From contig NZ_JAFMPM010000006.1 in assembly GCF_017349355.1 (NCBI RefSeq), forward strand, positions 1,178,001 through 1,242,000: a stretch of DNA of 64,000 bases, in the 5' to 3' direction. Each line of letters starts with the position of its first letter. The first letter of the stretch is position 1. A program made the translations under genes and the position numbers. The stretch is from Thiothrix fructosivorans (GTDB lineage Bacteria; Pseudomonadota; Gammaproteobacteria; Thiotrichales; Thiotrichaceae). Shown in pieces: positions 1 to 64,000 of this stretch. Under the pieces are notes generated by a model. It was not told the origin of the DNA and did no database searches. It saw only the letters and a list, made by a program, of their open reading frames with translations.

Positions 1-492
1 CAGCAAGCAGGGTTGCAACTGTATTTCGTCGCGGGTAAATCTGCTGGGATGCAGTTAGAAAACCCACGCCAAACTAGCGCTTTCTTGTATCCGCGCCAAT
101 ATGGCCCGGTCAGCCCAGCATTTTCTCGTGCCACGGTGAAAGACTGGGGGCAGGGCAAGCATATCTACATTTCCGGCACAACCAGCATTGTGGGGCATGA
201 AACCTTGCATATTGGCAATCCACTGCTGCAATTGGAAGAGTCCTTATGCAATTTGGAAGCCTTGCTAGGTCATGGCGATGCGACGCTGGGCTTGCCTGCC
301 CGCCGTGTGCGTGAGTTGACGCAATTGAAAGTGTATTTGCAAGATGCGGCCATTCTTGCGCCGATTCAGGCAAGACTGGCGGCGTATTTGGCTACAACTC
401 CACTCAGCCAGCGTCAGGTCGAGGTGCTCTATTTACAGGGGGATGTATGCCGTGCTGATCTGATGGTGGAAGTGGAAGGCATTTACGCTTGA
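1..492 (+). CDS. Chorismatase-like protein (FkbO/Hyg5/XanB2 type), 5' end outside window
   Basis: The reading frame is open from the first base, so the N-terminus lies upstream. The visible 163 residues carry the motif GHETLHIGNPLLQLEESL and a later KVYLQD. This pattern is typical of the C-terminal, RidA-like-fold half of chorismatases, which hydrolyse chorismate to hydroxybenzoates or dihydrodihydroxybenzoate. In XanB2-type enzymes the product feeds aryl-polyene or quinone-type pathways. The frame ends at a TGA, 76 bases before the next gene on the same strand. The family call rests on remembered motif similarity. The substrate pocket cannot be judged from a partial protein, and no aryl-polyene genes are visible in this window. 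Confidence 0.5.
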   Translation, partial: QQAGLQLYFVAGKSAGMQLENPRQTSAFLYPRQYGPVSPAFSRATVKDWGQGKHIYISGTTSIVGHETLHIGNPLLQLEESLCNLEALLGHGDATLGLPARRVRELTQLKVYLQDAAILAPIQARLAAYLATTPLSQRQVEVLYLQGDVCRADLMVEVEGIYA

Positions 493-568
493 GTTGAGAT
501 TTTGCATTGTCCGGTCTGGCGTGGCTGCCTACACTGCATCTTTTGTTGTTCACTGAGAAGGAAGTTTC

Positions 569-961
569 ATGTCATACGAATTCAATACCACGCTCCAAGG
601 CAGTTTTGATGAAGCGGTAGAAAAAGTCCGCGCTGTGTTGATGGAAGAACATCTGGGCGTGGTTAGCGAAGTCAATGTTCAAGCGATTTTCAAGAACAAA
701 ATGGATAAGGATATTCCACCTTACCGCATCTTCGGTGCGTGTAACCCCAAGCTGGCATCACAAATTTTAGACGTAGAACCTAATGCCGGAACGTTGTTAC
801 CGTGCAATTTCATTATGTATGAAACCACACCAGGCAATGTGGTGGTGAGCTTTATGGATCCCGTGACGGTATTGGGTCTGGCAGAAAGTGCGGCTGCGCA
901 CGAAGTCGGGCAGGTTGCCAAAGAAAAGCTCTTGCGTGTGGTGGCAAAACTCGCCGCTTAA
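569..961 (+). CDS. DUF302 domain protein
   Basis: A protein of 130 residues without signal peptide or membrane segment, so probably cytoplasmic. It has the layout of DUF302 proteins: an N-terminal stretch ending FDEAVEKVRAVLMEEHLGVV, a central YRIFGACNPKLA segment, and a C-terminal PCN plus VSFMDP motif. The biochemical role of DUF302 is not established. Members have been linked to heme or sulfur-related settings, but nothing here proves that. A good ribosome site (AGAAGGAAG) precedes the ATG. It converges on the reverse-strand P-II-like gene, overlapping its stop by four bases. Confidence 0.8.
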   Translation: MSYEFNTTLQGSFDEAVEKVRAVLMEEHLGVVSEVNVQAIFKNKMDKDIPPYRIFGACNPKLASQILDVEPNAGTLLPCNFIMYETTPGNVVVSFMDPVTVLGLAESAAAHEVGQVAKEKLLRVVAKLAA

Positions 962-1308
962 TCTTCTTCCTCTGGCAACGCTGGCAAATGGTACGGCGTT
1001 GCGCCCAGCAAGGTGTGCATATACATCAATCCGCCGTGCGGGCGGTTAATATCCGCCAGTTCGTAGATGTATTCAAATACATCATCCGCCTGTGCGGCAG
1101 GTACAGCGACGGTCAGCACTTCTTTTTCCAAGGTTTCGCCAATGCCGCGATAGCGCAGTGGGGTCAAACGCCCATTGCCGCGTGCATAGTGAATATCCAC
1201 CGCCGTTAAACCGTGCTGCTTGGTTAAAGCACGAGCAACCCGTAACGCCCGTCCTTTGGGTAGGATGCAGGTAATCACTTTCTGGGCAATGAGCCGAGGG
1301 TGTGGCAT
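958..1308 (-). CDS. P-II-like signalling protein (second copy of pair)
   Basis: A 116-residue protein starting MPHPRLIAQKV. I chose this start because AGGAG lies a few bases upstream of its ATG and the family begins here; the longer open frame upstream overlaps the preceding gene. It shows the P-II fold order: a first beta strand with VITCILPKGRALRVARAL, a T-loop-like region near YARGNGRLTPLRYRG, then EKEVLTVAVPAAQADDVFEYIYE. The canonical uridylylated Tyr-51 context of GlnB/GlnK is not seen, so this is a divergent P-II-like protein. It lies 17 bases downstream of a second P-II-like gene and probably shares an operon with it and the DUF1538 gene. Confidence 0.75.
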   Translation of the reverse strand: MPHPRLIAQKVITCILPKGRALRVARALTKQHGLTAVDIHYARGNGRLTPLRYRGIGETLEKEVLTVAVPAAQADDVFEYIYELADINRPHGGLMYMHTLLGATPYHLPALPEEED

Positions 1309-1325
1309 GGCGCAAACTCCTGTGC

Positions 1326-1700
1326 TTATTCGGGGGTATGGTGTTGTGTCAAGCGTTCCACGATTTCGGGCGGAATAAAGGTGGCGGCTTTTTCCAAGGG
1401 TGTTACCCACATAAAGCCCATACCGGGGGTATCCATATTGCCCGCAAGGTACATTTTCTCGAATACGCGGTCGAGCTGATCGGTGGAAACCACAATATTG
1501 ACGACCTCTTTTTCGGCTTCAATTGCCAGCCCCATAATGCCTAAACGTTCGCGTACCCCGCGCCCACGCGCATAGTGGATGCTTGCGCCTTGCGCTCCGG
1601 CTTCTTGCGCGGCTTTGACAATATCATCCGCCATGCTGCGCTGGACAACGGCGCTGATCAGGGCAACATCAGTGAGAACGACGATTTCACGTTTGCTCAT
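1326..1700 (-). CDS. P-II-like signalling protein (first copy of pair)
   Basis: A 124-residue protein with the P-II-like plan: an N-terminal strand VVLTDVALISAVVQ, a short T-loop segment around HYARGRGVRERLGI, and a C-terminal VNIVVSTDQLDRVFEKMY strand-helix. It resembles its downstream neighbour (shared HYARG and a GLMYMH/GMGFMW-type ending), suggesting tandem duplication. Its ATG overlaps the TGA of the upstream DUF1538 gene (ATGA), which implies translational coupling. P-II proteins bind adenine nucleotides and small metabolites and often gate a membrane transporter; the DUF1538 protein is the obvious candidate partner here. The partner idea is inference. Confidence 0.78.
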   Translation of the reverse strand: MSKREIVVLTDVALISAVVQRSMADDIVKAAQEAGAQGASIHYARGRGVRERLGIMGLAIEAEKEVVNIVVSTDQLDRVFEKMYLAGNMDTPGMGFMWVTPLEKAATFIPPEIVERLTQHHTPE

Positions 1701-3475
1701 ACACGGCTTACCTTCGGCTTAAGAATGGTTGATGGAGTGGCATAGTAGCGTTGTTTGCGGTTCACCTTCCAGCGTATCCACAAACCCGTCAACATCACCG
1801 AGAGGATGGGGCAAATCGATGCCATCGCTAGAATACCGAAACCCTCAATCGCGTGTACCGCATTGCCGAAACCCAGCCCCATTGCCAGCACGAGCGGGAC
1901 GGTGACAGGGCCGGTAGTGACACCCGCACTGTCCCATGCGATATTGACGAATTCTTCACTCGACAAATGGGTAAGAACCACGGCAAGCGCATAACCCGGC
2001 AATAATAACCAGACCAGCGAAAAGCCAAACACGATTTTGGCAACCCCCAGTGCAATGCCGAAGGCCACCCCAAACGATACTGAATACATCAATACCGGCT
2101 TGCGGAATGCACCGTTGGTGAGGGTTTCCACCGTCATGCCCAGCGCATTGAGGGCAGGTTCAGCAAGCGTTGCTCCAAACCCCAGCAGCCATGCAAACGC
2201 CAGCGCTAACATCAGCCCAATCACAACTTGGTACAGCGGGCTTTGCGTAACCGCTTCAATCGCCATGAAGGCTGCCGGAATCAAGCTGCCCGATTGCCCG
2301 CCCAGTTTCGCCAAGCCGTAGCTCAAGCCAAGGTTGAACATGATCATGCCCAACACCGCAAGGGTAATGCCGTAAGTGATATGCCCCGGTTGCTGGATAG
2401 TTTCTTTGAGCACGCCCCAGAGAATCAGCAGCAAAAACAACACCAATGGCACAATCGCCCGTAAGCCGCTAATGATTTCCTGCCAGGGCGTTTGGGTGTA
2501 CCACGCGGGTGTGGTGCTCAGTTGGGCGGCATGAGTGGCAGCAGCAATAATCTCCGCAGGGCTGGTGGTAAACGCGAGGTATAGCGCGAGCAATTGCACG
2601 CTGAGAATGGGGAATAACGAGGCAAGCGTGACAATGCCGAAACCAGAGAGTGACGATTGTTCCTTGCCTGCTGAAGCTGAAATACCAATGCCGAGTGCCA
2701 GTACTAACGGGACGGTGACAGGGCCAGTGGTAACTGCGCCGCTATCCCACGCCAGCCCCAACGTTTTGCTGAGTTCGGGGTCAAACTCCATGTACAGGGT
2801 TAGACCGATAATCGGGATTAGCGAAAAGTAAATCAGCGGTTTTAGACTCCAGCCATTCAGCAGGCGTAGTGTGCCAAGTACGGCGGCTGCGCCAACGCCA
2901 ATGCCGACCATGAGCACCAACACGCCCGACCAGTCATTTAGTAAGGCGTATAAATACGGCGCTGATTCTACTTGGACAATTTGCCCCGCTGCTTTGAGTG
3001 CGCCCATCGCGGGTTCAGCAAAAGTGACACCGATGCCGAGGAGTAGGGCGATGATCAGCACAATGGGGAGTGTAGCTTTGGCAGGTAAGGTATTGCCGAG
3101 GATTTCCCCAAAAGGCATCAGACCGACCTTCAATCCTTCGAGAAAAAACATTAAGCCGAGGATAACGGCAAAGAGTCCGCCACTGATAATGCCTGCATCG
3201 GTGATGGCTTGCTGAAGGATAAACACTTGGAACAACATCAAATACGCTGCCAGCGGTATCACCGCTTTGAGTTGCTCCATCAGGCGGCTGCTGATGTAGG
3301 GCTGAATCAGGCGGTAAGCATCCACCCAGCGCAGCCGGATTTTGGGGGCTTGATAGGGAATTTCTGCGCCATCGGCATCACGCCACACTTTGGGGGTGAG
3401 GTTGTTGTACGAAATGCGTTGTTGTTGAAGCGTAATTTCGCGCACAAATGCGCCAAAGCGGATTTCAGTTGGCAT
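1697..3475 (-). CDS. DUF1538 membrane protein, internally duplicated, probable transporter
   Basis: A 592-residue polytopic membrane protein. It consists of two homologous halves, each with an EPA-containing motif (FAEPAMGALK, LAEPALNALG) and a near-identical signature, WDSGAVTTGPVTVPLVLALG in the first half and WDSAGVTTGPVTVPLVLAMG in the second. Many hydrophobic helices surround these signatures. This is the two-domain DUF1538 layout; the duplication resembles inverted-repeat transporters, but no substrate is established. I chose the internal ATG at 3475 because AGGGGA sits just upstream of it, while the longer start at 3511 has no ribosome site. The downstream gene overlaps by four bases. 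Confidence 0.8.
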   Translation of the reverse strand: MPTEIRFGAFVREITLQQQRISYNNLTPKVWRDADGAEIPYQAPKIRLRWVDAYRLIQPYISSRLMEQLKAVIPLAAYLMLFQVFILQQAITDAGIISGGLFAVILGLMFFLEGLKVGLMPFGEILGNTLPAKATLPIVLIIALLLGIGVTFAEPAMGALKAAGQIVQVESAPYLYALLNDWSGVLVLMVGIGVGAAAVLGTLRLLNGWSLKPLIYFSLIPIIGLTLYMEFDPELSKTLGLAWDSGAVTTGPVTVPLVLALGIGISASAGKEQSSLSGFGIVTLASLFPILSVQLLALYLAFTTSPAEIIAAATHAAQLSTTPAWYTQTPWQEIISGLRAIVPLVLFLLLILWGVLKETIQQPGHITYGITLAVLGMIMFNLGLSYGLAKLGGQSGSLIPAAFMAIEAVTQSPLYQVVIGLMLALAFAWLLGFGATLAEPALNALGMTVETLTNGAFRKPVLMYSVSFGVAFGIALGVAKIVFGFSLVWLLLPGYALAVVLTHLSSEEFVNIAWDSAGVTTGPVTVPLVLAMGLGFGNAVHAIEGFGILAMASICPILSVMLTGLWIRWKVNRKQRYYATPSTILKPKVSRV

Positions 3476-3587
3476 GTGTTCCCCTGCTACTGCTCGGTCT
3501 GCTTTGACCATACCATAAAGAAACCCGTTGCTTTAATAGCTTTGGCTAATGTTTTTCCCACCTTAACGCTAATGCTTAAAGCTTGTG

Positions 3588-4208
3588 CTAGCAATCGGTG
3601 TCAATCATTTCGCTGGTATAAGTGTGGTACACGCTACTGGATGCGGTGTAAGGCCACGTTGGCCAGTCCGTGCCGCCCGCGAAAAGTACACTACCCGTCA
3701 AGCCGGTTTGCGCGGGCAGGTTGGTGAATTTCACCCACAGCCTGAAATTGCCTGCGCCATGCAGCGATTCTGCCGTTTTGAGCATGGCAATCAGGGCAAG
3801 TTTGGCGGTGTCTTTGGTTTTTTGGCGACCCGCCACGGTATTGCCATTGAGCGTATTGAACCCCGCCATATTTAACGTGAACGAGTATTCAGTAATACCG
3901 CTACTGGTGTAACGGTCAAAGTTGTAGGTGTAGGGAATGGTGGTCGTGCCCTTGACCAGCATATTGATGTTGGCATAGGTATTCGTGCCGCCCAAGTGCT
4001 GATGCAGGGTTTTGGTTTCCGAGAAGATGCCCATCATCATGCTGGGCAGGGGAATGCCGAATTCAGCTTCCATGATTTGCTTGTGTAAGCACACAAACTC
4101 ACTTTGGGTGCGCTGATAGGGGATGAAGAATTCGGTGTATTCGGAAACGGTTGCCTGTAGGTCGGTGGCGGCAATCAGCAGTGCGATAGAAGCCAGTAGA
4201 GTTTTCAT
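3588..4208 (-). CDS. Secreted protein of unknown function
   Basis: A 206-residue protein with a clear N-terminal signal peptide (MKTLLASIALLIAATDLQA), so it is exported to the periplasm or beyond. I do not recognise a domain. The mature part is rich in Thr, Tyr and Asn and contains a repeated aromatic pattern (IPYTYNFDRYT, YSFTLNMAGFN), then WVKFTNLP and a C-terminal WPTWPY stretch. There are two cysteines, one early (FVCLHK) and one as the last residue. The many beta-prone segments suggest a beta-sandwich or small barrel. It stands alone between the DUF1538 operon and a degraded mobile element and has no obvious partner. Confidence 0.65.
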   Translation of the reverse strand: MKTLLASIALLIAATDLQATVSEYTEFFIPYQRTQSEFVCLHKQIMEAEFGIPLPSMMMGIFSETKTLHQHLGGTNTYANINMLVKGTTTIPYTYNFDRYTSSGITEYSFTLNMAGFNTLNGNTVAGRQKTKDTAKLALIAMLKTAESLHGAGNFRLWVKFTNLPAQTGLTGSVLFAGGTDWPTWPYTASSSVYHTYTSEMIDTDC

Positions 4209-4306
4209 CTTGCGCCTCGCGGGGGTGAGGGCATAACGCTATGCCTGTGTTCACTATACGCCAATCATCCACTCCGGCAAGCGCCCCATCGCCCGTTATT
4301 CTGAAC

Positions 4307-4525
4307 CTATACAAACCTACTCATGATAGATTTATTGTCAGATTTCTGCTTCATCGAGGCTGCCCAGAGGAACGGCTTGGTTATTGCCATTAAAACTCCC
4401 ACAGTGGGGGGCTTTACGCTGATGAGGCGACCGCTTGCTCCCCCAGGTCTCACGACCTCTCCACAGACTTTACATCCGGCGTAACTCGCCGTAGGTGATT
4501 GTGCTAAAGCAACCGGACTTACCTC
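4307..4525 (-). pseudogene. Remnant of a tnpB 3' end (IS200/IS605-type right end)
   Basis: On the reverse strand a 72-codon frame without a start runs to a TAG at 4307. It includes CKVCGEVVRPGG and ends AASMKQKSDNKSIMSRFV, like the degenerate C-terminal tails of TnpB proteins. The last part matches the tail of the tnpB gene at 9029-9113: both have ATGAAGCAG, then 29 or 30 bases, then GTTTGTATA followed by RGTT. I read it as the right end of a second, older TnpB element in opposite orientation, with its body lost. A pairable GCCCCCCAC/GTGGG segment lies near 4396-4413. The name depends on the match with the neighbouring element and is not certain. Confidence 0.5.
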
Positions 4526-4580
4526 TCAAAGCAGGTTCGAGAAAACCGTCAATCTCCCCACTAATGTAGTAGATAGTGCG

Positions 4581-5369
4581 CTATTTCTCCACATTGATAA
4601 CGACCAAGTTACCCATTTTGATGATATTTGGATAATTAGGTGCAACTTTTATGCTAACTGTTACTAACCCCTTCATTTCGGCATGAATCCGCCGATAGTC
4701 CGGCATAAACCCCGCCACCAACGCCCAAAATCGCTTGGAATGGTTCATCTCCACCGTATGGCACAGCTCGTGGATCAGCGTATAGCGCACCCATTCCGGC
4801 GGTAGCAAGATCAGCTTTTCGTTGAGGTTGATATTGCCCCGCGAAGAACAACTTCCCCAGCGCGTTTGCTGCCCCTTCACGCGGCAATTGACGTATTGCA
4901 AGCCTGTTTCTGCCGCCACTTGTTGCAACTGTTTGCCTAAATGCACCTGCGCATAGCCGCGCAACCACTGGCGTAACGCCTGCTGGCAAGCGGCTGGAGC
5001 GTTGATTGCACCGCTAAGTGTCAGGCTGGTGTGTTCAACGTAGTGCAGCGTAATGTTCTTACGGTCGGTAGGTGTGTAAATGACGGGCAGACTTTCGCCC
5101 GTTGCCAGCAATGCCAAGTGTTCCGGCAGCGTGGCAAGCGCCGCGACGGGTGGGGGATGTTGCGCCAATTTTTGCAGGGCAGCGGTAATCCACGCTTGTT
5201 GGCTGAGTACCCATTGGTGCAAAGCGTGGGTGCTTATGCCCAGCGGTTGTGTGACCACTAACCCCTTGCTGGGGTGTAATTGCATCCGCAAGTATTTTGC
5301 CCGCGCAGAGGGGCGGATGGTGTAGCTTAGCGCGTGACCATTAGGGAGTTTCAGGTAGGTGGTGTTCAT
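4581..5369 (-). CDS. YgjP/DUF45-type zinc metallopeptidase with atypical C-terminal tail
   Basis: A 262-residue protein with the zinc-binding HELCH motif followed by EMNHSKRFW, as in the M48-like YgjP (DUF45, SprT-like) family, and the family signature QQTRWGSCSSRGNINLN shortly before it. There is no signal peptide, so it is probably cytoplasmic. These proteins normally end soon after the MPDYRR-type motif. Here about 28 further residues follow (from GLVTVSIKVAP to the stop) that look unrelated. The reverse-strand tnpB remnant begins just beyond the stop, so insertion of that element may have replaced the original C-terminus. The catalytic core looks intact. Confidence 0.8.
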   Translation of the reverse strand: MNTTYLKLPNGHALSYTIRPSARAKYLRMQLHPSKGLVVTQPLGISTHALHQWVLSQQAWITAALQKLAQHPPPVAALATLPEHLALLATGESLPVIYTPTDRKNITLHYVEHTSLTLSGAINAPAACQQALRQWLRGYAQVHLGKQLQQVAAETGLQYVNCRVKGQQTRWGSCSSRGNINLNEKLILLPPEWVRYTLIHELCHTVEMNHSKRFWALVAGFMPDYRRIHAEMKGLVTVSIKVAPNYPNIIKMGNLVVINVEK

Positions 5370-5479
5370 GGGGGTTTGAAACAGTTACCATAAAATCTAT
5401 CTAAATCTATGCAAACTTCATCATTTTGGTTAGGTTTATAAAGGCGTAGTGCCGTTTATCCGTAAAGGATAGCAGCAAA

Positions 5480-5513
5480 AGCACGGATGACTAGACAACT
5501 ATCACACCGTGCT
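5480..5513 (+). repeat. Subterminal hairpin at left end of tnpB element
   Basis: AGCACGG at 5480-5486 pairs with CCGTGCT at 5507-5513 around a 20-base loop, 14 bases upstream of the tnpB ATG. Subterminal imperfect hairpins are the ends recognised in single-strand transposition of IS200/IS605 elements. This assignment rests on position and pairing only. Confidence 0.4.
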
Positions 5514-5527
5514 GCATTCTGTTTGCC

Positions 5528-6651
5528 ATGATTATCAGCCACAAAATCCGCCTCAACCCCAACAATAAGCAAGCCACGTACTTGGCGAAAGCCGCAGGTA
5601 CAGCGCGGTTTGCCTACAACTGGGCATTGGCGGAATGGCAAATCCAATACGCGGCGTGGAAGGAAGACAACAGCCAGCCAAAGCCCAACCAGATGTTGCT
5701 ACGTCGCCAACTCAACAGCATCAAGCGCGAACAATTCCCGTGGATGCTGGAAGTCACCAAAAATGCCCCGCAAATGGCAATTATCCAACTCGGCGCAGCC
5801 TTCAAAAACTTCTTTGCAGGACGTGCCAAGTACCCGCAATTCAAAAAGAAAGGCAAAAGCCGCGACAGTTTCACTCTTACCAATGACCAGTTTGCCATCG
5901 ACGGTTGCCGCATCCGCATTCCCAACCTTGGGTTAGTACGGATGCGGGAAACGTTACGCTTTTCCGGTAAAATCCTCTCTGCCACCATTTCCCGCAACGC
6001 TGATCAGTGGTTTGCCAGCATCACCGTGGATACGGATCAAAACCACCTCCCGCCTGCCGAAAACCAAGGCACGGTGGGGGTGGATTTGGGCGTATCTGCA
6101 CTGGCAACCCTGTCAACGGGGGAAAAAGTGGTCGGAGCGAAACCGCATAAAGCCTTGCTTTCCCGCCTACAACGGCTATCCCGCAGCTTGTCACGCAAAG
6201 TCAAAGGCAGTGCCAACCGCCACAAGGCGAAACAGAAGTTGGCAAAACTTCACGCACGTATCGCCAACATCCGCCAAAACAGTTTGCACCAACTCACCAC
6301 GGATTTGACCCGCCGTTTCCACACCGTCGGCATTGAAGATTTGAACGTGTCAGGCATGGTGAAAAACCGACATTTATCCCGAGCGATCAGCGACATGGGG
6401 TTTTTCGAGTTTCGGCGGCAACTGGAATACAAAGCCGATAGGCGGGGTGCGGTGGTCGTGGTGGCTGATCGGTTTTTTGCCTCCAGCAAGACGTGTTCTG
6501 CTTCTGGCTGTGGGCATAAAGTGGACAAGCTGCCGCTGTCGGTACGTGAATGGACTTGCCCCCTTTGTGGTGTAGTCCATGACCGTGACATCAATGCCGC
6601 CAAAAATTTGGAAAAATATGCCGTGAGTTCCACGGTGTCTGCCTGTGGAGG
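5528..6651 (+). CDS. tnpB: RNA-guided nuclease TnpB, 5' exon (374 residues)
   Basis: OrfB/TnpB of the IS200/IS605 type, a compact RNA-guided DNA nuclease related to Cas12. The RuvC-like catalytic set is present: D186 in GVDLG, E270 in GIEDLN, and the HDRDINAAKN motif with D352/D354. A zinc ribbon uses C323, C328, C344 and C347. The N-terminus (MIISHKIRLNPNNKQ) and the KYPQFKKKGKSRDSF region are typical. Translated without splicing, the frame would end in an unrelated tail at 6676. Joined to 9029-9113 it continues in frame to a normal TnpB C-terminus ending MKQEFNRKLDLG. The interruption lies after the catalytic motifs, so even an unspliced product might keep activity. Confidence 0.9.
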
Positions 6652-7253
6652 GTGCGACCTGATGCCTCTTAAGTGATTGTTTCATTTGTCAAAAGCAAAA
6701 GAGAAACCTGGTGTTTCGCCACCAGTAGCCTACTGACCCATGCGGTGCTGGTAACGGTGCGGTGTGAAGCGGTCAGGACAAAGTAACCTGCCATAAGGCG
6801 GCGTAGGTTTCGTGAGGAAACACGCTATCTGTAAGCATCAATGCGGATGGGAGCTAGGCTTGATGGTATGACTAACGAAAGTGAACTGCTGATAAACATC
6901 GTAAAGCAGAACGAGCTAAAGATGCTGACAAGCTTGAGCCAAAAGGCAAATGGCTGGTTAATCCCCTCCTCCATGGGATTACGCGGACACAACAGCCATC
7001 GGTGAACAGGCAGGGTCTACCCCATCATTGTCACTCAAGTGGAACAGGATAAGCCCGTATCCCCGCCAGCAATGGCAAGCCGACCGTAAGGGAAGCCGAT
7101 GGGAATGCGGGTATGGGATGCCAGAAAAAGCGAATGCCACTCTGTAATGGGGTGGACAGGGGTTGAAACATCACCCTGCCCAAAAGGGTGCAGACTTCTG
7201 GCGGGTCTCTCTTTGCAGGAGAGTTTGTAGGACTTTTACAGGAGGTTGGACAA

Positions 7254-8943
7254 ATGAACGAAGCGCAAGCCAAGTGTGCCACCCCCGATGGCGTGGTGGA
7301 TTGGCACGGAATTGACCGGGCAAAAGCACATCAGGCCACCCAAAAGCTGCAAGTGCGTATTGCAAAGGCAATCCGGGAAGGGAAGCACCGCAAGGCAAAA
7401 TCCTTGCAATGGCTACTGACCCACTCGTTTTACGCCAAATGCATGGCGGTCAAACGTGTCACGGAAAACAGCGGCAAAAAGACTGCCGGGGTGGACAATG
7501 AAACTTGGGACACTCCACCGGCCAAAGCCAAAGCAATAGTGGGTCTCAAACGCAGGGGCTACAAGCCCCAGCCACTGAGACGGGTATATATTCCCAAAGC
7601 AAACGGCAAGCAACGCCCGTTAGGCATCCCGACGATGAAAGACAGGGCTATGCAAGCACTTCACTTGCTTGCCCTTGAACCCATCTCGGAAACCACAGCC
7701 GACCCGAACTCATACGGGTTCAGGCCAAAACGGGGTTGCAAGGACGCCAGCGGAACAGATATTCATCAGCATGGCGCAAAAAACGCAGGCAAAGTGGGTA
7801 TTGGAGGCAGACATCGCCGGGTGCTTTGATAACATTAGCCATGAATGGTTGCTCGCCAACATCCCTACGGATACGGCGATACTCAGGAAATGGCTGAAGG
7901 CAGGGTTCGTGTGGAAGGGGTGCGCTCCGATACGGAAGCAGGCACTCCACAGGGCGGTATCATATCCCCCGTACTGGCAAACATGGCACTGGACGGATTG
8001 GCGGGTAAACTGGCTAAAGCCTTCCCAAAAATCACTGGACGTGGCAGGGCGACCAAGGTCAATTATATCCGATATGCCGATGACTTCATCATCACGGGCA
8101 CAAGCCCGGAAGTGCTGGAAGAAGCCAAAACCATCACTGAACGGTTTCTGGAGGCAAGGGGACTAATCCTCTCACCGGAAAAGACCAAGGTGGTGAACAT
8201 CTCAGAAGGTTTCGACTTTCTGGGCTGGAATTTCCGGCAAGTACAACGGGAAGATGATGATCAAACCTGCCAAGAAGAACGTTAAAAACTTCTTGGCAGG
8301 CATCAGGCAACTGATAGACAGTAATAAGACCGCCACACAGGAAAACCTGATCCGCCTCCTCAACCCCAAAATACGGGGATGGACGGAGTACCACAAAAAC
8401 CAAGTGGCAAAGGAAACATTTTCCGATGTTGATCATGCCATCTGGAAAAAGCTATGGAAATGGGCAAGACGGCGACACCCCAACAAACCCAAAATGTGGG
8501 TCAAGGCTAAGTATTGGCCTCACCACAATGGGTGTAACTGGACGTTTAGGGTAAAGGTGCTGGACAGGAAAGGGAATGGGGTGTGGCTTGACCTGTTCAA
8601 GGCATCCTCTGTTCCCATTGTCCGGCATGTCAAGATTAAGGCAGATGCGAACCCCTATGACCCGGCGCAGGAAGAATACTTTGAGGAGCGGTTTCAACGC
8701 CACTTCAAGGAGGAAGCCCACGGCGCTAGGATCAAATACCTCTGGCACTCACAGGACGGCAAGTGTACCGCTTGTGGGCAAAACCTGACCAAGCAAACAG
8801 GGTGGCACGTCCACCATGTTATATGGCGGGTAAAAGGGGGTACGGATGACTCGCGGAACTTGGTCTTAATGCACCCGGACTGTCACCGACAATTACACAG
8901 CCGTGTAAACCGTGGGTTGCCGACCACCCTGAAAAGTGGCTGA
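7254..8943 (+). pseudogene. ltrA: Group II intron reverse transcriptase/maturase with HNH domain, three frameshifts
   Basis: It starts at ATG 7254 behind AGGAGG. Homologous protein sequence runs through three frame changes: near 7745-7760 (after YGFRPKRGCKDA, continuing EQIFISMAQKTQ), near 7905-7925 (before TPQGGIISPVLANMALDG) and near 8225-8245 (between FLGWNFR and IKPAKKNVKNFLAG). The reverse transcriptase catalytic box YADD is intact around 8073-8084. The C-terminus has the maturase X region and an HNH nuclease domain with CTACGQ, HVHHVIW and HPDCHRQLH. As written no full-length maturase can be made, so the intron would need a maturase supplied in trans. Three indels in 1.7 kb could also reflect sequencing error. 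Confidence 0.85.
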
Positions 8944-8953
8944 AGAGAGGCTT

Positions 8954-8987
8954 GAGCCGTATGTGGTGAAAATCACAAGTACGGTTC
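8954..8987 (+). ncRNA. Group II intron domain V
   Basis: This 34-base segment begins GAGCCGT and ends ACGGTTC, which pair with each other and contain the catalytic AGC triad. The upper stem TGTGGT/ATCACA is capped by a GAAA tetraloop, with a small bulge on the 3' side. It is followed by a domain VI-like hairpin (about 8990-9024) leading to the 3' splice site. These are hallmarks of group II catalytic RNA. Confidence 0.9.
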
Positions 8988-9028
8988 TTAGGGGAGGATG
9001 GTGCAGTAATGTACTGTTCTTACCCGAC

Positions 9029-9113
9029 GGAAGGCGCTGGCTCTCGGTGCAAACCGAAGGTGAAACCAGCCCCAATGAAGCAGGAATTTAACCGCAAACT
9101 TGACCTTGGTTAA
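9029..9113 (+). CDS. tnpB: TnpB, 3' exon (C-terminal 28 codons)
   Basis: After intron removal, the two bases GG at 6650-6651 join G at 9029 to form a Gly codon, and the frame runs GEGAGSRCKPKVKPAPMKQ to EFNRKLDLG and TAA at 9111-9113. The ending resembles other TnpB C-termini and matches the tail of the tnpB remnant at 4307-4525. The join is exact to the base, which supports the assigned intron boundaries. In a split gene this tail is produced only if the intron splices. Confidence 0.8.
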
Positions 9114-9197
9114 GTTTGTATAAGTTTAAAGGAACGGTGGATTCTACTGCCTAAGCCGCCTAAAATCCCCCTTTTGCCCAAACCCGAAAAGAGTCTG

Positions 9198-10922
9198 ATG
9201 AATATTCGCCAACTGCTTGATGACCGTATTACCGCCGCGCTGCACACGCTGGGCGCACCTGACACCGTGACCGCCATTGTGAAACCCTCCGCCCGCCCTG
9301 AATTCGGCGACTACCAAGCTAACGGCGTGATGGCAGCCGCCAAGCAGTTGAAAACCAACCCGCGAGAACTGGCAACGCGCTTGCTGGAAGTGCTGGATTT
9401 GTCCGATCTCGCCGACAAACTCGAAGTCGCAGGCCCCGGTTTCATCAATATCCACCTAAAGAATACGTGGTTGAGCGAAACCGTAGGTCGGGCTTCAGCC
9501 CGACAACTCACCCCCAACTCTCAAACCATCGTCGTCGATTATTCCGGCCCTAACCTCGCCAAAGAAATGCACGTCGGGCATTTGCGTTCCACCATCATCG
9601 GTGATGCCGTCGCCCGCGTCCTCGAATTCCAGGGACACAAGGTTATTCGCCAAAACCACGTTGGCGATTGGGGCACGCAATTCGGAATGCTGATTGCGCA
9701 CATGGTCAGCTTGAAAGCGCATAGCGGCGAATTGTCGATGCAGCTTGCCGACCTTGAAACCTTCTACCGCGAAGCCAAAAAGCGTTTCGACGACGAACCT
9801 GATTTTGCTGATGCGGCGCGTGATTATGTGGTGAAACTGCAATCGGGTGATGCGGAATGCCTCGGCTTGTGGCAGCAATTCATCGACACCTCCTTGCGCC
9901 ATTGCGAGGAAGTTTATGCGCGGTTGGGTGTCCATTTGACCCGGGCGGATGTGATGCCGGAAAGTGCCTACAACGCTGATTTAGCCAACATTGTCAGCGA
10001 GTTGCAGGAGAAAGGCTTGCTAGTGGAGGATCAGGGCGCACAATGCGCGTTCCTTGACGAATTCAAAAACAAAGATGGCAGCATTACGCCAATTATTGTG
10101 CAGAAAACCGGCGGTGGTTATCTGTATGCGACCACTGACCTTGCGGCTTTACGTTATCGCAGTGGCGTGTTGAACATCGACCGTGCGTTGTATTTCACCG
10201 ATGCCCGCCAAGCGTTGCATTTCCAACAGGTGTTCTTGCTGGCGCGTAAAGCGGGGTTTGTGCGCGAGGATATTTCGCTTGAACACATGCCCTTCGGCAA
10301 CATGCTCGGCGCAGATGGCAAGCCGTTTAAAACCCGTTCCGGCGGCACGGTCAAGCTGGTCGATTTGTTGGTCGAAGCGGAAGAACGCGCTTTCATCCTC
10401 GTTACCGACAAGAACCCAGAATTGGGCGAGGCAGAACGCCACGACATTGCCCGCACGGTCGGCATCGGTGCGGTCAAATACGCCGACCTGTCTAAAAACC
10501 GCAATTCGGATTACATCTTCAATTGGGAAACCATGCTGAGTTTCGAGGGCAATACAGCCCCGTATTTGCAGTATGCATATGCGCGGATTAAGAGCATTTT
10601 CCGTCGCTCAGGTGTGGATGCGGAGGCGATTAGCTCCCCCATTTCGCTGCAAGAATCTGCTGAACGTACCCTTGCGATGAAGTTGCTGCAATTCACCGAA
10701 GCGACGGATAGCGTGGTGAAAGAAGGCTTGCCGAACCACCTTTGTACGTATTTGTATGAGTTGGCGGGCAACTTCATGAGCTTCTATGAAGCTTGCCCGA
10801 TCTTGAAAGAGGGTGTGGCGGAAGAGGTGCGTAGCAGCCGTTTGCAATTGGCGAATCTGACCGCGCAAACCCTGCAAACTGGCTTGGGCTTGCTGGGGAT
10901 TGGGGTGTTGGAGCGGATGTAA
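9198..10922 (+). CDS. argS: Arginine--tRNA ligase
   Basis: A class I aminoacyl-tRNA synthetase charging tRNA-Arg in the cytoplasm. The 574-residue length is normal. It has the N-terminal Add1 domain typical of ArgS, the HIGH-like motif HVGH in [15 protein letters not shown], and the proteobacterial KMSK-equivalent [14 protein letters not shown]. The C-terminal anticodon-binding helical domain ends at [13 protein letters not shown] place the start at the ATG giving [11 protein letters not shown], the family N-terminus, rather than eight codons upstream. The tnpB element lies immediately upstream, so the native promoter may have been displaced or lie within the element's right end. It abuts the convergent pilU gene with no spacer. 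Confidence 0.97.
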
Positions 10923-12101
10923 TTACGTCAATTCCGCTTCCGGTTTCGGCTGTAACGCTAGTTTCGCCATGAAATCGTCATCTGCCGCCTTGGGGTTTGC
11001 CTCTGGCGCAGGTGCAGCAGCCGTCGGACGTGGCTTATTCAAATTCCCCGACAGATTAATCTTCAGCTTCAAATTGCTAGGCGAATCGGCATTGCGCAAT
11101 GTCTCCGCCAGCGAAATTTGCCCTGCCAAATACAGCTTGTAGAGGTGGCTGTCGAAGGTTTGCATCCCCTGTTCTTCGGATTTTTCCATGATTTCTTTGA
11201 TGGCGTGTACGTCGCCTTTCATGATTAAGTCGCGCACCATGGGTGTGCCGAGCAGGATTTCGATGGCGGCGACACGTTTGCCATCCACGGTGGGAATCAG
11301 GCGTTGCGAAACGAAGGCTTTGAGGTTGAGAGATAAATCCATCAGTAATTGGTGGCGGCGTTCTTCGGGGAAGAAGTTGATAATGCGGTCGAGGGCTTGG
11401 TTGGCGTTATTGGCGTGCAGGGTAGAAAGGCACAGATGCCCGGTTTCGGCAAAGGCGAGGGCGTGTTCCATCGTTTCTTGGGCGCGGATTTCGCCGATTA
11501 AAATCACGTCGGGGGCTTGGCGCAGGGTGTTTTTGAGTGCGTCTTCGTAGCTGTCGGTGTCGACACCGACTTCGCGCTGGTTAATGATGCATTTCTTGTG
11601 CGGATGCACGTATTCCACCGGGTCTTCGATGGTGATGATATGCCCGTCTGCACTGGCGTTGCGGTGGTCGATCAGGGCGGCGAGTGAGGTGGATTTGCCC
11701 GAACCTGTGCCGCCGACGAACAGGATCAAGCCGCGCTTTTCCATGATCACGTCTTTTAAGACTTGCGGTAAACCGAGTTTGTCGGCGTTGGGGATGTCGG
11801 TTTTGATGTTACGGATCACCATCGCAATTTTGTGACGTTGTTTGAAGATATTGACACGGAAACGTCCGATGCCTTCTTCGCTGATGGCGAGGTTCATTTC
11901 GGGTTTCTTTTCAAACTGTTGCTGCTGTTCGGGGTTCATTAGTTCGTAAGCCATTGCTTTGAGCATGTCGGGGGTCATGATGACTTTATCGACGGCTTTG
12001 AGCTTGCCTTGGAATTTGGCTTTGGGTTCGAGATCGGCGGTTAAATACAGGTCGGAACCGTCGTAATGGGCGAGGATGCGTAGATAGTCTTTGAGTTTCA
12101 T
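10923..12101 (-). CDS. pilU: Type IV pilus retraction ATPase PilU
   Basis: A 392-residue hexameric secretion-type ATPase of the PilT/PilU family, which powers pilus retraction and twitching. It shows Walker A GGTGSGKS, an Asp box with GHIITIEDPVEYVH, Walker B VILIGEIRAQETM and the His box TGHLCLSTLHANNA. I call it PilU because of the ending RNADSPSNLKLKI and its length; PilT is shorter and ends differently. After the core there is a proline- and alanine-rich tail of about 40 residues (PRPTAAAPAPEANPKAADDD). It stands alone here without pilT. Strong ribosome sites are not visible ahead of its ATG. Confidence 0.92.
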   Translation of the reverse strand: MKLKDYLRILAHYDGSDLYLTADLEPKAKFQGKLKAVDKVIMTPDMLKAMAYELMNPEQQQQFEKKPEMNLAISEEGIGRFRVNIFKQRHKIAMVIRNIKTDIPNADKLGLPQVLKDVIMEKRGLILFVGGTGSGKSTSLAALIDHRNASADGHIITIEDPVEYVHPHKKCIINQREVGVDTDSYEDALKNTLRQAPDVILIGEIRAQETMEHALAFAETGHLCLSTLHANNANQALDRIINFFPEERRHQLLMDLSLNLKAFVSQRLIPTVDGKRVAAIEILLGTPMVRDLIMKGDVHAIKEIMEKSEEQGMQTFDSHLYKLYLAGQISLAETLRNADSPSNLKLKINLSGNLNKPRPTAAAPAPEANPKAADDDFMAKLALQPKPEAELT

Positions 12102-12157
12102 GGTGGGCTTTTCCCGTGTTGTTATTAGTAATGGCTTACTACTCTAACGGGGAAGGA

Positions 12158-12185
12158 GCTGTTCGCCAAGCGTGTGGCGAACAGC
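12158..12185. terminator. Strong hairpin downstream of the large repeat gene
   Basis: GCTGTTCGCC at 12158-12167 pairs perfectly with GGCGAACAGC at 12176-12185 around an 8-base loop. It lies between the reverse-strand repeat-protein gene, whose stop is 35 bases away, and the start of pilU. No U-tract follows on either strand, so an intrinsic terminator is possible but unproven; it could instead stabilise the mRNA 3' end. Confidence 0.4.
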
Positions 12186-12219
12186 GGTTGTGACTGAATC
12201 GTAATTTATGCTATGTGCA

Positions 12220-15200
12220 TTATGCGCTGATCCAAATATCGAAATATTGACCGACGTAGTTTCCAGCTACGTCGCCATGACTGAAGAGTATGTTGACTAA
12301 TTCGTCGTCGCCGCTATCTGTTGCTGTCACTTCTACAGCATACTGCCATTCATTATCTGACACTTGCGTTTCCTGAATGTCAGTGACAAATGCTGAATCT
12401 GACTGATCGTCATATATTCTGAAATTATTCAGCGCTAAGTCTACTAATTGTTCATTACTGGTGAATTGTAATAAGCCCGTTTCGCCTCTTGCAATGGTTG
12501 AGATTGACGTTTCCAGTTCCGTGATTTGAGTGGCAATAGGATCATACATGACCGTTACGCTAGATGTGGTGTTATCACCCTGTTGGCGGAACTCCCAAAT
12601 ATCTGTCAGACCATCCACGGGTATTGTTTCCCAGTTCAAGTATTCGTTATTGTTTAAGAGGCGATACAGCTCTGAACCAGCAACTGATTTGGAAAAACCT
12701 TGATTATAAATGAAAAAATCTGCTGGAATACTAAACCAATCAGTACCATTCGGTGCAAATTCAGAACCCGATTTTAAACGCACTTCTTGAGTCTTACTGT
12801 GATCGATAGCATCTAATCTGAATACAACATCACGAGTAATATTGTCTGAATCAGACTCTCCAGAGTCATAGCTCAATGTGGCGGTCATATCGGGTGGGTT
12901 TGAACCCGCCCACAATGTAAATTCAGTGTAGGGGTGATTACCCGCTAAGTCAGTAGCAACCTCACCATTATTATTAGACCAAAGTAAACCACCTCTGACT
13001 ATACCGTTTCCATTAGTTCCTACTTGCACAGTGATGTCGTAAGCCCACTGTCCGTTTGTCATTGATACTTCGTTGACACTCACTACTGAAGCCAAATCTT
13101 GTGGATTATCTAACCAAACAGCACTTTCATCGACATTTATTAAGCGTTCCGTGCTGAGAAGACGCACAACAGCACTGCCAGCATTTGGAATGACGGGATT
13201 ATCCATGATGACATCAATTTCGGGCGCAGTTCGATCAAAGGTAAACATGAATTCATCAGAAACAGCAGAAATATTGCCATCAGCGTCGACTTTACGAAAT
13301 TCGTAGGCTTGAGTAAAACCGGCAGGGTATTCATTAGACCAATACTCCAGCCCTTGCCGATCCATTACTGATTCTACAAGTGCAACATTGCCGGAAATAT
13401 GGCGAATATCATTAACGCTGCGCCAATCTTGTCTTTCTTCTTCATTCAAAAGCGGATATATAGTTGAATTTTCTTTGAAGCGGAATTCTAGTGTATCGGT
13501 GGAAGTGATACCGTAGATTCTCAATTGGTTGTTGTTGGTGATATTGTCACCTTTTACGCCTGCATCGTTGACTAAACTTGCTACGGGAGCATCTGGATTC
13601 TCACCTACCCAAATAGCATAGTTATAATCGTCACGCATCAGTGTTGCCTGATTTCCTGCGGCATCTGTAGCATGGCTTGTTGGCGGTAATGATAATATTA
13701 ATTCGCCTTGACCATTTGTTGTTGCCTTCACGGAAATATCATAAGCCCACTGACCATCATCTAGTTGATATTCCTGAATATCAGTAATAGATGCTAGTGC
13801 GCTATTGTTAATTTGAATCGTGTCTTTAGTCAGACCAAAAATCTGTTCTTCCGTTAAAAATTGAATGGTGCGTGTTTGTCCATTTTGAATTGGTTCTAAT
13901 ACGTCACTATTGATCAGGGTAGGATGCCATGTGTCAATCGTCACTGTTAAGGGTTCGGCGGTTTCGAGTACTTGCCCGTCCGCATCCACTTGCCGGAATT
14001 CCCAAATATCTTCTAAGCCATCAACTTCATCCCAATAGTTTACTCCTATTAGATCATATAATTGCCAGTAATAAGCATAAACGTCTGTATCGTCTGAATA
14101 GTAATCTAAGAGTTCATTTGGAATGGTTGACCAATCTTGCCCATACCCGTTTTCGCTGCTTTCTGAGCCTTCTTTTAGGCGGAATTCAATACTAGTATTG
14201 GCTATAACCCCCGTAAATTTAAAGGCAGCAAAGTCAGTGATATTGTCTTGATCTGATACGCCATAATCGCCGTCTAGTGTGGCGGTAAATGACATGATAA
14301 CGTCGCCAACGGGTATATCATAACCCTCAAACCCAAATTCATTACCCGCTACGTCAGTAACCGAAGCATTTTCACTTAACTGTAGTGTTGTAATTCCCCC
14401 TAGTTCTTCGCTTGTACTGGATACAGCGACATCATATACCCATTGCTGGAGGTCATTATCAAGTGCTCCAGTAACACTCTTTATAGATGCCAGTGATGGA
14501 TCGCTCAACGTGAAGTCGTTCTTATCCAGCCCTTGTAGTTTTTCGCTGCTATACAAATGAATGATGGTTGTTTCACCATTGGGTAAGGAATCGCCGCTAT
14601 CCATCTCAATATAGTCAATGTATGCTGCCACTGAATCATAAGTGAAAGTGATGGGTGTGGCTTCAGACATTTTCCCTGTTGTTTGATTGACTTGATGGAA
14701 CTCGAATGTGTCTTTCCAGCCTGTTGGTGGCATCTCATCTAGTGATACACCTGCCAATTCGTACAAGTAAACACTATCCAGTGTGGCAGATATGCCGGTT
14801 TCATCTAAATCAATCGTTATCCATTCATCACCCGAGCCATCGGGTAAACTTGCAGAGTCAGGTTTGATACGAAATTCGATGACAGTATCAGATTTTATGC
14901 CATTCAGCTTAATCATGCCGTTGTAAGTGATGCCATCTTTGTTGGAATTAACGGCACTAGAGCTGGTATCTTCAACGAGACTGACCGATAGTTTGTCATC
15001 GTATTTGCCGATCCAGAAGTCAGCTAATCCTTCAGAAAAGTTACTTGCATCAGCCGCATTACCTGCTAAATCGGTAATAGAGGCATTATCAGCCAGTTTA
15101 AGGGTGGTTGCCCCGCTGACGCTTCCCTTACTGGCTAAGACAGTAACATCGTAGACCCACTGTTCAGTGGTTGTATCGAATTTGCCTTTACTGACACTTT

Positions 15201-16386
15201 TGATGGAAGCAAGGGTGGTATCACTGAAAGCGAAGTCAGCTTTGTCGATGCCTTGTAATTGTTCATCACTGTACAGATGCACAACAGTCGTTTTGCCGTT
15301 CAGCAGGGTATCGGCATCCGTCATGCTGTCGGTAATCGTGGGGGCGATAACATCATAGGTAAATGCCAGTGTGCTGATCATAGAGGCTTTATCTGTTTCC
15401 ACGTTTACTTGGTGGAATTCGAAGGTGTCTTTCCAACCACCCATTGGCATGTCGTCGAGTGATAAACCAGCTAACTCGTAGAGATAAGCAAGATCCACAG
15501 TCGCCGATGAGCCATCCATACTTAAATCATCAATCGTCAACCATTCATCTAAACCGTCGGGGATACTGGCCGAGCCTGCCTTGATACGGAACTCTACTAG
15601 TGCATCAGGTTTGATTGCGTCCAGTTTGATTTCGCCGTTATGGGTAATGCCATCTTTGTTGGCTTTTTTAACAAAACTGGGTCCTGTATCTTCAACAAGG
15701 CTAACCAACAAGCTATCGTTGCCGATCCAGAAGTTTGCTAGTGGTGTTTCAATAAACGCACTGAAATCGATGGCATTACCTGCAATATCGGTTGCCGCTG
15801 CGGTGCTGGCGAACATCAAGGATACGTCACCATTGCCTTTGCTGGCGGCACTGATGGTGACGTTGTAAGCCCATTCTTCATCAGAAATTTTTGTTTCTTT
15901 AACACTTTTGATACTAGCGAGTGTCGAGCTGAGGCTGAAGTCTTTAGCGTCTAAACCCGTTAATTTTTCATTACTGGTGATACGTACCACGCTTGTACCC
16001 TTGTTGAGAAGAGTGTCAACGTCGGGTGGGATGATTTCGATGAGTTCTGGTGCTGTGGTGTCGTAAGTGAATGTGAGGCTAGTCGCATCTGATGCTGTGC
16101 CGGTGGTATTGACTTGCCGGAATTCCAAGGTTTGGTTGGCAAAGTCCTCACCTAGCAGATCAGCAATATTTAGCAATGCTGTTTTCTTGTTTGCATCGAC
16201 TGAACTTAATAAGAGTGTGTCGACGGATTCCCACGTCTCGGTAGTGCTGTCGAACCATTCAAGGGTATTGCTGGCATCGAGTTTGCTTAACTTTACGGTG
16301 GCGTCGTAAGTAATCTTGTCTTTTTTGCTTGAGCCTGTATCCGCGTTCAATGTTACAGTCAGTTTGGCAGGTTTTTTGATAGCCAT
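12220..16386 (-). CDS. Large Ig-like repeat protein, probably exported by type I secretion
   Basis: A 1388-residue acidic protein without an N-terminal signal peptide. It is built from six tandem units of about 220 residues. Each unit starts with a DTG...DNIT/DGIT motif and an EFR(L/I)K segment, then a second half ending in ATDLAGN-like and WIG(N/K)-like motifs. Both halves look like bacterial Ig-like domains. The same units form the C-terminus of the protease at 17354-19744, which also ends in a WIG motif, so the two are related. Lack of a signal peptide plus that link suggests type I secretion and an adhesin or matrix role. I chose the ATG at 16386 because GGAG lies ten bases before it. Its DNA looks more AT-rich than neighbouring housekeeping genes. 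Confidence 0.75.
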   Translation of the reverse strand: MAIKKPAKLTVTLNADTGSSKKDKITYDATVKLSKLDASNTLEWFDSTTETWESVDTLLLSSVDANKKTALLNIADLLGEDFANQTLEFRQVNTTGTASDATSLTFTYDTTAPELIEIIPPDVDTLLNKGTSVVRITSNEKLTGLDAKDFSLSSTLASIKSVKETKISDEEWAYNVTISAASKGNGDVSLMFASTAAATDIAGNAIDFSAFIETPLANFWIGNDSLLVSLVEDTGPSFVKKANKDGITHNGEIKLDAIKPDALVEFRIKAGSASIPDGLDEWLTIDDLSMDGSSATVDLAYLYELAGLSLDDMPMGGWKDTFEFHQVNVETDKASMISTLAFTYDVIAPTITDSMTDADTLLNGKTTVVHLYSDEQLQGIDKADFAFSDTTLASIKSVSKGKFDTTTEQWVYDVTVLASKGSVSGATTLKLADNASITDLAGNAADASNFSEGLADFWIGKYDDKLSVSLVEDTSSSAVNSNKDGITYNGMIKLNGIKSDTVIEFRIKPDSASLPDGSGDEWITIDLDETGISATLDSVYLYELAGVSLDEMPPTGWKDTFEFHQVNQTTGKMSEATPITFTYDSVAAYIDYIEMDSGDSLPNGETTIIHLYSSEKLQGLDKNDFTLSDPSLASIKSVTGALDNDLQQWVYDVAVSSTSEELGGITTLQLSENASVTDVAGNEFGFEGYDIPVGDVIMSFTATLDGDYGVSDQDNITDFAAFKFTGVIANTSIEFRLKEGSESSENGYGQDWSTIPNELLDYYSDDTDVYAYYWQLYDLIGVNYWDEVDGLEDIWEFRQVDADGQVLETAEPLTVTIDTWHPTLINSDVLEPIQNGQTRTIQFLTEEQIFGLTKDTIQINNSALASITDIQEYQLDDGQWAYDISVKATTNGQGELILSLPPTSHATDAAGNQATLMRDDYNYAIWVGENPDAPVASLVNDAGVKGDNITNNNQLRIYGITSTDTLEFRFKENSTIYPLLNEEERQDWRSVNDIRHISGNVALVESVMDRQGLEYWSNEYPAGFTQAYEFRKVDADGNISAVSDEFMFTFDRTAPEIDVIMDNPVIPNAGSAVVRLLSTERLINVDESAVWLDNPQDLASVVSVNEVSMTNGQWAYDITVQVGTNGNGIVRGGLLWSNNNGEVATDLAGNHPYTEFTLWAGSNPPDMTATLSYDSGESDSDNITRDVVFRLDAIDHSKTQEVRLKSGSEFAPNGTDWFSIPADFFIYNQGFSKSVAGSELYRLLNNNEYLNWETIPVDGLTDIWEFRQQGDNTTSSVTVMYDPIATQITELETSISTIARGETGLLQFTSNEQLVDLALNNFRIYDDQSDSAFVTDIQETQVSDNEWQYAVEVTATDSGDDELVNILFSHGDVAGNYVGQYFDIWISA

Positions 16387-16523
16387 AGTGGTCACACTCC
16401 AGTGAGGGGTTGTTGATTCAATAGAATCTATTTATAAGCAAGTCCTTTGTTGACTATATTTTATTTTTACACCCGTATCAATAAGTTTACATAAGTTCCA
16501 TCTATGATACATGAGAGCAAAAT

Positions 16524-17207
16524 ATGCGTTTAGATCAGTTCGTTAGCCAGTCCACTGGAATGCCACGTTCCGAAGCCGTCAAAGTGATCCGCTGGGGGCA
16601 GGTGAGGGTGAATGGGGAGAACATTACCAAGACATCGACTCATATTGATCCTGCATCGGAGGTATTGTTGGATGAGGAGAAAATTGTATTGCCGGGAGCA
16701 ATCTATTTGATGTTGCACAAACCAGCGGGCGTGGTGAGTGCTACTGAAGATACGGAACATCGCACGGTGCTAGATTTGATTGATCATCCGCACCGCCATA
16801 CGCTGCATGTGGTGGGGCGCTTGGATAAGGATACGACGGGTTTGTTGTTGCTCACTAATGACGGTGATTGGTCACATCGTATTTCTGCACCGAAACATCA
16901 TGTGCCAAAAACCTATCTGGCAACGTTGGCGTGGGAATTGTCGGAGGCGGGGGCGCAAGCGTTGCGTGCTGGGGTGCAATTGCACGGTGAAAAGGGGCTA
17001 ACGAAACCCGCTGAGGTGGAAATTTTGCCGGAGAAACAGGCACGCGTAACGATTTCGGAAGGCAAGTACCATCAGGTAAAACGCATGTTTGCAGCGGTAG
17101 GGAATCGAGTAGAGGCGTTGCATCGTGAGCGAATTGGCGGCTTGGTGCTAGATGCGGAGCTTTCGTCCGGTGAGTGGCGGGCGTTGCTTACGCAAGAACA
17201 TGTTTAG
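16524..17207 (+). CDS. rsuA: 16S rRNA pseudouridine(516) synthase
   Basis: A 227-residue RsuA-family enzyme that isomerises a uridine of 16S rRNA to pseudouridine. It has the N-terminal S4 RNA-binding domain (MRLDQFVSQSTGMPRSEAVK, then VRVNG) and the catalytic motif GRLDKDTTGLLLLTNDG, in which the first Asp is the nucleophile. The C-terminal ITISEGKYHQVKRMF-type motif is present as VTISEGKYHQVKRMF. Family members RluB/RluE are close relatives, but length and motif spacing fit RsuA best. It sits between the two Ig-repeat genes and appears unrelated to them in function. Confidence 0.9.
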   Translation: MRLDQFVSQSTGMPRSEAVKVIRWGQVRVNGENITKTSTHIDPASEVLLDEEKIVLPGAIYLMLHKPAGVVSATEDTEHRTVLDLIDHPHRHTLHVVGRLDKDTTGLLLLTNDGDWSHRISAPKHHVPKTYLATLAWELSEAGAQALRAGVQLHGEKGLTKPAEVEILPEKQARVTISEGKYHQVKRMFAAVGNRVEALHRERIGGLVLDAELSSGEWRALLTQEHV

Positions 17208-17353
17208 TGCGTTGCTGTGACGGTGAAGTGTGTGAGTCAGTCATATTGAAGTGACATAATTATTTGTTCATTGATTTTTTTTATGATAAAGTTTGCAACA
17301 AATAATTTCTATTCTTCATTTGTCAAGGGCTAGCTAACTTCGGAGATTTTCTC

Positions 17354-19744
17354 ATGTACATGAATGACCCAAATGATGGCAAACTAGCCCCTACTAACAA
17401 CTTAATTGATGATGGTGGCATGGGGGGGAAACCGGGGAGTGCCACGAATGTGCTTGACCCGTATGAAGTCTATACGCACATAGAAGACAGTGGTCTACAA
17501 AGTATCCAAGACTTTCGGGGATTGTTAACAGGGGTTAAATGGTCTGCACATAACCTAAATTACAGTTTTCCTACCTCTGCCAATCAGTATGGTACAGGGT
17601 ATTATGACCAGAATAGTATTACCGATGGTTTTGCAGCCTTAACGAGTGGACAACAGGCTATTGCTAAACGGGTATTTGACAGTGTCGCAGGTTTTACCCA
17701 ATTGACGTTTACACAAACCACTGCCAGTGCCACCAATATCGCTCAGTTACGCTTTGCTCAATCAGACTACCCATCCACGGCTTATGCTTATTACCCATCA
17801 AGTAGTTCTGCGGGTGGCGACATATTCCTGGGACCTGATGTTGCAGATACACCTACGGCTGGTAACTGGTCATGGTTCACGATTGCTCATGAAATTGGTC
17901 ATGCATTAGGCTTAAAACACGGGCATGATAGTGATGGTGGGATTTTTGACGTATTGCCATACGATAAAGATACTAACGAATATTCCATTATGACGTACCG
18001 TACTGCCTTAGGTGGTATTACGGATTATACGACTTTTGCCGACGGTAGTGCGGCTCTTTCATTTATGGCATCAGATATATTAGCATTACAATATATGTAT
18101 GGTGCAAATTATCAATACCATGCTGAAGATACCGTTTATCATTGGTCACCCGATTCCAGTACCATTACCATTAATGGCGTAGGGCGTACTGGTAGCAATA
18201 CCAATGTTATTTTTGAAACGGTTTGGGATGGTGCTGGTAATGATACCTATGATTTTTCGGATTACTCCGATGATTTAATGATTAACCTTGCACCAGGTGC
18301 TTGGACAGTATTGTCGTCAGAACAACAAGCATTATTGGCTGAATATTCAAGTTCAGGGGAAAATGCACGCGGTAATGTTTACAATGCTTTTTTGTTTGCA
18401 GGTAATACTTCTTCATTAATTGAAAATGCATTGGGTGGTTCAGGTAATGATCAGTTTGTCGGCAATGTTGCCAATAACCGCTTTGAAGGCGGTATGGGTG
18501 ATGATTTATTTACAACAACCGCTGGGGATGATTATTTTTCAGGTGGCACGGGTGTCGATACGTTAAATATTGCTGGTTTTACCGTTGATCATGTCGTGAA
18601 TAGTGTTAATACGGGAGAAACCACTATTTTCTTTGACGATGGCAATACATTGACGGTGGTAGATGTCGAGCAGGTTCAATTTGATAACGGCGAGGTGCAA
18701 GACATTTCCGTTTTAGGTGGAACTGTCGATACGGATGTTACTTTGACATTGTTCAATGATACGGGTATTGCGTCAGACGATAATATTACCAATGATAAAC
18801 GTTTCCAATTATCAGGTTATGACTTGGATGCGGGTGATATTACTTATACACTTAAATCTATTTCTAAAACAGGCGTAGAAAAAATAGTCGGGAAAGCAGA
18901 CTCTCTTTTAGCAGGTATTGATGAGGAGGGTGTTTTTGTTGTACCTACTAAAGCCAAGACTGGGCTTGGTGATGGAACGTATACATTGTCTGTTAACCAA
19001 GATGGTACAATAGCTACTTTAGAGTCATTTACTATCGATACCAAAGTGCCAGCCAATTTATCGGTGAGTTTGCTTAATGATACCGGAAAAAAAGGCGATA
19101 AGGTTACTGCGGATGCTACATTAAAAGTAACGGGTCTCGAAAAAGACGCGGTTATTGAATATCGTCTTAAAGCAGATTCTGAATCTGATCCAATAGGTTC
19201 AGATTGGATGGTCGTTTCCGATGATTGGTTGTCTGTGGGTAAATCAACTTTAATCGATCTTAATCAGTTTTATATCGAATTGGAAAATGTCGGTTTTGAA
19301 AATGATGGTAGTGGTTGGCAAGATAAATTTGAATTCCGCCAAATGGATGTTGCTGGCAATGTTTCAAAAAAGACTACATCTCTTGATATAACCTATGATG
19401 CATTAGATCCATCATATTCTTTAATTGAAATAGGTGGAGATGAAGTAATCAAAAATGGTGCGAAAGGCAGCATTCGAGTCATGACTATTGAGAAATTGGT
19501 TGGCTTCGACAAACAAGACTTTATTTTGAGTAATAAGTTGGCAAGTATTACTGGTGTCACCGAAAAGAAGCTTGGTGATGACTTGTGGGCTTATGACATT
19601 GGCATTAAAGCTGCTTCAAAAGGTTCAGGTGACATTGATTTATCGTTTTCCACTAAATTAGCCGCAACAGATTTAGCGGGTAATGCAGTAGACTTCTCTG
19701 ATTGGAGTGATACAACTTATTCCATGTGGATTGGTAGTCTGTAA
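17354..19744 (+). CDS. Serralysin-like M10 metalloprotease with RTX repeats and Ig-like units
   Basis: A 796-residue secreted zinc protease. It has no signal peptide, as expected for type I secretion. The catalytic zinc motif HEIGHALGLKH spans residues 179-189, followed by a Met-turn SIMTY near 213. A short RTX calcium-binding block follows around residues 359-405 (GGSGNDQF, GGMGDDLF, GGTGVDTL). The C-terminal half carries one partial and one full copy of the Ig-like unit found six times in the protein at 12220-16386. It ends YSMWIGSL, a plausible hydrophobic secretion terminus. GGAG precedes the ATG. The T1SS transporter genes are not in the window. Confidence 0.85.
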   Translation: MYMNDPNDGKLAPTNNLIDDGGMGGKPGSATNVLDPYEVYTHIEDSGLQSIQDFRGLLTGVKWSAHNLNYSFPTSANQYGTGYYDQNSITDGFAALTSGQQAIAKRVFDSVAGFTQLTFTQTTASATNIAQLRFAQSDYPSTAYAYYPSSSSAGGDIFLGPDVADTPTAGNWSWFTIAHEIGHALGLKHGHDSDGGIFDVLPYDKDTNEYSIMTYRTALGGITDYTTFADGSAALSFMASDILALQYMYGANYQYHAEDTVYHWSPDSSTITINGVGRTGSNTNVIFETVWDGAGNDTYDFSDYSDDLMINLAPGAWTVLSSEQQALLAEYSSSGENARGNVYNAFLFAGNTSSLIENALGGSGNDQFVGNVANNRFEGGMGDDLFTTTAGDDYFSGGTGVDTLNIAGFTVDHVVNSVNTGETTIFFDDGNTLTVVDVEQVQFDNGEVQDISVLGGTVDTDVTLTLFNDTGIASDDNITNDKRFQLSGYDLDAGDITYTLKSISKTGVEKIVGKADSLLAGIDEEGVFVVPTKAKTGLGDGTYTLSVNQDGTIATLESFTIDTKVPANLSVSLLNDTGKKGDKVTADATLKVTGLEKDAVIEYRLKADSESDPIGSDWMVVSDDWLSVGKSTLIDLNQFYIELENVGFENDGSGWQDKFEFRQMDVAGNVSKKTTSLDITYDALDPSYSLIEIGGDEVIKNGAKGSIRVMTIEKLVGFDKQDFILSNKLASITGVTEKKLGDDLWAYDIGIKAASKGSGDIDLSFSTKLAATDLAGNAVDFSDWSDTTYSMWIGSL

Positions 19745-19758
19745 GTACGGCAAAAAAT

Positions 19759-19793
19759 AACCTGCACCCATGGTTAGTGAGTGCAGGTTTTTT
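19759..19793. terminator. Bidirectional intrinsic terminator
   Basis: AACCTGCAC (19759-19767) pairs with GTGCAGGTT (19781-19789), followed by a T run on the forward strand and, on the reverse strand, by ATTTTTT. It lies between the convergent protease gene and ilvA and can serve both. Confidence 0.85.
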
Positions 19794-19796
19794 AAT

Positions 19797-21308
19797 TTAT
19801 CCCAAAAACCGCTGATAAGCCGGATTCTCCGTCTCATCCCAATACTCATACCCCAGCTTCTCCAAGAACTCGCAGAACTCGCCGCGTTCCTGTTCTGGCA
19901 CTTGCATTCCCACCAACACACGCCCGAAATCCGAGCCATGATTGCGGTAATGGAACAAGCTAATATTCCACCCCGCACTCATGCTGGTGAGGAAATGCAG
20001 CAACGCACCGGGGCGTTCGGGGAAGGTGAAACGGTACAGCACCTCATGCTCCGCGCCATTGGAATGCCCGCCCACCATGTAACGCAGGTGAATCTTCGCC
20101 ACCTCGTTATCGGTCAAATCGGTGACAGAATAGCCTTTTGCTTGCAAATTCCCCAGCAAGGTAGCGCGTTCCTGCTTACCCGCAATCTTCACCCCGGCGA
20201 ACACTTGCGCGTCCCGCGCATCCGCATAGCGGTAATTGAATTCGGTGATTGGGCGGTTGCTGATGTCGTGGCAGAATTCGCGGAAACTGCCTGGACGTTC
20301 AGGAATCGTCACTGCCAGCAACATTTCACGCCCCTCGCCCAACTCGGCACGTTCGGCAACGTGGCGCAAGCGGTCGAAGTTGATGTTCGCACCACTGGCA
20401 ATCGCAATCAGGTGTTTGCCTTGCAGCTTGTGTTCAGCGACATATTTTTTCATCCCCGCCACGGCTAATGCGCCAGCGGGTTCGAGCAGGGTGCGGGTGT
20501 CTTCAAACACATCCTTGATGGCGGCGCAGGTTTCGTCGGTGCTGACTAACAACACTTCATCGACGATGTTTTTGGCAATCTCGAAGGTCTTTTCGCCAAT
20601 CAGCTTGACTGCCGCGCCATCGGCAAATGTACCGACTTGCGCCAATTGCACCCGTTCGCCCGCCGCGAGGGAGGTGGAAAGTGTCGGGGCTTCTTCGTGT
20701 TCCACGCCGATAATTTTGATGTTGGGGTACAAATATTTGAGGTAACTGCCCACCCCTGCAATCAAGCCGCCGCCGCCGACGCACAAAAACACTGCTTCAA
20801 TCGGGTCGGAATGTTGGCGCAGGATTTCCATGCCAATCGTGCCTTGCCCCGCAATCACATCCAGATCGTCGAACGGATGCACGAACGTCATGTGATGTTC
20901 GCGTTCTAATTCGCGGGCGTAAGCATAGGCTTCGTCGTAAGAATTGCCATGCAATACCGCATTGCCGCCAAACGCTTTCACCGCATTTACCTTGATGTCG
21001 GGCGTGGTGACGGGCATGACGATGGTGGTTTTAATGCCAAGTTTTGCACCCGACAACGCCACGCCTTGTGCATGGTTGCCAGCGGAGGCAGCCACTACCC
21101 CGTGGGCGCGTTCTTCCGGCGAGAGCAAAAACATTTTGTTGAATGCGCCGCGCAGCTTGAAGGAAAACACCGGCTGCAAGTCTTCGCGCTTGAGGTAAAT
21201 GTCATTGCCTAGCCGCGAGCTTAAGCTACGCGCTCGTTCCAGCGGGGTTTCAATAGCCACGTCATAGACGCGAGCGGTGAGAATGCGTTTGATCAGCGAT
21301 TTGTTCAT
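19797..21308 (-). CDS. ilvA: Threonine ammonia-lyase, biosynthetic
   Basis: A 503-residue PLP enzyme converting threonine to 2-oxobutanoate, the first step of isoleucine synthesis. The PLP-binding lysine lies in [11 protein letters not shown], with the substrate loop [11 protein letters not shown] and the phosphate-binding [14 protein letters not shown]. Two ACT-like regulatory domains follow ([10 protein letters not shown]-type sequence [16 protein letters not shown] and [14 protein letters not shown]), the layout of the long isoleucine-inhibited biosynthetic form. The short catabolic form lacks these. It is divergent from rpiA across 93 bases, as in many gammaproteobacteria. Confidence 0.96.
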
Positions 21309-21401
21309 AATTCCAACTTTTGCGGCTCTGCCTTTACGTGTGGGCTAGTATATTGCAAACTTCGGTTTGCGAAAGATTTTTACAACATCACAGGAAAGTT
21401 T

Positions 21402-22058
21402 ATGAGCCAAGATGCTATGAAAAAAGCGGCAGCAGAAGCCGCGCTGGTATACGTCCAACCGGGCATGATCGTGGGCATTGGTACGGGTTCGACCGCCAAC
21501 CACTTCATCGACCTGCTGGCAGGGATCAAACACAAGGTGGAAGCGACCGTTGCCAGCTCCATCGCCAGCGCCAAGCGTTTGGAAGCGCACGGCTTTCGCG
21601 TATTGGATTTGAACGATGCAGGGCAATTGTCGCTGTACGTCGATGGCGCGGACGAGTCCAACGAAGATTTGCATTTGGTGAAAGGCGGCGGCGGTGCATT
21701 GACCCGCGAAAAGATCGTGGCGGGCGCAAGCGATAAATTCGTGTGCATTGCCGACGATTCCAAGTTGGTGAAAACGCTGGGTAAGTTCCCATTGCCGCTG
21801 GAAGTGATTCCGATGGCACAAGCGTTGGTGGCGCGTGAAATGGTGAAACTGGGGGGAAATCCGGTGCTGCGGGCGGGTTTCACCACCGATAACGGCAATA
21901 TTATTATCGACGTTCACGGGCTGGAAATTACTGATGGGGTGGCAATGGAAAACCGCCTTAACCAGATTCCGGGCGTTGTCACCAACGGCTTGTTTGCGAT
22001 TCGTCCGGCGGATGTGCTGATTTTGGCAGGTGCAAACGGTGTAAAAACCTTGGTCTAA
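21402..22058 (+). CDS. rpiA: Ribose-5-phosphate isomerase A
   Basis: A 218-residue cytoplasmic enzyme interconverting ribose 5-phosphate and ribulose 5-phosphate in the pentose phosphate pathway. The signatures are [15 protein letters not shown] near the N-terminus, the catalytic DGADE motif and [12 protein letters not shown]. The length matches the family. A ribosome site (AGGAAAG) precedes the ATG. It is divergent from ilvA, an arrangement conserved in gammaproteobacteria. Confidence 0.97.
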
Positions 22059-22179
22059 GCACGCTCAATGCCAGCCCCATTAAAGGATTCGATATGAATG
22101 CAGTATTAATGTTGCATTTATCATCACTGTCATATAGATTAATCAATAGATAAAATCTATATGGTTGGGGGTTGTGGAT

Positions 22180-25100
22180 ATGGGGCTGTCTTTGCAAAGA
22201 TCCGGCACGGGATTACTCGTGCTGTGCATGTTGGTGTTATTGCACGGGTGTATTTCACCCAGTAATGCAGTGATTGAAGGGTTAGGCACGCCAGATCCCA
22301 CGCAATGCAGCAGTTTGCCGAGCGTGGAGGATGGCGCATTATATGCCCCCCGTGAAGCCGTCGAATTGGGTTTGGATGGGCGCACGCACCCCGATGTGTT
22401 TTACGCGGCTTGGTCAAAACTCGATACCCGTTCTGACTTGCGGTTTCCCGAAGATGGCTATGACGGCGATGGCTACGAAGATAAGTTGTTGGTGTCGCGC
22501 AAACAAGCCGATGGCAAGGTGCGTACTTGGCAGCTTTTACCGCAATTAGATAATAATTGTACCGATGTCGAAAAAATCCGTATTCACAGTTTCGACGTAG
22601 CCCCCAATGGGCGCAGCTTGTATGTATCCATGGCACGTACTCCGTTGAGTGGTGCAGGGCGCGATACTCACCTTGGCATTTACCGTTATGACCTGAAAAC
22701 CTTTGCGTTAACCAAGTTAAGCAAAGATGATGCCACCCATTTCAGTTACCCCACTTACATCGGCAATGACCCTGATACCAAGCATGAAATGCTGGTGGTG
22801 AGTAAAACAGTTGCGAAAGATGAAATCCCCGTTAACTACGCTCGCAAAGAGTTGATGCAGGATGAGTACGACCGCGCTCCTACCCCGCTGATTCACAAGA
22901 TGGACGCGCAAACGGGCGAAACGATTCGCATCGGTTTCAATAATTCCCACCAGACTGAACCGTTTGTGATGACCGGACATGATGACATTCGCATGGCGGT
23001 ATTTACGCAGTGGGAACACCAAGCCTCAGTGAACCGCTTCGCCTTGTGGAAAATGCAGATTGATGGCAGCGACGAATTCACGTTCTTTGGGCAAGAAAGC
23101 TCGACCGATAAAAGTGGTGCAAATCTGTTTCAAGGGCGTGAAGTTAAATCAGGGGCTTACAAAGGCTACGTGTTGATGACGCAAGGCAATCGTTCGGATA
23201 AAACGTTTGCCACCGAAGGCGACGTGGTGATGACGTATCGCCATCATCAGGAATTACGCAGCGATAAACTTAAGTTGCAAGCCGTCACGAAGGTTGGGGC
23301 AACCGATACCGAGATTGCCCGCAACCCTGAACATTACAACGACCAGAGTTTCATTTATTCCTACCGCTACAGCAGTGAAAATACTTACCAACTTTATGTG
23401 AAAGATTTTCCAGCGGATGCCAAGCAGCCTGCGTCCACGGGACAAGGGGAACAATTAACCCCCGATACTAACGACTACCATTTTGTGCAAGCCCGCAGTT
23501 TTTATCCGCCAGAACGCGAATTGGTTGCTCCGACCGACAGCCAAGATTTGGGTGAAAATCGCGTGTCATTCACCAATTCGCACTTAAACGGTAAATCTGG
23601 CTTTTTGGTGCAAAACCTGACGCAATCGGATAACGGCGTGCAACATCAGTTGGATGGCGTTGCGCCTGAGGATATTTCGCTACAATTTTTCTTGCCATCG
23701 CACCATTTTGGCAGTTCACAGACGGTTGGCTTACAAACCAGCCCAGAAATGAGTATTCCCGCCAGCGATTTCATCCAACCAGAAGCCGATGGCTCACTCG
23801 GTGTGGTCATGAAAAATGGTTTGTATGTGTGGAAGGTGAATAAAAAGTTTGAACATAACGGTAAGGATATTTGGTTGCCGGTGCGTGCTGAACGTCAAGA
23901 AGTCAATTTTGTGCCAAACCGCGTGAATGCGTGTAACCAATGCCATCAAGAACGCGATCAAGCCAATATTGATAAATATGCGACGTATAACTCGATTGCA
24001 GCGCAAAAAATGCGCGGTAATCTGACGGGCGTAACGGATATTTCCGATTACGATGCGGCAAAAGACGTTCCCGATTTTCACCGTGACATTATGCCGTTGC
24101 TAACTAAACCGGCGGCGAATGGTAAATCCTGTGCCAGTTGCCATAGTGCAGGCACGAAACTCAATTTATCCAATGCCAGCGGTACGGAAGCGATGAATGC
24201 CACCTACCGTACTCTGGTACAAGGCGCACATAAATTGGCGGATGGTCGCAAGATTCCTTATTCCAATGCCAGCATTAATCCGCTAGGCATGGATGATAAT
24301 TACCAACCTGCGCCGCTGTTGTGGAGCTTGCTGCTCAATAATGATTTGAGTGTGCCGGAAGATGCGACACATCCCAATGACCGTAGTCGTAGTTTGGAGC
24401 GAGCCGGGGATTACGGTGCAACGTATGATGCGGCCGTGGAGCAGACGATTACTGACATTAATACGCAGTATGACCATAGCCAGCATTGGTCAGCAGAGGA
24501 TATTCAAACGTTCATTACCTATTCTGCCACGCAAATGCCAGCGGGGCTGTCGGATCGGATTGCCGACAACTTTACCCCCAAAGGTACAGATTACCGTAGC
24601 GGTGCAGCAGGGCAAAAAGCCTACCAAGCCTTGGTGCGCAATTGCTTCAGTTGCCATAATAGTTTCACGGGTGCGGCTGGCGGCGGTATTGAAGACCCGG
24701 ATTTTGGGTTGCCACTGGAGAAAAGTTTCAGTAACAACACCGGGTTGCGTGATAAGCGGCTGCGTTTCATGGTGCATAACCACGTCGCCAAGAAAGATGA
24801 TACGGCGTACTCCATGTACGGTTGGCAAAGTAACTTGAATACGTCGATGTATGAAACCTTGCTATCCGCCACTTATCGGCTGGACTTTAACAACCCCACT
24901 GAATCGGAATTGCTGGCGTATGCCTTGGGTAAAGACCCACAAGGCAATGCCCTCACCGCGCTGACGCATCATGTGAAGCATCAAGCGGTATTGGATGAAG
25001 GCAGTGCCGATTACCTCGCGATTAAAAACTGGGTAATGGGTGAGTGGACAGGGATTACCAATACGCCGCCGCAATTAGAGGCAGTGCCGGAAGGTGCTAT

Positions 25101-26322
25101 CACGATTCGGGAGTATGACCCGCCTGCGTATTTGCCGAACGTGATTCGTTGGTCTGACCCCGATGCGTTAAATGAGCTATCACAAATCTTTTTGGATGGC
25201 AGCAGTAGCAATACGCATACGTTCCGCGATGCGATGCTGGCGTTGGAATACGACAGTTTCGATTCAGCACGCCTGAAAACCTACGCAATTTTGGGGGATC
25301 GTGGGCAGCAAGCGTTCCGCTTTAAAGTGACGGATGGTCAAGCAAGCAGTGTGTCGCAAACCATTCCGGTTACGGTGACATCGGATTATGTCGTGCCTCC
25401 ACCGGTGAGTAGCTTACCACCAGCGTATGCGTTTTATACCGTGCGTGATACGGGCGGGAATCCCAACGCAGGGCAGTTGCGGAAACTGAGTTATGACCCT
25501 GATAACCCAGCACTGCCAAAGGATACACTGATTGGCACGATTGCAGGTTATTCCAATAATTGGACGACGGTGTATCGGCGTGCCAATAAAGGTTGGTTGT
25601 ATTTCGTGGATCAAGCGGCGCAGCAAATCCATGTTGTTGATGAAACCAATGCACAAGTGCTGTTTACGATTACCTTAGACCATGAGCCAAACCGTGAAAC
25701 CGATACGCACAAGCAAACCAACTACTTGATTTGGTGGCGTCCGGCGGATGGGTTAGATCATACCAGTGCTAATTGCCCCGATGGTGAGTTGCAAGGTTTG
25801 CTGGAATCCAAACTCAGTAATACCAAGAACGGTGACTTTTACATTGGCTTAGGGTGCGGCGACGGGGCAGAAACGGTTGTGCCTGAATACCGCACGCGTT
25901 TAAAAGACGGTGCGAATACATTGGCAGTGTATACGTGGAAACGCGCCACCTTCATGAGCAAATGGGTCAATGACGGGGTGGATCGTTTCAATGTCTTGAA
26001 TCTGGAAACGGGTAAAGACAAAGCTTTGGGTGATTTTAATTTCCCCGAACAAAGCGTTACCTTGAATGACGGTAGTTTACTGACGTATCCCGCTGCGACT
26101 TATAACAATGTCCGTGCGGTGGTGGTGGCGGAAGATGGCGCTTTCTACGGCTTTAATAAAGATGCGAATGAGCAGCCCGTGACGTTGTTCAACTTTGACC
26201 CGTTGCAGGACATTCAACAGCCTGTGGTGACGCCGGAATGGGTGCAAACCTATTTCAGCAACTACGTGAATTATGGCACACCGTTCTTAGTGATTGAGCC
26301 GCGCAGCCATGTTGTGCCGTAA
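22180..26322 (+). CDS. Large multihaem c-type cytochrome lipoprotein (HzsA-related?)
   Basis: A 1380-residue lipoprotein with signal MGLSLQRSGTGLLVLCMLVL and a lipobox ending LLHGC. The N-terminal part (about 60-500) has short beta motifs such as GIYRYDLKTFALTKL that suggest a TolB-like propeller. Three haem-binding CxxCH motifs follow: CNQCH (585), CASCH (651) and CFSCH (822). After them come an Ig-like stretch (about 970-1070) and another propeller-like region to the end. This order recalls proteins related to the hydrazine synthase alpha subunit, but I do not claim that reaction. The ATG at 22180 fits the signal peptide best. First gene of a four-gene operon. Confidence 0.7.
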   Translation: MGLSLQRSGTGLLVLCMLVLLHGCISPSNAVIEGLGTPDPTQCSSLPSVEDGALYAPREAVELGLDGRTHPDVFYAAWSKLDTRSDLRFPEDGYDGDGYEDKLLVSRKQADGKVRTWQLLPQLDNNCTDVEKIRIHSFDVAPNGRSLYVSMARTPLSGAGRDTHLGIYRYDLKTFALTKLSKDDATHFSYPTYIGNDPDTKHEMLVVSKTVAKDEIPVNYARKELMQDEYDRAPTPLIHKMDAQTGETIRIGFNNSHQTEPFVMTGHDDIRMAVFTQWEHQASVNRFALWKMQIDGSDEFTFFGQESSTDKSGANLFQGREVKSGAYKGYVLMTQGNRSDKTFATEGDVVMTYRHHQELRSDKLKLQAVTKVGATDTEIARNPEHYNDQSFIYSYRYSSENTYQLYVKDFPADAKQPASTGQGEQLTPDTNDYHFVQARSFYPPERELVAPTDSQDLGENRVSFTNSHLNGKSGFLVQNLTQSDNGVQHQLDGVAPEDISLQFFLPSHHFGSSQTVGLQTSPEMSIPASDFIQPEADGSLGVVMKNGLYVWKVNKKFEHNGKDIWLPVRAERQEVNFVPNRVNACNQCHQERDQANIDKYATYNSIAAQKMRGNLTGVTDISDYDAAKDVPDFHRDIMPLLTKPAANGKSCASCHSAGTKLNLSNASGTEAMNATYRTLVQGAHKLADGRKIPYSNASINPLGMDDNYQPAPLLWSLLLNNDLSVPEDATHPNDRSRSLERAGDYGATYDAAVEQTITDINTQYDHSQHWSAEDIQTFITYSATQMPAGLSDRIADNFTPKGTDYRSGAAGQKAYQALVRNCFSCHNSFTGAAGGGIEDPDFGLPLEKSFSNNTGLRDKRLRFMVHNHVAKKDDTAYSMYGWQSNLNTSMYETLLSATYRLDFNNPTESELLAYALGKDPQGNALTALTHHVKHQAVLDEGSADYLAIKNWVMGEWTGITNTPPQLEAVPEGAITIREYDPPAYLPNVIRWSDPDALNELSQIFLDGSSSNTHTFRDAMLALEYDSFDSARLKTYAILGDRGQQAFRFKVTDGQASSVSQTIPVTVTSDYVVPPPVSSLPPAYAFYTVRDTGGNPNAGQLRKLSYDPDNPALPKDTLIGTIAGYSNNWTTVYRRANKGWLYFVDQAAQQIHVVDETNAQVLFTITLDHEPNRETDTHKQTNYLIWWRPADGLDHTSANCPDGELQGLLESKLSNTKNGDFYIGLGCGDGAETVVPEYRTRLKDGANTLAVYTWKRATFMSKWVNDGVDRFNVLNLETGKDKALGDFNFPEQSVTLNDGSLLTYPAATYNNVRAVVVAEDGAFYGFNKDANEQPVTLFNFDPLQDIQQPVVTPEWVQTYFSNYVNYGTPFLVIEPRSHVVP

Positions 26323-27019
26323 CAATTTGCTGCGATTTTACGGGATTTGCTTGGGCGTTAGTGGTTTGCCTGCGCTCAGTGTCGCTGAGGGTATTTTGCC
26401 GGATGCGACAGGGATTCAGGCAACCTATACCGTTGACAGTGGTGAAGGTTTGGGGGCGGCGGTGGCTTGGGATGTTGGTGAGCGGTGGCGGGTGCGTGCT
26501 AGCGCGGCACATTTCAGTGGTCAGCAGGAACACTTGATTAGCTTGATCCACTTTACCGAAGACCGCGAGCGTACTGATGTTGGTGTGTTTGTAGAGCGCA
26601 AACTGGCAGGTGACAGCGGTTGGTATGCTAGCGTAGGCGTGCTGCATCCTAATCACGGGACACGTTGGGATGCGATGCCCGCCACTCGCGCCGCTTATAC
26701 CTTGAATGGTCGGCAATACGCGGGCAGCCATTTGAGTGAACCGGAAGGGCGGGTCGATTATGCCAATCTTGTTCCGTATGTCGGTTTGGGGTGGCAAACC
26801 CCGCAGCGTAGCGGCTGGCAAGTGGGAGCAGAGCTGGGGGTGTTAGCGGGACTTGATCCAACGTTTAGCATTCATACCGATAACCCTTACCAGCTTCCTT
26901 ATCTGGAGCAGGATTTACAGGCAGAAGCCGATAAATACCTTGCCACGACACAGGCTGAGACGCCGCTTGCTGGAGAGCAAGCGTTAAAAGCTAGCGTCAG
27001 CCTTCGTTACTCTTTTTAG
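26309..27019 (+). CDS. Outer-membrane beta-barrel protein
   Basis: A 236-residue protein with an N-terminal signal (MLCRNNLLRFYGICLGVSGL, cleaved near VAEG). The mature part has alternating beta strands with many Gly and aromatic residues, such as YASVGVL and VPYVGLGWQT. It ends in KASVSLRYSF, a terminal-Phe sequence typical of BamA-inserted barrels. Eight or so strands would fit its size. The ATG overlaps the end of the upstream cytochrome gene by 14 bases, which indicates coupled expression. It may form an outer-membrane partner for the neighbouring lipoproteins. No specific family recognised. Confidence 0.7.
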   Translation: MLCRNNLLRFYGICLGVSGLPALSVAEGILPDATGIQATYTVDSGEGLGAAVAWDVGERWRVRASAAHFSGQQEHLISLIHFTEDRERTDVGVFVERKLAGDSGWYASVGVLHPNHGTRWDAMPATRAAYTLNGRQYAGSHLSEPEGRVDYANLVPYVGLGWQTPQRSGWQVGAELGVLAGLDPTFSIHTDNPYQLPYLEQDLQAEADKYLATTQAETPLAGEQALKASVSLRYSF

Positions 27020-27029
27020 GCACTTAACC

Positions 27030-29084
27030 ATGAATAACTTCAAAATACCCGTTGTGTTGATGCCGATACTGCTGACGTTAGCCGCTTGTGGCGGCGGCAG
27101 TAGCGCGACGCTTAGCCCGGTGGCAACAACAACTTCAGTTGCTGAAAACGTTGTGACCCCGACGGCGGTGGTGGTTACACCCACTCTGCCTCCAACAGAG
27201 GTGACCCCTGTAACACCAACGCCGCCCCCGCCCGTGGTGACGCCAGAGGATCCATCATCGACAGATGAAGACACGTCCACGCCCACGTTTGCAGCGGATA
27301 GCGGGCAAAATAGAAGTTACCCCTTGGCGTGGTCGGCAGATGGCGCGTTATTGTTAGCAGCTAACCGTGACAATGTATTTAAAGTGTGGGAAGGGCATTA
27401 CACTATTTTGCGGCAAGCGGTGGCAGGGCATACCGATTGGATCCAAGCGCTGGCGCTCAGTGCAAATGGCCATTTGCTGGCAACAGCGGGGCGTGATACT
27501 CGCTTACGCTTTTGGGTGAATACGGACGGAAAACTCGGTGGTTTCGGTGAAGTGAATCCACAAATCGGTACGATTCGGGCGCTGAACTTTAGCCCTGCGG
27601 GTGACTTTTTGGCTGTGGCGGGTAGTCATGGGCAGATTCAAGTGTGGGATGAGCGACATCGGCAAATACAAGCTACGTGGAATGCGCATACGGGGATTAT
27701 CTATGCTGTGCAATATTCACCGGATGGACAATGGTTAGCCACAGCAGGGGCGGATGGGCAGGTACGTTTATGGAATGCAACCACGGGTGAAAAGCTGGCT
27801 GATCTTGGTCGTCATGCCGGTGCTGTGTATCAACTTGTGTTTGTGGATGGTGGTAAGCAATTGCTGAGTGCAGGGGGTGATGGGAAAATTTTGCGTTGGG
27901 ATGTGAATAACCGTCAAGCATTGGGGACAGTAGGGGAGCATGGCACGGCGGCGGTGTATGCCTTGGCATTAGCAGCGGATGGCGTAACCGTGGCTTCCGG
28001 TGATGCGGATGGTATCGTAAAGCTTTGGTCGTTAGATGCCGTGGGGAATGCCACTCGACAGATCAGCGTGGCGGGCAGTGGGGCAATTCATGCACTAGCG
28101 TTTGAGCCGACCACGGGGTATTTGGGCATCAGTTCGGAAGATGGCATATTGCGGGTCTGGGATGTGTTGTCTGGAGAATTGCAACGCATGATGGCTACAG
28201 CGGGAACAGAGGGACCTTCTGAACCCGATGCTGTTGATCATTCTGCTGACATTTCTAAGCAGTTAGCAGGCTTGCTGTTCGACGGAATGCGTCCGGTATT
28301 GGCGATGGATGAACTCTTGGTGCAGCCGGAACGTTTCGCCAATGTATTTTTGCTGGGGATTAACCAAGCGCCATTGGATTGCCCGAAGGGAACGTACCGT
28401 TTCACCTTTAGCGATACGGATGCGGATCAGCGTTATGCCAGTGTTGGCGATGATTTTGCGGTGGCGACAACGGCTTGTCAGGAAGATACGGTTGCGTTGA
28501 CCGGTGATTACGGTTTGCAATTAACCGCGACAAATCGAACGGCAAGTGTGCAATCCACTGGCACGGACGTGCGTTTGCAGGGCTTGGTGGTGGATGATGG
28601 TCATTTCCCGGTGACGGCGGATGGACGTTTGCATTTCGAGGTGAATGAGCCGTTGGATGGCGTGAGTACGATAACGACGGATATGCTCAGTCAGCAGCTT
28701 GGGTTGGTGATTAAGGATAAAGGCACTTATGCTTTTACACAGTTGCAAGTGCAGATGAGGTCTGACCCCGTGTCAGAAGAGCGCACCGTGACCTATGCTG
28801 CTGAATTGGCGTTACAAGGTTTGCGCAACAGTTTCGTCAGTAACGGTCATTATGTGGTAACAACGTTAGAGCCGTTTAAGTTTTCGGTATTTGATGCTTA
28901 TCCTTATGCAGGCAAGTGGAAAATCCAGCAAGTGAATAGCCATAATAACGGTCAAATTACCCTGATTACCGTGCTAAATAGCCAGAAAGTCCGTATCGAA
29001 ACGGATAAACGTGCTAATGGTGTGATCGAGCATACCGAGGAACTCGAATGGCAAAACTTGAGCGAACCCTTGCAAGGCAATTGA
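27030..29084 (+). CDS. WD40-repeat lipoprotein
   Basis: A 684-residue lipoprotein with signal and lipobox LTLAAC followed by GGGS. A Pro/Thr/Val-rich linker (residues about 30-85) leads to about seven WD40 repeats (residues about 90-390), with typical endings such as GQIQVWD, GQVRLWN, GIVKLWS and GILRVWD, so a seven-bladed propeller for protein contacts is likely. The C-terminal 290 residues are unassigned and beta-rich, with two cysteines (PLDCPKG, TTACQED). Prokaryotic WD40 proteins are usually cytoplasmic or kinase-linked; a lipid-anchored periplasmic or surface one is less common. It lies 10 bases after the barrel gene and overlaps the next gene. Confidence 0.8.
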   Translation: MNNFKIPVVLMPILLTLAACGGGSSATLSPVATTTSVAENVVTPTAVVVTPTLPPTEVTPVTPTPPPPVVTPEDPSSTDEDTSTPTFAADSGQNRSYPLAWSADGALLLAANRDNVFKVWEGHYTILRQAVAGHTDWIQALALSANGHLLATAGRDTRLRFWVNTDGKLGGFGEVNPQIGTIRALNFSPAGDFLAVAGSHGQIQVWDERHRQIQATWNAHTGIIYAVQYSPDGQWLATAGADGQVRLWNATTGEKLADLGRHAGAVYQLVFVDGGKQLLSAGGDGKILRWDVNNRQALGTVGEHGTAAVYALALAADGVTVASGDADGIVKLWSLDAVGNATRQISVAGSGAIHALAFEPTTGYLGISSEDGILRVWDVLSGELQRMMATAGTEGPSEPDAVDHSADISKQLAGLLFDGMRPVLAMDELLVQPERFANVFLLGINQAPLDCPKGTYRFTFSDTDADQRYASVGDDFAVATTACQEDTVALTGDYGLQLTATNRTASVQSTGTDVRLQGLVVDDGHFPVTADGRLHFEVNEPLDGVSTITTDMLSQQLGLVIKDKGTYAFTQLQVQMRSDPVSEERTVTYAAELALQGLRNSFVSNGHYVVTTLEPFKFSVFDAYPYAGKWKIQQVNSHNNGQITLITVLNSQKVRIETDKRANGVIEHTEELEWQNLSEPLQGN

Positions 29085-29653
29085 GTGCTGCTGTATTGCT
29101 TGGTTTGACCAGTATCGGTTGGGTGTTGGTACTGTATTTGGGAGAGTGGGTTGTTTTATTGCACATCTATGCGGGGGCAGGTGATGCCGTCGTGCTGCGT
29201 CAGGAAATTGTGGCGTACCTATTAGGTGCTGGTGCGGAGAGTTTGCCCAGTATGAATGCTTTAAATCTAGCAGAGGCTCGCCATTTGTTGGATGTTAGGC
29301 GTTTGTTTGCGGCGTTGGAAACCCTGTTTTATGGCGTGTTAGCTGTCAGTGTGTTGTTACTGGTGTTACAACGCCATTTTGCAGCGGGACGTATGTGGTT
29401 GCTGACGAGCTATGTGGGTTTGATTTCGATTTTGTTGCTGGGTTTATTGATCGCATTGGGCGGATTTGTACCGCTATTTGTCTGGTTGCATTCGGTGGTT
29501 TTTCCAGCGGGAACGTGGGTATTTCCTGATAACAGTGTGTTAATTCAGTTGTTCCCGCTGGCGTATTTCTTGCGCTTTGGTGTGCTTTATACGGCAGCGT
29601 TAGTGCTGATTTTTACAGGATTGCTGATTGGCAATCATCGCAGATCACGTTAA
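29048..29653 (+). CDS. DUF1461 (TIGR01906-type) integral membrane protein
   Basis: A 201-residue inner-membrane protein with four or five hydrophobic helices. The C-terminal signature FPDNSVLIQLFPLAYFLRFG is characteristic of DUF1461, whose function is unknown. Its ATG lies 37 bases inside the end of the WD40 lipoprotein gene, so it is the last gene of the coupled operon that starts at 22180. It converges on the small lipoprotein gene, the two stop codons overlapping in TTAA. An energy-coupling or export role for the operon would be guesswork. Confidence 0.75.
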   Translation: MAKLERTLARQLSAAVLLGLTSIGWVLVLYLGEWVVLLHIYAGAGDAVVLRQEIVAYLLGAGAESLPSMNALNLAEARHLLDVRRLFAALETLFYGVLAVSVLLLVLQRHFAAGRMWLLTSYVGLISILLLGLLIALGGFVPLFVWLHSVVFPAGTWVFPDNSVLIQLFPLAYFLRFGVLYTAALVLIFTGLLIGNHRRSR

Positions 29654-30063
29654 CGGCAAGCAGCCAACATCACCTGATTCCACTTGGCGGAATAGTCCAA
29701 AGCCACTGCCAGATAACGGCGGTGGTTTTCCCCGTACAGCGCATCCGTCACCCCATCCAAACATTCTGTTGGGCATTTGTCGCGTACTGTCGCGAATACC
29801 TCCGCCGCAATACCGGGCACGGTGGCACTGCGCCCCGCATTGCACAAAAAATAGCGCTTACCTTGCTGAATACTCGCCGTTGCGTCAACAGTGGGATTAC
29901 GCGCTTGCAACAGCGGTAATTGCTTGGCGTAGTATTGTTCTTGCGTGCCGCTGATTTCCGCCGCCGAGGGAATGTGTACACCGGTGTCAGCGTCAGACGC
30001 GACCGGCTCATGACAACCCATCAACGCGGTCGTACACAGCAAAGCTAACAAAGTCTGTTTCAA
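29650..30063 (-). CDS. Small lipoprotein, TTG start, unknown function
   Basis: A 137-residue lipoprotein. I place the start at the TTG at 30063 because AAGGAG lies seven bases upstream and this gives the signal peptide KQTLLALLCTTALMGC with a good lipobox (LMGC). The TTG overlaps the TGA of the upstream protease gene as TTGA, indicating translational coupling. The mature protein has four more cysteines (FLCNAG, DKCPTECLD, AACR), probably forming disulfides. No known domain recognised. Coupling suggests a role with the protease, for example as an inhibitor or chaperone, but this is inference. Confidence 0.65.
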   Translation of the reverse strand: MKQTLLALLCTTALMGCHEPVASDADTGVHIPSAAEISGTQEQYYAKQLPLLQARNPTVDATASIQQGKRYFLCNAGRSATVPGIAAEVFATVRDKCPTECLDGVTDALYGENHRRYLAVALDYSAKWNQVMLAACR

Positions 30064-32114
30064 GAGGCAGCTCCTTTTCGTAAACGGAATAACGCATAAA
30101 CCCCCGCCAGCAAACCCCATTCCAACGGAATTGAGCCGCCACCGCCGCTACTGCTGCTATCCGAGCTGAAGGTGTTAGGCGTAACCGTAAGGTTAGCACT
30201 ACCGCCGTTCGCCGTCCGCGCTTGCGCAGGATTCGTCGCCGATAACGCAAAGAAAATATTGTCGCTGCATTTCACGCGTACATAGGTTTTTGTGCCGAGG
30301 TTGCTGGGTAAGGTGATGGCGGCGTTGCCATCGTTGGGGGTATTGCTCAATAAGGTAGTGAAGGTCGCACCATTGTCTGTGGTGGCAGCAATATCCACTG
30401 CGCTGCAATTGATCGGTAATTGCGTTGTGCCTGCCACGTTCCACGCCACGTTTTGTACACTGCCCGCTGCGAGGGCGGTGGTCGTCGGCGCGGTCACACT
30501 GAAGGCACTGCCGGTATTTTGCACGTTAATGTGCATATCATCGTAGCCCGTCCCGCCCACGCCATCGCGTACCAATAAGCGGAAATTGAGGGTGCGGGTG
30601 GTAACGGGTAAGACTTCACCCGCTGATTGCACGCGTCCGGTGAGGTCGGACAGTTGCGGTATGGTGCGTAAGGGCGTTGCCGTCGGCAAATGTGCCCGAA
30701 TCAGCGCATTATTGCCCAAGTCTACGTTAACGTTGGCAGCCGTTCCCGCATCGACTTGTTCCCACGAATAGCTGAGGGTATTGCCATTTACGTCCGCGCC
30801 TGTGCCGTTGAGTACGAAGGGCGTTCCAGCGGGAATGGTGTAATTTGCTCCAGCATTCGCAGTGGGGTTGCTATTTTTGAGGCTGGTTTTAGCGGCGCAA
30901 CTCGCCCCGCTCCCATTGTGTAAGTAATCTTGAATTTGTTGGATGGATGCCGAGTGCATCATGCCATCGCTATCCACTTGGAGGTTATCGCTATTGCATA
31001 AACCCGTGTAAGCCATGATGCTGCTGCCACTGCCGGATTCATAGGCAGTCAGTCTTTCGCGATTGCTTCCAGAACACGCGCCGAGCGTACCGTTGAAGGT
31101 ATGCGTTGCGCCCAATTGATGCCCGATTTCGTGGGATACATAGTCAACAATAAACGATTCCCCTTCTGGCTCGGTCAAGCCGGTCGCGCCTTCTGCTTTG
31201 TACGCGCCGCATACGGTGGCAACGCTAGCCAGCCCGCCGCCGTCCGTCGCGAGCACGTGACCAATATCGTAACTGGCATTGCCCAGCACTTTATCCAGTA
31301 CGGCGGTATTTTCTTCCAACAGGAGGGCAGGGTTGTGGTTACTATACGGGTCGGTAGTGGCATCGCGGTAGACCAGATTCGTACCGCTCACCAGCACTAG
31401 GCGGATGGCAAGGTCGCGTTCGTAAATCTGGTTAATGCGGTTGATTGTGGTGACAATCGCGCTGTACGCCGCGCTTTGGCTGCCGTAGAACGCGGTATAT
31501 TCCCCCGTTGCTGCCATTGCAATGCGGTAGCTGTGCAAGGTTTCCCCCGCTTTGGCAGCTACCGTGCGGGCGGCTGTACCTGTGGGGCGAATGGGGGCAA
31601 AGCTGGGCGGCGTGCTGTGTGCTGTCTTGGTGCATGACCAATCCCCGCGCCGAAATGCTTCCAAATTGGCACTTTTGCGGAAGCTGCGGTACTGACGCGT
31701 TGTGCCATTGGTGTGTGGATCAATAAACAGCGTGTCGCCGTTTGCCATATCCAGCATGGCGTGGAAGCCTTGCGGGGTTATATCCAGCACACCGCTAATG
31801 ACTTTGCCATCCGTACCGCGCACTTTCCACGTTTGAATATCGGGGTGTTGTGCGGCAATGTCGGGTGCTAATACCTCGCTGGGGGTGGCAGTGACTTGCG
31901 CAAAACCGCCATCCGGTAATGGCAGGCTCAGCGTGGGCAGAGTGGCTTGTGCGGGTAATTGCGCTTCATCCAATGCCAGCAAACGGTAGTGTTGCAGTGG
32001 GGTAACGTTAGCGGTTTCAGTGGTATTGCGTGCTTGAATATCTTGCCACAAGGCAGGATTGGCGTGCGTGCTGTTGACCCATGCCAGCGGTAAAATTGCC
32101 CATAAAGGATTCAT
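30060..32114 (-). CDS. Secreted reprolysin-like (M12B) zinc metalloprotease with C-terminal anchor
   Basis: A 684-residue exported protease. The N-terminus looks like a short signal (MNPLWAILPLAWVNSTHA). The catalytic motif is HEIGHQLGATHTF, with a downstream SIMAYTG Met-turn, as in reprolysin-like bacterial proteases. A prodomain-like region of about 190 residues precedes the catalytic domain. An Ig/PKD-like region follows (NPTANAGANYTIPAGTPFVL). The C-terminus has a Ser/Gly run (SSSSGGGGS), one hydrophobic helix and RLRKGAAS, a tripartite GlyGly-CTERM-like sorting tail normally handled by rhombosortase. It is coupled to the small lipoprotein downstream. Confidence 0.8.
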   Translation of the reverse strand: MNPLWAILPLAWVNSTHANPALWQDIQARNTTETANVTPLQHYRLLALDEAQLPAQATLPTLSLPLPDGGFAQVTATPSEVLAPDIAAQHPDIQTWKVRGTDGKVISGVLDITPQGFHAMLDMANGDTLFIDPHTNGTTRQYRSFRKSANLEAFRRGDWSCTKTAHSTPPSFAPIRPTGTAARTVAAKAGETLHSYRIAMAATGEYTAFYGSQSAAYSAIVTTINRINQIYERDLAIRLVLVSGTNLVYRDATTDPYSNHNPALLLEENTAVLDKVLGNASYDIGHVLATDGGGLASVATVCGAYKAEGATGLTEPEGESFIVDYVSHEIGHQLGATHTFNGTLGACSGSNRERLTAYESGSGSSIMAYTGLCNSDNLQVDSDGMMHSASIQQIQDYLHNGSGASCAAKTSLKNSNPTANAGANYTIPAGTPFVLNGTGADVNGNTLSYSWEQVDAGTAANVNVDLGNNALIRAHLPTATPLRTIPQLSDLTGRVQSAGEVLPVTTRTLNFRLLVRDGVGGTGYDDMHINVQNTGSAFSVTAPTTTALAAGSVQNVAWNVAGTTQLPINCSAVDIAATTDNGATFTTLLSNTPNDGNAAITLPSNLGTKTYVRVKCSDNIFFALSATNPAQARTANGGSANLTVTPNTFSSDSSSSGGGGSIPLEWGLLAGVYALFRLRKGAAS

Positions 32115-32180
32115 TAGAGCGTGTCCCCATTTGTTTATATGCCCGTTGTTTGGTCATTATCATAAACGATTAAGTTCATT

Positions 32181-32705
32181 TTATCGACGCAATAAGACAT
32201 AAATTGCGCCAGTGCCACCATCGACGGGTCGTGCCGAGTGAAACGCTAGAATCCGTTCATGTTGGCGTAACCAGTGATTGATCTTGGTTTTGATGACTGG
32301 CCCTTTGTGGTTGGAACGGTTGCCTTTGCCATGAATAATCCGCACGCATTCGCCGTGACCGGGGTGCGCATCGTGCAAGAATTGCAGCAATTGCACTTTG
32401 GCATCCCGCGCACTTAGACCGTGTAAATCAAGTTCGCTGGCAATGCGGTAATGCCCTGAACGCAGTTTGCGCACAATACGGTTTTGCAAGCCGGGTAAGT
32501 AGTAACTGAGCATGTCACCAGGCTGTATTTCGATCGGGTCATACGCATCTGAGAGCATATCACGCAAGACTTGGCGCTCGTCTTCGAGGGTCTTGATGGG
32601 TATAGCAGGCGGTTTTGCGCTATGATGGGCTACATGGTGTGTGTGTCGTAGCGGCTTCACATCCAGCACGGATTCACGAAATAAGGAAAACTCTTCAGCA
32701 CTCAT
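32181..32705 (-). CDS. Smr (MutS2-type) domain protein
   Basis: A 174-residue cytoplasmic protein starting MSAEEFSLFRE. The C-terminal Smr domain has the LDLHGLSARDAKVQL motif and the core HGKGNRS, followed by a terminal GGTGAIYVLLRR. Smr domains nick or bind DNA or RNA; stand-alone YdaL/SmrA/SmrB proteins act on nucleic acids, SmrB on mRNA at collided ribosomes. This one has the length and N-terminal region of SmrA/SmrB, but I do not decide between them. Its start codon overlaps the surE start on the other strand within CATG. An alternative ATG lies two codons upstream. Confidence 0.85.
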   Translation of the reverse strand: MSAEEFSLFRESVLDVKPLRHTHHVAHHSAKPPAIPIKTLEDERQVLRDMLSDAYDPIEIQPGDMLSYYLPGLQNRIVRKLRSGHYRIASELDLHGLSARDAKVQLLQFLHDAHPGHGECVRIIHGKGNRSNHKGPVIKTKINHWLRQHERILAFHSARPVDGGTGAIYVLLRR

Positions 32706-33468
32706 GGACATACTGCTCAGTAACGATGATGGTGTCAACGCTATCGGTATTAACCGCCTGCGCGAAGCTCTACTAACGGTCGGCAATGTTATCACAGTTG
32801 CACCCGATCAGGATTGCAGTGGTGCGAGTAATTCACTCACCCTGCGTAACCCTTTGCGTCTTAGCCAACACGGCGCACAGGTGTATAGCGTCAATGGCAC
32901 ACCCACGGATTGCGTGCATCTCGGTTTGGGATTATACGCCACTGACCCCGATATGGTGATTTCCGGCATTAATGCTGGGGCGAATATGGGCGATGACGTG
33001 CTGTATTCCGGCACAGTCGCTGCGGCGATGGAAGGGCGTTTCTTGGGGTATCCATCCCTAGCGGTGTCATTAGCGTCGTTGGATCGCAGCCCCTTGGTGC
33101 ATTACGATACTGCCGTTAAAGCGGTGTTGCATTTGTTGCCGTTTGTGAAAACGTATCCTGATGCCGCCAATATGATCCTCAATATCAATGTGCCGGATGT
33201 ACCGTGGGAACAGGTGCAAGGCTTTTGCGTAACGCGTTTGGGGCAACGCCACCGTTCTGAACCGGTGATTCGTGCCGAAGACCCGCGTGGCAAACCCATT
33301 TATTGGATAGGCCCGCCCGGTGCAGCGGCGGATGCGGGGGAAGGGACGGATTTTTATGCGATACAAGCCAGTTACGTGTCGATTACGCCGCTCCATGCCG
33401 ATTTAACCCGGCATCGCGCACTCGCCGAGACAGCGCGTTGGTTGGAGGCTTGCCATGCAGCCCCGTAA
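32704..33468 (+). CDS. surE: 5'/3'-nucleotidase SurE
   Basis: A 254-residue metal-dependent nucleotidase acting on nucleoside monophosphates, implicated in stationary-phase survival. The N-terminus MDILLSNDDGVNAIGI holds the metal-binding DD, and the further signatures SGASNSLT, NGTPTDC and SGINAGANMGDDVLYSGTVAAA are intact. Upstream codons in frame are not part of the family. It overlaps the start of pcm, an order (surE-pcm) conserved in gammaproteobacteria. Confidence 0.96.
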   Translation: MDILLSNDDGVNAIGINRLREALLTVGNVITVAPDQDCSGASNSLTLRNPLRLSQHGAQVYSVNGTPTDCVHLGLGLYATDPDMVISGINAGANMGDDVLYSGTVAAAMEGRFLGYPSLAVSLASLDRSPLVHYDTAVKAVLHLLPFVKTYPDAANMILNINVPDVPWEQVQGFCVTRLGQRHRSEPVIRAEDPRGKPIYWIGPPGAAADAGEGTDFYAIQASYVSITPLHADLTRHRALAETARWLEACHAAP

Positions 33469-34132
33469 ACTCGATATTCAAGGTATTGGCATGACTTCGC
33501 AGCGTACTCGCAATCGCTTGATTGCCCGCTTGCGCGAACAGGGCATCAAGGATGAAGCCGTGTTGCAAGTGATGCGTACCACGCCGCGTCACCTGTTCGT
33601 GGATGAAGCCTTGGGTAGCCGCGCTTATGAAGATACTGCTTTACCGATTGGGCATGGGCAAACCATTTCCCAGCCGTATATCGTCGCCAAGATGACCGAA
33701 TTGCTGTTGGCGGGCGACAAGCCACCGCCAAAAGTGCTGGAAGTTGGCACAGGTTCGGGTTATCAAGCCGCCGTCTTGTCGCCATTACTGGCAACCGTTT
33801 TTACGGTGGAGCGTATTGAGCCGTTGTACCTTGCGACCAAGGCATTGCTGCACGCATTAGGTTATCGCAACGTTTACCCCTCCTTGAGTGATGGCAGTTG
33901 GGGCTTGGCGCGAGAAGCACCATTTGAGGCTATTATTGCCACTGCTGCGCCGGAAACTGTGCCGCCGGAGCTGCTTGAGCAATTGGCGGTAGGGGGGAAG
34001 TTAATTATTCCCGTCGGTAAGCAAGGGGTATTACAAACCTTGCAAGTGATCACGCGTGAAACGTCCGAAAGTTACACAACGGTGACGCATGAGGCGGTGC
34101 AGTTCGTGCCAATGATTCAAGCAAAGACGTAA
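33455..34132 (+). CDS. pcm: Protein-L-isoaspartate O-methyltransferase
   Basis: A 225-residue S-adenosylmethionine-dependent enzyme that starts repair of isoaspartyl residues in damaged proteins. It carries PRHLFVDEAL, the substrate-binding GHGQTISQPYIVA, and the SAM-binding motif VLEVGTGSGYQAAVLSPL. The first ATG (33455) overlaps surE by 14 bases. The internal ATG at 33491 (MTSQRTRNRLIARL) matches other family N-termini and has AAGG upstream, so it could be the true start. It is followed by the LysM lipoprotein, mirroring surE-pcm-nlpD. Confidence 0.95.
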   Translation: MQPRKLDIQGIGMTSQRTRNRLIARLREQGIKDEAVLQVMRTTPRHLFVDEALGSRAYEDTALPIGHGQTISQPYIVAKMTELLLAGDKPPPKVLEVGTGSGYQAAVLSPLLATVFTVERIEPLYLATKALLHALGYRNVYPSLSDGSWGLAREAPFEAIIATAAPETVPPELLEQLAVGGKLIIPVGKQGVLQTLQVITRETSESYTTVTHEAVQFVPMIQAKT

Positions 34133-34260
34133 ACGAAAACGAACGTTATTGGAATATTGAGAAATATTTTCGGAAATTTGGTATATATTCCAAAGTTATT
34201 TAAGAATTATGTGAGTGTCCTCACATCCCCGAACCCCAAATAACAGAAGGTATAACTATC

Positions 34261-34989
34261 ATGCATAGAAACATCAAACTGGTTACTGCCACGTCACTGC
34301 TGGCATTGACCGCTGCCGCTTGTACCCCAAACCCTTACTATGGTAATACAGGCTCAACCGCTTATAATACTGGTAATCGTAGTACTGTAACAGCCGGTGG
34401 TGGTAACGGTTCGGGTGTGCCAGTGACGCATACGCATTGCGGTCGCACGCATACGCATGTCATGCCTGCTGGAACGCATCAGCACGGTGATGGCTGTACT
34501 GCCACTAGCGGTGCGGCGGCGACAACCAATACCACGGCGTACAACAACAATTACGGTGGTAACTACGGCACACAGCCACAACAACCCGCGACGAACAATT
34601 ACGGCGGTGGTTATACCGCGCCGACAACAGTGCCTTACTATGATTACAGCGCGGGTACAAATACCAGTAGCACCTACACAGCTCCACCTGCCAATAATAG
34701 CTACAGCAACAATACGGCTGGCAACTACAATTCCGGCACAAGCGGCAGCTATTACGATTATGTAGCTCCAAAGGCATCAACGAATACGTCGGGTTATCGT
34801 TCCACGCCGCCAGCGGCTACCGCTAACAATGCAGTATCGGGTGCAGGTTCATACACTGTGCAGAAAGGTGACACGGTATTCCAAGTGATGCGTAATACCG
34901 GTGTTTATTGGAAGGACATTATTCGTCTGAATAATTTACAAGCACCCAACTACCCACTTAATCCGGGTCAGACATTGAAGCTTAAGTAA
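34261..34989 (+). CDS. LysM lipoprotein in the nlpD position, without peptidase domain
   Basis: A 242-residue lipoprotein (lipobox TAAAC after a short signal). A histidine-rich stretch follows early (THTHCGRTHTHVMPAGTHQH), then a long low-complexity Asn/Tyr/Thr/Gly linker (residues about 85-195). One LysM domain lies at the C-terminus (SYTVQKGDTVFQVMRNTGVY to PGQTLKLK), which binds peptidoglycan. NlpD in this genomic place normally also has an M23 (LytM) domain that activates amidases; here the protein stops after LysM. So it may be an unrelated LysM protein or a shortened NlpD. The His cluster could bind metal, which is inference. Confidence 0.8.
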   Translation: MHRNIKLVTATSLLALTAAACTPNPYYGNTGSTAYNTGNRSTVTAGGGNGSGVPVTHTHCGRTHTHVMPAGTHQHGDGCTATSGAAATTNTTAYNNNYGGNYGTQPQQPATNNYGGGYTAPTTVPYYDYSAGTNTSSTYTAPPANNSYSNNTAGNYNSGTSGSYYDYVAPKASTNTSGYRSTPPAATANNAVSGAGSYTVQKGDTVFQVMRNTGVYWKDIIRLNNLQAPNYPLNPGQTLKLK

Positions 34990-35011
34990 GTTGCTGGACT
35001 GATCGCGATGC

Positions 35012-35043
35012 AAAAGCCCGCTGCCTGTTAGCGGGCTTTTTTG
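35012..35043. terminator. Intrinsic terminator after LysM lipoprotein gene
   Basis: AAAAGCCCGC (35012-35021) pairs with GCGGGCTTTT (35031-35040), then more T residues. It lies between the convergent LysM gene and the TlpA-like gene, and the A-rich 5' arm would give a U-tract on the reverse strand as well. Confidence 0.9.
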
Positions 35044-35055
35044 TTGGTTAGCTGA

Positions 35056-35616
35056 TTAGCAAACATCACTCTCGCAAGGGACATCTTTTTTGTCTTTTGC
35101 GGAGGCTTGTGCACTTTTGTCAGCACGTAAGTAGTTTTGCAAGACGCTCGCGGTCACAGCGCCCATGTGCGTGCCCGCAATCTCACCTTCTGGGTTAACC
35201 ACGAAAGTCGTTGGAACGCCATACAGCAGACCGAGTGCAAACATGGTGCTGTCTTGGGTAGGAATGACCGGATAGGTGATTTTTTTCTGCGCAACAAATT
35301 CTTTCAGCTCGGCAGCCGGGGTTTCGCCCGCTTCCATACCTAGCACGACCAATTTGTCTTTGAAGCGTTTTGCCACGCTGTTGAGCGCTGGCAACTCTGT
35401 AATGCAAGGCCCGCAGTAGGTTGCCCAGTAATTGACAACAACCCATTTGCCTTTGTAGTCGGAAAACTTGTGACTTTTGCCATCAATGTCTTTGAAAGCG
35501 AAATTTTCTACTGGCGTCAGCTTGTCAGCCACCGCCTTCGCTTTTTCGACCGCACCAGCATTCACTGATGCAAACATCAGCACGGCAAGGGCAATCGCCC
35601 GCGTAATTAGTTTCAT
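35056..35616 (-). CDS. Periplasmic TlpA/ResA-like thioredoxin-fold protein
   Basis: A 186-residue protein with a signal peptide (MKLITRAIALAVLMFASVNA). It has a thioredoxin fold with the active site WATYCGPC, the redox CxxC of TlpA/ResA-type oxidoreductases, and the cis-Pro loop GVPTTFVVNPEG. Such proteins reduce or exchange disulfides in the periplasm, for example during cytochrome c maturation. The extra C-terminal tail is Lys/Ala-rich and ends with two further cysteines (PCESDVC). With several c-type cytochromes in this window a maturation role is plausible but not shown. Confidence 0.85.
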   Translation of the reverse strand: MKLITRAIALAVLMFASVNAGAVEKAKAVADKLTPVENFAFKDIDGKSHKFSDYKGKWVVVNYWATYCGPCITELPALNSVAKRFKDKLVVLGMEAGETPAAELKEFVAQKKITYPVIPTQDSTMFALGLLYGVPTTFVVNPEGEIAGTHMGAVTASVLQNYLRADKSAQASAKDKKDVPCESDVC

Positions 35617-35877
35617 GTTGAACCCTCAACTTCAATTCTTTAACACACTCTCGATAACCCGCTGTTGACTATTTGCCATTATGGTGCGAGCTAGGGGTTA
35701 ACCCTAATTGTAGGAGGCATTGTTGGAAACTGCTTGGCTGTTTCCGATTGAATTTTATAAAAATTCAGCCGCTCCGTTTTTACATTGCATCATCAGTTTA
35801 TTTATAGGCTGTTGATAACAAGCGCATAAGGCTATGCTTATGTCTTTTTGAGTGCAAGTTGTATTTGTACGACAAAA

Positions 35878-35919
35878 TTCCGAGCACCCGCTTGATAAAA
35901 ATCAAGTTGATGCTCGGAA
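35878..35919 (-). terminator. Long hairpin after the IPTL-CTERM protein gene
   Basis: TTCCGAGCA (35878-35886) pairs with TGCTCGGAA (35911-35919), with an inner stem CTTGAT/ATCAAG and an AAAA loop on the forward strand. On the reverse strand it stands 33 bases after the stop of the 702-residue protein gene and is followed by TTTTG, a weak U-tract. The remaining 35617-35877 interval is AT-rich, and I see no gene there. Confidence 0.55.
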
Positions 35920-35951
35920 GTCCAAAAATGTGCGTAGCGTAGCTGCCCTAA

Positions 35952-38060
35952 TTATTTGCCTAAACGCACGTATTTACGTAGTGCGACCGCCCCTAATAAC
36001 ATGCTCAACAATAGCTGCGCCCACTGTGTCAGTGTCGGTACAGAAACACTCTTGACGGTTGGCGTAGTGGGCTTTTCCAGATAATCCGGTATGCCGTTAT
36101 TGTTTGCATCACCCTTTTCTGCTGAGGTAGGGATGCCGTCGTTGTCATCGTCTTTGTCCAAGGCGTTGATGACACCATCACCGTCGGTGTCGAGTGCTTT
36201 GCTGACCGTGGCACCGATTTCGTCTTTATCTAAAATGCCATCGCCGTCGGTGTCATTGCTATTGGGGTTTGTGCCCAAGGTTGCTTCTTCGGCGTCGGTT
36301 AGACCATCCGCATCGGTATCTTTCGGTGTTGTATCGGTGCTACACGTTGCTGGGCAGCCGTAATTACCGGCGTAATTATCGGTATCCATTGACCCCCAAC
36401 CCAAGTTGACGAGGCTATTACCCGGATTTGTTCCCACAGAATTGTTCGGCGCATCAGCCGGTTGATTGAATGCATCGGTGGCGTTGTCAATCAAACTCAC
36501 TGATCCCAAACATGCGCCTTTGTTGGCAAAGCTGAACACTTCGATTTCTTTACCGGCTTGCCACAGCATGGCTTTGGCATTGCTGATTGCGGGGGTAAAG
36601 GAGAGGTAAGAAGCCGCCGCATCTTCTGTCGGGGCATGTACGCTGGAGTTATTGCTCCACGACAAGCCGGTAAAGGCTGATTGCACATCCGTTGGGGTGA
36701 AGGCAGCAGCATCTTTGCCGATGGGGGCTTTCAGAGTGACTTGCGCACTGGTCAGGCTATTCGGTGATGGTACGCTACTGGCGTACATGTAGACGTGGTA
36801 GCGTTGATCTGTACCACTCCAACCGATCCGATAGTAGGCTTTGTTGGCCTCCGGTGTTGCTGGTGGCTGCGTGCAGGTGTCAACCGTGGTTTCGACATTG
36901 ATCGTCAGATTGATGCTGGCTTCGGTTTGGTTGCCTGCGGCATCGGTAATCCGGTAAGTCAGCGTATCCGTGCCGGTGTAGCCTGCTGTGGGAATGAACA
37001 CAATCTTGTTGTTCACGACCGTGGCGGTACCATGCTTGGGCGCACCCACAACCGTCAGGGTAACGCTTTGTCCGGCGGGAATCGTGTCGTTTGCTAAGAC
37101 ATCCAGCGTCATACCGCTAGCGGTTGCTTGCACGTCGAAGTTGTCGGTTTGTGCGACCAATTCCGGTGGCGGCGTAACAGTCGTGAGCGTGACGCTGACT
37201 GTGCCCGTGCTTTTCGCACCATCTGGATCGGCGATGGTATAGGTGAAGGTGTCCGTGCCCGTGGCATCCGCTTTCGGAGTGTAAATCAGGCTATTACCGC
37301 TTTGCGTAATACTACCTTTGCTGCCTTGTGTGAAGCTGGCAATGACCAGTGTGTCGCCGTCGGCGTCACTATCGTTTTTCAGCACGTCGATCGTCACTGC
37401 TTTACCCGCGCTGCTTTCTGCGGTGTCTTTGTTCGCAACGGGGGCGGTATTGATGACGGTTGTGCCGCCGCATTCTGCCGCTGCACCGTAATTACCGGAA
37501 TAGTCATTGTCGTCGGTAACACCCCAACCGGCGTTAGCAAACTGGTTGCCGGGGTTCGTGCCAGCGGAATTGTTCGGCGCATCGGGTGGTTGGTTGAACG
37601 GGTCGGTGTTGTTATTCATCAACGCGACACTGCCCATGCAAGGCCCGGTGTTTTTGAAGCTGAACGCCTCTTGTTCCACACCTGCTTTGAACGCAAAGGC
37701 ACGGACATCAATCGGCATGAAACTGAACGACAGATAGTCAATTGCTTTGTCTTCACTAGGGCCAAAGACTTCTGAACTCAGTGACCACGTAGTGCCCGCT
37801 TTCGGTTTGATGTCCGTGACCGTGAATTTGCTTGTACCTGTCGCATGAGGCACACGCAAGGTCACTTGCCCGGTCATGCTTAAATCAGGATTAGGTGCAG
37901 TGGTGGGGCGCATATACACATGGTAACGGCTATCTGCGTTATCCCACGCCACTCGGTATTCCACACTGCCCGCAACCCCCGCAAATGCTGTATGAGCAGC
38001 CGGTAGCAGTACCAGCAACGCTACACCCCTTGAAACAGCTTGTCTGATCGATTTTTTCAT
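35952..38060 (-). CDS. Exported module A protein with cadherin-like, TSP3 and IPTL-CTERM parts
   Basis: A 702-residue protein with signal peptide (LLVLLPAAHTAFA). Parts in order: module A (about 30-197: RYHVYMRP, DYLSFSF, TNPGNQFANAGWG, GNYG), two cadherin-like or Big_9 units with NDSDADGDTL and NGTDTF-like motifs (about 207-390), a second module A (about 398-575), a short thrombospondin type 3-like Ca-binding stretch (DTDADGLTDAEE, DTDGDGVINALD; about 580-665), and the tail VPTLTQWAQLLLSMLLGAVA plus basic residues. The tail is the IPTL-CTERM sorting signal, so the protein is probably processed and kept at the surface. Last gene of the paralogous cluster. Confidence 0.8.
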   Translation of the reverse strand: MKKSIRQAVSRGVALLVLLPAAHTAFAGVAGSVEYRVAWDNADSRYHVYMRPTTAPNPDLSMTGQVTLRVPHATGTSKFTVTDIKPKAGTTWSLSSEVFGPSEDKAIDYLSFSFMPIDVRAFAFKAGVEQEAFSFKNTGPCMGSVALMNNNTDPFNQPPDAPNNSAGTNPGNQFANAGWGVTDDNDYSGNYGAAAECGGTTVINTAPVANKDTAESSAGKAVTIDVLKNDSDADGDTLVIASFTQGSKGSITQSGNSLIYTPKADATGTDTFTYTIADPDGAKSTGTVSVTLTTVTPPPELVAQTDNFDVQATASGMTLDVLANDTIPAGQSVTLTVVGAPKHGTATVVNNKIVFIPTAGYTGTDTLTYRITDAAGNQTEASINLTINVETTVDTCTQPPATPEANKAYYRIGWSGTDQRYHVYMYASSVPSPNSLTSAQVTLKAPIGKDAAAFTPTDVQSAFTGLSWSNNSSVHAPTEDAAASYLSFTPAISNAKAMLWQAGKEIEVFSFANKGACLGSVSLIDNATDAFNQPADAPNNSVGTNPGNSLVNLGWGSMDTDNYAGNYGCPATCSTDTTPKDTDADGLTDAEEATLGTNPNSNDTDGDGILDKDEIGATVSKALDTDGDGVINALDKDDDNDGIPTSAEKGDANNNGIPDYLEKPTTPTVKSVSVPTLTQWAQLLLSMLLGAVALRKYVRLGK

Positions 38061-38105
38061 TGTTACCGACTCTCTATTTTGTTTTTGGATTAAAGTCTGT
38101 TGAGA

Positions 38106-40007
38106 TCAAGGCAATTGTTGCCTAATAATATAGTTTGCACTAAACGTGCTGTTCACCGGATGCAGCAATACATTACCCAGCAGCAAGTCAACGTCATTGG
38201 ATGGGCCTGCAAAAATGCTCAATCCATCCATATTCGTATCCGTTGCTTGATAGCCGCTCAATTTGTAGTTGGTGGTGTAAACGCCATTATCCCCCGCCAA
38301 CAACACATTGCTGAGTATTGAACCCGCATCATTGCTTGGCCCTTGCGCAATCAAGAAACCATCTGCATTAGCATTGCCTGCCCACAATAACGCTTGCTCA
38401 CCGGACACTGTTCGCGCATGACTACCGTAAGTTGGCGTGGTTGCTCGGCTGAAATCCACCGTGTTGGGCGTATTGCCCAACGCGATAGGTGCTGCGCTCA
38501 TTGCATCCAAATGGTTGCGGTGATGTACCGATACGTAGTACTTACCCGGTGTTACACCATCGAGCATGAACGTCGTGCTACCAGTTTGCGCGTCCATTAT
38601 GTCACCGTCTCGCTGAACCAAACCTGTCACTTCAGCTATGCGTAAGGTTGGGTTATTGGCATCATGCAGCACGAGTTGTACCCAATCGACCGGTGCATCG
38701 TGCCCACTGGTATCCAGCAGCGTACTAGCCACCTGTTGACTACCGGCATGGGGGAGGGTGCTTGTCTTGTAAGGTGCGGTGCTTGGCAGCAATTTTTTGG
38801 TACGCAAGGTATCACGCATCAGTTTCGTTTGGGTGTCATACGCCCCTTGCAACACCACACGGGCTTGCAGATTAATTACTGGTGTGTTGCATAACGCGGG
38901 GCAGCCGTAATTACCGGCGTAATTATTGGTATCTGAACTACCCCAACCGAGGTTAGCAAACTGGTTGCCGGGATTGGTATCCATTGAATTCGGAATAATG
39001 TTGAAAGGATCACTGGCATTATTCATCAGCGCGACCGCCCCTAAACACGCGCCACTGTTGGCAAAACTAAACACTTCCAGTGCTTTACCGTCTTGCCACT
39101 GGAAGCCTTTTGGATTGCTGGTATTCATAGTGAATGACAGGTAATCAGCGGTTGTGTCTTCCTTGGGCGCATTGATACGGGAGCTTTCTGTCCACGTAAT
39201 GCCGCTTACGGCAGACGTAAGATTGCTCACTTTGAAGCTATCCGTACCACTAGCGTGTGGCATTTTGAGCGTAACCTGACTGGTTAAACTCATATTGGGG
39301 GTAGGCATACTACCGGGGTGCATATAAACATGGTAGCGCTGATCGGTTTTATCCCAGTTGACGCGGTAATATACGCTGTTCGGCACGGGGGCAGGCGGTG
39401 CGGTAGCACAATCCATTGGACAACTTGCCGCCTCGCCGGTATTGCCGAGATAATCGTTGTCATCACTCGAACCCCAACCTGCGTTAGCAAATTGGTTGTT
39501 AGGGTTCGTATTGGTCGAGTTTTTAGGATTGTTGGGTGGCTGGTTAAACGGGTCGGTGGCATTATCCATCAACGCCACAGTACCAATACAAGGGCCTGAA
39601 TTTTTGAAGCTAAACGCTTCCTGTTCTTCACCGGCTTTAAACGCAAAGGCTTTTGCATCCAGCGGGGTGAAGCCAAACGATAAGTAATCAAACGTTGGGT
39701 TTTCGATGGGTGCAGTCACTTGTGACCCTAGCGCCCACGTTGTACCGGGTTTGGATTGCAGATCGGTAATATGAAATTGACTCGTACCTGTAACGTGTGG
39801 AACACGTAGCGTCACTTGTGCGGTGAGGCTTAAATCAGGGCTAGGTGTGCTGCTGGCACGCAGGAAAACGCGGTAACGTGCTGCATCAGCATCCCACGCG
39901 ATGCGGTAAGTCACGCCGCCATCCGCAGCCCATGCCGCCGTACTGATCTGTATCAGTAGCAGACAAGCGAGGGTGGATAGTCGTGTGGTTAAGGCGTTTA
40001 CACGCAT
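38106..40007 (-). CDS. Exported protein with two module A copies and C-terminal module B
   Basis: A 633-residue protein with a signal peptide (LACLLLIQISTAAWA). Two copies of module A (about 27-195 and 210-375) each contain RY(R/H)V(F/Y)(L/M), DYLSF, FSF.N.G.C(I/L)G.VALM and TNP.NQFAN(A/L)GWG. The C-terminal 255 residues are module B: QGAYDTQTKLMRDTLR, APVDWVQL, GLVQRDGDIMDA, YYVSVHHRNHL, LLWAGNANADG and LLLGNVLLHPVNSTFSANYI. The ADG/MDG spacing in the last part recalls dockerin-like calcium sites. No enzyme motif. It lies 45 bases from the next cluster gene, probably co-transcribed. Confidence 0.8.
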   Translation of the reverse strand: MRVNALTTRLSTLACLLLIQISTAAWAADGGVTYRIAWDADAARYRVFLRASSTPSPDLSLTAQVTLRVPHVTGTSQFHITDLQSKPGTTWALGSQVTAPIENPTFDYLSFGFTPLDAKAFAFKAGEEQEAFSFKNSGPCIGTVALMDNATDPFNQPPNNPKNSTNTNPNNQFANAGWGSSDDNDYLGNTGEAASCPMDCATAPPAPVPNSVYYRVNWDKTDQRYHVYMHPGSMPTPNMSLTSQVTLKMPHASGTDSFKVSNLTSAVSGITWTESSRINAPKEDTTADYLSFTMNTSNPKGFQWQDGKALEVFSFANSGACLGAVALMNNASDPFNIIPNSMDTNPGNQFANLGWGSSDTNNYAGNYGCPALCNTPVINLQARVVLQGAYDTQTKLMRDTLRTKKLLPSTAPYKTSTLPHAGSQQVASTLLDTSGHDAPVDWVQLVLHDANNPTLRIAEVTGLVQRDGDIMDAQTGSTTFMLDGVTPGKYYVSVHHRNHLDAMSAAPIALGNTPNTVDFSRATTPTYGSHARTVSGEQALLWAGNANADGFLIAQGPSNDAGSILSNVLLAGDNGVYTTNYKLSGYQATDTNMDGLSIFAGPSNDVDLLLGNVLLHPVNSTFSANYIIRQQLP

Positions 40008-40044
40008 GATTATATCTTTATTCTAGGTTTGATTAAGTAGCCGA

Positions 40045-40062
40045 GGGCGGGAAAACCCGCCC
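40045..40062. repeat. GC-rich hairpin between two cluster genes
   Basis: GGGCGGG (40045-40051) pairs with CCCGCCC (40056-40062) around AAAA. It lies in the 86-base gap between the 1397-residue and 633-residue protein genes. No U-tract follows on either strand, so it may be an mRNA-stabilising element or processing site rather than a full terminator. Confidence 0.5.
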
Positions 40063-40093
40063 CCAAGCTGCGTCTCATCAAAGCAATCGCGGT

Positions 40094-43000
40094 TTAAGGC
40101 AATTGCTGATTGATGATGTAGTTTGCACTGAAGGTGCTGTTACCCGGATGCAACAGAACGTTACCCAGCAGCATGTTCACATCGTTAGATGGGCCTGCAA
40201 AGATGGTAATGCCGTCCATATTGATGTCGGTCGGTTGATAACCTGCTAAACGGTAGTTGGTACTGACCGACAGGTTGTCTTTCGCCAGCAGGACATCCCC
40301 AAGGATGACACCTGTGTCGTTAGACGGCCCGTTAGCAATCGCCCGCAAGTCCGTGTTAGCGTTACCTGCCCACAGCAGGGAAACCGTGCCACTGTTCGCA
40401 CTGATGCGCGAGTCTTTACCGTAAACCGTGGTGGTCGGTTTGGTGAAGTCCACGCTCGGCACGGTGTTCGCGGTAATGGCAACGGGTGCTGAGGTCATCA
40501 CGCCCAAATGGTTGCGGTGACGCACCGACACGTAGTAGTTACCCGGTAACAAACCTGTCAGCATCAAGGAGGTGCTGCCGTTGACATCCATAATGTCGCC
40601 ATCCCGCTGTACCAAGCCCGCAATGCGTGCTTTGATCGTTGCCGGTGTGGTGGCATCACGGATTTCAACCATTACCCAGTCCACTGGTGCATTGTTGCCG
40701 GTCGCCGCAAACACGGTAGCCGCTGCCGCTTCTGTACCAGCATATTTGATGCTGCCGATATTGTACGGTTGCTTCAGTGGCAGCAAACCTTTGGAGCGCA
40801 AGTCGTCTTGCATCAGTTTGCTGGTGCTGTTGTAAGCACCTTGCATCATTGCTTTGACTTGCACTTTGACGGCACTGACGGTGGTATCCAGATAGTCTGG
40901 TGTGCCATCCATGTCACCATCGGTCGCATCAGTAGGGCTACCATCGACGTTACCATCCGGTGTTTCATTCTTGGTCAGAATGCCGTCGCCGTCATCGTCA
41001 GCATCCATGTAGTCAGGAATGCCGTCTTTGTCGGAGTCGTCATCAGCCGGTGTGCCACCGTTGTAGTTTTCGTTCTTGGTCAGAATGCCGTCACCATCAT
41101 CGTCAGCATCAACCGCATTCGGTTTGCCATCGCCATCGGTGTCGAGTGGTTTGGTTGGGTCAGTGCCTACTTCCACTTTGTCGCCAATGCCGTCACCGTC
41201 AGAGTCAGGGTTCAAGGGGTTAGTGCCCGCTTTTTTCTCAACGCCATCCAACAGACCATCACCATCGGAGTCAGGGTTTTTCGGGTCAGTACCCAGCGTT
41301 TTTTCATCCGCATTGGTTACGCCGTCTTTGTCTGGGTCAGCCAGTGGACCATCGGTGCTGTCTTTATCCAGATAGTCAGGGATTTTGTCGCCATCGGTAT
41401 CCAGTGCATCAGTCGGTGCGCCGTCTTTGTTCGGGTCATTGCTTTCCGCAGCGGAAAGGATACCGTCACCGTCATCATCCGTGTCCAGATAGTCCGGGAT
41501 TTTGTCGCCGTCGGAATCGTCATCGGTCGGTGTACCCGCGTTGTAGTTCTCATTTTTGGTCAGAACGCCATCGTTGTCATCGTCCGTGTCCAACGCGTCA
41601 ATCTTGCCGTCTTTGTCGGTATCGATAGGCGTGGCTGGGTTTGCGCCGACTTCCACTTTGTCGCCGATACCGTCACCGTCCGTGTCAGTACTGAGTGGGT
41701 TCGTTCCGAGAGTTTTCTCTGTGCCATCTGGCAAACCGTCGCCGTCGGAGTCAGCTACTTTCGGGTCAGTGCCGAGGGTTTTTTCGTCCGCATTGGTCAG
41801 GCCGTCTTTGTCTGGGTCAGCCAAGGGACCATCGGTGTTATCCTTGTCCAAATAGTCCGGGATTTTGTCGCCGTCGGTATCCAGTGCATCAGCCGGTGCG
41901 CCGTCTTTGTTCGGGTCATTGCTTTCCGCAGCGGAAAGGATACCGTCACCGTCATCATCCGTGTCCAGATAGTCCGGGATTTTGTCGCCGTCGGAATCGT
42001 CATCGGTCGGTGTACCCGCGTTGTAGTTCTCATTTTTGGTCAGAACGCCATCGTTGTCATCGTCCGTGTCCAACGCGTCAATCTTGCCGTCTTTGTCGGA
42101 ATCAATCGGCGTGGCTGGGTTTGCGCCGACTTCTACTTTGTCACCGATGCCGTCGCCGTCGGAATCAGGATTCAGTGGGTTAGTGCCAGCGGTTTTTTCC
42201 ACGCCATCCAGCAAACCGTCACTGTCGGAGTCAGGGTTTTTCGGGTCAGTGCCGAGCGTTTTCTCATCCGCATTGGTTACGCCGTCTTTGTCCGGGTCAG
42301 CCAATGGACCGTCGGTGTCATCCTTGTCCAAATAGTCCGGGATTTTGTCGCCGTCGCTATCCAGTGCGTCCGTCGGTGCGCCATCTTTGTTCGGATCATT
42401 GCTTTCAACAGCAGAGAGTTTGCCGTCACCATCATCGTCGGTATCCAAGTAGTCTGGAATCTTGTCACCGTCGCTGTCGTCATCGGCAGGTGTACCGCCA
42501 TTGTAGTTTTCGTTCTTGGTGAGAACGCCGTCGTTATCGTCGTCCGTATCCAGTGCGTCGATTTTACCGTCTTTATCGGAATCAATCGGCGTAGCTGGGG
42601 TTGGACCCACTTCGATTTTGTCGCCGATGCCATCACCGTCAGAGTCAGGGTTTTTGGGGTCAGTACCGGCTTTTACCTCGTCTGCATTGGTCAGGCCGTC
42701 TTTATCGGAATCACCCAGCGGGCCGTCGGTGTTGTCCTTATCCAGATAGTCAGGAATTTTGTCGCCGTCGGTATCCAGTGCATCAGCAGGAGAACCGTCT
42801 TTATTCGGGTCATTGCTTTCTGCGGAAGAGAGGACGCCGTCGCCGTCATCGTCGTTGTCCAGATAGTTAGGTTTGCCATCAGCATCGGTATCGTCGTTGC
42901 CAAGGATGCCATCGGCGTTGAGGTCTTCGTTTTTGGTCAGAATGCCGTCGCCGTCATCGTCAACGTCTTGGAAGTCAGGCTTGCCGTCTTTGTCCAAGTC

Positions 43001-44287
43001 TTGTTTGACTACCGGTGTGCCACCGTTATCGGGGTCGAATGCGTCATCCAGACCGTCTTTATCGGTGTCTTTGCCCAGCGGTGCCACGTCAGCTTTGCCG
43101 TCGCCGTTGGCATCATTGCCTTCGATGCTATCAGCAACACCATCGCCATCACTGTCGGTATCCATGCTGTCAGGGATTTTGTCACCATCAGTATCGGTAA
43201 CACCATTGCCTTCCGCTGTGTCGATAATGCCATCGTTGTCGTCGTCGATGTCGTCAGCGTCTTTCACGCCGTCTTTGTCGGTGTCAGGGCGGCTGTCGCT
43301 ATTGTCTAAGTAGTCTGGAGTACCGTCACCGTCGGTGTCTTTCGCATCGGTGGGTGCGCCGTCCACGTTAGGGTCGTTGTTTTCATTTTTGGAAAGGATG
43401 CCGTCACCGTCATCATCGGTGTCAAGATAGTTGGGTATGGTGTCGCCATCGGTATCATCGTCGGTTGGTAAACCACCGTTGTAGTTTTCGTTTTTGGTTA
43501 GAACGCCATCACCGTCATCATCATTGTCCAGTGCGTTGATTTTGCCATCGCCATCCGTGTCAGGAGAGATACCTAATGGGGCTTCTACACCGTCACTGAT
43601 ACCGTCGCCGTCGGAGTCGGGGTTCAACGGGTTAGTGCCAATGGCTTTTTCTACGCCATCTTTCAAACCATCCGCGTCGCTGTCTAAACTGTCTTTACAA
43701 TCAGCGGCGGTGCCATAGTTGGCAAGGTAGTTGTTTTCATCCGAACCACCCCAACCCAAGTTGGTGAATTGGTTGCCGGGGTTTGTACCTGCCGAGTTAT
43801 TGCTGCCGTTGAGGAGCGGTTGGTTGAACGGGTCTGTTTGGTTGTCGATCAGGGCGACCGAGCCAAGGCATTTGCCAGTATTGTTGAAGTTGAAGACTTC
43901 TTGTTCTACGCCTGCTTTCCATTGGAACGCATCCGACTTGATCATGTTCAAGCTGAAAGATAGGTAGTCGACGGCAGTATCTTCGATGGGTGCATCCACC
44001 CGTGAGTCATTTGACCAGATGGTGTTGGTGACAGTGATTTTAGGGTCGTTGACCGAAAACGCATCCGCACCCGTGGCGTGTGGAACGCGGATGGTGAACT
44101 GCCCCGTCATGCTCATGTCTTTCGGAGTAGGGGTGGCGTTAGGCTTCATGAAAACATGATAGCGGTCGTCTTTGGTGTCCCAGCGGATGCTGTACTCCAA
44201 GGTTTGCGCTGCCCAAGCACTATTACCTGCCAGCAGCAGTACCGAGGCGCTCAGACCAAGGTATTTGCTCAGTTTTTTGGAATCCAT
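40094..44287 (-). CDS. Giant exported protein: module A, long TSP3 Ca-binding array, module B
   Basis: A 1397-residue very acidic protein with a signal peptide (LSASVLLLAGNSAWA). Module A spans about 25-197. Residues about 197-1132 are a thrombospondin type 3-like array of repeated D.DGDKIPDYLD, DDDGDG(I/V)L and GTDP(K)NPDSDGDG motifs, which should bind many calcium ions and form a rod. Module B forms the last 260 residues and ends STFSANYIINQQLP. The array contains near-identical DNA repeats with a 480-base period. A stalk that presents module A from a C-terminal anchoring or interaction module is a reasonable picture, but it is inference. It follows the 212-residue single-module gene by 77 bases. 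Confidence 0.82.
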   Translation of the reverse strand: MDSKKLSKYLGLSASVLLLAGNSAWAAQTLEYSIRWDTKDDRYHVFMKPNATPTPKDMSMTGQFTIRVPHATGADAFSVNDPKITVTNTIWSNDSRVDAPIEDTAVDYLSFSLNMIKSDAFQWKAGVEQEVFNFNNTGKCLGSVALIDNQTDPFNQPLLNGSNNSAGTNPGNQFTNLGWGGSDENNYLANYGTAADCKDSLDSDADGLKDGVEKAIGTNPLNPDSDGDGISDGVEAPLGISPDTDGDGKINALDNDDDGDGVLTKNENYNGGLPTDDDTDGDTIPNYLDTDDDGDGILSKNENNDPNVDGAPTDAKDTDGDGTPDYLDNSDSRPDTDKDGVKDADDIDDDNDGIIDTAEGNGVTDTDGDKIPDSMDTDSDGDGVADSIEGNDANGDGKADVAPLGKDTDKDGLDDAFDPDNGGTPVVKQDLDKDGKPDFQDVDDDGDGILTKNEDLNADGILGNDDTDADGKPNYLDNDDDGDGVLSSAESNDPNKDGSPADALDTDGDKIPDYLDKDNTDGPLGDSDKDGLTNADEVKAGTDPKNPDSDGDGIGDKIEVGPTPATPIDSDKDGKIDALDTDDDNDGVLTKNENYNGGTPADDDSDGDKIPDYLDTDDDGDGKLSAVESNDPNKDGAPTDALDSDGDKIPDYLDKDDTDGPLADPDKDGVTNADEKTLGTDPKNPDSDSDGLLDGVEKTAGTNPLNPDSDGDGIGDKVEVGANPATPIDSDKDGKIDALDTDDDNDGVLTKNENYNAGTPTDDDSDGDKIPDYLDTDDDGDGILSAAESNDPNKDGAPADALDTDGDKIPDYLDKDNTDGPLADPDKDGLTNADEKTLGTDPKVADSDGDGLPDGTEKTLGTNPLSTDTDGDGIGDKVEVGANPATPIDTDKDGKIDALDTDDDNDGVLTKNENYNAGTPTDDDSDGDKIPDYLDTDDDGDGILSAAESNDPNKDGAPTDALDTDGDKIPDYLDKDSTDGPLADPDKDGVTNADEKTLGTDPKNPDSDGDGLLDGVEKKAGTNPLNPDSDGDGIGDKVEVGTDPTKPLDTDGDGKPNAVDADDDGDGILTKNENYNGGTPADDDSDKDGIPDYMDADDDGDGILTKNETPDGNVDGSPTDATDGDMDGTPDYLDTTVSAVKVQVKAMMQGAYNSTSKLMQDDLRSKGLLPLKQPYNIGSIKYAGTEAAAATVFAATGNNAPVDWVMVEIRDATTPATIKARIAGLVQRDGDIMDVNGSTSLMLTGLLPGNYYVSVRHRNHLGVMTSAPVAITANTVPSVDFTKPTTTVYGKDSRISANSGTVSLLWAGNANTDLRAIANGPSNDTGVILGDVLLAKDNLSVSTNYRLAGYQPTDINMDGITIFAGPSNDVNMLLGNVLLHPGNSTFSANYIINQQLP
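41280..42720. repeat. 480-base tandem repeat inside the TSP3-array gene
   Basis: Three copies begin near 41317, 41797 and 42277, spaced exactly 480 bases. Copies one and two are almost identical over long stretches (compare 41400-41620 with 41880-42100), and copy three is more diverged. Each encodes 160 residues of the calcium-binding array. Recent duplication or gene conversion explains the similarity; such repeats allow length variation by recombination. Confidence 0.85.
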
Positions 44288-44325
44288 AGTTTGAATCTCT
44301 CGCTCATTTTTATAATTGATTGCGT

Positions 44326-44357
44326 AAGAACCCCACGGCGGGAGCTTAGGGGCTCTT
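44326..44357 (-). repeat. Hairpin after the single-module A gene
   Basis: On the reverse strand AAGAGCCCC pairs with GGGGTTCTT (44326-44357, one G-T pair), seven bases after the stop of the 212-residue protein gene. There is no clear U-tract. It may act as an attenuator or protect the upstream mRNA, so that the small protein is made in greater amount than the giant one downstream. Confidence 0.45.
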
Positions 44358-44364
44358 GACCGTA

Positions 44365-45003
44365 TTACTTTTTGCAGGTAATCGTGTCGCCGTAGTTGCC
44401 TGCGTAATGGTTGTCGCTAACCGCACCCCAACCTAAGTTGGTGAACTGGTTGCCGGGGTTTGTATTGGCAGAGTTGGGGGATGTGTTAAACGCATCATCT
44501 TTAGCCATCAGGGTAACGCCATCCACACAGCCACCTTCGTTTTGGAAGCTGAAAATGACTTGTTCTTTGCCTTCTTCCCAGTTGTAGTTGCGGGCGCTTG
44601 CACCTTGCAAACCAACGAACGAGAAGGAGATGTAGTCACTTTTGGCATCTTCTTTAGGTGCATCAACGCGTGAGGCTTCTACCCAGTTAGAGCCTTCAAC
44701 GGTGCTGCTCAAGCCAGTCACTTTAAAGCTGCTGTCATGCGGTGCTTTCAGGGTGACTTGCCCAGTCAAACTGATGTCTGGCTTAGGGGTCGCGGAAGGT
44801 TTCATGATGACTTGGTACGTTTTACCGTCTTCTGCGAGTGCCAGTTTGTAAGACAGAATTTGTGTCGCGGCTGCGGCGGCGGCTTCTGCTTTAGCCATGT
44901 CGGTTGCGGCGGTGCTTTTCGCCATTGCGCTACCAGCGGTAATGGCTAGGGCAACTGCGCCTGCTAACGTGATGAAATGGCGGATGGATTGGTTCGTTTT
45001 CAT
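44365..45003 (-). CDS. Small exported single-module A protein
   Basis: A 212-residue protein with signal peptide (ITLAGAVALAITAGSAMA), a short Ala-rich spacer and then a single module A: LSYKLALAEDGKTYQVIMKP, LTGQVTLKAP, DYISFSFVG, EQVIFSFQNEGGC, and NTNPGNQFTNLGWG followed by HYAGNYG and a final Cys. This is the minimal form of the module shared by the next three genes and defines its borders well. AGGAGACAATAA before the ATG is a strong ribosome site. It is probably the first gene of a four-gene transcription unit running to 35952. Function unknown; a secreted or surface structural subunit seems possible. Confidence 0.78.
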   Translation of the reverse strand: MKTNQSIRHFITLAGAVALAITAGSAMAKSTAATDMAKAEAAAAAATQILSYKLALAEDGKTYQVIMKPSATPKPDISLTGQVTLKAPHDSSFKVTGLSSTVEGSNWVEASRVDAPKEDAKSDYISFSFVGLQGASARNYNWEEGKEQVIFSFQNEGGCVDGVTLMAKDDAFNTSPNSANTNPGNQFTNLGWGAVSDNHYAGNYGDTITCKK

Positions 45004-45069
45004 TTATTGTCTCCTGTTGATTTAGCCCATTGTTATGGTCTGTTTATGATAAAGGCTTTTAGATAAAAT

Positions 45070-45107
45070 AAAATTTTTCGCTGATAAAAGGCAAAGCCGC
45101 GTTTATC
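45070..45107 (-). terminator. Probable terminator of the 1822-residue protein gene
   Basis: On the reverse strand GATAAA and GGC pair with GCC and TTTATC (45083-45107), with small internal loops, followed by the T-rich stretch AAAAATTTTATTTT. It lies 24 bases after the stop at 45132 and separates this gene from the module A operon. Confidence 0.5.
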
Positions 45108-45131
45108 ACGACTCTGCCGTTCATCATTGAT

Positions 45132-48100
45132 TTACTTTGGCAACGCACCATTGATAATGTAATTGGCAGCAAACGCACTATTCAAAGGGTGCAACAACAC
45201 ATTGCCCAGTAGCAAATTGATGTCGTTGCTGGGACCCGAATAGATGCTTGTACCATCCAGATTTAAGTCAGTAACGGTATATCCATTCAAACGGAAATTA
45301 CTGTTACTTAAGGCATTATCAGGGTGTGTGAGGATTGCGCCTAACACTACATTACTGTCATTGAGGGGACCGGTCGCAATGATTTTGTCGGAGATATTGG
45401 CATCCCCTGCCCACAGCAGCGCCGTATTCCCGACGATTAGACGTGCCTCTTTACCCAAGGTGTCGGTCATGGTTTGGGTGAAATCCACCACTGTCGGAGC
45501 GGATGACAAGGTGAGTGGTGTCGCGGTCGTGACGGCTAAATGGTTACGGTGGCGCAGCGTGACGTAATACTGACCCGCTGGGATTTGTTCCAAGCTCAGT
45601 GTGTTGCTGCCCGTTTTAGCATCCACCACATCGCCATCGCGCTGTAGCAATCCTGCGATGGCGCTGATACGGGTTTTGGGTGTAGTGGCATCGCGCAACT
45701 CGACCAGTACCCAGTCCACGACAGCATCATTACCCGATGCTGCCAAGAGCGCAGGGAGAGCCGTTTCTGTGTCCGTGTAAGCAAATGGTGTACCGCTTGC
45801 GCCATACGGCTGGATGCTAGGAATCAGCCCCAAACTACGCAAACTGTCACGCATCATGCCATCTTTGCTGACGTATGCGCCTTGTAGGAAGCCGCGTACT
45901 TGCAGTTTGATGTCCGCCGCATTCGTCACCGCAATGGTTAAGGCTTGCGTATCGCTCGTACCCGCTTTGTCCTTCACCGTGACCGTTACTTGATACTGAT
46001 TATCGCTGTTGGCATCGGTGGGGGTTTCAAAGTCGGGTAAGGTTTTGAAGGTCAGCTTGCCTGTTACGGGGTCAATCACCAACAAGCTCGCATCATCACC
46101 ACCGGTAATGCTGTAAGTCAGCGTGTCATCTTCCGCATCGGTCGCTTGTACGCTGGTCACATTCAGTGCATTTTCTGTCACCGTGACAGTAGCCGTATCG
46201 CCAGCCCCGTCGGAGGTAATGGTCGGTGCGGTGTTTTCCTGCACATTCGTCACCGTGACTTTCAAGGCTTGCGTGTCGATGTGATCGACCTCCGTATTAT
46301 CGGTCACAGCAACGATAACTTCATACACGTTGTCAGCATTCGCATCGCTAGGTTGTTCAAAGTCCGGTGCGGTTTTGAAGCTCAGTTCGCCGCTTACGGG
46401 ATCAATCACAAATAAGCCAGCATCTTTTCCACCTTGAATCGAGAACGTCAGGGTATCAGCGGTGTCGGGGTCAGCCGCTGCAATAGCTGTGACCAATGTT
46501 TGGTTTTCCGGCGTTTGCATAGCGGTACTGATGATATTGGGTGGGCTGGATTCCACCACATTGGTGACCACAATAACTTCCACTTGTTCGGTACACAGGT
46601 TGCCGCTGTCACAGACTTGCGTCATGAGGAGGTAAGCATTGTCGCCATTACTGTCTTGCGGTGCTTCGTAGTCCGGTGGGGCTTTGAAGCTGATTGCACC
46701 AGTGATTGGGTCAATGTTGAACAGGGCTGCGTCAAACATCGGCTGTAGGTTGTAAGTCAGACCGCTGGTGGCTTCGGTATCGCTGTCATCGCTGGATTGC
46801 ACATCCAAGGCAATGCCAGTGCCATTTTCCGCAAAGGTGACGTTGTTGCTTGAGGTAATCAGTGGCGCATCATTCACGGGTGTAACGATGATTGTCACGA
46901 CCGCATTGCTTGTGCCACCTTGCGTATCGTTGACGGCATAGGTGAAGTTGTCTGTCCCACTAAAACCAGCGGCAGGTGTATACGTATATGTGCCATCTGC
47001 CAACAACGTGACTGTACCGTGGCTAGGTGCGGTGACGGGTGTGGTATTGACCGTGAGGGTATCGCCGTCAATATCCGTGTCGTTGGTTAGCACGGTATTA
47101 CCGTTGAGAATGGTATTTTCAGTAACGCTGGCGCTGTCATCCAATGCCGTAGGTGCGTCATTGTTGGGGCTGATGGTTAGGGTAACGCTGGCGGTATCCG
47201 TGCCACCGTTGCCGTCACTGATTTCATAGGTGAAACTGTCTGTCCCATTGAAATCCTTCGCAGGTGTGTAGGTGTACGTGCCATCCGCTTTGAGTGCCAA
47301 TGTGCCGTGTGTTGGCGCAAGCACTGGCGTAGTGTTAACGGTCAGCGTGTCTGCGTCGATGTCCGTGTCATTGCTTAACACGGTTGTGCCATTCAATACG
47401 GTATCTTCGGCAGTGGTTGCGGCATCATCCGTCGCACTCGGCGCGTCATTAGCGGGACCGACGGTGAGTGTCACCTTAGCGGTTGCTGTTCCACCGTTGC
47501 CGTCACTGATTTCGTAGGTAAAACTGTCCGTGCCGTTATAGCTAGTGGTTGGTGTGTAAGTATACGTGCCATCGGCTTTGAGTGTTACTGTGCCATGAGT
47601 TGGTTGGGTGACAGGCGTGGTGTTCACCGTTAATGCATCGGACTCAGGATCAGAGTCATTGCTTAACACGGTGCTGCCGTTCAGTACGGTATTTTCTAAG
47701 GTATTAGCCGTATCGTCTAACGCGGTCGGTGCATCATTGCTGGCGGTAATGGTCAGCGTGACGACAGCCGTTGCTGTGCCACCCTTACCATCGCTGATTT
47801 CGTAGGTGAAGCTATCTGTGCCGTTGACGTTTGTCGCAGGCGTGTAAACGTAAGTACCGTCAGCTTTGAGGTTGAGCGTGCCATGGGTGGGGGCAACTAC
47901 AGGTGTGGTGTTGACCGTCAAGGTATCGCCGTCAATATCGGTGTCGTTGATTAATACTGTTGTGCCGTTTAACACCGTATCTTCTGTCGTACTACCCGTG
48001 TCAGCGTTGGCGACGGGGAGATCATTCACTGCTGCAATGGTAATGCTTACAACGGCAGTTGCTGTGCCGCCGTTGCCATCGGACACTTCGTAAGTGAAAC

Positions 48101-50600
48101 TATCCGTGCCGTTGTAGCCATTCGCAGGGGTGTAGGTGTAAGTCCCATCCGCGTTGAGCGTCAATGTGCCGTGCGTTGGTGCAACCACAGGAGTGGTATT
48201 GACCGTTAACGTATCGCCTTGGTCATCACTGTCGTTCAGTAACACCGTTGTGCCATTTAGGATGGTATCTTCCGTGGTGCTGGTGGTATCCGCATTGGCA
48301 AGCGGTGGCGTATTGACGACTAATGCTTTAGCACATACCACGAACTCAATGCCATCCGCACCCGCACCTTCTACGCCTGTACCTGCTAAGTCCAAACTCA
48401 CACTGTCGTAAGTGCCGTTGATTTGAATGCCGCCCATCGCGGTATAGCGCGTGCTATCTGTGCCTGATTCGGAGCTGCTTTCACCCCAGACGAGAGCCTC
48501 ATTCGGGGTACGTTGCAGGGCACTGCCACTTACTTCAAAGTGGTTTGTGCCGCCGACTTTGGTAAAGGTTGCCGCTGCATTCGCAGCGTTCGGGGTAATG
48601 CGAGCCGCATTACTCAATTGCTGAGGAACAGCCACACTATTGCCACCATAACCCCCTAAACGGTCGATATAAATCACGGGGTCTTTGACCGGAGCGCTGA
48701 AGCTGAAGGTCAATTGACCTGTTTTGCCATCTGTATCCGCATTAGCATTACGCCCATCATCAGGGCTGGTATCCCAGAAAAAGATCGTGCTCAAAGAAGG
48801 AATGCCGTTGATGTCGGGATTGCCAAATTGACCCGCAGTATTCATGGCATCGTTGGGGGCAAATGTCCATTTCGCGCCATTCGGTGCGCTGGTGGTGGCG
48901 GTAATGGTTAAACCTTCTGATGTGTCGCTTTGATAACCGCCTCCACCAGCAGTCCATGCTTTGGTGCTGCCACTTGCGCTACAAGAAGGGGGTGAGGGTT
49001 GTGTCGGTACGTTGGGGGTATCGGCTAACGTAATTTGATAGTCTTCCACCTCACCATTGCTGGCGGGGGCGGTAGGATCGGCTGCGGCTACATCACTGGA
49101 AAAACGGAAGCGGGCGTAAGTTGTGCCTACCGCTGCGCCTAAGGGTACGTTCATGACCATTGCTAAGGTTTGATTGGTGCCAGCCAACCCGTTAGCAACC
49201 AGTTCATTGGGATTGTTACCGAATGTGCCATCGCGATCCCAGTCAAACCAAGCGTACAACTTACCTGTGCCGACCACGGGAACGTGTAAGGTGACATTGC
49301 TTTCCACTTCAAAAGTACTGCCTTGTAAACCCGTGGTTAGCCCTGCATTGGTAAAAACCGACCCTTCGTCAGCCGTGCCGGTAGTTTCGTCAAGGCTTGC
49401 GGTAGCGCTGGGTTGTGCAGCGGTTTCGCTGTCAGGTGCGGTCGCGCCTAAATAAGTGCCTGCCACGATGGTATGATTCGGTGTGCCATAAGTGGCGGGT
49501 GCATCACTGTAATCCTCATTGGCAACCACGTTGTCGGAGGAAATTGTGAAAGATGGTGCCCATGCACCCCATGCCAGCACCGAACTGTCGGCGGCGGATT
49601 GCAGTGTAAAATTGCTGGCAACCCCGTTACGGAATTGCGCGGAAGCGCTCATGCCGCTGGGTTCGGTGGTGTTCCACGTCGGCTCTTCGTTGTCGTAACG
49701 CCCCCCGCCGTTGTTGGTGCCAACGGATTGTGCGAGTGTATACCCCGCCATCGTGTTAAAACCTCCAGCGGTGCTGGGTTGTCCTAATGCGGAGAAACCC
49801 ACTACCAACAAACCGTCAGCCGCATCATTCGGGGCTTGCCCTGCATCAAATGCCGTTGCGCCGATGGTAAAGTCACCAGCAAGACCTGTGCCGAGTGAGC
49901 TGAGTTGCGGTACGGATGAGCGTACAATACCATCAACCGTTTGCATGGCATTGTTGAAGACAAACGCCGTTAGAACAGCATCATCGCCAGCGCTCTTGGG
50001 GTCGACAACATCCGGTAGTGTGATAGCTATATCGCCAGAAGCCGCGCCGCCCAGCAGGGTATTGATCTCGGATTCAAACAGGGCAATGTGGTAGCTCTCT
50101 TGGCTGAACAGAGTTGAGTTGGGAATAGCAACGCCTGCTCCATCCTTCAGAGAGGATTCCATCACACTAAAGCGTAAATCCCCACTGGGTGAGCCACCGA
50201 CGGTGAGCGCATTCTTTTTATCAATTGAGCCACCCGGCCCAGTCAGACGTGCGGTAATCTGGTAGGTGGCAGCGACTGGGCGAGCGAAGTTATCACTTAA
50301 GCCTGCGCCAGTGCTGGTTAAATTACATACGTCACTGCCTGCGTCACAGTGGTCACGCTCGAAGCCTGCCGCAATGAATAAAATACGGTTATTGCCTGCC
50401 GGAATGGTGAAGTTGGCAATGCTAGGTTTACCTGCTGCACCCGCCCCCGCTGCGCTGCTGGAAGTGCTGGTGAGTAGATTGACGGTTGCTGCATTGGCTA
50501 GCAATGGCATACCGAAGCCTGTTGCCATGAGTAAACACAGTAAGCGTCGTATCCAGTGGTGTCGAACAGGGTTGGCTTTTTTAAGGCTAAAAAATTTCAT
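45132..50600 (-). CDS. Giant exported cadherin-like repeat protein ending in module B
   Basis: An 1822-residue protein with an N-terminal signal (LLCLLMATGFGMPLLANA). The first 350 residues form an unassigned globular region. A GEVEDYQITL motif follows near 520, as in secreted proteins with Ig-like adhesive parts. Another domain precedes five tandem cadherin-like/Big_9 units of about 96 residues (about 765-1242; ED/ENTVLNG, NDSD/NDTD, GTYTYTP, GTDSFTYE). Next are three cadherin repeats (about 1243-1556; LFVIDPVSGELSFK) and module B (about 1563-1822; LLLGNVLLHPLNSAFAANYI). Its length and calcium-type repeats suggest an adhesin or extracellular filament protein. It lacks module A but shares module B with two downstream proteins. 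Confidence 0.82.
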   Translation of the reverse strand: MKFFSLKKANPVRHHWIRRLLCLLMATGFGMPLLANAATVNLLTSTSSSAAGAGAAGKPSIANFTIPAGNNRILFIAAGFERDHCDAGSDVCNLTSTGAGLSDNFARPVAATYQITARLTGPGGSIDKKNALTVGGSPSGDLRFSVMESSLKDGAGVAIPNSTLFSQESYHIALFESEINTLLGGAASGDIAITLPDVVDPKSAGDDAVLTAFVFNNAMQTVDGIVRSSVPQLSSLGTGLAGDFTIGATAFDAGQAPNDAADGLLVVGFSALGQPSTAGGFNTMAGYTLAQSVGTNNGGGRYDNEEPTWNTTEPSGMSASAQFRNGVASNFTLQSAADSSVLAWGAWAPSFTISSDNVVANEDYSDAPATYGTPNHTIVAGTYLGATAPDSETAAQPSATASLDETTGTADEGSVFTNAGLTTGLQGSTFEVESNVTLHVPVVGTGKLYAWFDWDRDGTFGNNPNELVANGLAGTNQTLAMVMNVPLGAAVGTTYARFRFSSDVAAADPTAPASNGEVEDYQITLADTPNVPTQPSPPSCSASGSTKAWTAGGGGYQSDTSEGLTITATTSAPNGAKWTFAPNDAMNTAGQFGNPDINGIPSLSTIFFWDTSPDDGRNANADTDGKTGQLTFSFSAPVKDPVIYIDRLGGYGGNSVAVPQQLSNAARITPNAANAAATFTKVGGTNHFEVSGSALQRTPNEALVWGESSSESGTDSTRYTAMGGIQINGTYDSVSLDLAGTGVEGAGADGIEFVVCAKALVVNTPPLANADTTSTTEDTILNGTTVLLNDSDDQGDTLTVNTTPVVAPTHGTLTLNADGTYTYTPANGYNGTDSFTYEVSDGNGGTATAVVSITIAAVNDLPVANADTGSTTEDTVLNGTTVLINDTDIDGDTLTVNTTPVVAPTHGTLNLKADGTYVYTPATNVNGTDSFTYEISDGKGGTATAVVTLTITASNDAPTALDDTANTLENTVLNGSTVLSNDSDPESDALTVNTTPVTQPTHGTVTLKADGTYTYTPTTSYNGTDSFTYEISDGNGGTATAKVTLTVGPANDAPSATDDAATTAEDTVLNGTTVLSNDTDIDADTLTVNTTPVLAPTHGTLALKADGTYTYTPAKDFNGTDSFTYEISDGNGGTDTASVTLTISPNNDAPTALDDSASVTENTILNGNTVLTNDTDIDGDTLTVNTTPVTAPSHGTVTLLADGTYTYTPAAGFSGTDNFTYAVNDTQGGTSNAVVTIIVTPVNDAPLITSSNNVTFAENGTGIALDVQSSDDSDTEATSGLTYNLQPMFDAALFNIDPITGAISFKAPPDYEAPQDSNGDNAYLLMTQVCDSGNLCTEQVEVIVVTNVVESSPPNIISTAMQTPENQTLVTAIAAADPDTADTLTFSIQGGKDAGLFVIDPVSGELSFKTAPDFEQPSDANADNVYEVIVAVTDNTEVDHIDTQALKVTVTNVQENTAPTITSDGAGDTATVTVTENALNVTSVQATDAEDDTLTYSITGGDDASLLVIDPVTGKLTFKTLPDFETPTDANSDNQYQVTVTVKDKAGTSDTQALTIAVTNAADIKLQVRGFLQGAYVSKDGMMRDSLRSLGLIPSIQPYGASGTPFAYTDTETALPALLAASGNDAVVDWVLVELRDATTPKTRISAIAGLLQRDGDVVDAKTGSNTLSLEQIPAGQYYVTLRHRNHLAVTTATPLTLSSAPTVVDFTQTMTDTLGKEARLIVGNTALLWAGDANISDKIIATGPLNDSNVVLGAILTHPDNALSNSNFRLNGYTVTDLNLDGTSIYSGPSNDINLLLGNVLLHPLNSAFAANYIINGALPK
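46870..48310. repeat. Tandem array of five cadherin-like units
   Basis: Five units of roughly 290 bases encode the motif series TEDTVLNG, NDTDIDGDTL, TVNTTPV, HGTL.LKADGTYTYTP and GTDSFTYEISDGNGG. The units are strongly alike at the DNA level, indicating repeated unequal duplication within the gene at 45132-50600. Confidence 0.85.
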
Positions 50601-50702
50601 GGTAAAGACCTGCTAGTGATATTTTTATTCGTTGTTGGCTCTAGGGCTGGTTGTGTTGAGTAACCGCATAATGTTACTTGCATATAATCTATAAAATTAA
50701 TA

Positions 50703-50730
50703 TTGACGGCAATGAAAAGCAGATTAATGG
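50703..50730 (+). promoter_or_regulatory. Possible sigma-70 promoter for the thioredoxin-like gene
   Basis: TTGACG at 50703-50708 and TAATGG at 50725-50730 are separated by 16 bases and lie about 75 bases before the ATG at 50806. The -35 box is good and the -10 box only fair. The rest of 50601-50702 is AT-rich and probably also holds the divergent promoter for the giant gene, which I cannot pinpoint. Confidence 0.35.
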
Positions 50731-50805
50731 GCTAGGAGGTGGCGAGCGGCACTTTCAGTGTGGTGTGTTACAATCGCTGCATTCAACCAACACGAACGGA
50801 TAACG

Positions 50806-51342
50806 ATGGACACACAAGCATCGGAGCAGGAAGAACAGCCGAAAAAGCGCCCGTGGTTACGCTGGTTAGTCGAAGGTGTCATTATCCTTGCCATTATTTT
50901 CGGCGGGCGGGCATGGCAACAACGCACGATGTTAGTCGGCGAAGCCCCCGATTTTGAACGCTCGACCCTGAGTGGCGAAACCCTCCGCCTCGATAATTAC
51001 CGAGGTAAACCCGTGCTGCTACACTTTTGGGCGAGCTGGTGTCCGTTGTGTGAATTGGAGCAGGGCAGTATTACCGCACTTGCCAAGGATTGGAAAGTAA
51101 TTACCGTGGCGTTTCAATCGGGTGGAAGCGAAGAAACCCAGCGCTACATGGAGCGCGAGGGCATTACTGATTGGGTCACGATTGTCGATGAAGACGGTTC
51201 ATTAGCCACGCAATACGGCATTAAGGGCGTACCGAGCAATTACGTGTTGGATGAAGAAGGCATGATTCGCTTTCGTGAAGTCGGGCTGAGTTCCGGTTGG
51301 GGATTACGGCTGCGCTTGTGGTTAGCCGATTGGCTGGTGTGA
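50806..51342 (+). CDS. Membrane-anchored thioredoxin-like (TlpA/ScsD-type) protein
   Basis: A 178-residue protein with a cytoplasmic acidic start (MDTQASEQEEQPKKRP), one transmembrane helix (VEGVIILAIIFGGRA) and a periplasmic thioredoxin-fold domain. The active site is HFWASWCPLC and the cis-Pro loop is GVPSNYVLDEEG. The C-terminus (GLSSGWGLRLRLWLADW) resembles ScsD-type protein disulfide oxidoreductases. I start at the ATG at 50806 because the upstream codons are not typical and the charged N-terminus fits the membrane topology. It is convergent with, and directly adjacent to, a TauE/SafE-type protein that may supply electrons in the manner of DsbD/CcdA. That link is speculative. Confidence 0.85.
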   Translation: MDTQASEQEEQPKKRPWLRWLVEGVIILAIIFGGRAWQQRTMLVGEAPDFERSTLSGETLRLDNYRGKPVLLHFWASWCPLCELEQGSITALAKDWKVITVAFQSGGSEETQRYMEREGITDWVTIVDEDGSLATQYGIKGVPSNYVLDEEGMIRFREVGLSSGWGLRLRLWLADWLV

Positions 51343-52038
51343 TTATTTAAGCGCTTGCCACAGCAACACCATCCCCAAACTCACGATCAGCAAGCCCGCA
51401 ATCCGTTTTACCGTTTGGTTGCGGGTGAATTTTGCAAGCTTTGCGGCGGCTGCGCCCATCAGTAATAAGTTAGGCAATGTACCCAGCCCAAATGCCAGCA
51501 TGAGCAGTGCGCCTTGCAGCACGCTACCCGCTGATAATGCCCAGATCAGCACGCTGTACACCAAGCCACACGGCAACCAGCCCCACACAAATCCCAGCGG
51601 TAAGGCTTTCGCGGGGGAATTGACAGGCATAAAACGCCGCCCCAACGGTTCGATATGCCGCCACAAGGTGCGCCCTGCGTTTTCGACTTGTGCCACGCCT
51701 GCCCAGATGCCCGCCAGATACAAACCCAGTGCAATGGTGAACAATGCCGCGAACAGTTGCAGCCCTTGCCGCAGACTGTCCAACCCGCCAATCGACAAGA
51801 AGGCTGCCCCCAAGCCACCCGCCAATGCCCCCGCGAGGGTGTAACCCCCAATCCGCCCGGTGTTATACGCCAGCAAGATTGGCAACAGCGTGGCAGGGTG
51901 GTTACGCTGTGTTGCCGGTAAACTAAACGTGAGGGCGCTAACAATGCCGCCACACATGCCAAGGCAATGTACGCCACCCAACAACCCGACCAGAAACGCG
52001 GCGACAAGGCTGGAATGTGCCAGTAAGTCCCACACCAT
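51343..52038 (-). CDS. Sulfite exporter TauE/SafE-family (DsbD_2-like) membrane protein
   Basis: A 231-residue polytopic membrane protein with about six helices. It has the motif HCLGMCGGIVSALTF near the N-terminus and WGWLPCGLVYSVLIWA in the second half, the paired Cys pattern of the DsbD_2/UreH-like family often annotated as TauE/SafE. Relatives near cytochrome oxidase genes are thought to take part in copper or thiol handling. Its ATG overlaps the hspQ stop by one base (TGATG), which suggests coupled translation. The substrate is unknown. Confidence 0.8.
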   Translation of the reverse strand: MVWDLLAHSSLVAAFLVGLLGGVHCLGMCGGIVSALTFSLPATQRNHPATLLPILLAYNTGRIGGYTLAGALAGGLGAAFLSIGGLDSLRQGLQLFAALFTIALGLYLAGIWAGVAQVENAGRTLWRHIEPLGRRFMPVNSPAKALPLGFVWGWLPCGLVYSVLIWALSAGSVLQGALLMLAFGLGTLPNLLLMGAAAAKLAKFTRNQTVKRIAGLLIVSLGMVLLWQALK

Positions 52039-52361
52039 CAGTTAAGCGTCTGCTTTGCCTGATAATGATCGCCGACAAAGCCAGTGAAGAAGGTTTCCAG
52101 CAGTGGGTGTTCGACCGGATCAGTCGACGGGTCAGCTTCCAGATTGCGCTCTGCAACGTAAGCGACGCGCCCGTCTTGGTCGATCAAGACGTGATACCAC
52201 GGCTCTTCCTTAGTGGGGCTGCCGGTTTCCACGTTCTTCTGAAACCATTCTTCTGTGCCTTTGAAATCGGGATCAACGTCGAAAATAACGCCGCGATAAT
52301 TAAACAGGCGGTGGTGGATAACCTGACCCAGACCGAATGAAGCAATTTTTTCTTCCGTCAT
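52038..52361 (-). CDS. hspQ: Heat shock protein HspQ
   Basis: A 107-residue cytoplasmic protein with the HspQ signature: FGLGQVIHHRLFNYRGVIFDVD, EEPWYHVLIDQDGRVAYVAERNLEAD and a C-terminal FTGFVGDHYQ-like end. HspQ binds DNA or Lon and modulates protease specificity. I start at the second ATG of a close pair (52361) because GAGGA lies six bases upstream; the earlier ATG is too close to it. It precedes the TauE/SafE-type gene with a one-base overlap. Confidence 0.93.
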   Translation of the reverse strand: MTEEKIASFGLGQVIHHRLFNYRGVIFDVDPDFKGTEEWFQKNVETGSPTKEEPWYHVLIDQDGRVAYVAERNLEADPSTDPVEHPLLETFFTGFVGDHYQAKQTLN

Positions 52362-52410
52362 GACCATTCCTCGAAATTCTTGATAGTGATGCTTTATTCT
52401 CAATATGCGG

Positions 52411-53658
52411 CTAGTCCGCGCTAATATCAAGATGCCTTAAACATTCACGGATGGCTTCTACCCGCCGTCGATGCATCTCATCCTTAATCTGCACCCCTTG
52501 AAAACCTGCTTGAATGACGGCTTGTACATCCACTTGCAGGCAAGCGGCTAAGACAGCGCGAAAGCGGGCGGCTTGCGGATAGGGGCGGTTTTCAAAGCCC
52601 GTGCGTCCTTTCGCATCCGCCTCGCACGCTAGCAAGAGTTGCGCAAAGCGTTCGGGTTTGCGGAACGCATCGGTGCTTTCCAGCACTTTCAGGAACGTTT
52701 TGGGTTGCAATTCCAGCGCTTTATGGATTCGACCGTGTTGTTCGGCGACATGTTCCGCGAGTTCACGGAAGCGGTTGGGAATTTTCAGGCGTTCACACAA
52801 CTGCGTCGTTAATTGGCGACTGAGCTGTTCATGCCCGTGATGGCTGGGCAGGATGTCAGCAGGGGTTAGCCCTTTGCCGAGATCGTGGGTGAGAGCGGCG
52901 AAGCGTACTTCGGGCGCAGGGCTGAGTTGCACCGCTTGTTGCAGCACCAGTAGGGTATGGATGCCGCAATCAATTTCGGGGTGGTGTTGCGCGGGTTGTG
53001 GCACACCAAACAAGCGGTCGAGTTCGGGGAAGAGCACGCGCAATGCCCCGCATTCCCGCAGGATCTCGAAAAAACGTTGTGGGGCGGGTTCGGCTAGGGC
53101 TTTGACGGTTTCTTGCCAGACACGTTCAGGTACGAGTGCATCGACTTCGCCCGCCGCTACCATGTCGCGCATGAGTTGTTGGGTGTCAGCGGCGACCTGA
53201 AAACCGAGTGGTGCAAAGCGTGCGGCAAAACGTGCCACGCGCAAAATTCGCACGGGGTCTTCCGCAAATGCCGCCGAGACGTGGCGCAATAAGCGCTGCT
53301 GCAAATCGGCTTGCCCACCGTAAGGGTCGATGAGATTGCCTGCGTTATCTTGCGCCATCGCGTTGATGGTTAAGTCGCGCCGTGCAAGATCGGCTTCCAG
53401 CGTCACATCGGGTGCGGCGTGGAAGTGAAAGCCGTGGTAGCCCTTGGCGGTTTTGCGCTCAGTACGCGCCAAGGCGTATTCCTCACCCGTGTGAGGGTGC
53501 AGGAATACGGGGAAGTCGCTACCCACTGGTTTAAAGCCTTGTTGTAATAACTCAGCAGGTGTTGCGCCAGTGATTACCCAGTCACGATCTTTTACAGGTA
53601 AGCCGAGTAAGTGGTCGCGGACAGCACCACCAACGAGATAGGTTGTTATATCACTCAT
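52411..53658 (-). CDS. cca: CCA tRNA nucleotidyltransferase (multifunctional, with HD domain)
   Basis: A 415-residue class II enzyme that adds or repairs the CCA end of tRNA. The nucleotidyltransferase head carries [14 protein letters not shown] and the DRDWV motif, followed by [12 protein letters not shown] and [12 protein letters not shown]. The C-terminal half has an HD phosphohydrolase domain ([10 protein letters not shown]), typical of the gammaproteobacterial multifunctional form with phosphatase and phosphodiesterase activity. The length is normal. It lies 49 bases before hspQ on the same strand. Confidence 0.96.
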
Positions 53659-53747
53659 GGGTAAATTATCGCTTTCTAGATGATAAGAAGTATATCTTTT
53701 TTATGGAATATTAGGTGGAACTAATTTATTGATAAATAAGGCTGAGA

Positions 53748-53776
53748 TTGACCTTCCGCGTGATTTGTGGTGTTAT
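53748..53776 (+). promoter_or_regulatory. Possible sigma-70 promoter for sqr
   Basis: TTGACC at 53748-53753 and TGTTAT at 53771-53776 are spaced by 17 bases and give an untranslated leader of about 80 bases before the sqr ATG. The 53659-53860 gap has no gene. The -10 is imperfect and the assignment rests on sequence alone. Confidence 0.4.
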
Positions 53777-53848
53777 TCTGATTGCTGGAGGAGAAGGCTG
53801 GCAAGTGTTTATCATCATAATTAAACAAATACCCTCATTAATCGTTAG

Positions 53849-55132
<1,284 letters not shown>

Positions 55133-55164
55133 CACGAATCTGACGAGGAGTCAGGGGCACTTGG

Positions 55165-55193
55165 TGGGAGGCGTGATTGCCTCCCATTTTTAT
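55165..55193 (+). terminator. Intrinsic terminator after sqr
   Basis: TGGGAGGC (55165-55172) pairs with GCCTCCCA (55179-55186) around GTGATT, followed by TTTTTATTT. It lies 32 bases after the sqr stop and ahead of nadC. Confidence 0.9.
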
Positions 55194-55204
55194 TTGAGGT
55201 TCTG

Positions 55205-56144
<940 letters not shown>

Positions 56145-56147
56145 ATC

Positions 56148-57398
56148 ATGGATCATTTTGAATACCGCAACGGGCAACTCCACGCCGAAAATGTCGCCGT
56201 CGCTGACATTGCCCGCGCTCACGGCACACCGTGCTACGTTTATTCCCGCGCCACGCTGGAACGCCATTGGCACGCTTTCAACGACGCGTTTGGCGCACAA
56301 CCGCACCTAGTGTGCTACGCAGTCAAAGCCAATTCCAACCTCGCCATTCTCAACTTATTCGCTCGTTTAGGCTCAGGTTTCGACATCGTATCCGGCGGCG
56401 AATTGGAGCGGGTATTACGCGCAGGCGGCGACCCCAGCAAAGTGGTGTTTTCCGGTCTTGGCAAAAAAGCCGCTGAAATCCGCCGTGCATTGGAAGTGGG
56501 TATCCGTTGCTTCAATATCGAATCCGAAGCCGAACTCGACCGCATCAACGCAGTAGCGGGTGAAATGGGCAAAGTAGCCTCTATCTCCTTGCGCGTTAAC
56601 CCCGATGTGGATGCGCAAACCCACCCCTACATTTCCACTGGCTTGAAAGAAAACAAGTTTGGTATCGAAATCGGTCGTGCCGAAGCCGTGTATTTGAAAG
56701 CCGCCGCCATGCCTCACCTGAACGTGGTCGGTATTGACTGCCACATCGGTTCGCAATTGCTGACGCTTACGCCATTCATGGATGCGTTGCAACGTTTGCT
56801 CGCCTTGGCGGAACGCTTGCAAGCGCAAGGTGTGAAGATTCACCACCTCGACATCGGCGGCGGTTTGGGCGTGCGTTATCAAGAAGGACAAGCAGCGCCT
56901 TCCCCTGCCGACTACATGGCGCAATTGTTCACCGATGAACGTTTATGCCAGTACGAAATTTTCGTCGAACCGGGCAGGGCAATTGCCGCGAATGCAGGCA
57001 TTTTGGTCACAGAAGTCGAATTCCTGAAACTGTCGGAATACAAAAACTTCGCCATCGTGGATGCTGCCATGAACGACCTGATCCGCCCTGCTTTATACAG
57101 TGCGTGGCAGGAAATCATTCCAGTTGTGCCGCGTACCGAGGGCGAAATGGCGACCTACGACATCGTAGGCCCGGTGTGTGAAACCAGCGACTTTTTAGGC
57201 AAAGAACGCGATTTGAACCTTCAGCCGGGGGATTTCCTCGCGGTACGTTCAGCAGGTGCGTATGGTTTCACGATGGCATCCAATTACAATACGCGTCCAC
57301 GCGCTGCCGAAATTATGGTGGATGGTGATACGGTGCACGTCGTGCGCCGCCGTGAATCGCTGGATGACCTATTGCGTGGCGAAACTATCCTTCCTTAA
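56148..57398 (+). CDS. lysA: Diaminopimelate decarboxylase
   Basis: A 416-residue PLP enzyme that makes lysine from meso-diaminopimelate. The PLP lysine lies in CYAVKANSNLAIL. Further signatures are SGGELERVLRAGG, HIGSQLLTLTPF, DIGGGLGVRY, the phosphate-binding EPGRAIAANAG and CETSDFLGKER with the catalytic Cys. The length is normal. It is the last gene of nadC-lptM-lysA, closed by a terminator. Confidence 0.97.
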   Translation: MDHFEYRNGQLHAENVAVADIARAHGTPCYVYSRATLERHWHAFNDAFGAQPHLVCYAVKANSNLAILNLFARLGSGFDIVSGGELERVLRAGGDPSKVVFSGLGKKAAEIRRALEVGIRCFNIESEAELDRINAVAGEMGKVASISLRVNPDVDAQTHPYISTGLKENKFGIEIGRAEAVYLKAAAMPHLNVVGIDCHIGSQLLTLTPFMDALQRLLALAERLQAQGVKIHHLDIGGGLGVRYQEGQAAPSPADYMAQLFTDERLCQYEIFVEPGRAIAANAGILVTEVEFLKLSEYKNFAIVDAAMNDLIRPALYSAWQEIIPVVPRTEGEMATYDIVGPVCETSDFLGKERDLNLQPGDFLAVRSAGAYGFTMASNYNTRPRAAEIMVDGDTVHVVRRRESLDDLLRGETILP

Positions 57399-57440
57399 TT
57401 TTCTCTATCGCCCTGCGATTTTCGCGTTTTAACTGGGCAG

Positions 57441-57476
57441 AAAAAATCCGCTGTGACCGTCCGGCGGATTTTTTTT
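57441..57476 (+). terminator. Intrinsic terminator after lysA
   Basis: AATCCGC (57445-57451) pairs with GCGGATT (57464-57470), preceded by A residues and followed by an eight-T run. It lies 42 bases after the lysA stop. Confidence 0.9.
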
Positions 57477-57587
57477 GCACTTTACCTTTTTTGTAGCCTT
57501 AAATGCGTGTCAGCCCGTTAGGCTAGTCTATCCTTACGAATGCAAACCCATACCGTGAGTCAATCCCCAACCGGACGGAGATCGTTT

Positions 57588-57935
57588 ATGCCAGCACCGA
57601 ATACCACAATCGAACGTCAGGAAGCCGGTACGGTGCTATCCAAGCGTGGCAAGGTGACAGCAAGAAGCACGTTGAATAGCGAGATGCGCATCCTCAAACG
57701 GGGCGATGTTGTTTTCGCTGATGACATGGTACATACCGTGCGCGGTGCCAATGTGCAACTCAAAATGAACGACCGTAATATCGTCATGTTGCGCGGTGGC
57801 TGCGCGTTTCGGATGAGTTTATACCGCTCGCAAAGTTATACCGAAGGTCAAGGCTTGCGCTATGAATACATTGGTGGTGCATTACGCGAAAGTCGTCGTG
57901 AGTCAGTGCCGCTGATCGATTTGGGTATTTATTAA
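57588..57935 (+). CDS. Small FecR-like/retention-module-like protein
   Basis: A 115-residue protein starting MPAPNTTIERQ. I chose this ATG because GGAG lies a few bases upstream; the longer start at 57540 has none. The pattern GTVLSKRGKVTARSTLNSEM, LKRGDVVFADDMVHTVRGA and NVQLKMNDRNIVMLRGG resembles the beta-rich FecR domain and the N-terminal retention module of large type I-secreted adhesins, which begins similarly and keeps the substrate at the surface. Here nothing follows it, so it could be a cut-off or a stand-alone copy. No signal peptide. Function uncertain. It converges on znuA. Confidence 0.6.
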   Translation: MPAPNTTIERQEAGTVLSKRGKVTARSTLNSEMRILKRGDVVFADDMVHTVRGANVQLKMNDRNIVMLRGGCAFRMSLYRSQSYTEGQGLRYEYIGGALRESRRESVPLIDLGIY

Positions 57936-57939
57936 TCTG

Positions 57940-58854
57940 CTATTGTAAGCATTGCTGAAAACGTTCAGCCGCCTGTCGCAATAAGGTGATGTAAGTATTG
58001 TCATCCAGCGGTAATCCCATTCCCAGCGGGTCAAGTTCACCGATACGGATGTCGCTGCCTTCCACCAAGGTTTTCACTAGCGTGGGCGAAAATTGCGGCT
58101 CTTGAAACAGGCAGACCGCCTGTTTTTCCTCAACGATCTTGCGAATATCTTGGACGTGTTTTGCCCCTGGTAAGCGCGACACATCCAAGGTCACTGCCCC
58201 CGCAAAGTTTAAGCCGTAATGTGTATCAAAATGTTGCCAAGCATCGTGAAAGCTCAAATACGGTTTATTGCTGAGTGGGGCAAGTTGCTGGCGGATGGAT
58301 AAATCGGTTTCGTGGATACGTTGAATCAGCTTGTCGGCATTCAAAGCATAGTCGGCTTGATGACCAGGGTCGGCTTCCCCCAAGGCCGTGGCAATGGCGC
58401 GGCTCATCGCAATGGCGTTGTCGGGGTTTAACCACACATGCAAGTCTTCGCTATGGGCATCATGCCCTGTCATTGCTGCGCCGTGGCTAGCGCGGGCGTG
58501 CAAGTGCTGAATGCCCGTGGCATCGGCAAGGGTAAGCACCCGCTGCTGTGCTTGCAGATTTGCCAGCGGTTTGTCTAAAAATGTTTCCAAGCCACTGCCG
58601 ATACGCAAGACCACGGCAGCACTATTTAAGGTACGCATATCGGACGGTTTCAGGGCGTAATGGTGCGGCGATGCGCCATCCGGCAAGAGTTGGCGCAGTT
58701 CCAACGGGCTGTTTGCGCCGCCTGCAATGGCGTACACCAAGGCGTGAAGGGGCTTGATCGTGCTGACGACCAGTGGTTTGCTGGTCGGGTCGGGTTGACA
58801 AGCGGACAAAACGGCTAAGCACGCCACTAGGAAAATCGTTAGAATACGGAACAT
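57940..58854 (-). CDS. znuA: Zinc ABC transporter substrate-binding lipoprotein
   Basis: A 304-residue periplasmic cluster A-I metal-binding protein. It has a lipoprotein signal (LAVLSACQP), the metal ligand histidines in [19 protein letters not shown] and [14 protein letters not shown], and a terminal Asp region [13 protein letters not shown] His-containing loop ([19 protein letters not shown]) lies between the first two, as in zinc-specific ZnuA, though shorter. It is divergent from znuCB across 26 bases, the typical Zur-controlled layout, but I cannot see a clear Zur palindrome. Confidence 0.9.
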
Positions 58855-58880
58855 TTTTTCACTCTTATACGTTGGCAGGG

Positions 58881-59657
58881 ATGTCCATCACACACTTAGC
58901 AAAACTGGAAAATATTGGTCTGCACTTTGGGCAGCGGGTGATTTTGCACGATGTCAGCCTTGAAGTGTACCCGCAAAGTGTTTTAACACTGATTGGCCCT
59001 AATGGTGCGGGGAAATCGACCTTACTGAAAATTCTACTGGGTTTGCAAAAACCGGACAGCGGCAGCGTGTGGCGGCAACCCGATTTGCGGATTGGCTATG
59101 TACCACAAAAATTTCACTTGGATCGGCTGCTCCCGCTCACGGTTGAGCGTTTCATTGGCTTGAATTTGTGGCGGCATGATGCGGCAGCAGTGCGGTTGAG
59201 CGCGGAAGAAGTCGGCGTGCAAGCCTTATTGCCGCAAGCGGTGCAATCCTTATCGGGCGGTGAGTTGCAGCGCGTGTTGCTGGCACGCGCCTTGCTGAAT
59301 CAGCCACAATTGTTGGTGCTGGATGAGCCGGGGCAGGGCGTGGATGTGAGCGGTTTAAGCGAGTTATACCAACTGATTACGCGCTTGAAACAGAAGCATG
59401 GCTACGGCGTGGTGATGGTGTCGCACGATTTGCATTTGGTGATGGCAGCGACCGATCAGGTATTGTGCTTGAATCAGCATATTTGTTGTTCGGGGCAGCC
59501 GGAGGCAGTGTCGCGCCACCCCGAATATTTACGTCTGTTTGGGGATGCCCGCGCTGCGGGGTTCGCGGTGTATACGCATCATCATGATCATCAGCACGAT
59601 ATACACGGTTGCGTCGTGCCTTTGCCAACAGATGGAGAGGAGCAACGGCATGGATGA
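58881..59657 (+). CDS. znuC: Zinc ABC transporter ATP-binding protein
   Basis: A 258-residue ATPase driving zinc uptake through ZnuB. It shows Walker [13 protein letters not shown], a Q-loop in YVPQKFHLD, the signature [16 protein letters not shown], Walker [13 protein letters not shown] and the switch His in VMVSHDLHL. The C-terminus has a histidine-rich tail ([13 protein letters not shown]), which may sense or bind zinc. I start at [13 protein letters not shown], the family N-terminus. Its end overlaps znuB by eight bases. Confidence 0.94.
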
Positions 59658-60438
59658 TTTTATTGGGCGGGCATTGCTGGCAGGTTTGGCGGTGGTGCTG
59701 ATGAGCGGTGTGCTGGGCGTGTTTTTGCTGTGGCGGCGTATGGCGTATTTTGGCGATACCTTGTCGCATTCGGCCTTGTTGGGCGTGGCGATTGGACTGA
59801 TGACGGGCACAAGCATGAATCTGTGGATTATGTTGGTGTGTGCGTTGGTGGCGTTGCTGATGCTGTATGTGCAAAACAATCCGGCACTAGGCAGTGATAC
59901 GGTGCTGGGGATTATTGGGCACAGTGCGCTGGCGTTGGGTACGGTGGCGTTGACCTTCTTGCCGAATGTGCGCGTGGATCTGATGGCGTATTTGTTTGGG
60001 GATATTTTGGCGGTAACACCGTTCGATATTGCGCTGACATGGGGTTTAACCGTGCTGGTCGTGGGGGTGATGGTGTGGCTATGGCGACCGCTATTATCCT
60101 TAAGTGTCCACGCGGAATTGGCGCAGGTGGAAGGTGTTAAAGTGTGGTGGGTGAGCGCGACTTACATGCTGTTGATTGCCTTGATGGTGGCAGTTGCCAT
60201 GAAAGTTGTGGGAGTATTATTGCTCACGGCATTGCTGATTATTCCAGCGGCGACGGCGCGGCGCTTTGCGCGAACGCCTGAACAAATGGTCGTGTTTGCG
60301 GTGCTATTGGGCGTGGTGGCATTGCTGGCTGGGATGGGACTTTCTTTGCAAATGGATACGCCTACAGGACCCAGTATTGTGGTGGCTGCCAGCGGTTTAT
60401 TCTTGTTAACACAGGTAATTTCGCAGCGCAGCACATAA
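59650..60438 (+). CDS. znuB: Zinc ABC transporter permease
   Basis: A 262-residue ABC-3 family inner-membrane permease with about eight helices. Signatures are [41 protein letters not shown] and [20 protein letters not shown]. The start at 59650 has GAGGAG eight bases upstream and lies within the end of znuC. Together ZnuA, ZnuB and ZnuC form a high-affinity zinc importer. Confidence 0.94.
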
Positions 60439-60548
60439 ACGGTGCAGCTCAGCGAATGGGATATTGTGCAATGCACCATAAGGTGTTACAAGGTGATGAA
60501 TAGGACATTCCCTACTTCTTTTGTCATCAATCTATATGGCTTGTATTC

Positions 60549-61064
60549 ATGGAAATTACTGCTGTCTATCCGGGCACATTCGACCCGATTACCAAGGGAC
60601 ACCTTGACCTGATTAAGCGTGCGGGCAAATTGTGTGCACGGGTCGTGGTGGGGGTGGCGTACAACCCGAAAAAGAAGCCGCTATTTTCGTTGGAAGAACG
60701 GGTTGCGATGATTCAGCGTGAATTGCACGAACAAGGTTTAGCGGATCGTGTCACGGTGAAAGGCTTTGAAGGGTTGCTGGTGGACTTTGCACGGGGCGAA
60801 AATGCACGCGTGCTGGTGCGCGGAATGCGTGCAGTGTCCGATTTCGAGTTTGAATTCCAATTAGCTAGCATGAACCGCAGCCTTGCGCCGGAAGTCGAGT
60901 CGGTGTTTTTGATGCCGGGTGAAAGTTTCTCCTTTATCTCGTCTACCTTGGTGAAAGAAGTCGCTATCCTTAACGGGGATGTGTCCCGTTTTGTTGCGCC
61001 GCATGTGTTGGAAGCGTTGAAGCAGAAAATTGCACAAGTACGTACTGATCGCGGGTTGGGTTAG
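60549..61064 (+). CDS. coaD: Pantetheine-phosphate adenylyltransferase
   Basis: A 171-residue nucleotidyltransferase that makes dephospho-CoA from phosphopantetheine and ATP. It carries the (H/T)xGH-type motif in [16 protein letters not shown], the segment [20 protein letters not shown] and the C-terminal [18 protein letters not shown]. Length is close to the usual 160-170. It is followed by the YfhL-type ferredoxin gene, a frequent order in gammaproteobacteria. Confidence 0.96.
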
Positions 61065-61159
61065 AAAAAGTCTGAGTATTGTTATTTTGATAGAAGTTAA
61101 TGTTATCTTTTGGGGCAGATAGGTAAAATCGCCGCAAATAAACATTTAAGAGGATTTAG

Positions 61160-61414
<255 letters not shown>

Positions 61415-61445
61415 GCATTTAGCTGGCGCTGTTTTGGCTGCTCTG

Positions 61446-61473
61446 AAATGCCCGCGTTTGCGGGCATTTTTGT
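61446..61473. terminator. Intrinsic terminator after ferredoxin gene
   Basis: AAATGCCCGC (61446-61455) pairs with GCGGGCATTT (61460-61469) around a short GTTT loop, followed by TTGTTT. Confidence 0.9.
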
Positions 61474-61521
61474 TTATACCCATCATTTCACCTAGAATGG
61501 TGCTTTCTTCGAGGTGAAATA

Positions 61522-62841
61522 ATGGAAAACTTAGATCTGACCGGAACAGGCTTTGGCATTACTGCGCTGATTCTGTTCGTCTTCGCCTACGCGCTAGTGA
61601 TTGGTGAAGAGCGCATCCATTTGCGCAAGTCTAAGCCCGTGATGGTCGTGGCGGGCATTATTTGGGTATTGGTGGCAATCGCCTACGCTGGTATTGGGCA
61701 AACCGACAAGGTGGAGGAAATCCTCGACCATAACTTGTTGGAATACGCCAAGCTGTTTCTGTTCTTGCTGGCGGCAATGACCTTCATCAATACGCTGGAA
61801 GAGCGTCATGTGTTTGCGGCGTTACGCTCAAAGCTGGTATCGAAAGACTTTTCGCTTTATGGCATTTTCTGGACGACGGGGATACTGGCGTTCTGCATTT
61901 CCCCGATAGCCGATAACTTGACTACCGCTTTGCTGATGGCAGCCGTATTGGTATCGGTAGCCGCCGACCGACCCAAATTTGTGGCGATGGGCTGTGTCAA
62001 TATCGTGGTGGCAGCGAATGCAGGCGGGGCTTGGAGTCCGTTTGGTGATATTACCACTTTGATGGTATGGCAGGCAGGTCTGGTTAAATTCACGGAATTT
62101 TTCGCTTTGTTTATCCCCTCGGTGCTGAACTGGCTTGTACCTGCGGTGATCATGTCGTTCTTTGTTGAAAAGGGTAAGCCTGCCGCCAATCATGATTTGG
62201 CGGTAGTCAAGCAAGGCGGCTTTGTGGTGCTGGGGTTATTTATTGCCACCATTGCGATGGCAGTCATCTTCCACAACTCGCTGCATTTGCCGCCCGTGCT
62301 GGGCATGATGACGGGTTTGGGTGTGCTGAAATTATACGGTTGGTATTTGAAAGTGGCTGAACACGATCCACGCAATCAGATTGGCGAGGGGAATATTGGG
62401 CGGTTTGATATTTTCAGCCAGTTGCAGCGCTCGGAATGGGATACGCTGATGTTTTTCTATGGGGTCATTTTGTGTGTGGGCGGTTTGGGGGCATTCGGGT
62501 ATTTGACACTGGTTTCGGAACTCCTTTATACCGATCTAGGGGCAACCTGGGCGAATGTGCTGGTAGGTATCTTGTCCGCATTGGTGGATAACATTCCGGT
62601 GATGTTTGCGGTGCTGACCATGCAGCCAGAGATGTCGCAGGGGCAATGGTTATTGGTGACGCTGACGGCGGGGGTCGGTGGTTCGATGCTGTCGATTGGT
62701 TCAGCAGCAGGTGTTGCGTTGATGGGACAAGCGCGGGGCATTTATACCTTTGCTTCACACCTTCAATGGACGTGGGCAGTAGCGCTCGGCTACGTGGTGA
62801 GTATCTGGGCGCATTTATGGATTAATGCCGCGATACTCTGA
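61522..62841 (+). CDS. nhaD: Sodium/proton antiporter NhaD
   Basis: A 439-residue inner-membrane antiporter with about twelve helices, of the NhaD/ion transporter superfamily, exchanging Na+ for H+. Signatures are the SPIADNLTTALLMAAVL half-motif, NIVVAANAGGAWSPFGDITTLMVW, and ALVDNIPVMFAVL in the second half, which form the inverted-repeat core. The region LHLPPVLGMMTGLGVLK also fits. A ribosome site (GAGGTGAAATA) lies before the ATG. It suggests a brackish, alkaline or sodium-exposed habitat, which is inference. Confidence 0.92.
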   Translation: MENLDLTGTGFGITALILFVFAYALVIGEERIHLRKSKPVMVVAGIIWVLVAIAYAGIGQTDKVEEILDHNLLEYAKLFLFLLAAMTFINTLEERHVFAALRSKLVSKDFSLYGIFWTTGILAFCISPIADNLTTALLMAAVLVSVAADRPKFVAMGCVNIVVAANAGGAWSPFGDITTLMVWQAGLVKFTEFFALFIPSVLNWLVPAVIMSFFVEKGKPAANHDLAVVKQGGFVVLGLFIATIAMAVIFHNSLHLPPVLGMMTGLGVLKLYGWYLKVAEHDPRNQIGEGNIGRFDIFSQLQRSEWDTLMFFYGVILCVGGLGAFGYLTLVSELLYTDLGATWANVLVGILSALVDNIPVMFAVLTMQPEMSQGQWLLVTLTAGVGGSMLSIGSAAGVALMGQARGIYTFASHLQWTWAVALGYVVSIWAHLWINAAIL

Positions 62842-62845
62842 ACGG

Positions 62846-64000
62846 TTATAGCACTTTCAGGAAAGCGATCAGGTCACGCTTTTCCGCATCGCTCAATTCG
62901 ATTCGCGGCAAATCATGGTCTTTATTGGCTTGCTGCGCGGCTTGCACGTAGTAATCAATCACCGCGTCCAGTGTTGCCATGCGTCCGTCATGAAAATACG
63001 GGGCGGTTTGGGCAACATTGCGCAGGCTAGGCACTTTGAATGCGCCTGCGACACTGTGGCGGTTGCGGGTGAGGAATTGCAATTCGGTACAGGTTTCCGG
63101 CGCAGCATCGCTGTATTTGCCTTGGCAATTGAAGCGGTCGTTGCGCACGCTATCCAACACGGTGGCACGTCCGCTGTCTTTACCGAGCATTCCCGTGCCA
63201 ATATTCTGGAAAGTTTGGTTGGTGAGCATTGCGCCAGAATGGCACAAGATACATTGCGCTTTGCCCATGAATAAACGCGCTCCGGCAATTTCAGAGGGGG
63301 TTAGGGCGCTGCTGTTGTTGATCGCGGTGTCGAGCCGATTGGGGGCAAGCGCTAAGCTGCTAACGTAAGCGGCGATGAATTTCCCGGTTGCGGCGAATAC
63401 TTGATCCACCTGTTCACGCGCTGCTGGCGGCATACTTTTCCATGCCTGCAATTGTTCCAGCGTGCCGGAAGGGGAGGCGCTAGTGGGCAAAGTCGCTACC
63501 GTTTCGGGTGTCGGCAAGTCGGTGAGTAAGGCGTGGTATTGGGAGGCGTAGGCGGTATCTTCCAGCAGCAAGCGCACGATTTCCACGCGGGTGAAACCGT
63601 GTTCCGCCGGATTTTCCAACGGTGCGAGGGCTTGCGACCACAGGCTGTCTTTGCGCCCGTCCCAGAAAAACCAGTCGTTGTGCGCAACGCCTAGCAAAGA
63701 GGGGGTATTGCGCGTGCCTTTCGCTAAGGCTTCGGCAACGGGTTTGCCGTCACTGAAAGCGTGTTCGGGGCGATGGCAGGTCGCACAGGCAACTTGCCCA
63801 TTGCGGCTCAAACGTGGGTCGAAGAATAATTGCTTGCCCAATGCTGCTGCTTGCGGGTTATCGGCAAAGCGATTGCTGGGGTCATGCGCGGCGGGCAAGG
63901 TGGCGAGGTTGAGCGATTGCAAGGTGGCGCGTTCTTGCGCTGTCCACACGCTGCCGTCGTTACAAGCACTCATGCCCAGCACCAAGGCAATGCCGAGTAA
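62846..64000 (-). CDS. Di-haem cytochrome c peroxidase/MauG-like lipoprotein, 5' end outside window
   Basis: The frame is open to the end of the window, so the start is missing. The visible 384 residues begin within a signal peptide with lipobox LGMSAC, so it is a lipoprotein. Two haem sites are present: CATCHRPEHAFSDG and CILCHSGAMLTNQTFQNIGTG, the classic CCP/MauG pair. The C-terminus shows FKVPSLRNVAQTAPYFHDG. These periplasmic proteins reduce hydrogen peroxide or modify protein substrates. Which of the two applies is not clear from the visible motifs. Confidence 0.92.
   Translation of the reverse strand, partial: LLGIALVLGMSACNDGSVWTAQERATLQSLNLATLPAAHDPSNRFADNPQAAALGKQLFFDPRLSRNGQVACATCHRPEHAFSDGKPVAEALAKGTRNTPSLLGVAHNDWFFWDGRKDSLWSQALAPLENPAEHGFTRVEIVRLLLEDTAYASQYHALLTDLPTPETVATLPTSASPSGTLEQLQAWKSMPPAAREQVDQVFAATGKFIAAYVSSLALAPNRLDTAINNSSALTPSEIAGARLFMGKAQCILCHSGAMLTNQTFQNIGTGMLGKDSGRATVLDSVRNDRFNCQGKYSDAAPETCTELQFLTRNRHSVAGAFKVPSLRNVAQTAPYFHDGRMATLDAVIDYYVQAAQQANKDHDLPRIELSDAEKRDLIAFLKVL

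Follow-up and report, generated by a model that had tools for sequence, protein, structure and literature searches.

Large surface proteins of Thiothrix may be joined by a cohesin/dockerin-like docking kit

A run of five adjacent genes in a Thiothrix-type genome, analyzed within a window of 64,000 nucleotides, encodes proteins that share two modules, here called A and B, and module B ends in a tail, B2, related to dockerins. From the arrangement of these modules we propose that a new form of a known molecular snap-fastener links long surface proteins to one another and attaches them to the cell. We judge it probable, if far from certain, that the block encodes a docking kit resembling cohesin/dockerin pairs, serving large surface proteins and with module A as the receptor for B2.

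RESULTS

Gene block and module A

A sequence-only reading of the window had reported six copies of a shared module in four adjacent genes (products of 212, 1397, 633, and 702 aa), and a single-query search together with an alignment confirms this count, with all four open reading frames on the minus strand (Table 1). The 212-aa protein as single query matches the other five copies in the block with E-values of 1.5e-30 to 2.6e-45, and it also matches two further copies elsewhere (1e-44 and 1.6e-42), eight in total, so that chance is excluded for the module A copies. The module is ~165 residues long; its alignment has 176 columns, 41 of them invariant, and five copies are 45 to 64% identical to the first. 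The strings that had been quoted as constant prove to be consensus only, as the 212-aa protein has TYQVIMKP, the 1397-aa protein TGQFTI, and the first copy of the 633-aa protein TNPNNQF. The earlier view of a four-gene family captured the A half of the block and overlooked the fifth gene of the run, for an 1822-aa protein, and with it the second shared module, B.

Table 1. Positions of genes, modules, and other features in the window
Feature	Position	Strand	Content
1822-aa protein	45132..50600	-	GEVED, Big_9/cadherin-like rod, module B at end; without A
Module B of 1822-aa protein	45132..45905	-	
Terminator-like hairpin between 1822-aa and 212-aa genes	45090..45118	-	12 pairs then TTTT; consensus match only
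212-aa protein, single A	44365..45003	-	Module A at about 44368-44856
1397-aa protein	40094..44287	-	A, TSP3 rod, B
Module A of 1397-aa protein	43694..44200	-	
Module B of 1397-aa protein	40097..40864	-	
633-aa protein	38106..40007	-	A, A, B
Module A, first, 633-aa protein	39417..39914	-	
Module A, second, 633-aa protein	38886..39377	-	
Module B of 633-aa protein	38109..38867	-	B1, then dockerin-like tail B2 at about 38109-38393
702-aa protein	35952..38060	-	A, two Big_9, A, TSP3, IPTL-CTERM tail
Module A, first, 702-aa protein	37467..37967	-	
Module A, second, 702-aa protein	36339..36839	-	
IPTL-CTERM tail of 702-aa protein, residues 673-695	35976..36044	-	

None of 69 members of module A has a credible match in Pfam (the best, in a single member, is 0.0014), and searches gave no NCBIfam match for it in the five window proteins and nothing credible in the PDB with two profiles; the profile check in Pfam and NCBIfam thus yielded no named family, in agreement with the earlier description of the module as unassigned. 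Among the 69 aligned copies, one cysteine is present in 66 and a second in 61. A TlpA-like thioredoxin adjoining the block was considered as a disulfide helper for these cysteines and rejected: it is conserved in 13 of 27 loci, but these 13 also conserve surE, pcm, and nlpD, so that its presence reflects neighborhood conservation and is no evidence for a disulfide role.

The block proteins carry calcium-type TSP3 and Ig-like rods, and their N termini are signal-peptide-like as judged by eye. The claim that every copy of A follows a signal peptide or a previous copy fails for the 702-aa protein, whose second copy lies behind two Big_9 domains, and otherwise holds with signal peptides called by eye. 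The IPTL-CTERM tail of the 702-aa protein scores 26.7 bits against a Pfam cut-off of 20.8 and falls just below that of NCBIfam TIGR04174 (19.4 versus 20.5). An exosortase was considered as the sorter of this tail and set aside, since a search with PF09721, which is present in 2 of 16 genomes of the genus, recognized none in this genome. The N termini, the rods, and the IPTL-CTERM tail uphold the earlier inference that these proteins are secreted and form a surface-structure system.

In its Ig/cadherin rod the 1822-aa protein resembles large repeat adhesins (BapA/Bap/LapF, NF045619; tandem-95, NF012211; cadherin-like); unlike them it ends in module B, and it reaches 143.3 of 180 bits for NF045619, below the cut-off. 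Similarly, TSP3 repeats are common to the 1397-aa protein and the Myxococcus proteins CglD, MtsC, and MtsD, but the protein scores far below the equivalog cut-offs of these NCBIfam models and only the repeat is shared.

Module B and its dockerin-like tail

Module B, at the C termini of the 1822-, 1397-, and 633-aa proteins, consists of an Ig-like part, B1, and a tail of ~85 aa, B2, in which a D-x-N-x-D-G loop occurs twice. It is single in all 56 proteins with a full B and ends no more than 18 aa from the C terminus in 54 of them, a count that takes in orthologues and N-terminally cut frames; an exception, from the same genome, is the B of a 452-aa frame, which has 172 residues after it. Where A and B occur on one protein, A stands before B (23/23). 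Proteins with B only are the 1822-aa protein of the block and five more elsewhere in the genome. The window copies of B match no Pfam family and no PDB entry, and some members have weak Ig-type matches (Y_Y_Y in 4/34; best, 2.8e-5). An X module precedes some dockerins, and the B1 spacer is comparable.

B2 is an internal duplication, as hhalign of its halves gives a probability of 98.6 and a score of 67 versus 18.3 or less in 100 controls with shuffled columns. It thus has the two tandem units with D-x-[ND]-x-D-G that characterize type I dockerins. Loop 2 keeps its D, D, and G in 34, 33, and 34 of 34 members, while loop 1 is looser, with D at the fifth position in 23 of 34. The canonical dockerin loop has 12 residues with Asp at position 12; unlike that of cellulosomal dockerins, the B2 loop departs from this spacing, having its second acidic residue at position 16, four later, within a GPxND signature (D-x-N-x-D-G...GPxND).

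The link to dockerins runs through Bacteroidota tails that stand behind the same B1. Compared with these by hhalign, B2 gives a probability of 93.4 (P = 2.4e-7) and a score of 41 versus at most 17.3 in 200 shuffles, whereas the control comparison of B2 with module A gives 0.1. With a profile of 16 such tails, PDB dockerins match first (4uyq, 5e-5, whole chain); the matches include 2b59 and 1ohz, and also a serine protease (3.9e-4) and calmodulin (0.01). Of eight tails submitted to Pfam, five have Dockerin_1 among their matches, one of them above the cut-off. The window B2 tail and an Emticicia tail have no Pfam Dockerin match, and the window-type B2 profile matched no PDB chain directly. Because the Bacteroidota tails behind the same B1 match solved dockerins, we conclude at the level of sequence that B2 is a diverged relative of dockerin, homologous by way of these relatives.

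Co-occurrence of modules A and B, and cohesin in the place of A

Of the 63 genomes examined in the order, 25 have A and 27 have B, and every genome with A also has B. Shared ancestry inflates this count of 25 out of 25. All 16 genomes of the genus have A. Of the Bacteroidota genomes examined for A, 4 of the 52 that have B and 0 of the 28 that lack it were positive; as the A model includes modules from these four genomes, independent evidence comes from the 48 and 28 misses only. An earlier search, in which at most nine candidates per genome were scored, gave two genomes. Six of eight loci around a Bacteroidota A match carry B genes in the same block, and two of eight loci around a B match carry A. 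Here A is on proteins with type IX-like tails, confirmed by Pfam in both A-only proteins checked, and A and B genes adjoin; adjacent A and B genes are thus found in two phyla. Gene sets with A and B occur in Flavobacterium and Emticicia.

Three selected Bacteroidota blocks (G139, G414, and G075) have the same layout with a cohesin in the place of A, some of the matches being below cut-off. In a sample of 395 Bacteroidota genomes, cohesin is present in 35 of 52 with B versus 99 of 343 others (Fisher, 1.7e-7, kinship not controlled). Thirteen of the 52 have neither A nor a Pfam cohesin; G094 and G152, which belong to these, have GxxND-type tails, so that tail type and receptor are not matched one to one. 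Module A itself has no detectable homology to cohesin (PF00963), with hhalign probabilities of 0.18 and 0.74 that are no better than those of the Big_9 and B1 controls (0.16 to 0.95), and its identification as a cohesin by profile-profile comparison was rejected on this ground. Its architecture and co-occurrence are receptor-like, as it is found in putative anchor and adaptor proteins and is co-inherited with dockerin-type proteins.

DISCUSSION

In the docking kit that we favor, module B would be the plug, with B1 as an Ig-like spacer and B2 as a diverged dockerin with two calcium-type loops, and module A would be the socket; A would bind B2, presumably in a calcium-dependent manner. The kit proteins are predicted to reach the outer surface, where the 702-aa protein, with two A modules and an IPTL-CTERM tail, would present sockets at the envelope. 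Proteins of the A-A-B and A-rod-B types may act as adaptors, occupying one socket while presenting further ones, which would allow chains or branches; B-only proteins would be cargo displayed on the adaptors and the single-A 212-aa protein a cap or a soluble socket. The kit would thereby link rods with one another as well as with A proteins that are anchored, although the assignment of which protein holds which is putative.

Cohesins have a jelly-roll topology. Within the docking kit, A could be a hyper-divergent true cohesin, homologous and of the same fold, which would make the system a non-cellulosomal cohesin/dockerin pair. A takes the same position as cohesin, both within gene blocks and behind the signal peptide, it is similar in size, and a similar run of strand-like segments is seen by eye, but profile-level homology is missing even when the Bacteroidota members of A are included, and we regard this version as possible without expecting it. 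More speculative, and in our view somewhat doubtful, is the proposal that A is a non-cohesin dockerin receptor, an unrelated fold serving a co-evolved dockerin variant, in a kit that is transferable between Bacteroidota (type IX sorting) and Thiotrichaceae (IPTL-CTERM) and that forms, in filamentous sulfur bacteria, a surface network that assembles itself.

It is also conceivable, though rather unlikely, that A and B are not partners and co-travel as parts of one class of giant surface proteins, A being adhesive or carbohydrate binding and B either a dockerin-derived domain that has a different partner or a signal for attachment or secretion. Consistent with this, A has no sequence link to any protein-binding domain, B is nearly always C-terminal, as a sorting signal would be, and B lacks A in 48 of the 52 Bacteroidota genomes that have it, including the 13 that also lack cohesin. 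In contrast, the presence of cohesin, a known receptor for dockerins, in 35 of these 52 genomes, the cohesins that occupy A's place in three blocks, and the absence of A without B in the 63 genomes of the order argue for partnership, and a single sorting signal is hard to square with B both beside type IX partners and in Thiotrichaceae.

Improbable, finally, are the sheath, holdfast, or matrix rods of the sequence-only reading, in which A would polymerize with A: its tandem copies, the TSP3 and Ig-like rods, the presence of A in all 16 genomes of the genus, and the habit of genus members, which form rosettes and, one named exception apart, mucous sheaths (PMC8570282 and PMC9319827), fit such rods, but window proteins have only one or two A modules each, the minimal protein one, and a 1030-aa frame of a relative at most four, the A and B sets of Flavobacterium and Emticicia speak against so specific a claim, and the sheath of a Thiothrix species is described as polysaccharide (PMC9319827). 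Since the dockerin-like module B accompanies A, a docking system fits better than a rod of A alone.

The closest parallels to the docking kit are the type I and X-dockerin pairs of cellulosomes (PF00963 and PF00404), which like B have a duplicated D-x-N-x-D-G C-terminal tail behind an Ig-like module and which, like the kit, have a receptor in several copies and in anchors, with anchor, adaptor, and cargo classes. Unlike in cellulosomes, the putative receptor is not recognizable as a cohesin, the scanned cargo proteins carry adhesin-like domains rather than cellulases, and the hosts are sulfur-oxidizing gammaproteobacteria. Non-cellulosomal cohesins and dockerins were reportedly described by Peer et al. 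in 2009. As here, such systems and a Cloacimonadota scaffoldin use cohesin/dockerin logic outside classical cellulosomes; they have recognizable cohesins and enzymes (PMC8542988 for the scaffoldin), whereas here A would replace cohesin. The anchor-side tail in Thiotrichaceae, IPTL-CTERM, also differs from non-cellulosomal cohesin systems.

The cohesin-dockerin pair is a workhorse of protein engineering. It is among the strongest receptor-ligand pairs reported (PMC6030884), and a pair with a receptor that sequence does not connect to cohesin would, if true, possibly be an orthogonal fastener. A docking kit would also give meaning to A and B1, families without a model in the searched libraries, and would provide the surface biology of Thiothrix (rosettes, filaments, and sludge bulking) with a testable molecular hypothesis.

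Two shared modules in the gene block

The six copies of module A described in the sequence-only reading are real, as judged from the aligned copies and a single-query search of the organism's own genome, where two extra copies lie outside the window, in reading frames 2854 and 259 aa long. That picture of the block overlooked a second shared module, B, at the C-termini of the 1822-, 1397-, and 633-aa proteins. Module B spans ~256 residues and has nine copies in the genome. Its first part, B1 (about residues 1 to 165), is Ig-like at most, from weak Pfam matches in some members, and its tail of ~85 residues, B2, consists of two units, AGNAN-D...GPSND and TD-N-M-D-G...GPSND, which are homologous (hhalign, 98.6%; score 67 versus ≤18.3 across 100 shuffled controls).

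Module A has no credible relative in Pfam, NCBIfam, or the PDB, and literature searches pairing Thiothrix with exosortase and with dockerin returned no paper in the library searched; it is undescribed on the basis of these family libraries and literature searches only. All 16 genomes of the genus carry it, and named records with relatives are mostly from Thiothrix, Thiofilum, Thiolinea, and uncultured Thiotrichaceae, plus Flavobacterium, Emticicia, and one Bacteroidetes MAG. A second single-A protein (~250 aa), whose tail is helical and bears cysteine, is encoded away from the main block (see table), and frames of similar size are present in additional genomes of the genus.

The terminator-like hairpin after the 1822-aa gene indicates that the last four genes of the run may share their own transcript. 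Among 27 relative loci, the single-A gene directly follows a B-protein gene in 11, while surE, pcm, nlpD, and a TlpA-like gene adjoin the block together in an identical set of 13, which argues that this family inherits the block at a fixed position. Thioredoxin-like genes flank the block on both sides.

Coordinates of features in the window and at other loci (L handles, locus-relative; G000 is the window's own genome)
Feature	Position	Strand	Remark
Five-gene run	window 50600 down to 35952	minus	intergenic gaps 45 to 128 bases
Terminator-like hairpin	window 45118-45090		after 1822-aa gene, first of run; consensus match
IPTL-CTERM tail	window 35976-36044		by eye likewise in L009, L012, L014, L022, L027
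Repeat in TSP3 rod, 1397-aa gene	window 41165-42649		480-bp unit x3.1, 85% matches; possible length-variation site
Thioredoxin-like gene	window 35056-35616		kept at 13/27 loci
Thioredoxin-like gene	window 50758-51342
Second single-A protein	L144:5759-6535 (G000 C8); L028:1641-2387
Non-C-terminal B	L142:4894-6249 (G000 C8)		signal-peptide-like start, B, then F5/8 type C domain; sole such in own genome
Cysteine-proline-tailed Bacteroidota A proteins	L032:4568-5932; L145:7295-12094; L145:12085-14496; L146:6240-7514		by eye
Fragmented block genes (several), Ca. Thiothrix singaporensis (MAG)	L010:4198-13806		assembly error or decay

Architecture of A and B proteins

A census was taken of 146 distinct A- or B-bearing frames with a stop codon inside the locus, identical 120-residue ends being merged; it takes in orthologues, N-terminally cut frames, and fragments. 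Full B occurs in 56 frames, always singly, and ends ≤18 residues from the C-terminus in 54, the other two having 37 and 172 residues beyond it. Where both modules occur, A precedes B (23/23). By eye, the 57 A-only frames comprise 16 with IPTL-type tails, 21 single-A proteins of 194 to 235 aa, 5 fragments, 2 with helical cysteine tails, and, from Bacteroidota, 9 with type IX-like and 4 with C-x-P...K-rich ends.

Pfam confirms the IPTL tail of the window protein and the type IX tail of both Emticicia proteins submitted (27.6 and 63.3 bits; cut-off, 27). Exosortase (PF09721) is not recognisable in the organism's own genome and was found in 2 of 16 genus genomes; the IPTL-CTERM tail, kept despite this scarcity, may be a plain anchor or may act with an unknown processing enzyme. 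In four Bacteroidota A proteins, a CxPxxCxP...K-rich tail replaces the standard type IX domain by eye and is possibly an undescribed sorting tail.

Dockerin kinship of the B2 tail

Module B occurs in 52 of 395 sampled Bacteroidota genomes, most matches covering the B1 part alone. At the loci read, most B1 copies lead into a C-terminal tail that is dockerin-like by eye, e.g., GDVNADGVIDLFDQ...GYLIWDTNLDGIITTRDLN. A profile of 16 such tails matched nine PDB sequences with E <0.001: scaffoldin adaptors 4uyq and 4uyp (5e-5; for 4uyq, 0.023 for the better single stretch of its two), two small "endoglucanase A" chains, "Dockerin from ScaH," "Dockerin type 1," one carbohydrate-binding protein chain, and two serine-protease chains. 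Calmodulin (0.01) and X-dockerin 2b59 (0.019) matched more weakly. Pfam listed Dockerin_1 in five of eight tails submitted, one of which passed the cut-off (23.9 versus 22.9 bits).

Window-type B2 tails in no case match a Pfam or PDB dockerin directly. They do align with the Bacteroidota tail profile across both loops (P = 2.4e-7; score 41 versus ≤17.3 in 200 column shuffles), and thus, on sequence grounds, a diverged dockerin is the best description of B2. B2 differs from dockerin in that the second acidic loop residue comes four positions late.

Cohesin in the place of module A

Among 63 sampled genomes of the order, A occurs in 25 and B in 27; every A genome has B, and completeness is 83% and 74% for the two genomes with B alone. 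As the genomes of the order are closely related, the 25 shared occurrences are not 25 independent events. In Bacteroidota, A was found in 4 of 52 genomes with B and 0 of 28 without, using a search model that contains those four genomes' own A modules; none of the four (G057, G287, G310, and G396) has a Pfam cohesin at E ≤0.01. B lies in the same block at six of eight loci around A matches (L032, L034, and L146 to L149, including two pairs each from one genome) and is absent from the block at L033 and L145. Around B matches (L150 to L157), A is present at two of eight loci, L152 and, as a distant copy, L150.

Cohesins are widespread among prokaryotes, according to PMC6030884. Pfam cohesin was detected in 134 of the 395 Bacteroidota genomes at E ≤0.01 (112 pass the cut-off), and it co-occurs with B (35/52 B genomes versus 99/343; Fisher, 1.7e-7, kinship not controlled). 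Three blocks were selected for closely placed B and cohesin matches. That of genome G139 encodes a 787-aa Coh-Coh-B1-tail protein (cohesin, 84.3 bits; tail dockerin-like by eye, Dockerin_1 not listed by Pfam) and a 540-aa Coh-T9SS protein (cohesin with type IX tail; 30.2 and 35.7 bits). In G414, a 270-aa Coh-T9SS protein (33.8 and 30.7 bits) adjoins a 386-aa B1-dockerin protein (Dockerin_1, 21.1 bits, below cut-off; N-terminus cohesin-like by eye only), and in G075 a 257-aa Coh-T9SS-like protein (cohesin, 21.9 bits, and tail, 15.6 bits, both below cut-off) adjoins a 450-aa Coh-B1-tail protein (26.0 bits). The Coh-Coh-B1-tail design is matched by the 633-aa A-A-B protein of the window. Mainly because cohesin and A exchange in this way, we infer that module A is a putative receptor of the B2 tail.

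Several results run against docking. Module A shows no similarity to cohesin in profile comparisons, with probabilities of 0.18 (broad A profile) and 0.74 (Bacteroidota A profile) against 0.16 to 0.95 for unrelated Ig controls. Thirteen of the 52 Bacteroidota genomes carrying B lack both A and Pfam cohesin; B therefore either has further receptors or requires none. GxxND-like tails occur without A in G075, G094, G152, and G154, with cohesin in G075 and G154 but not in G094 and G152. That the window's genome has no recognisable exosortase for the IPTL tail also counts against the scheme.

A putative docking system for attachment

In the proposed docking scheme, anchored A proteins would offer sockets, held by the IPTL tail in Thiothrix and by a type IX tail in Bacteroidota; A...B adaptors would plug into these and extend the assembly, on which B-only proteins would be displayed. 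Statements on the sheath come from PMC8570282 and PMC9319827; a search of PMC9455678 for the sheath found no mention of it.

The 1822-aa protein contains an Ig/cadherin rod. Of five B-only proteins outside the window, the domain scan covered four: SdrD/GEVED/cadherin (4181 aa), cadherin/DUF11 (1309 aa), F5/8 type C (452 aa), and one with no domain (456 aa). By their domains, B-only proteins look more like adhesins than enzymes, which suggests that the role of the system is likelier to be attachment than degradation.
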